IMG/VR virus record: IMGVR_UViG_3300011440_000046
Location: 1-32,513 of that record
Length of the DNA: 32,513 nucleotides
Reading direction: 5' to 3' (one strand)
Source of the DNA: a virus
Each line of letters starts with the position of its first letter. The stretch's first letter is position 1. A program made the translations under genes and the position numbers. Of the stretch, positions 1 through 32,513 are shown piece after piece. The notes beneath the pieces are model-generated. The model did not search any database, had not been told where the DNA came from, and saw nothing but the letters and a program-made list of their open reading frames with translations.

Positions 1-21
1 TCTCCCCTGTTCCTGCCTCTT

Positions 22-447
22 TTATTTCTCAGCCTGCTTTGCCTCTCTTTCTGCTTTGCGTTTCTGCATATCTTTCCACCATTCGCTCTGTTCAAGAGAC
101 TTCTGGGTTGCTTCCTCTTGTGCCTTGAAGTCTGGAAGGTCTGGCATGGCTGGCATGGCTGCTGCTGGTGACTTGGCCAAAATCTCTTTGGCTGTCAGCC
201 CATGCCAATCTTTCAGGGCTGGCGTAAGGTCTGGCTTGGAGTTGCCAGAATTTGCCTGTGCCATAACGCTGCCAATGCTTTTGAGCGTAACATCCATTGC
301 CAGTTTCTTCTGATCGTCCTCTGACAATCGTTTGCCCATTGCTCCAATGGACTTGCCAACCGTTTCCATGCTGGTGGTGTCCAGCGTTGCCTCTCTGGCA
401 CAGCCAGCCAGCAGCAGCAGAACGAGGGAAAAAGCAAATCGTTTCAT
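22..447 (-). CDS. Small secreted lipoprotein (DUF6694-like)
   Basis: A 141-residue protein with a signal peptide: Lys-Arg near the N-terminus, a leucine-rich core, then a lipobox LAGC at about residues 13-16, so the mature protein should begin with a lipidated Cys16. The remainder is helical and charged, with a Lys/Glu-rich C-terminus (about 115-141). The arrangement of short hydrophobic blocks (ESIG-like helix, then 'LTAKEILAKS' near 83-92) resembles small bacterial lipoproteins of the DUF6694 type; this is from memory and unproven. The ATG has a GAGG-type ribosome site about 7 nt upstream. It lies downstream of a terminator, so it is probably transcribed separately. In a phage it could be an outer spanin component or a superinfection-exclusion lipoprotein, but no inner spanin or lysin is visible nearby. 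Confidence 0.75.
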   Translation of the reverse strand: MKRFAFSLVLLLLAGCAREATLDTTSMETVGKSIGAMGKRLSEDDQKKLAMDVTLKSIGSVMAQANSGNSKPDLTPALKDWHGLTAKEILAKSPAAAMPAMPDLPDFKAQEEATQKSLEQSEWWKDMQKRKAEREAKQAEK

Positions 448-529
448 GGGTGCCTCTTTGGGTTAAAGGTAGTGAACAGGCGTGTACACCGTAATCAGTG
501 GCCAGCCAAAGTCAACGAGGGATTGAGCG

Positions 530-560
530 AAAAAAAAGCCCTGCTGGGTTAGAGCAGGGC
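530..560 (-). terminator. Rho-independent terminator of the small-gene operon
   Basis: On the minus strand an 8-bp perfect stem (GCCCTGCT / AGCAGGGC) with a 7-nt loop is followed directly by eight T residues. It sits 20 bases past the stop of the 79-residue gene and ends the minus-strand operon that begins near 3.0 kb. The 448-529 stretch to its left holds only the leader of the lipoprotein gene. Confidence 0.9.
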
Positions 561-580
561 AGGGGGGTTGATCGGTGGGG

Positions 581-820
581 CTATCGGTGGCCCTGCTTTT
601 TGGCCAGCAGTTTCTTTCTCTGTTTCAGTGGCACTAAGGGTGGCTCTGCTGGCAGAGGCTTGGGCTTGGCTGGCTCGTCTGGTGAGCCAAACGAGGCATA
701 ACCCCTCATCGGCCTTGATCGCATTTGGCTACCATGCTTCATAGTTCCACCATAGCGCCTTTTGTTTGATAATCCGACAAGCCCAACACACTCACCACAC
801 TTGTTTTGTTTGCTGCTCAT
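581..820 (-). CDS. Small basic proline-rich protein of unknown function
   Basis: A 79-residue protein, strongly basic, with a CGEC pair near residues 8-11 and a Pro/Lys-rich second half (about 48-66). I do not recognise it. Its ATG follows a GAGAGG ribosome site and lies 29 nt inside the end of the preceding gene in another frame, a strong overlap typical of this operon. It is the last gene before a good terminator. The single CxxC could be half of a metal site, but nothing else supports zinc binding. Confidence 0.65.
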   Translation of the reverse strand: MSSKQNKCGECVGLVGLSNKRRYGGTMKHGSQMRSRPMRGYASFGSPDEPAKPKPLPAEPPLVPLKQRKKLLAKKQGHR

Positions 821-1016
821 TCAACTGCCTCTCCCTGCTGTTGCGAATAGCCATAGCCACCACAGTCAGTACATCACCCCTTTGGTGACTGTTCAACCCA
901 AGGTGTGCCAACTGGTTTTCTATTCGCAATACTTCCACCCAATGCAGCCCATGCCTTTGTAAATCTTCTATGGCATTCTTTCTGTTCTCACTGCCGAAGT
1001 CAATGTAATAACTCAT
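792..1016 (-). CDS. Hypothetical small protein
   Basis: A 74-residue protein beginning MSYYIDFGS, predicted mostly helical, with charged and amphipathic stretches. The start follows the upstream gene's stop by a few bases, with an AGGA sequence as a weak ribosome site. It overlaps the next gene by 29 nt. No family recognised. Position in a compact minus-strand operon of tiny genes supports it being real. Confidence 0.65.
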   Translation of the reverse strand: MSYYIDFGSENRKNAIEDLQRHGLHWVEVLRIENQLAHLGLNSHQRGDVLTVVAMAIRNSRERQLNEQQTKQVW

Positions 1017-1021
1017 TACAT

Positions 1022-1294
1022 TTAGTCCTGTGATGGTTGGCCCTGTTTAGTTTCGCCAGTAGTGTTGGCGGTTAAGTCAATTATTTCTGCGCCCTCTGGT
1101 GGCTGCTCATCCCACATAATTGTTTCTTCAGCACAGTTGTCCAAATCTTCCTCATCCAAACAACCACTAGGGTCTATAGCATTGCTGCTCAACAAGGTCT
1201 GCTCTGGTACTTCCTCGTCCCAATCGTCTGGCACCAAGAGCCACCATTCTTTGCGTAAGTCATATTCCCTAATCACCCTTACATACTTACTCAT
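1022..1294 (-). CDS. MSKY-VPDDW family small acidic protein, copy 3
   Basis: A 90-residue acidic protein that starts MSKYVRV and contains VPDDW near residue 23, as do the two genes just upstream. I chose the internal ATG at 1294 rather than the longer reading from 1357 because the other two copies start at the same motif and because the ATG overlaps the upstream stop in the same eight bases, ATGAGTAA. After the N-terminal third the sequence is Asp/Glu-rich and diverges from its paralogues. The function is unknown. Small acidic early phage proteins often bind host proteins or mimic DNA, but nothing here shows which. Confidence 0.75.
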   Translation of the reverse strand: MSKYVRVIREYDLRKEWWLLVPDDWDEEVPEQTLLSSNAIDPSGCLDEEDLDNCAEETIMWDEQPPEGAEIIDLTANTTGETKQGQPSQD

Positions 1295-1604
1295 CCTCAT
1301 CCTCACTAAACTCTTTCTTAGTTTCTTTCCACTGCTCTTGTCTGTCCCAATACTCATCAGGGTCTATGCCCTGCTCTTCACACAATTCGGCCAAGTCAGT
1401 GGCCTTGTAATCGTGAAGTACATCATGCGGCACAGCAACTACCTCACACACCTCATACTCATATTTGGTGTTGCCACCTTCACCCAAAGAGCCATCATCA
1501 ATCTCAGATATTAAGGCTTCCAAGTCATTGGTGGGCCAATCGTCTGGCACCTCACAATAGAACTTGTCAGACACCACCCGTATCACTTGAATGTACTTAC
1601 TCAT
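1287..1604 (-). CDS. MSKY-VPDDW family small acidic protein, copy 2
   Basis: A 105-residue acidic protein starting MSKYIQVIR with VPDDW at about residues 19-23, then a strongly acidic tail ending in DEDE. The start at 1604 overlaps the preceding stop as ATGAGTAA with GAGG immediately before it; the longer start MMR is only read-through of that ribosome site. It is one of three tandem related genes with conserved N-terminal strands and variable remainders. Function unknown. Confidence 0.78.
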   Translation of the reverse strand: MSKYIQVIRVVSDKFYCEVPDDWPTNDLEALISEIDDGSLGEGGNTKYEYEVCEVVAVPHDVLHDYKATDLAELCEEQGIDPDEYWDRQEQWKETKKEFSEDEDE

Positions 1605-1863
1605 CCTCATCACCTTCCTCGTCTGTTGGTGGGTTTAGTATGTCAATGGCATAACCCTTGGCCCACTCACTTGGCTCAATTTCTTTAACCACTAACTCAC
1701 CATCTTCCCAATGTAATTCTTCCTCATCCTCTTCTGCGATTAGGTCATAGAGGTTGGGTAGGGCTTTCACCATTTCTGGTGTCCAATCGTCTGGCACTTT
1801 CGCAATGAATCCCTGAGACAATTCTTTTTTGTAGTGTCGATCCACTTGAATGTACTTACTCAT
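1597..1863 (-). CDS. MSKY-VPDDW family small acidic protein, copy 1
   Basis: An 88-residue acidic protein starting MSKYIQVDR, with VPDDW near residue 24, an EEDEEEL block mid-protein and a DEDE C-terminus. It is the first of three tandem copies. The start overlaps the stop of the upstream HTH-like gene through the same ATGAGTAA junction. The shared head (MSKY, basic residue, then a strand leading to VPDDW) and repeated junction imply duplication of a gene with its junction. Function unknown. Confidence 0.78.
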   Translation of the reverse strand: MSKYIQVDRHYKKELSQGFIAKVPDDWTPEMVKALPNLYDLIAEEDEEELHWEDGELVVKEIEPSEWAKGYAIDILNPPTDEEGDEDE

Positions 1864-2224
1864 CCCAATTCACCTCAACCTTTTTGCCCATTCTCAATAT
1901 CACCCCTTCAGCATCCCCACACCTTGCAATGGTTTTGCCAACTCTCTTTACAATCTCAGACACCATAGCAGTGTCTTTAATCTTTATCTCAGCAGCCAAC
2001 CACTCACCCAATCCATTGGCGTACTTGTAGGCTTGGGCCTCATCTACCTTTTTAGACTTTGGGCCAGTGAGTTTGCTTTTGATTGCAGAGACTTCATTGG
2101 GTTTAATGTCGATACCACTTGAAGTCTTCATTTCTTCCACAATCTCTTTTGGTGTGAGGTTGGCATTGGCTGCCAATAGTTCTCTCACTATTTGGGTTTT
2201 GTTGTCTTTTGGTTTACTTGTCAT
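1856..2224 (-). CDS. Small HTH-like protein with a repeat domain common in planctomycete proteins
   Basis: A 122-residue protein. Residues about 8-50 form a helical unit of the pattern K-x-IxRELLAxNxxLxPKEIVEEM...I.PNEVSAIKSKL, ending in a Lys-rich linker. A related unit occurs in the protein at 4125-4520. I associate this domain with small planctomycete proteins of unknown function whose likely fold is a helix-turn-helix; this is from memory. The C-terminal half (55-122) is a separate helical region. I chose ATG 2224, about 10 nt after GAGAGGG, over a GTG at 2248 inside the upstream gene. DNA binding is a reasonable guess only. Confidence 0.7.
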   Translation of the reverse strand: MTSKPKDNKTQIVRELLAANANLTPKEIVEEMKTSSGIDIKPNEVSAIKSKLTGPKSKKVDEAQAYKYANGLGEWLAAEIKIKDTAMVSEIVKRVGKTIARCGDAEGVILRMGKKVEVNWDE

Positions 2225-2228
2225 AGTT

Positions 2229-2519
2229 CTAATTCCCTCTCTCTTCACAATGTTCTAGTTCTGCGATTAGGTTGGCCAACAACTTGTTGCCATCCTCATA
2301 ATTAAGTTGTTCACAAAGGTTTAACATAGTTTGGCCAATCACCTCAGGAATGTCCTTAAGGTCACATTGGTCATTTATAATTGCAGATAACACATTGGCT
2401 GTGCCTCGTAACTGTTTCTGCTGTAACTGCCTTGGTGTCCTTGGCTTGTCCGATTGTATTTCCTCCACCGTCTGGCCTTCCATGCTGTCAAAGATGGATT
2501 GGTGTTTGTGCTTACTCAT
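2229..2519 (-). CDS. Hypothetical small helical protein
   Basis: A 96-residue protein beginning MSKHKHQS. Residues 20-40 are rich in Arg/Gln/Lys, and the remainder (45-96) looks like an amphipathic helical bundle ending in an acidic helix. No family recognised. Its ATG overlaps the upstream stop by four bases (ATGA), so it is translationally coupled to the HTH gene before it. Confidence 0.7.
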   Translation of the reverse strand: MSKHKHQSIFDSMEGQTVEEIQSDKPRTPRQLQQKQLRGTANVLSAIINDQCDLKDIPEVIGQTMLNLCEQLNYEDGNKLLANLIAELEHCEERGN

Positions 2520-2776
2520 AATTCTTTTTTAACCTCGTTCAACCAATCGGGATTCTGCACAGGTTTAGGCTGATCGGCCTGCGCTGATAGTGCCTGCCTT
2601 ACATCGGCAAGACTTGTCATGATTCTGCCACCACTCCACCAGCACTTTATTTTGCCTTTGGGTGGTAATTCAGAATGTGTGTGGTCAAGCCTGTTATAAA
2701 GAGCCTGATACCCCATCCCACAACAGTTGGCAGCGTGAGCCACTGTCATTGGGAAATCTTCTGGTAATTGCATCAT
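2516..2776 (-). CDS. Small helix-turn-helix protein
   Basis: An 86-residue protein. Residues about 9-30 read as a helix-turn-helix (TVAHAANCCGMGYQALYNRL), followed by a short beta wing (KIKCWWSGGRIMTS) and a helix; this order matches winged-helix proteins of the excisionase/MerR class. It would bind DNA in the cytoplasm, probably as an early regulator. The ATG overlaps the preceding stop by four bases and the stop overlaps the next start. Which genes it controls cannot be seen. The HTH call is moderately secure and the excisionase label is not. Confidence 0.65.
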   Translation of the reverse strand: MMQLPEDFPMTVAHAANCCGMGYQALYNRLDHTHSELPPKGKIKCWWSGGRIMTSLADVRQALSAQADQPKPVQNPDWLNEVKKEL

Positions 2777-2997
2777 TCCTCCACCTCAGTGCTTTCCATC
2801 ATGTAGCGCAGGCAACAGACAGCAATATACAACTGTGAGGCATTTACGCCATCCAACTGCTCAATACGGTTATCTGCTGCCTTCGCCATTGCCACCATTA
2901 TCTCTGCAATGTTGTTCTGTTCCTTGGCTGGAATCTCTGCGGTGGGGCAGTTGATCGAAACATAATCCCCAATCGCCTGCAATGCTTTGTCTTTCAT
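2773..2997 (-). CDS. First gene of small early operon, helical protein
   Basis: A 74-residue protein starting MKDKALQAIGDY with an AGAGAGGA ribosome site seven bases before the ATG. The reading frame stays open to 3243, but the upstream part contains one arm of a 22-nt inverted repeat and poor protein-like sequence, so I take the short form; an intermediate ATG at about 3144 with AAAGG before it is possible. The sequence is mostly helical with a hydrophobic stretch and two cysteines near 61-62. No family recognised. It couples to the HTH gene through a four-base overlap. Confidence 0.6.
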   Translation of the reverse strand: MKDKALQAIGDYVSINCPTAEIPAKEQNNIAEIMVAMAKAADNRIEQLDGVNASQLYIAVCCLRYMMESTEVEE

Positions 2998-3015
2998 AGT
3001 GTCCTCTCTCTGTTG

Positions 3016-3133
3016 AGCCAATCTGTGCTGCTGTGTTTTCAACTGGTTGGCTACTCTTGGATTGAAGGGAACCTTCACCACCTGCCTACTTACTCGTTGT
3101 AACTTGCGAGCAACACAGCAGCACAGATTGGCT
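3016..3133. repeat. Perfect 22-nt inverted repeat with 74-nt spacer
   Basis: The arms at 3016-3037 and 3112-3133 are exact reverse complements over 22 bases (each contains CAGCAGCACAG or its complement). They flank 74 bases immediately upstream of the first gene of the small-gene operon. In RNA this would form a long stable hairpin in the leader; in DNA it could be an operator pair or recombination site. No T-run follows, so it is not a terminator. Confidence 0.8.
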
Positions 3134-3369
3134 TCAAGGATCATAGCACCTTTCCTTTCTTCCTCAACACTTTTACTCAAAAAAAAGTCCTCTGTGTGAA
3201 AGAAATATTCCCACACCAATGTGTGACAAAGGGCTATTACCACCGATGTACCACAATGTCCATTTGGCTCATTAGTTCCAGGGTGTTCTGACTCGTCTTT
3301 TTTAATCCGTTAATTCCCTGAGGCTCTGGCGAGTGCAGTTATTTTGCAGTCATAGACAAAGAGAAAGCG

Positions 3370-3545
3370 CATGATTAGATGCCATGATATTCATGGCAAT
3401 AGAATATGAGGTGAGCCATTGCAGTGATAGGCAACATGACTGCACTACATATGAAGTGGTGGCAGGATTACCAGATACAACCACTGCAATGGATTGCAAG
3501 AGGGCCAGTAGTTTCCTTTTTTTCTGCTGGCCCTCGTCATTGGCT
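3370..3545. other. Intergenic region dense in inverted repeats, possible structured RNA
   Basis: No convincing gene lies between 3244 and 3642. This part holds a perfect 8-bp dyad TGCCATGA-TAT-TCATGGCA (3380-3398), an 11-nt inverted pair CCATTGCAGTG / CACTGCAATGG (3416-3426 and 3482-3492) enclosing a smaller six-pair hairpin, and a 9-bp GAGGGCCAG / CTGGCCCTC pair whose loop contains a T-run. Nested and adjacent stems suggest either operators or a folded RNA. No known class recognised. Confidence 0.4.
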
Positions 3546-3642
3546 TCTGAAGTTCTCCACCTCCACAACGCAAATCAACTCACAAGTCTCTATGTCGGCT
3601 GCATACATACAACACAGAGAAACAATTTATTAGAGGTGTGTT

Positions 3643-4065
3643 ATGGGTCTGGTAGTTCCAAATTCAGGTGAACTAGAATTATTGAGGAAGATGTTAAAAG
3701 ATGCATTATCCACAGATGAATCCTATACGCTAAAACTCTTCAATAACAACTATACCCCTGTGAATAGTTCTATCTCGTCAGACTTCACCACACCAACATT
3801 TACCAACTATGCCAACAAGACATTGAGCAGAGGTGGTTGGGCCACTCCAAGTATTGTGAGCAGCAAAGGCTCATCAGATTATGGCACAACCCAGAGTTGG
3901 ACTTGTGGCGCTTCTGGTGATTCTGTTTATGGGTACTTTGTTATTGGTACATCATCTGCTATATGTTTGTGGGCTGAAAGGTTCTCTTCGGTTCGCACCT
4001 TGGCCAACTCTGACATTCTAAATATTACACCCTCATTCACTATCAACAGTGAAACAAATGGTTAA
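3643..4065 (+). CDS. Phage structural-type protein of unknown function
   Basis: A 140-residue beta-rich protein starting MGLVVPNSGELELLRKML. The N-terminal helix is followed by LKLFNNNYTP, a Tyr/Thr-rich strand region, then a VYGYFV strand and a WAERF segment near residues 98-118. I remember similar small proteins (N-terminal GEVELL helix, 'LKLY.N..TP', 'YGYF', 'WAERF') in phage genomes among structural or decoration genes, without known function. The ATG follows GAGGTG at about seven bases. It is isolated on the plus strand and converges on the gene at 4125-4520. Glycosylation or adhesion is not indicated. Confidence 0.75.
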   Translation: MGLVVPNSGELELLRKMLKDALSTDESYTLKLFNNNYTPVNSSISSDFTTPTFTNYANKTLSRGGWATPSIVSSKGSSDYGTTQSWTCGASGDSVYGYFVIGTSSAICLWAERFSSVRTLANSDILNITPSFTINSETNG

Positions 4066-4096
4066 ACAAAAACAGCCACCCTTTTGAGGTGGCTGT
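4063..4096 (-). terminator. Rho-independent terminator after the 131-residue gene
   Basis: On the minus strand, a 9-bp perfect stem ACAGCCACC / GGTGGCTGT with a 7-nt loop is followed by TTTTTGTTT. It ends transcripts from the minus-strand gene at 4125-4520. It lies directly after the plus-strand gene stop, so it may also slow convergent transcription, but the plus side lacks a T-run. Confidence 0.88.
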
Positions 4097-4124
4097 GGGT
4101 TGGTCTGGTTGGTCTGCTGCTGTC

Positions 4125-4520
4125 CTACTTTGCTTTTTCTTTCAGTGCTTGAATCACAGACACAGCGTTGGCCTTTCCACCAATGTTGTCAATGAAAGTT
4201 TCCATTGGGGTTTTCTCAGGCACCTCAAAGTCTTCAATGGCCTTAAGTGCCTTGGTGAGATTGCCACCCTGTTGAAACAACACAAACTCCATAACTGCTT
4301 TCTCAGCATCACCAGCCCCACCTTTCCTCTTGCCTCGTTTGCCCTTGCCACCACCAGCAGCACCTTTAATGTTGCTGACATAGGAAGGGCTTACAGTTTT
4401 GCCCAACTGCTTGGTGAGCGCTGCTGCTGCTTCTGTGGGGCCAACATCAGGATTCTCAGCCACATACGCTTTTATAGCGGCTGAAATGTTCACTCCACCT
4501 TCTGACTTTTTCTTTGCCAT
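4125..4520 (-). CDS. Small basic protein with helical repeat domain (planctomycete-like)
   Basis: A 131-residue protein. Residues 1-10 are Lys-rich; residues about 9-52 carry the pattern ISAAIKAYVAENPDVGPTEAAAALTKQLGKTVSPSYVSNIK, the same helical unit found at 1856-2224. A Gly/Lys/Arg-rich linker follows (about 53-67), then a helical C-terminal domain. The ATG at 4520 has GAGGTG upstream; the longer reading to 4595 lacks a site. The unit looks like a small HTH and the linker could contact nucleic acid, so I infer DNA or RNA binding. It has its own terminator and is a single-gene transcript. Two related copies in one phage are notable. Confidence 0.75.
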   Translation of the reverse strand: MAKKKSEGGVNISAAIKAYVAENPDVGPTEAAAALTKQLGKTVSPSYVSNIKGAAGGGKGKRGKRKGGAGDAEKAVMEFVLFQQGGNLTKALKAIEDFEVPEKTPMETFIDNIGGKANAVSVIQALKEKAK

Positions 4521-4604
4521 CACAACACCTCTGTGTAAGAGAAACAGAAAACCAACACGAGTGGGTACACTAGTCGCTGGTTGGGAACAATGCAAGAGGT
4601 TGGC

Positions 4605-4610
4605 TAAATA
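4605..4610 (+). promoter_or_regulatory. Late-type TAAATA element
   Basis: TAAATA lies 5 nt before the ATG of the 224-residue gene, with no Shine-Dalgarno in range. Same spacing as ten other sites in this window, here on the plus strand. Confidence 0.65.
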
Positions 4611-4615
4611 TCTGC

Positions 4616-5290
4616 ATGGGAATAGAACGGCGCAAGCGATACAGCAGAGGTGAAAAACTCTCTCACGATTGGGTGAATGAGGTTGAGCAAGAGTTGGAAA
4701 GGCTTGGCAAAATAACTGGCTCTGGTGGAATCACCATCGGTAGTAGCCCAGCAGGAATAGCCATCAGAGGAAGTGACGAGGAATCAGAATATGTAGCCCT
4801 TGCTAAAATTGATCCAACCTCAGGCTTCAGTTATCCCTCGTTTTATGATTACACAACACAAGACCAACTCACCACCATCTACCCTTTCCAACTTTACAAG
4901 ACTTCCTTTGAGACAAATAGTTGGACACCAAGCCTCAGTGGCACTGCCACCCAAACTTACATTTATGCTTTCACCCTCTCTGGCCATTACATTCCAGCCA
5001 ACACCACAACAAGGGTTAAGAAAATAAATGGTGGCTGGTACACCAACTATTACTTACCAGCAACAATGCACCTCACACTTAGTGAGGATTTAGAGTACCA
5101 AGGTTCTGCTGATGCCTCGTTTCGATCCTTGCAATATCATCATGGAGCAGCACTCACAGGAACAATAAAAGTGTGGGATGGTTACTTGGCCTCTGGTAAG
5201 AAATTAGCATCCAACACAACGGTGGCTGTAAGTATGTGGGGGTTCTATCCTACTGTCATTGCTGCCAACACCTGTGCTGTTAGTGCTTAA
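4616..5290 (+). CDS. Phage structural-type protein, possible tail or decoration protein
   Basis: A 224-residue protein. The N-terminal helix (residues 3-32, 'RRKRYSRGEKLSHDWVNEVEQELERLGKITG') is followed by 'GSSPAGIAIRG', a head motif I recall from phage proteins with a 'small N-terminal helix then GPGL/GRSI' beginning; the 59-residue gene at 22993 has the same type of head. The remainder (60-224) is Tyr/Thr-rich and beta-like, as in tail or head-fibre proteins. It starts with a TAAATA element instead of a ribosome site, as do the structural genes, which supports late expression. Its stop shares the palindrome TTAA with the convergent gene. Exact role unknown. Confidence 0.72.
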   Translation: MGIERRKRYSRGEKLSHDWVNEVEQELERLGKITGSGGITIGSSPAGIAIRGSDEESEYVALAKIDPTSGFSYPSFYDYTTQDQLTTIYPFQLYKTSFETNSWTPSLSGTATQTYIYAFTLSGHYIPANTTTRVKKINGGWYTNYYLPATMHLTLSEDLEYQGSADASFRSLQYHHGAALTGTIKVWDGYLASGKKLASNTTVAVSMWGFYPTVIAANTCAVSA

Positions 5291-5451
5291 TACAAAGTGG
5301 CGTCTGTGTTTTTACCACAGCAGGCTTTTGCTTTTGGGGCTGGTGCTGGTGCTGGTGCTGCTGTTTGTGCGAATGCAGTTACAGGTAAACACTCTCTGGT
5401 TGCGTTGCTGTCTGCCTTCTGCTTACACACAACACAATACCAATGTGGCAT
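5287..5451 (-). CDS. Small Cys- and Pro/Ala-rich protein
   Basis: A 54-residue protein (MPHWYCVVCKQK...) with CxxC near residues 6-9, an Ala-Pro repeated linker (about 32-39) and a C-terminal CC pair. The frame is also open to a TTG at 5490 that overlaps the upstream stop, giving 67 residues; which start is used is unclear, since neither has a good ribosome site. Its TAA stop and the TAA of the plus-strand gene share TTAA at 5287-5290, a neat tail-to-tail arrangement. A zinc-binding knuckle is possible. Function unknown. Confidence 0.5.
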   Translation of the reverse strand: MPHWYCVVCKQKADSNATRECLPVTAFAQTAAPAPAPAPKAKACCGKNTDATLY

Positions 5452-5486
5452 ATCTGGCGTATTAGTCACCCATGTTAAATTGCAAA

Positions 5487-6101
5487 TCAAATTATATCCT
5501 CGCTATCATATTGCCAGATTCTCTTGAACCAAGTACATGAGTTGGAATAGAGGTTGCTGTCACTTGTAACAAATATAAACCCATCACCTATTTCCTCACA
5601 CACCACAACCTTTTTGCTGCTCTGCCCAAGCCACACTGTAGTACCACCTGTGAATGTTCCACACCTGTTGTAATTAAATGGCGTAAAGTCTTGTGCTATA
5701 TTTGCTGTTCCTGCTGTGCAGGCACCTTGGGTTGTGTTGTCCTCTTTAACATACACGATACCACTTCCCATAGCGTCTAAGAATTCATTTAGTGTATCGG
5801 CATCTTGGATACATGAGAATTGTTCTGGGTCAGTTTGCGCCCACTCGCCACCAATCCACAGTCTGCCACCTGCCTCAACCCATTCTTTAATGGTGGGCCA
5901 ATCTTCCTCTTCCCACCTTATGGCTTCACCGCAATCATTGTTATTGCCACAGAACACAGCAATACATTCGTCAAGTAAACTAATGTCGTCTTTAATATCT
6001 TCCACAACTGTCACTTGTGCATCACAGCCTGTGACTGCCCATGCATTCTCATCAAACCCAATCTTATAAGCACAACAGCAAGGAATAGAAGCAAACAGCA
6101 T
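5487..6101 (-). CDS. Late gene, protein with glutamine-amidotransferase-like fold signature
   Basis: A 204-residue protein, Cys- and Trp-rich. Residues about 43-90 (LLDECIAVFCGNN ... IKEWVEAGGRLWIGGEW) look like the alternating strand-helix pattern of class I glutamine-amidotransferase-like domains, in which a glycine-rich strand follows a helix; the catalytic Cys-His pair is not evident, so enzymatic activity is unlikely. The following 'LNEFLDAMGS' fits the same fold. The start has TACATA five bases before ATG and no ribosome site, matching the structural genes, so I infer a virion or host-attachment role. Other readings of the fold are possible. Confidence 0.65.
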   Translation of the reverse strand: MLFASIPCCCAYKIGFDENAWAVTGCDAQVTVVEDIKDDISLLDECIAVFCGNNNDCGEAIRWEEEDWPTIKEWVEAGGRLWIGGEWAQTDPEQFSCIQDADTLNEFLDAMGSGIVYVKEDNTTQGACTAGTANIAQDFTPFNYNRCGTFTGGTTVWLGQSSKKVVVCEEIGDGFIFVTSDSNLYSNSCTWFKRIWQYDSEDII

Positions 6102-6106
6102 AACAT

Positions 6107-6112
6107 TATGTA
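6107..6112 (-). promoter_or_regulatory. Late-type TACATA element
   Basis: TACATA on the minus strand, 5 nt before the ATG at 6101. The nearest GAGG is about 20 nt away, too far to act as a ribosome site. Confidence 0.65.
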
Positions 6113-6116
6113 GGTG

Positions 6117-6356
6117 TTAAACCTCGTCAATCACTCGGCTGAAGTCTTGTCTTGCTTCCAACAGAACATCTATCACACCATCATAGAAAGTGATTGGGTC
6201 TTGGGAGTTGCTGGCCACTGTTGCCACTATAGAACCAATAGACTCAACCATTTGTGTGCCAGAGAATTTGTGTTTCTTACAGTATTTCAGCCAATGCACT
6301 GTGAGCCTCGTGAGTGGGCTGTTGTCGTTACCTAATGCAAAATACTGCTCACTCAT
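6117..6356 (-). CDS. Last gene of second small-gene operon
   Basis: A 79-residue protein starting MSEQYFALG, mostly helical. I chose ATG 6356, which overlaps the preceding stop as ATGA; the longer reading is in-frame leader. No family recognised. It closes a six-gene minus-strand operon in which each gene touches or overlaps the next. Confidence 0.7.
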   Translation of the reverse strand: MSEQYFALGNDNSPLTRLTVHWLKYCKKHKFSGTQMVESIGSIVATVASNSQDPITFYDGVIDVLLEARQDFSRVIDEV

Positions 6357-6544
6357 TGGCCCTCGTCTGTTTCGTCCCAATCGGTAAATGCCAATGGGTA
6401 CTGTGTTCTCAGTTTGTGCAGGTTCCTTGCTGCCCTTCTAAACTGTCTGCGCTTGGCGTCATCCATAAGATAATAAGCCAACAACAATGGCTCACGCCTA
6501 AGGTGAGACACAGGCTTTATGGCTGTCACATATTCTGGTTCCAC
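6353..6544 (-). CDS. Small basic protein
   Basis: A 63-residue protein that starts with GTG, preceded at two bases by a run of G residues (a strong GGGGGG ribosome site inside the end of the upstream gene). It has an Arg-rich central helix (DDAKRRQFRRAARNLHKLR, about 28-46) and an acidic C-terminus. Its start codon shares a base with the upstream TAG stop. A nucleic-acid-binding role is plausible from the basic helix. No family recognised. Confidence 0.68.
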   Translation of the reverse strand: MEPEYVTAIKPVSHLRREPLLLAYYLMDDAKRRQFRRAARNLHKLRTQYPLAFTDWDETDEGQ

Positions 6545-6762
6545 TATTCCCCCCTCAGTAATCTCTGCATCTCTACAGTCTGATCGTTCTCCGATAGTGT
6601 CCTAAACTGTTTCTCTATTATGTCCGATACCCATTCCCTAATTAACTGTGTTTCCAGAATCCTCTTGCCCTCTTGCCTCGTCCTAATGCTGGCAAGTCTC
6701 TGTAACTTAATTGTTAAATCTGTTGGCAGTCTAAATGTAAATCGGTCTGTGTTATTGGTCAT
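6544..6762 (-). CDS. Ribbon-helix-helix DNA-binding protein
   Basis: A 72-residue protein with RFTFRLPTDLTIKLQRLASIR at about residues 7-27: a beta strand with alternating residues, followed by two helices. This is the CopG/Arc/MetJ ribbon-helix-helix pattern, which acts as a dimeric repressor. I chose ATG 6762, five bases after a GAGG-containing site, in place of a longer start in the upstream frame. It sits within a phage operon, so it may repress its own or another early promoter. The second half (about 45-72) is helical and may make dimer or tetramer contacts. Confidence 0.75.
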   Translation of the reverse strand: MTNNTDRFTFRLPTDLTIKLQRLASIRTRQEGKRILETQLIREWVSDIIEKQFRTLSENDQTVEMQRLLRGE

Positions 6763-6928
6763 AGTGCCTCGTCTCTGTGGTATCATTCCACCTGTGGCAA
6801 TACCTCCAGGCCGTATAAGCATTTTGTAGAATGCTCACAATCTCTGACTTGTCCTCGTCACTCAAACTACTCAACAGCGTTGCTGTTATTAGTTTCTGTA
6901 TGTGGTGGTTATATTGCATTGTTGTCAT
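6752..6928 (-). CDS. Small helical protein (58 residues)
   Basis: A 58-residue protein, MTTMQYNHHIQKL..., ending ...ETRHYDQ. It is helical with a Trp/Arg/His-rich tail. The start ATG overlaps the previous stop by four bases (ATGA) and has AAGGTGG just upstream; its stop lies 11 nt inside the RHH gene. These junctions and the uninterrupted coupling make it convincing despite its size. Function unknown. Confidence 0.65.
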   Translation of the reverse strand: MTTMQYNHHIQKLITATLLSSLSDEDKSEIVSILQNAYTAWRYCHRWNDTTETRHYDQ

Positions 6929-7026
6929 TTCGCCACCTTAATCAGTTGGCCCAAGGCAAGTGTCAGTACCAACTGCCACACAAATAAAACACCAAGGGCT
7001 ATGCCCAACCAAAAGTCTGTAATCAT
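6925..7026 (-). CDS. 33-residue single-span membrane peptide
   Basis: A 33-residue peptide starting MITDFWLG, with one hydrophobic helix of about 20 residues (rich in Leu, Val, Ala and Trp) and a basic tail ending in VAK. Start and stop overlap the neighbours as TAATG and ATGA, so it is translated in series with them. Small phage membrane peptides include holins, antiholins, exclusion proteins and pump modulators; this one is shorter than most holins and no lysin gene is near. Role unknown. Confidence 0.6.
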   Translation of the reverse strand: MITDFWLGIALGVLFVWQLVLTLALGQLIKVAK

Positions 7027-7316
7027 TATTCGTCTACCTCGTCTGCTGGTGTCTGCTTCTCTTGGTAGGGATAGGGTAGAGGTGATGCGACAATAAACTT
7101 TCTGAAGTCACCATCATCCATCTCTGTTACATCTAAGAATCTGTGTGTTTCTAACAACTCACCAACCCTCTCCACTTGGTCTGGTGTTGGGAGTAACTCA
7201 ACTGTCACTCTTACAACATCACCCACCTCTGCATGTAGAGTGAGTGACACCACCCCTCTACCTTCTAAGCCAAGCGCCTTTAACAACGCTGCCTCTATCT
7301 TTAGTATTGCTGCCAT
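7026..7316 (-). CDS. First gene of second small-gene operon
   Basis: A 96-residue protein starting MAAILKIEAALLKALGLEG. An N-terminal helix, then a strand-rich middle (VVSLTLHAEVGDVVRVTVELL, about 21-43) and an acidic end. No family recognised. An AAGG lies very close to the ATG. It is followed by the membrane peptide with a one-base overlap. The 745 bases upstream carry no gene, so its promoter should lie there. Confidence 0.7.
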   Translation of the reverse strand: MAAILKIEAALLKALGLEGRGVVSLTLHAEVGDVVRVTVELLPTPDQVERVGELLETHRFLDVTEMDDGDFRKFIVASPLPYPYQEKQTPADEVDE

Positions 7317-7968
7317 ACCTTAGAGTAGTATTGCTGTGTCATATTCTGCCAACAATCTTTGTCTGTTTCAGAATTAGTGAATATAAAACTCTGGACACAG
7401 GCACCTAATGGGGCTGGCTAAAGATTCTGAGATTGTGGTTGGTGCTGTGGTGGGGGGTGGTGGTGCTTATCGTTTGCCCTTGTGAGGCTCTGTGAGGGCT
7501 GCTGTGGGCTTCTATTATGTTACATGGTATTCAGACTCATCTTGTTAAAGGCTCTTGCCCTGCCTCGTCCTATTGCGTTGCAGGCTGCTTGTATCAGGGT
7601 TTAGTATCAGGCAATGAGAATAGGTGGGAAAACACTGGGTACACGAGGCAATCAATTATGCCAGAGTATAACCCACCATCATGAGGCTCTGAGTTGTGTT
7701 GAGCCTGAGAGAATGCGCCACCATACCAGACACGAGGCACAGAGTTAAATGAATGTGTGGGCCAGCACACATACACAACCCCTCAACACATACACATAAC
7801 ACACATGACGAGTGAGCGCCAGCGAATGAGGCAATGGGCAGGAAGGGCTTGGGCCAATACACATACCTCACAACACTATCGTGTTGCTCGTCCCTCTATA
7901 CGCTGTTGAGGCTCTGAGTGAGGGCTATTGGCATTATGTGCCATTGGCATTATGTGCCATATCAACAC
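7317..7968. other. Long intergenic region with repeated motifs, no convincing gene
   Basis: No reading frame here looks like protein on either strand. The 10-mer TGAGGCTCTG occurs at 7493, 7682 and 7907 (and once more at 3319); at 7493 and 7907 it is followed by TGAGGGCT. A 16-nt unit is tandemly duplicated at 7927-7958. This region lies between the second small-gene operon and the terminator of the zinc-protein gene, so it should contain the operon promoter. It might hold an origin or a regulatory RNA; neither is shown. Confidence 0.5.
7927..7958. repeat. Tandem duplication of a 16-nt unit
   Basis: Two exact copies of ATTGGCATTATGTGCC, each with a short internal GGCA/TGCC dyad, lie just beyond the terminator at 7969-7993. 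They could be paired operator sites. Confidence 0.85.
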
Positions 7969-7993
7969 AAAAGCCCTACCAACAAGGTAGGGC
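7969..7993 (-). terminator. Rho-independent terminator of the zinc-protein gene
   Basis: On the minus strand an 8-bp stem GCCCTACC / GGTAGGGC with a 5-nt loop is followed by TTTT. It lies about 70 bases after the stop of the gene at 8063-8329. Confidence 0.85.
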
Positions 7994-8062
7994 CACTGGT
8001 AGTTGGGCAACTTTCACATAAGCCCAGTCAGTCACCATGAGCAGGTGTTGTGTCGTAGTTTG

Positions 8063-8329
8063 TTAATCGTCCATTGCCTCACAGTATTCTAACTCACTCA
8101 CAGGTGGGTGGGTTAAACGAGGGTTGATACACTGCACCCAAGAGGTGCCTTTATGAAAGCCCACAACCATTGTCCAACTGTGGCCCTCTTCACACCACAT
8201 AGGCACAGTAATGGCGTTACCTCTACCTTCCCAAGCCTCATAGTTATCACTGGCAGTGAATGTAGGTGGCTCAAAATGCACCCACTCACAACGGCAGGCA
8301 GGACAAAATAATTGCTTACTATTCTTCAT
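8063..8329 (-). CDS. Small zinc-ribbon-like phage protein
   Basis: An 88-residue protein. CPAC at about residues 9-12 and CEEGH at about 46-50 form a probable zinc site; HKG near 59-61 follows a Trp-rich strand. The order CP.C..WVHF ... V.MWCEEGHSW ... GFHKG matches a small family that I have seen in phages and bacteria without assigned function. A GAGG ribosome site lies five bases before ATG and a terminator follows, so it is a single-gene unit, placed next to the replication genes. It may bind nucleic acid or act as an adaptor; this is unproven. Confidence 0.75.
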   Translation of the reverse strand: MKNSKQLFCPACRCEWVHFEPPTFTASDNYEAWEGRGNAITVPMWCEEGHSWTMVVGFHKGTSWVQCINPRLTHPPVSELEYCEAMDD

Positions 8330-8407
8330 AATTCCTCACAAAGTCAATTCTAGTACATCGGACACAGGCGGCAGGAATCAACAGTTTAACTACCAGCCTG
8401 TATGTAT

Positions 8408-8442
8408 AAAAAAGGTGTGTCACCTACATGGTATGACACACC
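8408..8442 (-). terminator. Terminator of the replication operon
   Basis: On the minus strand, a 9-bp stem GGTGTGTCA / TGACACACC with an 11-nt loop is followed by TTTTTT. It lies about 110 bases past the stop of the ATPase gene. Confidence 0.78.
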
Positions 8443-8445
8443 CTC

Positions 8446-8509
8446 TGACACACCCCCTAAAACATACATATTCATTGAGAAAACAGCATAAGTATGGGGG
8501 GGTGTGTCA
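8446..8509. repeat. Inverted repeat flanking an AT-rich core, possible origin or operator
   Basis: TGACACACCCCC (8446-8457) and its complement ending at 8509 enclose about 40 AT-rich bases. The same 9-mer GGTGTGTCA forms the adjacent terminator stem, giving four copies within 100 bases (two per strand). Repeats with an AT-rich core beside a primase and helicase suggest an origin, but no DnaA box is evident. Confidence 0.4.
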
Positions 8510-8551
8510 GTGTGTGCAAGCCTAAGAGGCTGCACCCTGACACCATCCCCC

Positions 8552-9646
8552 TCATAAGCCACCTGATAGTTGATAGTAAATGGTAGCCTGTCCTAGCGCC
8601 CCTCTCTTACTTACAAACTTCTCACCATGCCTATGGAATAACTGCCTGAGGGTGTCTGTAGAGTTAATTTCCATCTCATTCAACACTGGGTAATGTTCCT
8701 CATAAAGTTCTGCCAGTGTCTTGCCTCTTTCCTCATTAGCAGTAGGCAACAGATTGGCCATATACGCCACCTTTTGCTCACCACTCCACTCTTTGTAGTT
8801 CTCAGCCTTCTCTTGTGTGTCCCCTTCTCCCTGTTCCATTCTGCACACAAACTGAAACACGAGGCTTTTGTCAACCTTGCTACCTTGGGCTTTTACCTTA
8901 AAGTAGGCTGGTACATCTTTGTGTTTCTCGTTCTCCAAAGTAATCGCCATTCCCTTGTTGTGGTTGTTTCGCTCACAGTAATAAATTACATCAACCCCTT
9001 GCTCCAATGCGCTGTTTCCTTTCATCCCCTTGGCACTGTCTTTGCCTTGGTGATGGACAATTAAAACAAGGCACTCAAAGTGCTTGGCCACCTTCTCACA
9101 GTTGTTTACAAACCTGCTCATATCATCAGTGTTGGTGTCGCCACCGTGATACTTCTGAAGTGTATCCACCACGATTACAGCAGGCTTATTCTCGCCAAAC
9201 ATTTCCTCTAATGTTTTAATTACCAACTCCACCTCACCTTTCTCAATCAGGTGGTAAATGGCATCCACCACCAATAAGGTCTGAGGCTCTAAGGTGGTGC
9301 TGTAATACTCTGTCCAAGCATTTAAGCGCTGGTTAAATCCAGAGAATCCTTCAGCCACAAAGTAGGCAGCCAAGCCCTGTTTGGTGTCATACTCATTAAG
9401 AAACTTTCTGCCACTGGCGACACTCAAACACATGTCAAGCGCCATAAAACTCTTGAAGGTGCTGCTTTCTCCATAAAGCACAGCCACACCTTTTGTGTGA
9501 AACAGACTATCAACAAGCCACTCAGGGGTTGGCTGTTCCTTTAACTGCTCACTCCAAAACCATCTTGCTCTTCTCTTATCTGCAGATTGTGTCTCTGGCT
9601 CATCCTCTGTCCAATTTATCCAATCTGGTTTTCTGTTAATTTGCAT
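8552..9646 (-). CDS. RepA/DnaB-like replicative ATPase
   Basis: A 364-residue RecA-fold ATPase. The Walker A motif GESSTFKS is at about 59-66, Walker B IVVDT at 158-162, and VLIVHHQGKD at about 194-203 is the usual third motif with the polar sensor and His pair. This order is that of the AAA_25/RepA class of helicase ATPases, which act with a primase in phages and plasmids. An N-terminal segment (1-50) rich in Trp and acidic residues and a C-terminal winged-helix-like region (about 300-364) flank it. I chose ATG 9646, which overlaps the primase stop by 11 nt, rather than a TTG farther in. Helicase unwinding is inferred from the neighbouring primase; direct helicase motifs beyond the core are not seen. 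Confidence 0.85.
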   Translation of the reverse strand: MQINRKPDWINWTEDEPETQSADKRRARWFWSEQLKEQPTPEWLVDSLFHTKGVAVLYGESSTFKSFMALDMCLSVASGRKFLNEYDTKQGLAAYFVAEGFSGFNQRLNAWTEYYSTTLEPQTLLVVDAIYHLIEKGEVELVIKTLEEMFGENKPAVIVVDTLQKYHGGDTNTDDMSRFVNNCEKVAKHFECLVLIVHHQGKDSAKGMKGNSALEQGVDVIYYCERNNHNKGMAITLENEKHKDVPAYFKVKAQGSKVDKSLVFQFVCRMEQGEGDTQEKAENYKEWSGEQKVAYMANLLPTANEERGKTLAELYEEHYPVLNEMEINSTDTLRQLFHRHGEKFVSKRGALGQATIYYQLSGGL

Positions 9647-10613
9647 TCTCAATATCACTTTCTGTAAAATATCGTTCAATTAGTTTGTGGCATTGTTTCC
9701 AATCACCACTGCAAGCAAGTTCACATAACACTTGTGGCTTGCTTAAATACTTCCTGCTTGGCAGGTTGGTTGATTCTGAAAATACGACTAATTTGTCTGT
9801 GTCGTTGTGGTTGCTTGCGGCTGATAGTTGGTTAGTGCTTCCAGGTCTGCGCCAATACAACACGCCACCTCTCTGATCGACGATATACCAACCCAAAGGC
9901 TCTAATACATCTTCCCAAGTGGCCAGCCTTTGGAACCTCTCAAATATGCTTTCAGCACAGCAGGCATACTTCAGCCCCCTCATAAACTCTCTGTCCCAAT
10001 CGTCTCTGCCATCCCCTATTGGTTCTGGCCTGTGGTACCTATTCAGAGCAGCACATTTAGATAAAAGGCTCTGGCGCTCGTCTAATGTAATCACAGGGGG
10101 TGATTTATAGTCCCCCATCACCTGCCTGTATCGTTTCCCATTTTTCAAGCAGCCCACACCCACTACATACAGCCTCTCACAACGCTGCTCAATCAATGGC
10201 AGCCCTTCTGAGTTGTCGCAGAGGTGGGGTTGGCTCTTGAATGACTGAGGCAGCCTGTAATAAACATGGAAGCCCTGAGAGGGGGTGGCGATAACACACA
10301 GCCTCTCTCTCAACTCAGGCTCAATCTGTCTCCACACTTGGAGAAACACAGGAATGCCCTCATTATTTTTCTCGTCAAAGTCCAACACCTCTAGGTGGCC
10401 ACTTGTGGCACCACTGAGAACAGCAAACCCATGAGAGAACATTTGGAAGTTTGGCCAAAAGGGAAATGGCTCATTCTGGTACTCACTCCATTTAATGAGT
10501 GGCTTCCAATCTTTAATTGGAATGATGTTGTAACCTGCCTTGTGATACTGAATAGCATGGTGAGATTCTTCAGTTAGGTTAAGATATTTTGCTCTGTTGT
10601 CGATATAATACAT
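9636..10613 (-). CDS. Bifunctional primase-polymerase (AEP)-like replication protein
   Basis: A 325-residue protein. The N-terminal half (about 15-180) follows the prim-pol domain: AGYNIIPIKDWKPLIKW (26-42), a glycine-rich strand, then LDFD with Asp78 and Asp80, and GFHVYYRLP (114-122) with His116. These are the AEP metal and nucleotide contacts. The C-terminal part (200-325) is helical and probably binds the helicase or DNA. It precedes the ATPase gene and overlaps it by 11 nt, so the two form a replication unit for primer synthesis and unwinding. I chose ATG 10613 after AGGTG, not the GTG at 10622. Function is well supported by motif order; template preference is unknown. Confidence 0.8.
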   Translation of the reverse strand: MYYIDNRAKYLNLTEESHHAIQYHKAGYNIIPIKDWKPLIKWSEYQNEPFPFWPNFQMFSHGFAVLSGATSGHLEVLDFDEKNNEGIPVFLQVWRQIEPELRERLCVIATPSQGFHVYYRLPQSFKSQPHLCDNSEGLPLIEQRCERLYVVGVGCLKNGKRYRQVMGDYKSPPVITLDERQSLLSKCAALNRYHRPEPIGDGRDDWDREFMRGLKYACCAESIFERFQRLATWEDVLEPLGWYIVDQRGGVLYWRRPGSTNQLSAASNHNDTDKLVVFSESTNLPSRKYLSKPQVLCELACSGDWKQCHKLIERYFTESDIENAN

Positions 10614-10655
10614 TGTAGGCACCTATCACTTTCTTCTGTGGTGTAAACAAACGAG

Positions 10656-10687
10656 AAAGCCCACCGCTAACACAGGTGGGCTTTTTT
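10656..10687. terminator. Bidirectional Rho-independent terminator
   Basis: A 7-bp stem GCCCACC / GGTGGGC (10659-10681) with a 9-nt loop is followed by TTTTTT on the plus strand and by TTTC on the minus strand. It lies just after the minus-strand HTH gene and before the primase gene, so it limits read-through between them. Confidence 0.75.
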
Positions 10688-10693
10688 ATTGGA

Positions 10694-10906
10694 CTAAATG
10701 AACCTTCTCACCCACTCATGGTGCCAAGCAACAATTCTCTCCACCTGTTGAGGTGTGTAGAGAAATCTTTTGCCCACCTGCACTGCAGGTAGGTCAATGT
10801 TGCCAGCCACTTGGTGATGCCTAAACCTTGGGTGTGTCCATCCAAGTCTCTTGGCCATATCTGCTGGTGATACAAGTTCTGTCAGTGTCTTTGTGTCAAA
10901 CTTCAT
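10694..10906 (-). CDS. Small helix-turn-helix protein (excisionase-like)
   Basis: A 70-residue protein. Residues about 12-40 (VSPADMAKRLGWTHPRFRHHQVAG) form a helix-turn-helix, followed by a short strand region with VGKRFLYTP (about 44-53) and a helix. This is the HTH_17/excisionase layout. It has a GAGG site five bases before ATG. It lies upstream of the primase-ATPase pair but is separated by a terminator, and is divergent from the plus-strand genes starting at 11003, so it may act on the intervening dyad. DNA binding is fairly sure; excisionase function is unsupported because no integrase is in the window. Confidence 0.68.
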   Translation of the reverse strand: MKFDTKTLTELVSPADMAKRLGWTHPRFRHHQVAGNIDLPAVQVGKRFLYTPQQVERIVAWHHEWVRRFI

Positions 10907-10951
10907 TGTGTCCTCGTATTTGATATAGTGTACCTATCGCAGAAAATCTTT

Positions 10952-10977
10952 AATCTCTTAACATTCTTTAAGAAATT
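10952..10977. promoter_or_regulatory. Dyad in a divergent intergenic region, possible operator
   Basis: AATCTCTTAA and TTAAGAAATT (9 of 10 positions complementary) are separated by CATTCT, in the AT-rich gap between the divergent HTH gene and the plus-strand gene. This is the likely control region of both. No clear -10/-35 pair was identified. Confidence 0.45.
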
Positions 10978-11002
10978 TATTTTCAGCAGCATAGATAATG
11001 CC

Positions 11003-11245
11003 ATGAACGATCATCACTACTTGGCTTTTTTCTCGTCTCAGTCATTCAACAACACAGCACAGTTGGTAGGGCTGGCAGAAAGTATGAGACGCAACCAGAT
11101 AGAAGGCCACAGAATTGGCCAACTCACACTCAATAGAGCCAGACAGGTTCTCAGTGATTTAGAGTTAACCAGACATAACATAGAAAGAGCAAAGAGTGTG
11201 ATATGTGCGATTATAGAGAATCATGAGAATGGCCAGCCCCTATGA
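11003..11245 (+). CDS. Small helical protein, first plus-strand early gene
   Basis: An 80-residue protein starting MNDHHYLAFF; the frame is open further to a GTG at 10928 but that extension is hydrophobic AT-rich leader and overlaps the dyad. Neither start has a strong ribosome site, so the start is uncertain. The rest (about 15-75) is a helical protein with evenly spaced Leu and Arg. No family recognised. It begins the plus-strand early genes. Confidence 0.55.
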   Translation: MNDHHYLAFFSSQSFNNTAQLVGLAESMRRNQIEGHRIGQLTLNRARQVLSDLELTRHNIERAKSVICAIIENHENGQPL

Positions 11246-11300
11246 CTTTTTTTCTGGAAATAAAGTTAAGGTCTGCTGCTGGTTTTGTCGTAGTTAATTT

Positions 11301-11543
11301 ATGCGAACGAGACAACATATGAGAAACAGTAACGAGTACGAAAGTCATGGGCAACAGTTTGAGTTGATCCTCCATCATGAAGATTGGAATATTGGCGTAA
11401 GTGGAAATGGTGGTAGGTATGAGACACTTTATCACCTCTATTATGAGGGCTACTGTGACATTGTATTGTCAGCCATGCAAATGGACACATTGAAAGAAAC
11501 ACTGGCTGCTGTGGAAACACCAGAGCCAATAGACGAGGATTAA
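11301..11543 (+). CDS. Hypothetical small acidic protein
   Basis: An 80-residue protein with a Tyr/His-rich middle (RYETLYHLYYEGYCDIVLS, about 39-57) and an acidic C-terminus ending DED. The ATG at 11301 lacks a clear site; the one at 11319 has GAG a few bases before, and would shorten it by six residues. No family recognised. It lies between two plus-strand genes in an early block. Confidence 0.6.
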   Translation: MRTRQHMRNSNEYESHGQQFELILHHEDWNIGVSGNGGRYETLYHLYYEGYCDIVLSAMQMDTLKETLAAVETPEPIDED

Positions 11544-11623
11544 GGCACCAAGGATGGCCCACCACCTGAGTGTGGTTGGTGATGCGATTGTTTACTACAG
11601 AAGAAAAAGAATGAGGTTGAGTT

Positions 11624-12361
11624 ATGAGTTGGGATATTTCAGAATACGATGTGTGCTTGAAGTTGTCGCAAGATATGCTGGCCACCAAACCAAATAAAAA
11701 TGTCTATCAGAAATGGTTGATCGACAAGCAGACAAAAGCAATGGCAAAGGAAGGGGCCACAGCAGATGATATAGCAGCAGAGGTGGAGAGGTTAAACAAA
11801 GACTTAGACCACACAATAGATGATAGTGATGGTAGCGCAGCAAAGTTCACAACTTTCAGCCGTGACGAGAATGGCTACTATATCGAATCTTACATGATAA
11901 AGGGCTACCTTAAAAATGCTGGCCAAACTCTCAAACAGTATGGACAACAGAAGCAACTTAAGAGCCTCGTGAGCAAGTATTGTTTTGTTGGGCCAGATAA
12001 AATCTATGTGGCTCCACCAGACTTTAAGGCAGACAAAGTTGAGCGCCCACTAAGAGCGCAAACCCCAATGGGTGAGAGGGTGAGTATTGCTGTGTCAGAC
12101 TCCCTGCCAGCAGGCACAGAAATAAAGTTTAAGGTCAAGTGTCTGGAGGGCAATGTTAAACAAGGGTTGTTAGAAACACTGTTTGATTATGGTGAGTTTC
12201 AAGGCTTGGGCCAGTGGAGAACTTCTGGCGTCTATGGCACATTTACATATACACTCACTGAGGCTGGTGGCAAGTGTAAGGCCAAAAAGGTGAAGGCAGA
12301 GCCAGAGGCAGCAGAGGTTGAACCATTAGCGCCTGTGAGTGGTTACACATTGGGTGGTTAA
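11624..12361 (+). CDS. Conserved phage protein with RAMP/Cas7-like features
   Basis: A 245-residue protein starting MSWDISEYDVCLKLS. A strand opens the protein; MIKGYLKNAGQTL at about 90-102 follows, then KIYVAPPD, ERPLRAQTPMGERVSIAVSDSLPAGTEIKFKV (about 139-170), and near the C-terminus LFDYGEFQGLGQWRTSGVYG (about 187-206). The order 'KG-helix', 'AGT.I.F.V' strand, then a Gly-rich 'GLGQWR..G.YG.F' loop resembles RAMP-fold proteins. I also recall phage proteins of unknown function with the same segments (ERPLRA, AGTEI, DYG, GLGQWRNGGYGRF). No cas genes are nearby. A GAGG site precedes the ATG, as in other early genes. The non-coding array at 12549 begins 190 bases beyond its stop. An RNA or DNA role is only inference. 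Confidence 0.72.
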   Translation: MSWDISEYDVCLKLSQDMLATKPNKNVYQKWLIDKQTKAMAKEGATADDIAAEVERLNKDLDHTIDDSDGSAAKFTTFSRDENGYYIESYMIKGYLKNAGQTLKQYGQQKQLKSLVSKYCFVGPDKIYVAPPDFKADKVERPLRAQTPMGERVSIAVSDSLPAGTEIKFKVKCLEGNVKQGLLETLFDYGEFQGLGQWRTSGVYGTFTYTLTEAGGKCKAKKVKAEPEAAEVEPLAPVSGYTLGG

Positions 12362-12459
12362 TATTGGTAGAGAGGTGTGTGGGGCTGTTTCGCTTCTGTT
12401 GCCCTGCCCCTCTCAGATTATAAGTGCAGCATTTACAAACACTGGTGCTGTAACTGTGG

Positions 12460-12535
12460 TGGGGTGTGGGGGGGCCAGCCGTTTGGCCCTCCCCCCTCGT
12501 TCCACTTGGCCCAAAAGGTGGGGCCACAAGGGGTG
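12460..12535. other. Two GC-rich hairpins between the RAMP-like gene and the array
   Basis: The 187 bases after 12361 have no gene. A GC-rich hairpin (a G-run with GCCA pairing with TGGCCC and a C-run, about 12466-12496) and a second one with TTGGCCC and GGGCCA (about 12506-12530) lie here. Neither has a T-run, so these are not clear intrinsic terminators. Confidence 0.5.
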
Positions 12536-12548
12536 TAAGCCCTCCACC

Positions 12549-14199
12549 GTGTTGTGTTGTGGTTCTGTATAGTAGCGTGAAGTAGAGTATTGGCGTTGTG
12601 TCGCTTAGTAGTGTGAGGGCAATGATTGGTGAGGTGAGGTAAGGTGGCGGCATTGTAGAGTTGTGATATGTCGTGGCGTTGTGTGGATTGTGTTGGCGTA
12701 GCAGAGTGGTGTTTAGTATAGAATTGTTTTGGCGTAGTATTGTGGAGCAGTGTGTGGGTCTAGTAATGTAAAGTGGAGTTGAGGCACTGTTGTCTTTAGT
12801 TGGTTTATGTGGCGGTTAGGTGTAGTGGTGTTGGGGTGAAGATTAGTATTGTGTTGTGAGGGCAAAGGACAGTGTGGCACAGTCTTGTGTTGGCGTTGTA
12901 AGGTGTTGGCATAGTCCCGTTATGTTTAGGCATTGTATCGTCATGCAATGGCATGGCTGAGTTATGTTTTGTTGCGTCAAGGCACTGTATAGTTAGGTTT
13001 TGGCACTGTAGAGTTAAGTGATGTATTGGCATTGTTAGGTTTAGTAATGTCATGGCACAGTGTTGTACGCCAGTGTAATGGCAAGGTTGAGTATAGTCAC
13101 GAGTAGTTGAGGCAATGAGTAGTGTTGGCGTGTAATGGCATTGTGTGGTTATGTCTAGTTAAGGCATGGTGGTGTTTAGTGTTGGACAGCAAAGGCAAAG
13201 TGTCGTTGGGTCTTGGCTTAGCCGTGAATTGTGTTGGCATAGTATTGTGGCGTAAGGTGTAGGCATAGTTGAGTATAGTGGTGCGATGTTGCGGCATTGT
13301 GTAGTACGGTCTAGTGACGGCATAGAGATGTATGGGCATAGTAATGTAGCGTTATGTGACGCAAGGGCCATGTACTGTTTGGTTCTGTATGGGTGTTGTA
13401 ATGCCCTGAATTGTTATGGCACTGTATGGTAAGGCTGTGGTGTTGTATTGAAAGGTTTAGTATTGGCAAAGTTGAGCAGAGTGAAGTAATGTTGAGGCGC
13501 AGTTGTGTATAGTGATGTTACGGCATAGTATGGTGAAGTAATGTTTTGGCAATGTATTGTGAGGTGTTGTTATGGCACTGTTATGTATCGTTACCTGAGG
13601 TTGTGGTTATGTATAGTCGAGTGCCGTAAAGGCAAAGTTTGGTTATGTCAGGTAATGGCTATGTACAGTCCAGTGGTGTAATGGCATAGTATGGTTTTGT
13701 TTTGGCATAGTGTCGTGGTGTTAAGTAGTGTTGTGTTTTGGCAATGCATAGTGTTGTGCTGTTTTGGTATAGTTAACTCATGAATGGTATCGGCATAGTA
13801 ATGTGAGGTTGCGTTGGGGCATAGTAATGTAAGGTGTAGTTGGGGTGTAGTGTTGTATGGCTATGTTTTGGCATAGTTGTGTATGGCCTTGTGTTGCAAG
13901 GGCATAGTTTAGTAATGTAAAGTGATGGCGTTGTTATGTGTTGTTAAGTTTAGGTGTTGTATCGTGAAGTATCGGCGTTGTGTTGTGGGGTGGGGTAATG
14001 GCACTGTAAGGTTAAGTAGAGGCATAGTGGCGTTCTGCACGGTTATGTTTTGGCATAGTGTGGTTATGAGTGGCACAGTGATGGCACAGTCACGAGAAGT
14101 CCAGTGCTGGCAAGGTAAAGTTATGTAATGCACTGTTGAGGCATGGTAACGCAAAGTGAAGTGATGGCAATGTTATGTATCGCAGAGTTATGGCACTGT
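12549..14199. repeat. Degenerate array of GGCNNN-(GTNNN)n units, about 60 copies
   Basis: The plus strand reads as hexamers of form GG(C/T)NNN, most often GGCATA, GGCATT, GGCACT or GGCAAT, each followed by two to six pentamers of form GTNNN (GT or a single-base variant), most often four. Units are therefore 16, 21, 26 or 31 nt, changing only by steps of five; I counted roughly 60 units by eye. C is rare outside the GGC. The period is not a multiple of three and no reading frame is maintained, so the apparent ORFs here are not genes. The array lies between convergent genes, and its right end supplies the stop codon of the gene at 14199-14936. Function unknown. Confidence 0.9.
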
Positions 14200-14936
14200 T
14201 AAAAGGTTGTCTCTTCATACTGATGAGGAAACAACTCTTGCCAACCTGATTTAGTCCAAATGTTATTCCATCCATTTGGTTGAATCTGAAACACATAATC
14301 ATAAGACCAAATAGAAGTGCCATCACTGGACACACTGCGCCGAGTCTCTACACCAGAGAACATGAGAGTATTTGCAGCCCAACCCTGCCAGGAATTGCCG
14401 TTAATCTTTCCAACAATGCCATTCCAAATAGAAGGGTCTAGTATTGGTCTGCTCTTGAAACTCAACCTCAACTCACCTTTGGCCACCACTTTAATTGGGT
14501 TGGGTGCCTCGTCACCAAGCACAGGGCCAGAGATAGAGCCTGTGTGGAATTCTGTTTTAGGAAGTGACAATTCCTCACCACCAAGACTGTAGGAAATGTC
14601 GCCAACCTCAACTGCCTGCCCTGATTGTTCCTCTTGGCCTTGGTCTAACACCTCAAAGGTGAGAGTGGCTGTGGCTGTTTTCCAAAGTCCTGTAGAAGTG
14701 TCCCAATCACCAATCCAATCAATATCACACTTGGAACAATACAAGCCAGGAATTGCATAATACGCCAGAGGGATAAAATAAACGGGTGAGCCATTTACGA
14801 TCCTCAACCCACCCACAACTGTTTGGGCGAATGCCACAGCAGCAGTAACAGGTACCAAATAAGTAACACTGGCTGAAGCACCATCTCTGCTGGTTGATAG
14901 TTTCTCTTTTGTTATTTGATAATCAAACTCGCTCAC
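14199..14936 (-). CDS. Tail protein downstream of the tape measure
   Basis: A 245-residue beta-rich protein. It has CSKC near 67-70, WIGDWDTSTGLWKTATATLTFEV, an SFKSRPILDPSIWNGIVGKING segment and a C-terminal ETRRSVSSDGTSIWSYDYVFQIQPNGWNNIW. Its place right after the tape measure fits a distal tail or baseplate-hub protein. I recall phage proteins ending with a similar 'W.YDY.FQ..P.GWN' strand, with no certain function. The start is GTG 14936 with a strong GGGAGG five bases earlier. The last gene of the tail operon; its stop codon is formed by the first bases of the array. Confidence 0.68.
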   Translation of the reverse strand: MSEFDYQITKEKLSTSRDGASASVTYLVPVTAAVAFAQTVVGGLRIVNGSPVYFIPLAYYAIPGLYCSKCDIDWIGDWDTSTGLWKTATATLTFEVLDQGQEEQSGQAVEVGDISYSLGGEELSLPKTEFHTGSISGPVLGDEAPNPIKVVAKGELRLSFKSRPILDPSIWNGIVGKINGNSWQGWAANTLMFSGVETRRSVSSDGTSIWSYDYVFQIQPNGWNNIWTKSGWQELFPHQYEETTF

Positions 14937-14944
14937 ATTCCTCC

Positions 14945-16717
14945 CTATTCAAGTCCAACACTCAGATTCTCTAATGCCTCAACCTCTCGCTCTTGTAACT
15001 CAATTTGGCGCTTCTGTAGTCTGAGGGCTTCCTTGGCCATTTTGTCTTGTTCCTTTTGGTAGTTGGTGCTGGCACTCTTAAAGGCAGAACCAAGAGCAGA
15101 GAATTGGCCACTCTCACCACTGGTGCCTTTCTTATCTTTTGTCTGTGCCTCTTTCACCACCTTGAGTGGGTCTATCACAACACCTGGGTCTGTTAATGGT
15201 TGGGCTGTAACAATGCTGTCCCACTCTTTGCGTCTAACACCCCATTCTGTGGCTACCTCTGCTCGTGCAGCGTCAGCATCAAAAGAGTCTTTCATCTTGG
15301 GCATCTCAAAGCCCTTTTTCATGTAGTTGTTTGCGCCTTCTGTTGTTTTCTTTAATCCTGTAAGGTCTATTGGGTCACTGAAGCCAGACTTCAAGTAATT
15401 AAACACCTCTGCAAACACAGTGCGAATGTTGGTACCCCAATTGATTAACGCTGTAAGTGCATAGTCCAACACAGTGGGCCAAATCTCTTGGAAGTTCTGA
15501 TAGAACCAAGCACCAAAACCACTCACCACCTCTGTTACCCAATTGAATGTGTCTGAGATTGCATAGCCCCAATTCGCCAAAGTAATGCCCACCTCTTGTA
15601 CCACTAAATCCATGTTCATGAATGTGAACACCATGTCATCTATGAATCTCATCACATTCTCAGTGCCACTGCCTATGCTGTTACTCATGGTACCAGTCAG
15701 CCAAGAGAAAGTGGCACCAATCTGTTGAAAGATGCCATTGATAGACTCTGCCATTTGTTGCCACATTTCTGGAATGCGCATTCCAAAAGCCATTGCCCTC
15801 TCATAAGTTTCTAATATGAAGCCTGAGATTGTATTGATTGCCTCACCAATAGGTGTGCAGACTGCAATGATGGCATCACCAGCCACCATCACAACTCTGG
15901 CGACACTTGACCATACAGTAACAAAATATAGTTTAATCAACTCGCCAAAAGACTTCATGGAAACACCTGCACCTGAGAAGTGATCCATAACACCCTGAAG
16001 AATGCCCATCCATGTTTGCAGCAAATCAACACCAAACATAATGGCAGGTGCCAGCAGCCCACCAATACTCTCAGCCAAATTGCCCACTTGGTTCCAAAGT
16101 TGGGAAAGCCTGCCACCAAGTGTACCTGCCATTGCTTGCTCTTGGGCCATGCCCTTCTGTGCCATATCGGTGATGATGCGCAATCGCTCTGTTTGGTCAC
16201 TGACTCCCTTCAGGCTTGGAATGCTCTTGTCTAACTTGGACTTCATGCCCAATGACTCTTTGGACAACATTTGCATGGCTGCGCCAGCATCAATGCCAAG
16301 AGCCTGTGACAGCCCCACAGCAGCCTTGGAGAGATTGCCAGCCTCAGAAGCAGGTATGCCCATATTGGTGGCCATAGTGAGCAGCCCAAAGGTTGCCTCA
16401 TCACCTTGACGGGTGAATTGCTCCAACTCCCCTGCCAGGGCAGAGAACTTGGCCATATTGGCGTCAACCTCTTGGCCAGAGGTGGCCAGAGAGGATGAGA
16501 GGGCCACTGTTGCCTGTTCTCCCTCTATGAATTGGCCCACCACCTCTTTAATGGCAAAGGCACCAACAAGAGCGCCACCAAAACCAGAAGCAGCACCCAT
16601 GAGGTTGCCAGCCAATCCAGACAGAGCGCCTTTGACTTTGCCCAAGCCTTTGCTAAGGCCAGAATTATTAACACCAACATCCACCCACAACTTTGCCAAA
16701 CTTGATCCTACAGCCAT
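14945..16717 (-). CDS. Tape measure protein
   Basis: A 590-residue protein that sets tail length and occupies the tail lumen. Gly/Ala-rich hydrophobic N-terminus (about 26-60), a domain with SALAGELEQFTRQGDEATFGLLTMATNMGIPASEAGNLSKAAVGLSQALGID typical of phage tape measures, a helical 'GTLGGRLSQLWNQVGNLAESIGGLLAP' segment, then several hydrophobic helices in the middle (about 225-400) and a Lys/Glu-rich coiled-coil C-terminus (about 540-590). It is shorter than most; at the usual ~1.5 angstrom per residue a tail of roughly 85-90 nm is expected. It follows the frameshifted chaperone gene, as in nearly all siphoviruses. A TAAATA element precedes the ATG. Confidence 0.88.
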   Translation of the reverse strand: MAVGSSLAKLWVDVGVNNSGLSKGLGKVKGALSGLAGNLMGAASGFGGALVGAFAIKEVVGQFIEGEQATVALSSSLATSGQEVDANMAKFSALAGELEQFTRQGDEATFGLLTMATNMGIPASEAGNLSKAAVGLSQALGIDAGAAMQMLSKESLGMKSKLDKSIPSLKGVSDQTERLRIITDMAQKGMAQEQAMAGTLGGRLSQLWNQVGNLAESIGGLLAPAIMFGVDLLQTWMGILQGVMDHFSGAGVSMKSFGELIKLYFVTVWSSVARVVMVAGDAIIAVCTPIGEAINTISGFILETYERAMAFGMRIPEMWQQMAESINGIFQQIGATFSWLTGTMSNSIGSGTENVMRFIDDMVFTFMNMDLVVQEVGITLANWGYAISDTFNWVTEVVSGFGAWFYQNFQEIWPTVLDYALTALINWGTNIRTVFAEVFNYLKSGFSDPIDLTGLKKTTEGANNYMKKGFEMPKMKDSFDADAARAEVATEWGVRRKEWDSIVTAQPLTDPGVVIDPLKVVKEAQTKDKKGTSGESGQFSALGSAFKSASTNYQKEQDKMAKEALRLQKRQIELQEREVEALENLSVGLE

Positions 16718-16722
16718 GAAGA

Positions 16723-16728
16723 TATTTA
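16723..16728 (-). promoter_or_regulatory. Late-type TAAATA element of the tape measure gene
   Basis: TAAATA is 5 nt before the ATG at 16717, and no Shine-Dalgarno is in range. It overlaps the stop region of the frameshift product. Confidence 0.68.
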
Positions 16729-17342
16729 GGGCTGTGGTTGCTCAATCCGATTGGCATTCCTTTGTGACCACTTGGCAAACTCTTGGTACAGGTCTGCTTT
16801 CTTTGCTGTGAGTCTCGCCAACTGAGGTGGCGTTAAATCTAAGATACGATCCATTGTCCAACCATCTTTGGTTAGGTTCTGGAAGAATTCTATAATTTGC
16901 TGTTCTGCTCTGAAAGCGCTGTAAGCAAGTTCCCCAATGCTGTTTTTTTTTCATCGTCTGTTGGGTCTTGTCTCACAGAGGTGAGCGCAAAAGCCAACTC
17001 GCCAATGTTTTTTAATTGCCCAAGGTTGAGGGCTGATATTTGTTCTCTGTTGAGTTTCTTTCTGACTGCTAAAAAGGCCAACTCAACAATACCATCTACA
17101 GTGGTTGCCCATTCCACAAACTCAGGGCTGTCTGGTGTGATTCTCTTTCTCACACATTCTGCCAACATTTGTTTACAAGTCTGATCGTCTAACCCTGCAT
17201 CCACAACTGTCTTATAGGGCTGCATAGCACAAGCCCTGCACAATGCCCCAATCTCTGCGATGGTATAGGGGTGAACATCTACATTCACACCATCTATGTT
17301 GAATGGCACTGGTGCTGCTGTCAAATCTGCAAAGGCACTCAT
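16726..17342 (-). CDS. Tail assembly chaperone, -1 frameshift product (gpGT-like)
   Basis: Read through a -1 shift at the nine-A run, the first part (about 133 residues) of the G-like protein continues into a second frame with a good protein sequence: SIGELAYSAFRAEQQIIEFFQNL... followed by TMDRILDLTPPQLARLT, ending in EQPQP. The total is about 205 residues. This matches the G/GT chaperone pair of lambda-like and most siphovirus tails, which coat the tape measure before tube assembly. The unshifted protein ends at 16890. The second half is not preceded by a start of its own in that frame. Confidence 0.85.
16890..17342 (-). CDS. Tail assembly chaperone, unshifted product (gpG-like)
   Basis: A 150-residue protein. 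It starts MSAFADLTAAPVPFNIDG, with a strand and then helices (AEIGALCRACAMQPYK, and EQISALNLGQLKNIGELAFAL), and ends TALGNLLTALSEQNSKL. Placed between the tail tube and tape measure, this is the standard position of gpG. Start ATG overlaps the upstream stop (TAATG). About 16 codons after the slip site the frame ends. The size and position fit; the specific fold is not shown. Confidence 0.82.
   Translation of the reverse strand: MSAFADLTAAPVPFNIDGVNVDVHPYTIAEIGALCRACAMQPYKTVVDAGLDDQTCKQMLAECVRKRITPDSPEFVEWATTVDGIVELAFLAVRKKLNREQISALNLGQLKNIGELAFALTSVRQDPTDDEKKTALGNLLTALSEQNSKL
16943..16951 (-). promoter_or_regulatory. Programmed -1 frameshift slippery site (nine A)
   Basis: The coding strand has GATG followed by nine A residues, which include the heptamer A AAA AAA in the zero frame. 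A -1 slip joins the G frame to the T frame downstream. It is the only long A-run in this part of the gene and sits where the second frame becomes protein-like. Confidence 0.85.
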
Positions 17343-17740
17343 TATGCTAAGAATCCTGTTACAGCACCACTAAACACAAACTCAACACTAATAGCAAAGG
17401 TGGTATCGTAACTGTGGTCAAATTCACAACTGAGGATTCTGGCTGTACCTGTGGTTGGTGTGGAATCGGCATCATACCTTTCCAATTTCAGAATCACAGT
17501 TTCTCCAGGCTTAATCAACGCTGGTGTTGAGCCATGTATCTCTGCATCGTATGTCGCAGTAAAACTACCTGTAACTTTTTTGGTGCCAGTAACGCACGCA
17601 TAAGCACCAGAAGAATTTTGATGAGTAACATCTTGCTCTGTTACCTCAACCTTACACTTCCAATCTTTAACATTAAGGTCTGATGCGCCAGCAGCACCAC
17701 CCAATACTGATCCTGAGGTTCCGTTGTAATATGTTGCCAT
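17342..17740 (-). CDS. Major tail tube protein
   Basis: A 132-residue beta-rich protein starting MATYYNGTSGSV. Alternating strands WKCKVEVTEQDVTHQ, GSFTATYDAEIHG, VILKLERYD, ILSCEFDHSYDTTFAISVEFVFSGAVTG follow the pattern of tail-tube proteins of siphoviruses (one curved sheet with a helix). The position, just before the tail chaperone and after the tail terminator, supports the role; it should polymerise into hexameric rings around the tape measure. A TAAATA element lies before the start. No C-terminal Ig domain is present. Confidence 0.8.
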   Translation of the reverse strand: MATYYNGTSGSVLGGAAGASDLNVKDWKCKVEVTEQDVTHQNSSGAYACVTGTKKVTGSFTATYDAEIHGSTPALIKPGETVILKLERYDADSTPTTGTARILSCEFDHSYDTTFAISVEFVFSGAVTGFLA

Positions 17741-17745
17741 GATTG

Positions 17746-17751
17746 TATTTA
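17746..17751 (-). promoter_or_regulatory. Late-type TAAATA element of the tail tube gene
   Basis: TAAATA 5 nt before the ATG at 17740, no ribosome site in range. It lies in the short gap after the tail terminator gene. Confidence 0.65.
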
Positions 17752-17769
17752 TTCATGACACCACAGATT

Positions 17770-18186
17770 TTAGGCAGCAGCCTTGGTAATGCGATAACGC
17801 AACACAAGTGTGCCAAGCCAAGAGTCAGAATCCCACACACTGGTACGATCCTCAAAATATATGCCAATCTTTGTGGCACCTGTAATGGTTAAATCTTTGT
17901 CATAATACGCTGCCTCTAATGCATCTAACACTGCCTCTGTTGTTTGTCTATTGGCTGTGAATACTGAAAACGACACCACAATATCTCTCACACTTGGCCT
18001 GCTTCTGCCCAAGGCTGGCTCTGCCTTTACGCTGGTTGATTCCTCACCCAGTATCACAAAGGGCTGCACCATATCAGGCAGTCTGTCTGCATAGAGCCTG
18101 CCAACCCCTAATAAGGTTCTCAGGGCCACAACCTCTGCTGTGACTCCATTATCATAGAAGTTTACAATAGCACCTAATACGCTCAA
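17770..18186 (-). CDS. Tail terminator-like protein
   Basis: A 138-residue protein. It begins with a helix, then DMVQPFVILGEESTSVKAEPALGR, VRDIVVSFSVFTANRQTTEAVLDALEAAYYDKDLTI and a C-terminal strand WLGTLVLRYRI. This strand-helix-strand outline is that of tail terminator or minor tail proteins (lambda gpU/DUF3168 type), which stop tube growth and join it to the connector. The start is TTG, sharing TTGA with the preceding stop. Its position between the connector protein and tail tube fits. Confidence 0.7.
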   Translation of the reverse strand: MSVLGAIVNFYDNGVTAEVVALRTLLGVGRLYADRLPDMVQPFVILGEESTSVKAEPALGRSRPSVRDIVVSFSVFTANRQTTEAVLDALEAAYYDKDLTITGATKIGIYFEDRTSVWDSDSWLGTLVLRYRITKAAA

Positions 18187-18527
18187 GTTACCCCACTAAC
18201 ATCTTGGATGAGATTAAACACAAACAGAACATTCTTACCACAAGGATTCTGTTTACCTGTGACTCTGAATTTAACTGAGTCAATCACAATACGATCCTCC
18301 AATGACACAGCAGCATATACAGTGGAATCTGCCAAGTAACAGAAGCCTCTTTTAACTTCCTTGTTAGAGCCAAATTTCTGATTCGTCTCTGATACCTCTT
18401 GGGCAAAAAAGCATGGCACATTACTGTTGGTGGCTGTTGGGAATGTGTTGTTGTCTGCTCCACTCGTCCCTTTTGCATGGCTTACATCGTAGTGGTTGAG
18501 TGTGTGTATCAGTAATTCTGCCAGCAT
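18183..18527 (-). CDS. Head closure/head-tail connector protein
   Basis: A 114-residue protein starting MLAELLIHTLNHYDVSHAKG, with strands PCFFAQEV, KRGFCYLAD, VYAAVSLEDRIVI, VKFRVTGKQ. It occupies the place of the stopper or head-completion protein between the gp6-like adaptor and the tail terminator. Family assignment is by position and beta-rich pattern only. The ATG overlaps the upstream TAA stop (TAATG); the GGCGGGT upstream may serve as ribosome site. Confidence 0.62.
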   Translation of the reverse strand: MLAELLIHTLNHYDVSHAKGTSGADNNTFPTATNSNVPCFFAQEVSETNQKFGSNKEVKRGFCYLADSTVYAAVSLEDRIVIDSVKFRVTGKQNPCGKNVLFVFNLIQDVSGVT

Positions 18528-19318
18528 TACACCCGCCTGTCTTTGTAAAGTTCCAATGTCTTTCTCACAGAGAGAGGCAGCCTGTTGGTGCTGTTACTTA
18601 ATGTGTATTGGTATGGCCCAAGGTTCTCACTCACAATGTTGCCCTTTATTTCATTAAACACATTTTTAGTAAGTTCGGCACACACTCTTTCTAAATCCTC
18701 TGGTATGTCACTGAAGCCACCTGTCCAAGTAACTCTCACGAGGGTATTGGTTAAGCCATCCAAATGTAACACACCTGTGGATAGGTCACACCCATAATGG
18801 CTGCCTGCTTTCTCATTCCATATCAACACATTGGCACTAGGTGTGTAGTTGTGGCCACTTACCAAGTCCAGTGAGGCATAAGAGCCAAAGGTACTCACTG
18901 CTGTGGCTGTGAAGCCAGAAACAGCAGAGATAGCAGTTGCCAAGGCTGACACTGTAACATTGCTGGCATATGTCAGATTGCCTGTTTGTCTCACACCAGA
19001 ACCATTAAAGTAAACCAACTTTAATGCAGCATCACTGGTGGCCACTGCTGGGTTGGTGTCAGTGCTGGTGATTGTTAGGGCTGTCTGTTGATCGGTTAAA
19101 ACTCTGCCAACCCAATCAACAGGGAAAGCATTTAGAAACACTTTGCCAGTGTTTCGCACCTTGAACACTTTGGAATACTCTGCAGACTCAAATTTGCGCT
19201 TACAGTATTTCTCCATAGCAGCCTGTGCAGCAAGTATGCAAGCCTCAACCCTCGTCTGTTGTCCTGCCACATAACCTTGGTCAGTCAAGTAATGTGAATT
19301 CCATGCAATCAGTGCCAT
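18527..19318 (-). CDS. Head-tail adaptor (HK97 gp6-like) with an inserted domain
   Basis: A 263-residue protein. The N-terminal helical core (about 12-55, with VEACILAAQAAMEKYCKRKFE) and the C-terminal helical segment (about 205-263, DLERVCAELTKNVFNEIKG ... LSVRKTLELYK) are the two parts of an HK97 gp6-type connector. About 130 residues of beta-rich sequence lie between (with GFTATAVSTFGSYASLDLV), an insertion not in HK97 gp6. It would dock on the portal. The start overlaps the upstream stop (TAATG). Confidence 0.75.
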   Translation of the reverse strand: MALIAWNSHYLTDQGYVAGQQTRVEACILAAQAAMEKYCKRKFESAEYSKVFKVRNTGKVFLNAFPVDWVGRVLTDQQTALTITSTDTNPAVATSDAALKLVYFNGSGVRQTGNLTYASNVTVSALATAISAVSGFTATAVSTFGSYASLDLVSGHNYTPSANVLIWNEKAGSHYGCDLSTGVLHLDGLTNTLVRVTWTGGFSDIPEDLERVCAELTKNVFNEIKGNIVSENLGPYQYTLSNSTNRLPLSVRKTLELYKDRRV

Positions 19319-19458
19319 TATTCATCCTCATCTTGTAAGAGTTTGCTGGCGTCTAATAGGTCAAGGGCTGCCTGTAATCTCTTGGCAATCTCTTGGGCCA
19401 GTTTAATGGCTTCCTCTGTTGTTTCAGGTTCCATCACCTTTGTTGTATACATACTCAT
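19318..19458 (-). CDS. Very small helical protein beside the connector gene
   Basis: A 46-residue protein, MSMYTTKVMEPETTEEAIKL..., with an amphipathic helix from about residue 12 to 40 and an acidic DEDE end. It follows a TACATA element with no ribosome site, as do the structural genes. Its stop overlaps the start of the connector gene (TAATG). An internal ATG (MEPE) preceded by AAGGTG is possible. It is the first gene of the tail-connector block, downstream of the capsid terminator. Function unknown; may be a small scaffold or leader cistron. Confidence 0.6.
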   Translation of the reverse strand: MSMYTTKVMEPETTEEAIKLAQEIAKRLQAALDLLDASKLLQDEDE

Positions 19459-19463
19459 GTAAG

Positions 19464-19469
19464 TATGTA
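19464..19469 (-). promoter_or_regulatory. Late-type TACATA element for the tail-connector block
   Basis: TACATA is 5 nt before the minus-strand ATG at 19458. The surrounding sequence forms a dyad (ATACATACT / AGTATGTAT) at the divergent start of the plus-strand glycosyltransferase gene. Confidence 0.6.
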
Positions 19470-20407
19470 TGAGAGTCTTTCTGCGAACTAAACACGGGTT
19501 AGGTGATAACTGCCAATTCAGAATTGTAGTGGCTCACTATCGTCACCTCTACCCAGATGCATATATCAGGGTGGAGAGTAACCCCAACACATACTGCTTT
19601 TATTCAGACTTGGTGAATGAGTGGAGCGCCTACAAGTACCCATTTGAGACAGGTGGTTGGGACATTGCCCATTACATTCACTTTGGACATTTAGAACGAG
19701 GGCTGCCCAACCTTCCCAACACCAAGGCCACATGGGAACTACACCACCAAGGGCTTACACCCAACCCAGAACTTTACCAGTACCACTGTAACACCACAGC
19801 CTTACATGATGATAAAGCATTAAACTGGTTGATAGAGAACAACCAAGCAGAGAGAGGAATGGTGGCAGTGCATTACCAAGGCAACAGCAGCCCAGACAAA
19901 AAAGACTTACAGAACTATGAGGCATACAGTTTGTGCGATTGGTTGAAAGGTGAGGGCTTTCAGCCTTGGTTGATAGACTATGGCACCAGCACATTGGTGG
20001 ACTACCCTTGCCCAACTGAGTTATTAAATGAGCCAGAGGAATCAGTGGCCAACCTCGTGGCGTTGATCGCACAGAGCCGTTTTATGGTGGCTATCAACAG
20101 TGGCCCTGCTTGTTTTGCTGCCTGCACCAACACACCCACCTTTGTGTTAAACAGAGGCTTTCACCCTGCCACCACCTTTGACCCAGCACCCAACCTCATT
20201 CACTTGCTCACAGAAAGCACAGACGATTTATTGCCAGAGGCAGGGAGAGAAGATTGCCTTGATTATTTTGACGAGAATTACAACGCCATATACACAGACA
20301 ACATATTGGATGAGGTGAGAGGATGTATCACGGAATGTTTTGCAGAGCCTTATGATGAGGAATTGGGTTTGCGATTGTTGAAAGAGTTTGGTGGTATCTG
20401 TATGTGA
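19469..20407 (+). CDS. Glycosyltransferase family 9-like protein
   Basis: A 312-residue protein. The N-terminal strand RVFLRTKHGLGDNCQFRIVVAHY (2-24) has the GLGD motif, and the C-terminal VALIAQSRFMVAINSGPACFAACTNTPTFVLN (about 197-228) matches the donor-binding end of heptosyltransferase-like (GT9) enzymes, where a Ser/Gly-Pro segment lies before the ACT/TPT strand. It would transfer a sugar from a nucleotide donor. The plus-strand gene is inserted between capsid and connector genes. In phages such genes may glycosylate virion proteins, host glycan or DNA; the target is not shown. The start lacks a clear ribosome site. Confidence 0.62.
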   Translation: MRVFLRTKHGLGDNCQFRIVVAHYRHLYPDAYIRVESNPNTYCFYSDLVNEWSAYKYPFETGGWDIAHYIHFGHLERGLPNLPNTKATWELHHQGLTPNPELYQYHCNTTALHDDKALNWLIENNQAERGMVAVHYQGNSSPDKKDLQNYEAYSLCDWLKGEGFQPWLIDYGTSTLVDYPCPTELLNEPEESVANLVALIAQSRFMVAINSGPACFAACTNTPTFVLNRGFHPATTFDPAPNLIHLLTESTDDLLPEAGREDCLDYFDENYNAIYTDNILDEVRGCITECFAEPYDEELGLRLLKEFGGICM

Positions 20408-20410
20408 ACG

Positions 20411-20440
20411 AAAAAGGCCACCCATTACTGAGTGGCCTTT
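20411..20440 (-). terminator. Rho-independent terminator after the capsid gene
   Basis: A 9-bp perfect stem AAAGGCCAC / GTGGCCTTT with a 10-nt loop is followed on the minus strand by a total of five T residues at the stem end. It ends transcripts of the major capsid gene and lies just past the convergent glycosyltransferase stop. Confidence 0.82.
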
Positions 20441-20474
20441 CCCATTTAACCCAACAGAGGATGTTGGTTCCGTA

Positions 20475-21647
20475 TTAGGAAATTGGGTCATCAAGCACAG
20501 CGCACCAACTTACAGTGGTGCTGGTAGCACCTCTGAGTTTAACAGGTGCAGTGAGCAATGGCGCACCAAAGGCTCTGAATGTAACCCGTACTGCTTGGGC
20601 ATCTTTGCCGAATGCGTAATGGTCACTGGTGCTGATCGTAACATTTTGGTTAATACCAAGGGCATAGCCACTTGGGTTAACCAACATAACATCACCCTCA
20701 GAACCAAGAGCAGGTTGAACTTCAGTTGTGAAATATGGCAAGCCACAGATTGTGCCAGGGCCAGCAGCAGAAGCACCACTAATTAAATAGGTTGGATAGC
20801 CACCACTGTTAACCATGCTCAACAAGTCTTGCTCAACAAGTGGGCCAATCAGCCAGAACTTGGCTCCAGGCACCCTTGCTTTCAGTTTCACATAATCTTC
20901 AATTCTATTAGCACGCAAAATGGTTGTGCGGAATACCTTAATAACTGAGGAATTGCCCAGCGTTGCTGTGAAATCTGTACCATTAACAATCTGGTGTAGA
21001 ATTTCGTTAGAGGCAGCCTCATAAGCACCTTTGCTAATTAGGTTCTGCACTGTAACCATACTGTTAGAAATCAACTCATTGCTCAACTCTGTGTAAGCCA
21101 TGAACTTGACAGCCGTTAACGCCACCTGCTTGAAGGCTGGTTTTGTTTCTGTTTCAGTTTCACCTTCAGCAGTAACAACAAACTTATAGCCACCATAGAA
21201 GGCTGAGTGGCCAGAAGGTGTGGTTGTTTGATCCACAACAGGAATCTTCAATACATCAGAAGTCATTGGGATTGGCTCAAACAAATCTAACAGACTTCTA
21301 TACCCATCCAACCCATACAACTTGGGACTCCATATTTCTGGAACAAGGAACCCTCCAGCAGCATCGGTACCCTGTACCATTGCCTTTTTGTGGTAATCGA
21401 ATTGGTTATATTTGTTAGTGAGAAGGTTCAATGCCTTCTCTTTACGCTCTGGGCTTACACCTTTGCGGTTGGAATCAAACACACACTTCAACCACTCTGT
21501 CTGGTCCCAGTCATTCTCTTTTGGTTGAGCAGCAAAACGAGGCTTGGCAAACTCACTCTTTAACTCTGCCTTAACCTCATCAATAATTGAGGCTTTAATA
21601 TCATGAAGCAGCCCCTTCTCTTCGTTTACATTTACAGTATCTTCCAC
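20475..21647 (-). CDS. Major capsid protein (HK97 fold)
   Basis: A 390-residue protein. N-terminal helical segment (about 1-60) likely the delta or scaffold part removed by the protease, then HK97-fold core: MVQGTDAAGGFLVPEIWSPKLY (about 89-110), KPAFKQVALTAVKFMAYTELSNELISNS (about 168-195), IVNGTDFTATLG (about 216-227) and GLPYFTTEV later. These are hallmarks of the HK97 major capsid family. The start is GTG with a GAGG site four bases earlier; no TAMATA element. It follows the protease gene and is followed by a terminator, so its mRNA may be separate and abundant. Confidence 0.9.
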   Translation of the reverse strand: MEDTVNVNEEKGLLHDIKASIIDEVKAELKSEFAKPRFAAQPKENDWDQTEWLKCVFDSNRKGVSPERKEKALNLLTNKYNQFDYHKKAMVQGTDAAGGFLVPEIWSPKLYGLDGYRSLLDLFEPIPMTSDVLKIPVVDQTTTPSGHSAFYGGYKFVVTAEGETETETKPAFKQVALTAVKFMAYTELSNELISNSMVTVQNLISKGAYEAASNEILHQIVNGTDFTATLGNSSVIKVFRTTILRANRIEDYVKLKARVPGAKFWLIGPLVEQDLLSMVNSGGYPTYLISGASAAGPGTICGLPYFTTEVQPALGSEGDVMLVNPSGYALGINQNVTISTSDHYAFGKDAQAVRVTFRAFGAPLLTAPVKLRGATSTTVSWCAVLDDPIS

Positions 21648-21743
21648 TTGTCCTCACATAAATTGTCAGTAACACTCGCTCTGCTTTCAGTGTTGGCTGT
21701 GTCTCTGGCAACATATGCCTAACAAGTCTCACCTATTTGCTGC

Positions 21744-22574
21744 TTAAGATATATGTATTCCAGCGTGTAACTTTTTTAGAACTTCCAACCGTGTTGGTGT
21801 TGGTGTCACAACCACTGGCTCTGGCTCTGGTGTGAAGTCTTTTGACTCCCACACCCACAAGTCTTCAGGCTCTGGGTCAATGTCTAACAACTTGGAACAG
21901 TCTGGTAACAGCCCCTTGCTGACAGACTCAACCAGAGCCTCTTGATTTGCGCCAACAGGAACAATGGACACCTCAAACAGAAGGCTCTTTCTTATGACTC
22001 GTGAACAGGCTGCTAACTCTGGCCTCTCTGTAATCTCTTTGGTGGTTGGCAAACTGGCATCTAATGTGAAAAAGCCAATGCTGACACCTTTAATGATTCC
22101 CTGTTGGCATAGTGAATGGATCGTATCAGGCAACCACTCTGCACCTTCTGGGTGATTGCTTGGCCTGTCAGCAAATTTAACAAATGTCTTTAATGTATTA
22201 TCTTCCTCTACCCTTGCCCATTTTGCTCTGCCAATCGGTGGTATGCTAAGGTCATGATTCCATGCCACAACAGGGTTTTTAAGGTAGTGCTTCAGGTTGA
22301 TACCTCTGGCAATCAGTACCTCTGTGTCTCTGTCTAATGCCTGTGTAGAGGCTGTGAGTAATGCTGTTTTCTCATTAGGGTCTGTGTTTTCTTCTGTTGC
22401 CTTTGGCCCTTTGTAGTCCATGATTGTTTCAGAACTAACAAAGCGCTGCTCATACTTATGGCCAGCCTTTAACAGTACCTCAATCTCGTCTGCTATCTCT
22501 TTGTGTCTGATTGCTGTGCCAACAGGTGAGAGGAAATAGCCCTTCCTCGTGTAGAAAGAATGTAGTGTTGCCAT
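21744..22574 (-). CDS. Prohead protease (HK97 family)
   Basis: A 276-residue protein. The catalytic core has VVAWNHDLSIPPIGRA (His107) and GIIKGVSIGFF (Ser165), the order expected for U35/S78 prohead proteases. It matures the capsid by cleaving the scaffold segment. A C-terminal tail of about 70 residues (Pro/Glu-rich) may be self-removed. A TACATA element lies four bases before the ATG. It precedes the major capsid gene, with about 95 bases between. Confidence 0.85.
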   Translation of the reverse strand: MATLHSFYTRKGYFLSPVGTAIRHKEIADEIEVLLKAGHKYEQRFVSSETIMDYKGPKATEENTDPNEKTALLTASTQALDRDTEVLIARGINLKHYLKNPVVAWNHDLSIPPIGRAKWARVEEDNTLKTFVKFADRPSNHPEGAEWLPDTIHSLCQQGIIKGVSIGFFTLDASLPTTKEITERPELAACSRVIRKSLLFEVSIVPVGANQEALVESVSKGLLPDCSKLLDIDPEPEDLWVWESKDFTPEPEPVVVTPTPTRLEVLKKLHAGIHIS

Positions 22575-22578
22575 ACTG

Positions 22579-22584
22579 TATGTA
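22579..22584 (-). promoter_or_regulatory. Late-type TACATA element of the protease gene
   Basis: TACATA is 4 nt before the ATG at 22574, with no ribosome site in range. Confidence 0.62.
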
Positions 22585-22588
22585 TGGG

Positions 22589-22960
22589 TTAGTTCATTGG
22601 TTCTGAGAGAATGGCCTTGACTGCATTGGCTTCCTCTTTTGCTGTTGGTAATAGTGATGGTCTGGCATCCATCTTGGTTGTGCCATCTTCCAAATATCTG
22701 GAATAGATTACAGCCGTACCAACTCTGCCAACCCAGTTGCCATCTTCCTCCACCACCTCTGTGGCTGCTGATCGTCTCAGGTTGCCACTTCTCAGGCTTG
22801 GTGGTTCACCTGCTGGTGATGCTGGCCCCCTGTCACCAGTCTTGTGTGAGAGTTTCGCTATCCACTTGTTTCTCAGGTGCCTTGTGGCCCTCTCTAATCG
22901 TTTCTTCTGTTCACCTTTTATCTCGTCAAATCGTTTCTTACCAAACCATTGCATACTCAT
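22589..22960 (-). CDS. HK97 gp10-like protein (head-tail joining)
   Basis: A 123-residue protein. AGEPPSLRSGNLRRSAATEVV (about 49-69), then VGTAVIYSRYLEDGTTKMDARPSLLPT (about 77-103) are the typical blocks of the HK97 gp10 family. I chose ATG 22960 because TAAATA lies five bases upstream; the longer GTG reading is in the leader. Its position between portal and protease is less usual; in HK97 gp10 is in the tail-connector group. Function in related phages is tail or head-tail joining. Confidence 0.75.
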   Translation of the reverse strand: MSMQWFGKKRFDEIKGEQKKRLERATRHLRNKWIAKLSHKTGDRGPASPAGEPPSLRSGNLRRSAATEVVEEDGNWVGRVGTAVIYSRYLEDGTTKMDARPSLLPTAKEEANAVKAILSEPMN

Positions 22961-22965
22961 AAAAG

Positions 22966-22971
22966 TATTTA
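22966..22971 (-). promoter_or_regulatory. Late-type TAAATA element of the gp10-like gene
   Basis: TAAATA is 5 nt before the ATG at 22960. No ribosome site in range. Confidence 0.65.
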
Positions 22972-22992
22972 GGTGGGCCACTAACTAACCTC

Positions 22993-23172
22993 ATGGAAGA
23001 TACACGAGAATGGAAGATTGGCGACACACTCACAGCAGAGTGGTGTAATGATATAGAGCGCAGATTGAAACGATTGGAAGCAATAGCCAAACCACCAGAG
23101 GGCCAGAAGTTAACCAGCCTCTTTGGGCATCCCCTCAGAGATGTTGCAATTATCAGAGAGAAGATGAGTTAA
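22993..23172 (+). CDS. Small structural-type protein (59 residues)
   Basis: A 59-residue protein, MEDTREWKIGDTLTAEWCNDIERRLKRLEAI..., with an amphipathic helix (about 12-32) and a short C-terminal end LTSLFGHPLRDVAIIREKMS. The pattern (short head, helix, 'HPLRDVAI' strand) is the same as the N-terminus of the 224-residue protein at 4616. It looks like the head domain alone. It lies on the plus strand between two minus-strand head genes; its stop is 3 bases from the portal stop. TAACTA lies 5 nt before ATG, one mismatch from the late element. Function unknown. Confidence 0.62.
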   Translation: MEDTREWKIGDTLTAEWCNDIERRLKRLEAIAKPPEGQKLTSLFGHPLRDVAIIREKMS

Positions 23173-23175
23173 GGC

Positions 23176-25398
23176 TTATTCTTCCTCGTCCTCATCATCC
23201 TCACTGTCTTTAAGAATATCCTGCAACACACAGAGGCAAGCAGGATGAGCAGGAATATCAACATCATCCTCCACATCAAACTCTTTACCATTCAACTCTT
23301 GGCAGATTGGGCATGGATCGTCTGTAGTTAACCACTTAAACCCTGATACCACACCTGAGTCTTTGGCTGCTCTTATGTGGCCTTGGTTGTAGGCTCTGGC
23401 ACTTTCAGTGGTGGCAATCAACTCAGCCTTACTGTTAGAGGCATTCTGAAATATCTCTTTTATTCTGTCTGTCAAATCAGACAGCCTATCACCTGCCTCT
23501 GTTCCCTCTGCTATCGCTTCTCTGGTTGCTGCCAAGGCATCATCAACCGTTTTGGTGGTTGTCTCTAATGTTGATTTGGCAAAGTCCAAGGAAGCCTCAC
23601 GAGCATATACAGCCACCTCTTTCTCAAACACTTTCGCAATGTTTGAGTCAGCATGTACTCTGGTGAGTGTGTCTTTGCCACTGTCTCTATATGTCACCTC
23701 AATAAATGGTTGGGCATCGTGTGCCAGGTCTTTTGCCCATGCTGCTGGTGCATGGAATTTATCAGGCAGGGCTTTAACCTCACTGCCTGCCAGTTTCTTA
23801 ATTGTCGCCAGTGCTGCTCTTTCCCATCTTGCGAAGTGCTTACGGCATACAGCCACCAGCCCTTTGTTTACGGGTGGTTTGCGTCTCTTGGCTGCTTTTA
23901 TATTCTTTGGCTCTTGTGGCCCTGCTGGTGCTGCTGTGGCTGGCTGAAAGCCCTTGCCCACTGATCCCATAACAGCCCTTGCCTGATCCTCTGTGAGATT
24001 CACGAGAATCTGCAGAGCGCCTAACCCAGCATCCCTTGGCAACATTCCTGTGGCCACCTGATTGACGATAGCCATTGCTGATTGTATCTGCGCACCATTA
24101 AGAGTGTTCTGTGGCACTGTCTCAACAGCCTGCTCACCTGTTGGTGTTTCTGTATCTGCTGCTGGTGCCTCGTCTGTGTAACCCTCTGCCTCATAGCCAA
24201 ATCTGGCTCTGCCCTCATTGCGAGAAATTAAATCAGCACCAAACAACATCACTGTAATTTCTGCTTCCTCTTTTTCTAACTTCAAGGTGGCATCGTCATA
24301 GCAGAAGAATAAATCAGACTCATTAAACAATGGCAGAAACTTGAAGTTAAGAAAATCCTCAGTGTCTCTCAGTCTCTCGTTAACACCACCATCAACCCAC
24401 TCTTCTACACCAGCAGCATAGGCAGCCCTCGTGTTGGTGCCTGTGCCTCTCATCACCATCACTGGAATCTGGAAAGCCTTACTCACCTGCTCTTCTATCC
24501 AATGGGCAATCTCAATCACACCCAAGTCTGTTGGCTTATAGTTTAGTGGTGTGAACCTTGCGTCACTTTCTGTAACCATGATTCCACCAGAACCTTGACG
24601 GGTGAAGTCTTCGTACTGTTGTTTCCACCTGTCTCTTTCATCCTCACCTATTTCTGCATACTCGCCAGTAGGTGCCAGGATTCCACTGGGCCTGCCCTCG
24701 TTCTCTAAGATGCTGTTAAGGCTGGCCACAATCCTTTGTTCCATACCCAGATAAGACATAACAGAAGCCAATGGGCTGGTGCCACCTCGTGGGCTGGTAG
24801 GGTCAAACAAGTTAGGCTCACCCTGTATAAACAATTCATTCCAGGGAATCACCTTGTTATTGAATCTGGCCACAGGCTCTTGGCTGTTGTCTATAGTCAC
24901 GAGGTGAGAAGGCAGAATCTTAATTTCTTCTGGCTTGCCATCCTCGTTAAATGTAATGTGCCAGTAACACACACCTGTTATTTGCTTGTATAGGCTGGTG
25001 TAATAAAGCAACTGCCTGCCATACATGAGAGGGTTTGGCCTTCTCAGAATCAGTCTAATGGCTGAGTGGTCTGTTACCTCACCCACACTGGCAACACCTG
25101 AAACAATAGATTTATTGTTTAGGTGTTTGCGTTGCATGTAGTCTAAGCGCTTCTGTGATTTTCTCTTGGCATTGGTATAGAGCCTGAGGGCTGTTGAGGC
25201 TTGTTTGCCTGCATTCTTTCTGGCTGCTGCATAGACAGCACCAAGGAAGTAGTTAACCAATGTGCTGTGTTGTGCCTCACCTAATCCCCAACCACTTAAA
25301 GGTACAGGGGCAATGCGATTGTTCCACTGATCCCCCCACACAGTCTGTCTGTTGAGGGTTTTCTTTACAAAGGTGGGTTCATTCTTTGGATTCTCCAT
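23176..25398 (-). CDS. Portal protein fused to a MuF-type head protein
   Basis: A 740-residue protein. Residues about 30-430 are an HK97-type portal: NYFLGAVYAAARKNAGKQ, RRPNPLMYGRQLLYYTSLYKQITGVCYWHI, LGVIEIAHWIEEQVSKAFQIPVMVM are typical. A Gly/Pro/Gln-rich linker follows (about 430-520). The C-terminal part (about 530-740) is a MuF/gp7-like domain ending in WLTTDDPCPICQELNGKEF ... IPAHPACLCVL with the four conserved Cys. MuF proteins assist DNA packaging or are injected; in most phages they are separate. Acidic tail ends in EDEEE. The portal forms the dodecameric ring at one vertex. The TAAATA element before the start lies within the end of the terminase gene. Confidence 0.88.
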   Translation of the reverse strand: MENPKNEPTFVKKTLNRQTVWGDQWNNRIAPVPLSGWGLGEAQHSTLVNYFLGAVYAAARKNAGKQASTALRLYTNAKRKSQKRLDYMQRKHLNNKSIVSGVASVGEVTDHSAIRLILRRPNPLMYGRQLLYYTSLYKQITGVCYWHITFNEDGKPEEIKILPSHLVTIDNSQEPVARFNNKVIPWNELFIQGEPNLFDPTSPRGGTSPLASVMSYLGMEQRIVASLNSILENEGRPSGILAPTGEYAEIGEDERDRWKQQYEDFTRQGSGGIMVTESDARFTPLNYKPTDLGVIEIAHWIEEQVSKAFQIPVMVMRGTGTNTRAAYAAGVEEWVDGGVNERLRDTEDFLNFKFLPLFNESDLFFCYDDATLKLEKEEAEITVMLFGADLISRNEGRARFGYEAEGYTDEAPAADTETPTGEQAVETVPQNTLNGAQIQSAMAIVNQVATGMLPRDAGLGALQILVNLTEDQARAVMGSVGKGFQPATAAPAGPQEPKNIKAAKRRKPPVNKGLVAVCRKHFARWERAALATIKKLAGSEVKALPDKFHAPAAWAKDLAHDAQPFIEVTYRDSGKDTLTRVHADSNIAKVFEKEVAVYAREASLDFAKSTLETTTKTVDDALAATREAIAEGTEAGDRLSDLTDRIKEIFQNASNSKAELIATTESARAYNQGHIRAAKDSGVVSGFKWLTTDDPCPICQELNGKEFDVEDDVDIPAHPACLCVLQDILKDSEDDEDEEE

Positions 25399-26677
25399 AA
25401 TGATATTTAGTCAGTTGGCGGAATTGCTTATGGTCTATACCTCTAACTAAATATGACAATGCATCCATTGCGTGATCGTTTCCAGGTAATGGTTTCTCAC
25501 CTACAACCACACCTTCTGCCAGTGCATACCTGTACTCAGCAATCTCTCTCAACAAATTGGGGCAGGCATCCCTTACAAATTTGAGACTCCCAAGCCTCAG
25601 TCTGCTCTGCACCAGTGATATACCAAACTGAATACTGTTGGCCCCTTTCTTCACTGCTCTGGCATTCATTCCCTCTCGTCTCAGCACTCGTATGTTTTCT
25701 GGCCTGTGGTCACAGAACCATCGGCGTACATGCTTTCCTGTTGTCTCATGTATCTCTGTGTTCCAATCCTTAATCTTTTTCAATGTGTCTGTAATTGGCT
25801 CTTTTGTGTAGTGTTCCCTGATAATGGTGATTGTCTCTGAGTTGTCGATTTGGGCCAACAGCACACAAGTGGAATCACTGCCACCCCAGTCTATAGAACC
25901 AAAGTAAGCAACACCTCTTTCTTTGGCTTCCTCCACAATCGCATTAAATCCATTCCTGTCTATCAACTCATACACAACTCCAGGGCATTGCTCAAACCTG
26001 CCCTCATAGTCCATTGCAAAACGCCAGGGTGGTAATCGTTTTCTTTCTTCCTCTATATGTTTCAGGTCTGTGGTGGGATTCATCCAAGAGGGAAAGCACC
26101 GATAATAGTACAGAGGGTTGCCTTGGTCACAGGGGCGCATGATGCGAGACAACACCCAGTTGTAAGTGAGATATGGTGTAGAGGTGATGAGCAGCCTACC
26201 ACCTGAGTGGCCCAATCGTTTAACACATTTGTTAAACACTTCCTCTGAGACATTGCAACCCTCGTCTAACCAAGCAGCATTGGGCTTTAATCCCTCAAAG
26301 TCTCCACCTGCACTCTTAAAATAAACTGTGCCACCTGTGCCTAATATGTAACGAGGGTTGGCATTGTCTCTTATCATCTTTCCCTTCAGGATTGTGCCAC
26401 TCACTGTGGCTTCCCAAGCCTCAAAGGTAGAAGAAAGGCCAATGGAGAATGTTGGTGTGCAGATAAGGTAATGGCCTGCACCTCCGTACTTCTGAATCTC
26501 ATTAGAAAACCAGAGGGTGCCAAGGCTTGTTTTGCCACTGTCAGCACCACCAAGGGCCAGTAAGAATCTGGCTTGGCTGTTGATTATGTCTTTCTGTCCC
26601 TCGTGTAGAGGGAACCATTTTAATGTTTGTCCTGTGCTGTTGTCGTAGCATAAGTCACCCCACCTTGGCTCACTCAC
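25379..26677 (-). CDS. Large terminase subunit
   Basis: A 432-residue packaging ATPase-nuclease. Walker A GGADSGKTS is near 43-51, Walker B AAWLDEG near 134-140, motif III ITSTP near 164-168. The nuclease domain shows SIDWGGSD (Asp262), CDHRPEN (Asp322) and GNDHAMDALSY (Asp400 and Asp404), the RuvC-like acidic residues. It packages DNA into the procapsid. The start is GTG sharing GTGA with the upstream stop, with an AAGGGGG site. It overlaps the portal start by 20 bases. The family is clear; cos or pac mode cannot be told. Confidence 0.92.
   Translation of the reverse strand: MSEPRWGDLCYDNSTGQTLKWFPLHEGQKDIINSQARFLLALGGADSGKTSLGTLWFSNEIQKYGGAGHYLICTPTFSIGLSSTFEAWEATVSGTILKGKMIRDNANPRYILGTGGTVYFKSAGGDFEGLKPNAAWLDEGCNVSEEVFNKCVKRLGHSGGRLLITSTPYLTYNWVLSRIMRPCDQGNPLYYYRCFPSWMNPTTDLKHIEEERKRLPPWRFAMDYEGRFEQCPGVVYELIDRNGFNAIVEEAKERGVAYFGSIDWGGSDSTCVLLAQIDNSETITIIREHYTKEPITDTLKKIKDWNTEIHETTGKHVRRWFCDHRPENIRVLRREGMNARAVKKGANSIQFGISLVQSRLRLGSLKFVRDACPNLLREIAEYRYALAEGVVVGEKPLPGNDHAMDALSYLVRGIDHKQFRQLTKYHYGESKE
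25404..25409 (-). promoter_or_regulatory. Late-type TAAATA element of the portal gene
   Basis: TAAATA is 5 nt before the ATG at 25398 and lies within the end of the terminase gene. No ribosome site in range. Confidence 0.65.
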
Positions 26678-27120
26678 TGGCCCCCTTGTTCAATCACTGT
26701 GATATTCTTTGGTATGTCGCCACCTACAAAGATTGCTAGGTTGGCTGGCTTATCTGCCTTGGTGTGTTCCTGTGTTTTGGTATTCATGATGAGGGCTTTA
26801 TTGTTTTCTATCCACTTCATGGCTGGCCCCTTCTCACCTGTTTGGCTGTATGTCTTAAACTCTTTGTCTAACTTATTCTTACAGTGTCTCTGAAAGCCTC
26901 TCAGGTAGTTGTAAAGAATGTCTTTCTTCACAAGGTCTGTCTCTTTGTGTGATCGTTGTGGTTTCTTAAACAGGTACCTATAGTCCCTCTGGCCTGTTCT
27001 CACTCTGCTCAATCGTGTCTGCATACACTCCAAAGTAATGCCAAGTTCTTTGGCCCAATCCATCCAATGCAGGCTCTTGCCTTCCCACTCTAACACCTCA
27101 CCTGATGCGTCATGCTCCAT
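26674..27120 (-). CDS. Probable small terminase subunit
   Basis: A 148-residue protein. Residues about 16-45 (LHWMDWAKELGITLECMQTRLSRV) form a helix-turn-helix; the remainder is Lys-rich and helical, with an EQGGQ end. It lies directly upstream of the large terminase with a four-base overlap, the usual place of the DNA-recognising small subunit. No further family recognised; a general phage HTH protein is an alternative. The start overlaps the stop of the upstream LamG gene by 11 bases, with GGGGGA preceding. Confidence 0.62.
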   Translation of the reverse strand: MEHDASGEVLEWEGKSLHWMDWAKELGITLECMQTRLSRVRTGQRDYRYLFKKPQRSHKETDLVKKDILYNYLRGFQRHCKNKLDKEFKTYSQTGEKGPAMKWIENNKALIMNTKTQEHTKADKPANLAIFVGGDIPKNITVIEQGGQ

Positions 27121-27973
27121 AAGTTTCTACTTCCCCCACAGTTATAAAATCAGAGTCACACAGATTCATGTACTCAGTCTCTAACCAATCAGCATCTCTG
27201 GCTATTGCTGCTGTTCTCACCTCTTGTATGTAGCCTTCTGTATAATTCCTGTTGTCTCTGCGACCAATGAAAGAGCCTCTTGTGGATGGCACAAGGCTTG
27301 TCTCTGCCACTGTCTCTGTGTCCTGTAATTCTCCGTTTATGTAGAACTTGGCATTACTGCCAGAGGCAAACACAACAGCAAAGTGGTACCAACACCCGTT
27401 AGTTAATGCCTCGCCAGTGAGTGTGTATGTTGTCCAATCTGCTGTGGCTTGGACTCTGATTGTGGCTTCTGTTGCGTTGGTGAGTCTGTGGCCAATCGTT
27501 ACAGAGCAGCCCTCACCCTCATTCACATTGGTATAACCTCTGCTGTAGAAACACCTGTCTAAATAATTGCCAGTTACCTTGGCCCACAGGCTCACTGTTA
27601 AATCTGTTTGGTTGCTGAGACTGTCTTGTGGGCAGGTGATGTATTGAGCGCCATTACATACTTGGGCATAGTCGAAAATACCTCTGCCCCTCGTGGGTGT
27701 GCCTGCTGTTGTGCCATTGTTTCCTGTGGCGTCTAAACTATTGGCACTCTCGTGGTATTCACCAGTGGTGCCATCACCTTCCTCTATTAAATGATATACA
27801 GAAGCGTAACCATCCCACAGAATATTGGTGGTGATGGTTGCTGATCCTGCACACACAGCACCACCACTTGGGTACTCTCTATTAAAGGTGATGGTTGCTG
27901 CTCCACCACACACAGCACCACCTGATGTTGTCTCAGTATATTCACCATAGCCACAGATACATGTTAACGCCAT
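27110..27973 (-). CDS. LamG/ConA-like host-recognition protein
   Basis: A 287-residue protein. The N-terminus has two SGGAVC.G.ATIT-type repeats (about 15-47), then WDGYASVYHLIEEGDGTTGEYHESA (about 53-77), the start of a LamG/ConA-like jelly-roll domain (to about 270), with LTVSLWAKV and SFIGRRD as typical strands. Such domains bind glycans. It follows the DUF2341-like gene, whose C-terminus runs naturally into a LamG in other proteins, so the pair probably acts together or was once one protein. TAAATA is four bases before ATG. Virion adhesion role is inferred. Confidence 0.75.
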   Translation of the reverse strand: MALTCICGYGEYTETTSGGAVCGGAATITFNREYPSGGAVCAGSATITTNILWDGYASVYHLIEEGDGTTGEYHESANSLDATGNNGTTAGTPTRGRGIFDYAQVCNGAQYITCPQDSLSNQTDLTVSLWAKVTGNYLDRCFYSRGYTNVNEGEGCSVTIGHRLTNATEATIRVQATADWTTYTLTGEALTNGCWYHFAVVFASGSNAKFYINGELQDTETVAETSLVPSTRGSFIGRRDNRNYTEGYIQEVRTAAIARDADWLETEYMNLCDSDFITVGEVETYGA

Positions 27974-27977
27974 ATGT

Positions 27978-27983
27978 TATTTA
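27978..27983 (-). promoter_or_regulatory. Late-type TAAATA element of the LamG gene
   Basis: TAAATA is 4 nt before the ATG at 27973; it contains the stop codon of the upstream gene. Confidence 0.62.
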
Positions 27984-29141
27984 GTTCCAATACACCCATA
28001 AGGTTGTGGGGCTGGTGCTTATGTCTGCTTTAACTGCTGCATACAGAATGTTATCTCTGTAGTCGATATATTCACCAGCCAGTGTGTTGCCAATGTCATC
28101 CTCAAAATGCAATGTGGTAGTGTCACTGAAGCCAGGGATAGTAAGTCTCAGCAGAACAGGAAAGCCACTTATTGTGTGAGGTGCTGTGACTACAAAAGAG
28201 ACTCTGTATTGGTAGCCATTGGCAAAGGTGCTAGAACCACAGAGCAAGCCACCAAAAGGGATTATCGTTTGTGTGCCAGTGTAGAAAGGGTCACCAGCCA
28301 AAAGGGCTGTGCCACCCACAGAGATTGTGCGAACAACAAGCAGCGTACCTGTGCTGTTTGCTGTCACTCCACCTGTTGGGGCTGTGGCGTAAACCGTTTG
28401 TCCTGCTGCGCTACTTCCTGCAACTGCTCCACCACTTCCTGTGGTGTTGTAAGTTACATCTGAGATGGCGGTTGAGTTGAGCAGCGCACCACCTGTGCCT
28501 GTAATTGCTGGCACTGTGTATGCCACGCTTATGCGAACATAATCAAGCCAGCCTTTGTATTGATTGCCGCCTTGCGTGAGATAAACACCAAAACCTGAAT
28601 CGCTAATTTCGGCTGGTGTCCATGTTCTGCCCCATAAATCAGACGATCCGCCAAATGTTACAACAGCAAGTCCGCCATTAAACGGATACCATGTTGCCCC
28701 AGTTGATTTATTTGTTCCGCCTGCAACACCCGCTTTAAGTGTCTGTATTGTTATATCAGCAAGCCATGTATTAGCACCACCTAGAAACTCTTGGAATCTT
28801 TCCATTTCCAAGGTAATGCCGGTTATGGTTGCGTCATCTTGAATATCAAAACCAAAACCAGTCAAAGACAGAGCGCCGCTATTACCTTCGCCAACAGTGA
28901 AATTCTTTGTAGCGTAAGCCCCATCGTCACCTTGTAGATTCTCAGGCGCATCAGTCCAGTCAGTTGAACCATCAATAGTTGGGTAATGCCAGCCTTGTAT
29001 AAATTCATTACCACTACCATTTGCAACCAATCCACCTGTGGCAGTTTCGTTGTAAATACTGCCAAAGAATGATTCAAGTGAACCAGCAATAGGCATGGCG
29101 GCGAGTGGTTTAGAGCCAGGGAGTGCATAGAGTGTTGCCAT
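27981..29141 (-). CDS. Tail adhesin with DUF2341-like C-terminus
   Basis: A 386-residue protein. The N-terminal half (about 50-215) is a beta-rich domain (IQGWHYPTIDGSTDWTDAP ... ITGITLEMERFQEF ... GWLDYVRISVAYTV). Four to five short GG(A/T/L)-containing repeats occupy about 220-310. The last 80 residues (YQYRVSFVVTAPHTISGFPVLLRL ... TTTLHFEDDIGNTLAGEYIDYRD ... LWVYWN) match the DUF2341 pattern. The first half has more CpG than the rest of the window, suggesting a swapped module. TACATA is five bases before ATG and the gene is divergent from the fibre gene at 29177. It is probably a receptor-binding or tail-tip protein. Confidence 0.72.
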   Translation of the reverse strand: MATLYALPGSKPLAAMPIAGSLESFFGSIYNETATGGLVANGSGNEFIQGWHYPTIDGSTDWTDAPENLQGDDGAYATKNFTVGEGNSGALSLTGFGFDIQDDATITGITLEMERFQEFLGGANTWLADITIQTLKAGVAGGTNKSTGATWYPFNGGLAVVTFGGSSDLWGRTWTPAEISDSGFGVYLTQGGNQYKGWLDYVRISVAYTVPAITGTGGALLNSTAISDVTYNTTGSGGAVAGSSAAGQTVYATAPTGGVTANSTGTLLVVRTISVGGTALLAGDPFYTGTQTIIPFGGLLCGSSTFANGYQYRVSFVVTAPHTISGFPVLLRLTIPGFSDTTTLHFEDDIGNTLAGEYIDYRDNILYAAVKADISTSPTTLWVYWN

Positions 29142-29146
29142 CTCAA

Positions 29147-29152
29147 TATGTA
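29147..29152 (-). promoter_or_regulatory. Late-type TACATA element of the DUF2341-like gene
   Basis: TACATA is 5 nt before the minus ATG at 29141. It faces the plus element at 29166-29171 across 13 bases, making a divergent pair. Confidence 0.65.
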
Positions 29153-29165
29153 GCCTTCTCAGGCA

Positions 29166-29171
29166 TACATA
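29166..29171 (+). promoter_or_regulatory. Late-type TACATA element of the tail fibre gene
   Basis: TACATA is 5 nt before the plus ATG at 29177, no ribosome site in range. Divergent with 29147-29152; only 35 bases separate the two start codons. Confidence 0.65.
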
Positions 29172-29176
29172 CTTAC

Positions 29177-30865
29177 ATGGCGCTTATCTTAGTTGACAGA
29201 GTATTAGAATACACCACAACCTCTGGAGGGGCCAATTTATCATTAACAGGGCCACTGGCAGGTTTTCAACCTTTCCAGTCTGGCACTGGCACTGTGGCCA
29301 ATGGTGATATTGTTCCTTACTTTGTGGAAGGCTCTGGCCTGTGGGAAACTGGCTACAGCCTTGTGTCTGGTGCTATGTTGGATCGTGGTTCTATAGTGGC
29401 CTCATGTAGTGGTAACGCTAAAATTGTGTTTCCAAGTAATGTGGCCAAGACTGTTGGGTTGTCGCCACTCGCCAGAGATTACCAAAATGTTGTTGGCTCA
29501 TTAGGCTCTGGGTTTATTCGCATTGCCTCAGGCACCATTGGTACCAACAGCATTGGAAGTGGTGGCATCTTAAGTGGCAACATAGCCGCAGGTCATATTG
29601 GGCGTTTCCATATTGCTAACCTCTCCATTGCAAACAACCATATTGTGGCTGGTGCTGTTGTCTCAGGACATATAGCGAGTGGTAACATTGGGTTAGACCA
29701 TATTGCCAGTGGTGCTGTTAATTCTGGACATATAGCAAGTGGCCAGATTGGCTTGAATCATATTGCCAGTGGTGCTGTTAACTCAGGACATATAGCGAGT
29801 GGTCAGATTGGATTGAATCACATTGCCTCTGGTGCTGTTCGGTCTGGACATATTGCAAGTGGCAGCATTGGGCAAAATCACATAAACCAAGCAGTGGTGT
29901 TGAGTGGCCATATTGCCTCAGGACAAGTGGGAAGTACACACATTGCAAGTGGTGGTGTGTTATCAGGCAACATAGCCAGTGGGCAGGTTGGCCACTTCCA
30001 TGTTTCAAGTGGTGCTATTCAGTCTGGCCAGATTGGAACCACAGGCACACCCAATGGCACCTTGTTTTTGCGAGACGATTTTACATGGGCTGCTGCTGGT
30101 GGTGGCTTAACCTCTGGTGCTGTAACAAGTGGCTATGTTGGAAATAATGCCGTTGTGAGTGGAAGCATTGCAAGTGGGCAGGTTGGCCATTTCCACCTTT
30201 CAAGTGGTGCTGTTACTTCTGGCCAGATTGGTTTAACAGGCACACCTGATGGCACTAAGTTTTTAAGAGACGATTACACATGGGCTGCTGCTGGTGCTGG
30301 CTTAACCTCTGGCAGTGTGTTGAGTGGTCATATTGCATCAGGACAGGTTGGCTTGAATCATATTGCCTCTGGTGCTGTTCGGTCTGGACATATTGCAAGT
30401 GGGCAGATTGATAACTATAAGATTGCCAGTGGTTACACTCCACAATTTACTGGCCCCTTCATCTCTGGTACCAGTTTTACAATCAACACACAAGAGACAA
30501 TCTCAGGGTTGAGGGCTGTTAGTATTTCGGCTAGTGGTAATATACAGATAGCAATGGCTGGCAATACTGCTAGGATGCCATGTGTGGGTGTTGTGTTTGA
30601 TAATATTGCAAGTGGCATCCAAGCCAATGTATATACTTTGGGAGTGTTCCAAGCAGGCGCTTCAGGATTGGTTGATTACTCTGGCTATTTTGGTAAACAA
30701 GTATTTGTAGGTCGCTCTGGACAAATCGTAACAACCTCTGGCAGTTTTAATTCTGGTGGTTTCCTGTCTGGCGATATTTGGCACCCTGTTGGTACTGCTG
30801 TGAATAGTGGAAAGGCTTGTTTCAATATCTCGCAAGCCAACATGTTCACCATGTTATCAGGCTAA
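29177..30865 (+). CDS. Tail fibre with pentapeptide-like repeats
   Basis: A 562-residue protein. The N-terminus (1-110: MALILVDRVLEYTTTSGG ... GLWETGYSLVSG ... LDRGSIVASC) is a common phage tail-attachment head. Residues about 115-420 are repeats with a five-residue period: SGHIA, SGQIG, LNHIA, SGAVN, so that four make a 20-residue unit, encoded by 60-bp near-identical direct repeats. Such repeats fit a pentapeptide-like four-sided beta helix. Two GTP(N/D)GT.FLRDD.TWAAAG segments interrupt them. The last 140 residues are a separate beta-rich domain, probably the receptor-binding tip. I chose ATG 29177 for its TACATA element; the longer start at 29123 overlaps the divergent gene. Confidence 0.82.
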   Translation: MALILVDRVLEYTTTSGGANLSLTGPLAGFQPFQSGTGTVANGDIVPYFVEGSGLWETGYSLVSGAMLDRGSIVASCSGNAKIVFPSNVAKTVGLSPLARDYQNVVGSLGSGFIRIASGTIGTNSIGSGGILSGNIAAGHIGRFHIANLSIANNHIVAGAVVSGHIASGNIGLDHIASGAVNSGHIASGQIGLNHIASGAVNSGHIASGQIGLNHIASGAVRSGHIASGSIGQNHINQAVVLSGHIASGQVGSTHIASGGVLSGNIASGQVGHFHVSSGAIQSGQIGTTGTPNGTLFLRDDFTWAAAGGGLTSGAVTSGYVGNNAVVSGSIASGQVGHFHLSSGAVTSGQIGLTGTPDGTKFLRDDYTWAAAGAGLTSGSVLSGHIASGQVGLNHIASGAVRSGHIASGQIDNYKIASGYTPQFTGPFISGTSFTINTQETISGLRAVSISASGNIQIAMAGNTARMPCVGVVFDNIASGIQANVYTLGVFQAGASGLVDYSGYFGKQVFVGRSGQIVTTSGSFNSGGFLSGDIWHPVGTAVNSGKACFNISQANMFTMLSG

Positions 30866-32512
30866 CTTGGCTGTGAGGTTATTGAACCTTGGCACCAGAT
30901 TGTTGAATCGTGGCTTTAATTTGATTGTAACAACACCATCAAAAGGATATGCAAGACCATTGCCACTGTTATAGATTGCTAAAACTTCATCCGTTAATAA
31001 TGCCCGTTTCCAGAAACAAACTTGGTCTATCGCACCATCCATGTAATAGTTTGTAAAACTGCCGAATTTACCGATTGCAAAGTCACCGCCTAAACTAGCA
31101 CCACCATCAGAAAATGATGTTGGACTAGCGAAAGTATCATTCACGCCGCATGTAATAGTATTTGCATCGGCGTCATATCTCGCAGAAATAAAATACCATA
31201 CACCCTCAGAAGCGTAACCGCTAACTGTTGAGTTTGCGCCTGTTGATCCATTACCAATAGATGCTGCCCAATAACCTGACGCACCAGAATACCATATGCC
31301 ATATTCAGTTGCTCCTGGTCCTGTGCATTTTGCAGCAAGCGTAAAATTGATACCACTTAGATTCTCAAACTTTACCCATCCAGTCATCGTATAACTAACA
31401 CTTCCATTTGCTAAACTTAAAGATGCGTTAGAAGATATATTGTGATGATTGCCATTACCACCAGCACCAGTTTCATAATCTCTTGCACCAGCAATTTTAC
31501 CTGTTGTTGCTCCAACAGAACCATTATCAGCCGCTTGCTCTGTTAAATGATTTGAGCCATGTGAGTCTGTTCTATTACCACTGGCCTCGTTACCTTCCCA
31601 ACAACTCTCAAGAGTGTCTGTCAAAATGTAAACATTAAATGTGGCACTGTTTTGTGGGTCTATACTGTCGGTATCACTGGCAGCAGTAGCCGTTAATACA
31701 ACGCCAGTCTGTGCAGTGTTTAATGATATGTCATTAAATGTAGCAATGCCTGCAACTGCTGCCTGTGTAGTTGTTCCACCTAAACTACCACTTCCTGTGC
31801 CGATAGTTAATGTGATGTTTCCTGTATATGTCGTGGCCGTTGTGTTGTCAGAATATCTTGCAGTTACTTGGATGCTTGGTGAGATAACAGTATCTTTGCG
31901 AACATTGGATGGTTGAACATTAAATGTTAAATTTCCGTTTGTCCATTCAACTCTAACTAAACCATCACCACCACCAGTGCCAGCATTACCATTGCCACCA
32001 CCACCACCACCACCTGGAAAACCACCAGCATCATTTAGACCACCATCACCACCCCATGCGGGAGCAACACCACCTGCACCCTCTGTAGCACTAGGCCACC
32101 CGTCGCAAGTTCCACATTCGTCTGGCCCTCCTGCTTCACCACAATCTCCAGGTGTGCCATCTGCGTTACCACTTATCGTTCCACTAGAACCACCGCCACC
32201 GATTGGACAACATTGGTCTTGAAATGTGCCGCCTACACAATCCCAAACCTCTTCTATTTCCTGACAGTCATAACAATTAGTGCATTCGTCACATGTAACT
32301 GTTGCTCCATCACCACCACTAGAACTATTACTAGGTGTACCAGAACCACTAACGGTTCCGCCAAGTGCTTGCCCTTCTGCCTCTGCACCACCACCACCAG
32401 CAATATATTCACCACTATTCCAATTCGATGCAGTGCCATCGACTACACCATAAGTACCACCACCTTCACCAACAACGAATGAAAATGATGTTCCAGGGCT
32501 GGTAGAAATTCC
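30857..32512 (-). CDS. Large Gly-rich adhesin with Ig-like and LamG domains, 5' end outside window
   Basis: The frame is open from the window edge for 551 residues, with no in-frame stop; the N-terminus is missing. The first ~205 residues are glycine-rich (GGGG and GGGGGGG runs) with scattered Cys pairs (CDECTNCYDC, QCCP, CGTC). Next, at about 205-296, is an Ig-like domain (LTFNVQPSNVRKDTVISPSIQVTARYSD). Then a LamG domain of about 220 residues follows, starting LTDTLESCWEGNEASGN and with WVKFENLSG and FAIGKFGS. The tail ends in KPRFNNLVPRFNNLTAKLA with a short direct repeat. A host-binding adhesin on the virion is likely. The stop overlaps the fibre stop by 9 bases. Confidence 0.75.
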   Translation of the reverse strand, partial: GISTSPGTSFSFVVGEGGGTYGVVDGTASNWNSGEYIAGGGGAEAEGQALGGTVSGSGTPSNSSSGGDGATVTCDECTNCYDCQEIEEVWDCVGGTFQDQCCPIGGGGSSGTISGNADGTPGDCGEAGGPDECGTCDGWPSATEGAGGVAPAWGGDGGLNDAGGFPGGGGGGGNGNAGTGGGDGLVRVEWTNGNLTFNVQPSNVRKDTVISPSIQVTARYSDNTTATTYTGNITLTIGTGSGSLGGTTTQAAVAGIATFNDISLNTAQTGVVLTATAASDTDSIDPQNSATFNVYILTDTLESCWEGNEASGNRTDSHGSNHLTEQAADNGSVGATTGKIAGARDYETGAGGNGNHHNISSNASLSLANGSVSYTMTGWVKFENLSGINFTLAAKCTGPGATEYGIWYSGASGYWAASIGNGSTGANSTVSGYASEGVWYFISARYDADANTITCGVNDTFASPTSFSDGGASLGGDFAIGKFGSFTNYYMDGAIDQVCFWKRALLTDEVLAIYNSGNGLAYPFDGVVTIKLKPRFNNLVPRFNNLTAKLA

Positions 32513-32513
32513 A

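What the first reader, a model, noticed from the sequence alone, without database searches (positions are those of the whole stretch)
12549..14199. 1.65-kb non-coding array of GGCNNN-(GTNNN)n units with strict 5-nt step
About 60 units by eye, each a GGCNNN-type hexamer plus two to six GTNNN pentamers. Unit lengths are 16, 21, 26 or 31, so indels come in steps of exactly five. Sequence within the NNN positions varies almost freely but avoids C. It is not coding (26 is not a multiple of three), not a CRISPR array (no constant repeat or unique spacers), and not a known microsatellite. Five base pairs is half a helical turn. Possible roles: a protein-coating array (centromere, packaging or condensation site), a G/U-rich unstructured RNA bound periodically, or a filler between convergent genes. 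I know of no described element with this form.
Basis: seen in the sequence. Interest (0 to 1): 0.93.

Follow-up and report, generated by a model that had tools for sequence, protein, structure and literature searches.

The report
Phage guide-RNA array with triplet code
The odd repeat is a long string of about 60 guide sequences, chopped into three-letter words by 'GT' spacers, that sits beside a CRISPR-related protein gene in a phage; it looks like a variant of the newly reported VIPR system by which phages silence rival phages' genes, and its words appear to be read without gaps, unlike the published version.

Summary
Window 12549-14199 parses into 256 NNN-GY pentamers and 62 NNN-GGY hexamers, in blocks of mostly 5 units (26 nt).

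The gene 187 nt upstream on the same strand (11624-12361) encodes a RAMP (Cas7/Csm3-like) protein; its relatives lie beside the same kind of array in nearly all of more than 100 viral and MAG loci. This matches VIPR, a phage RNA-guided DNA-silencing system reported in a 2026 preprint (PMC13142463).

It is not the characterised type II, which uses GGY+NN units read with a 1-nt skip. Here all three N positions are hypervariable. Three tests on about 9,300 units indicate that the triplets are contiguous in the target (0-nt skip): the N3|N1' junction carries the genomic dinucleotide signature at distance 1 only (z=5.1); only the 0-skip reading yields Shine-Dalgarno...ATG at natural spacing (15 blocks against 3.2; 0 of 1000 shuffles); and one 24-nt block of a sister phage matches 21 contiguous nt at the start of a close rival's alpA gene.

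GGY appears to delimit guides. The window array would hold about 62 short guides; their targets were not found. I could not read the preprint's supplement, so the triplet rule may be mentioned there.

The parts
11624..12361 (+). vipr: 245-aa single-RRM RAMP protein with glycine-rich loop (GLGQWRTSGVYG)
   Evidence: Homologous to the protein beside the L008 array (BLASTP E 5e-19); AF2 model pLDDT 81 matches type VII Cas7/Csm3, Foldseek E 1e-7, VIA Z 13.7; family profile hits Csm4 1e-4, Cas7 5e-4, SUSP1 Vipr 0.07; hhalign to SUSP1 gene prob 92, 57 columns
12362..12548 (+). leader between vipr stop and array, with strong G/C hairpins; possible processing or stabilising element
   Evidence: RNA fold of 12362-12560: -88.6 kcal/mol, z -2.65; function inferred only
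12549..14199 (+). guide (vrRNA-type) array: 256 NNN-GY and 62 NNN-GGY repeats, about 62 GGY-delimited blocks
   Evidence: arrays of the same form beside nearly all vipr relatives
11301..11543 (+). 80-aa ORF directly upstream of vipr, same strand; possible accessory gene, no family
   Evidence: no Pfam family, no conserved neighbour cluster found for it
10928..11245 (+). 105-aa ORF at the start of the same + strand island (true start probably internal); possible accessory gene, no family
   Evidence: no Pfam family; PHROG hits weak only

Best explanation
A VIPR-type RNA-guided silencing locus of a variant form. The array is transcribed from the + strand, probably with vipr. The Vipr (RAMP) protein binds the RNA one subunit per 5-nt repeat, the GY dinucleotide being the protein-bound scaffold and the three N being guide letters. 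GY is not represented in the target, so successive triplets pair with contiguous DNA (NNN|NNN|NNN; 3 bp of DNA per subunit, the same pitch as the published NN + 1 skip). The GGY repeats, every 4-7 units, delimit guides, with A-biased first and last units. Guides often copy the ribosome-binding/start region of genes of competing phages in the mRNA sense, so the RNA must pair with the template DNA strand and silence the gene by occupying it. Shown here: the array, the predicted protein fold, their linkage, hypervariability of all three N, the 0-skip statistics, guide turnover. Inferred: transcription, RNA binding, DNA binding, silencing, and that one block is one guide.
For: RAMP fold of the adjacent protein and resemblance to SUSP1 Vipr. 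Linkage of protein and array found from both ends: arrays found by DNA pattern alone carry the gene when enough flank is held, L014 excepted; protein relatives carry the array. All three N hypervariable, N3 up to 1.99 bits. N3-N1' across GY shows the genomic distance-1 signature, z 5.1, none at distances 2-6, lost across GGY. SD...ATG at 4-9 nt only in the 0-skip reading: 15 blocks from 14 loci vs 3.2, 0 of 1000 shuffles; reversed order, two-letter and Y-kept readings null. L091 block matches 21 contiguous nt at the ribosome site/start of the AlpA gene of sister phage L087, best of 200 sibling-restricted shuffles 19. Guides turn over while scaffold and step persist. The mechanism of VIPR itself is experimental in PMC13142463.
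Against: No expression or binding data for this clade. The N2-N1' and N3-N2' associations expected at distance 2 were not detected. The reading that keeps G is marginally above its shuffles (40 vs 32, 10 of 200). In the wider target search one of 20 shuffles also reached 21 matching bases. No target found for the window's own guides, and two exact scans of decoded guides and BLAST of others found none. No 3' tail like that of SUSP1 vrRNAs and no recognised vap gene.
Confidence: 0.85

Rival explanations
1. A VIPR locus that follows the published rule: only two of the three N pair and one target base is skipped per repeat, the third N being a relaxed first scaffold base (GGY relaxed to NGY).
For: Homology to VIPR; same 3-bp pitch; the preprint states a common motif or 'related consensus' for all seven types. 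N3 changes somewhat faster than N1 and N2 between sisters.
Against: N3 is as variable as N1 and N2, is linked to N2 and to N1' like neighbouring genomic bases, and two-letter readings give no SD...ATG signal. The L091-L087 match includes all three letters of seven consecutive units.
Confidence: 0.1
2. A DNA element: a protein-coating site such as a centromere, packaging or condensation array, with GT steps every half helical turn.
For: Mean step of about 5.2 bp is close to half a helical turn.
Against: Does not explain the RAMP gene linkage, the loss of order at GGY, the embedded SD...ATG motifs or the turnover of N letters.
Confidence: 0.03
3. Guides that act on RNA (antisense to mRNA) rather than on DNA.
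For: Type III and VII RAMP complexes, the closest folds, bind target RNA (established knowledge).
Against: Start-site guides are in the mRNA sense (15 sense, 2 antisense), so they cannot pair with the mRNA; part of this bias may come from the C-poor arrays. SUSP1 VIPR binds dsDNA.
Confidence: 0.05

Closest known systems
VIPR type II (Escherichia phage SUSP1; Pseudomonas fulva prophage), PMC13142463
   Same: Phage-encoded single RAMP protein next to arrays of 5-nt repeats in which a G-rich conserved motif alternates with hypervariable letters; 3 bp of target per repeat (inferred here); aimed at competing elements.
   Different: Unit NNN-GY instead of NN-GGY; three guide letters and no skipped target base; GGY hexamers delimit blocks; no constant 3' tail between blocks; one continuous array of 318 repeats in the window instead of separate ~100-nt vrRNAs; sequence similarity to SUSP1 Vipr limited to the C-terminal part.
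Other VIPR types of PMC13142463 (staggered arrays with overlapping vrRNAs)
   Same: May be this very arrangement: long arrays without separate tails.
   Different: Cannot be compared: only one sentence in the main text; supplementary figures S17-S18 not readable here.
Class 1 CRISPR-Cas (Cas7/Csm3, type III and VII)
   Same: RAMP fold polymerising on a guide RNA, with periodic interruption of pairing.
   Different: No constant repeats and unique spacers, no cas operon recognised; 5-nt instead of 6-nt step; interruption in the guide is 2 nt and absent from the target.

Membership tests
VIPR (all types) | Vipr protein: RAMP fold with one RRM core and glycine-rich loop | tested here: met
   AF2 model and fold matches, profile hits to Csm4, Cas7 and 36pp, hhalign to SUSP1 Vipr
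VIPR (all types) | tandem 5-nt repeats with conserved G-rich motif and hypervariable letters in intergenic DNA next to vipr | tested here: met
VIPR (all types) | expressed vrRNA bound by Vipr, RNA-guided DNA binding and repression | not testable with these tools
   needs experiments
VIPR (all types) | vap accessory gene | tested here: inconclusive
   two small upstream ORFs without family
VIPR type II | GGY/NN repeat (only two hypervariable positions) | tested here: not met
   N3 hypervariable in this clade; window pentamers have G at N3 in only 17%
VIPR type II | 1-nt skip rule (xNN) in the target | tested here: not met
   statistics favour 0 skip; not tested by binding
VIPR type II | constant structured 3' tail after 9-16 repeats | tested here: not met
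   window blocks abut without a constant tail
CRISPR-Cas | constant repeats separated by unique spacers | tested here: not met
CRISPR-Cas | cas operon with adaptation and effector genes | tested here: inconclusive
   no PADLOC match for two Vipr proteins and no cas gene among window proteins scanned; not every ORF was scanned

The most novel reading that the evidence does not exclude
This clade stores rivals' gene-start sequences as contiguous DNA interleaved with GY spacers (triplet-contiguous code, GGY-delimited guides, dozens per phage) and replaces them faster than the Vipr protein diverges. Since simple copying of DNA cannot produce an interleaved copy, an unknown writing process, or very strong stepwise selection, must create the guides.
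Probability: 0.3. Interest if true: 0.95.

Novelty: new variant of a known kind. Interest (0 to 1): 0.8.

Why it matters
VIPR was reported in 2026 as a gapped code that preceded CRISPR. A sister form whose guide is gapped but whose target is contiguous would show that the code itself evolves, suggest an intermediate towards contiguous CRISPR pairing, and give a decoding rule for the many arrays of this clade in viromes, making their targets predictable. It also poses a sharp question: how does an array acquire guides that are interleaved with scaffold letters?

Tried and rejected
DNA similarity of the locus in GenBank phages: none. PHROGs, Pfam, PADLOC and NCBIfam for the window's Vipr: no significant family (one relative touches Pfam RAMPs, E 0.008). 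Single-protein scans for relatives of the two flanking proteins: none; only a two-sequence profile worked. Gapped-code target search over 30 rules in the first 0.8 Mb of flanks: no signal. Decoded guides against GenBank phages, against the 22 MAGs carrying the loci (nothing of 20 or more matching bases) and two exact scans of viral contigs: nothing. A hit at rplF in one genome was rejected because it joins two blocks not adjacent in the array. Several 17-18-nt hits are low-complexity or of unclear meaning. Relatives of the window phage by terminase: only distant ones, so rivals of the window phage could not be assembled for a target search. L014 is a low-complexity chance hit of the pattern scan. 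Apparent '-' strand arrays in some loci mirror the + strand array. The within-block TA/TG comparison exaggerates the effect because of the first-unit bias, so one search is used instead. SUSP1 36pp itself is newer than the structure library used, so no fold comparison with it was possible.

Full report
Observation. The window is a 32.5-kb IMG/VR record with terminase, portal, capsid, protease and tail-fibre genes and a primase/helicase side. Between the two gene sets lies 12549-14199. Autocorrelation has sharp peaks at 5, 10, 16, 21, 26, 31, 36, 42, 47 and 52, with z up to 18 against dinucleotide shuffles. A dynamic-programming parse gives 256 NNN-GY pentamers and 62 NNN-GGY hexamers in blocks of mostly five units.

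The missing partner. An 18-letter DNA pattern taken from the array, scanned over 2.9 million viral contigs, returned 13 stretches. One, L008 in a 204-kb phage, has a second array; directly upstream on the same strand is a protein homologous to the window ORF 11624-12361 (BLASTP E 5e-19, 28%). A two-sequence profile then found 28 viral loci, and a five-sequence profile 22 MAG loci and 76 viral loci, partly the same contigs. A local parser finds same-strand NNN-GY/GGY arrays beside nearly all of the loci then in hand and none in 25 shuffled loci. Conversely, the arrays found by DNA pattern alone carry the protein gene where enough flank is held, apart from the low-complexity chance hit L014. The protein and the array are a pair.

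What the protein is. The AF2 model of the window protein (pLDDT 81, pTM 0.67) matches Cas7/Csm3-type RAMPs: Foldseek E 1e-7 to type VII Cas7 and Csm3, VIA-align Z 13.7, rmsd 4.7 over 170 residues to 8yhe_F, with the list filled by Cas7/Csm3. By sequence, the family profile reaches Csm4 (1e-4), Cas7 (5e-4) and, weakly, 'SUSP1 Vipr protein' 36pp (0.07) through the glycine-rich loop. hhalign with the SUSP1 gene (KT454805 28474-29061), which I took to be vipr from its size and its place between the repeat RNAs, gives probability 92, E 5.6e-7, limited to 57 columns.

What is known. The preprint PMC13142463 (bioRxiv 10.64898/2026.04.26.720920) describes VIPR: a phage-encoded ancestral RAMP with vrRNAs of 9-16 YNNGG repeats, whose NN letters pair with DNA with one skipped target base per repeat. 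It represses genes of rival elements, needs no PAM, and has seven types with 'GGY/NN motifs, or a related consensus', among them 'staggered arrays with overlapping vrRNAs'. It was the only paper found. Its supplement was not readable here.

How the window form differs. In arrays of 40 or more units all three N positions are hypervariable; N3, which would be the first scaffold G in SUSP1, reaches 1.99 bits. The scaffold is therefore GY and the guide letters are three. Sister loci with 93-97% identical Vipr can share only 3-6 four-unit words of about 50-95, though other equally close pairs share about half. In alignable sister arrays substitutions are rare at G (5.4%) against N (14%; p 2e-6), Y changes as fast as N, and gaps are 5, 5, 5, 26 and 41, with one 12 and one 6.

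How it is read. Three tests on 139 array segments, about 9,300 units. (a) In natural DNA neighbouring bases have a characteristic association (TA low; TG, AA and GC high). Within a unit N1-N2 and N2-N3 show it (z 10.1 and 7.7). Across the GY spacer N3-N1' shows it too, at distance 1 (z 5.1) and not at distances 2-6 (|z| 1.5 or less), although the two letters are three positions apart in the array; across GGY it is absent (z 0.6, with fewer data). The weaker association expected at distance 2 (N2-N1', N3-N2') was not detectable, a limitation. (b) Concatenating the NNN of a block yields recognisable translation starts, for example L011 AAAAGTATTAAGGAGGTGAATTTATGT, L062 GGAGGGATTCTGATGAGTAAC, L029 AGGGAGGTGAGTAGATGAACTCC. 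Shine-Dalgarno...ATG at 4-9 nt occurs in 15 blocks from 14 loci against 3.2 +/- 1.7 in unit-order shuffles (0 of 1000 reach 15), and the excess spacing stops at 9 nt. Reversed unit order, two-letter readings, readings that keep Y and the raw array give nothing beyond shuffles; the reading that keeps G is at most marginal (40 against 32; 10 of 200 shuffles reach it). (c) Targets: L091 block AAAAGGAGGAGATCATGGAAGAAA matches 21 contiguous nt of the sister phage L087 exactly at the ribosome site and start of a 63-aa AlpA gene (PF05930, E 4e-12) upstream of L087's own vipr; L091 has no such gene at that place. Among sibling contigs the best of 200 shuffles reaches 19; in the wider set one of 20 shuffles reached 21. 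An L061 block matches 20 of 21 at the start of a SLFN_AlbA_2/HATPase_c_4 regulator next to primase genes, in a genome drawn from the family of another MAG that carries such a locus (G060, the genome of L057); the sole mismatch is the A-biased first letter. Chance expectation across that search is near one, so this is supportive only.

Mechanism. Inference: each Vipr subunit holds one 5-nt repeat, grips GY and presents NNN; the target advances 3 bp per subunit, as in the published NN + 1 skip. GGY ends a guide: order is lost there, the first unit is A-biased (N1 A 60%) and the last is A-rich (N1 49%, N2 54%), while interior units are nearly unbiased. Because start-site guides have the sense of the mRNA, pairing must be with the DNA template strand; part of this sense bias may come from the C-poor composition of the arrays. 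The window phage would thus carry about 62 guides, mostly of 12-18 nt; their targets remain unknown because no close relatives or rivals of this phage were found.

Verdict. Real, biologically meaningful, a variant of a kind described in 2026. The likely new points are the triplet-contiguous code, the GGY-delimited blocks and the open question of how interleaved guides are written. Whether the supplement of the preprint already contains the rule is the main uncertainty about novelty.

Noticed in passing
L008 2289-2594 (+), also L037 5645-5950: A second, short Vipr-like ORF (101 aa, profile E 3e-16) directly upstream of the full vipr gene, perhaps a duplicated N-terminal part.
   Followed up: no
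L083 and L084 (one 150,430-base contig): Two identical vipr-plus-array copies on one contig in opposite orientation.
   Followed up: no
G029, G031 (TGA) and G042, G043 (TAG): vipr relatives whose match contains one in-frame stop codon; these phages may use a changed genetic code, or the genes are broken.
   Followed up: no
L035 5004-5693 and L036 2802-3761: Arrays lie upstream of vipr and use GC instead of GT in over 90% of repeats.
   Followed up: no
sister arrays L022/L023, L041/L042, L028/L025: N3 (18%) and the scaffold Y (17%) change faster than N1 (13%) and N2 (12%); cause unknown.
   Followed up: partly
window 29649-29883: 60-bp tandem repeats (SGHIASGQIG-type motif) inside a tail-fibre gene 29123-30865.
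   Followed up: no
window 7927-7960: Perfect 16-bp tandem repeat ATTGGCATTATGTGCC in two copies in a stretch with few long ORFs.
   Followed up: no
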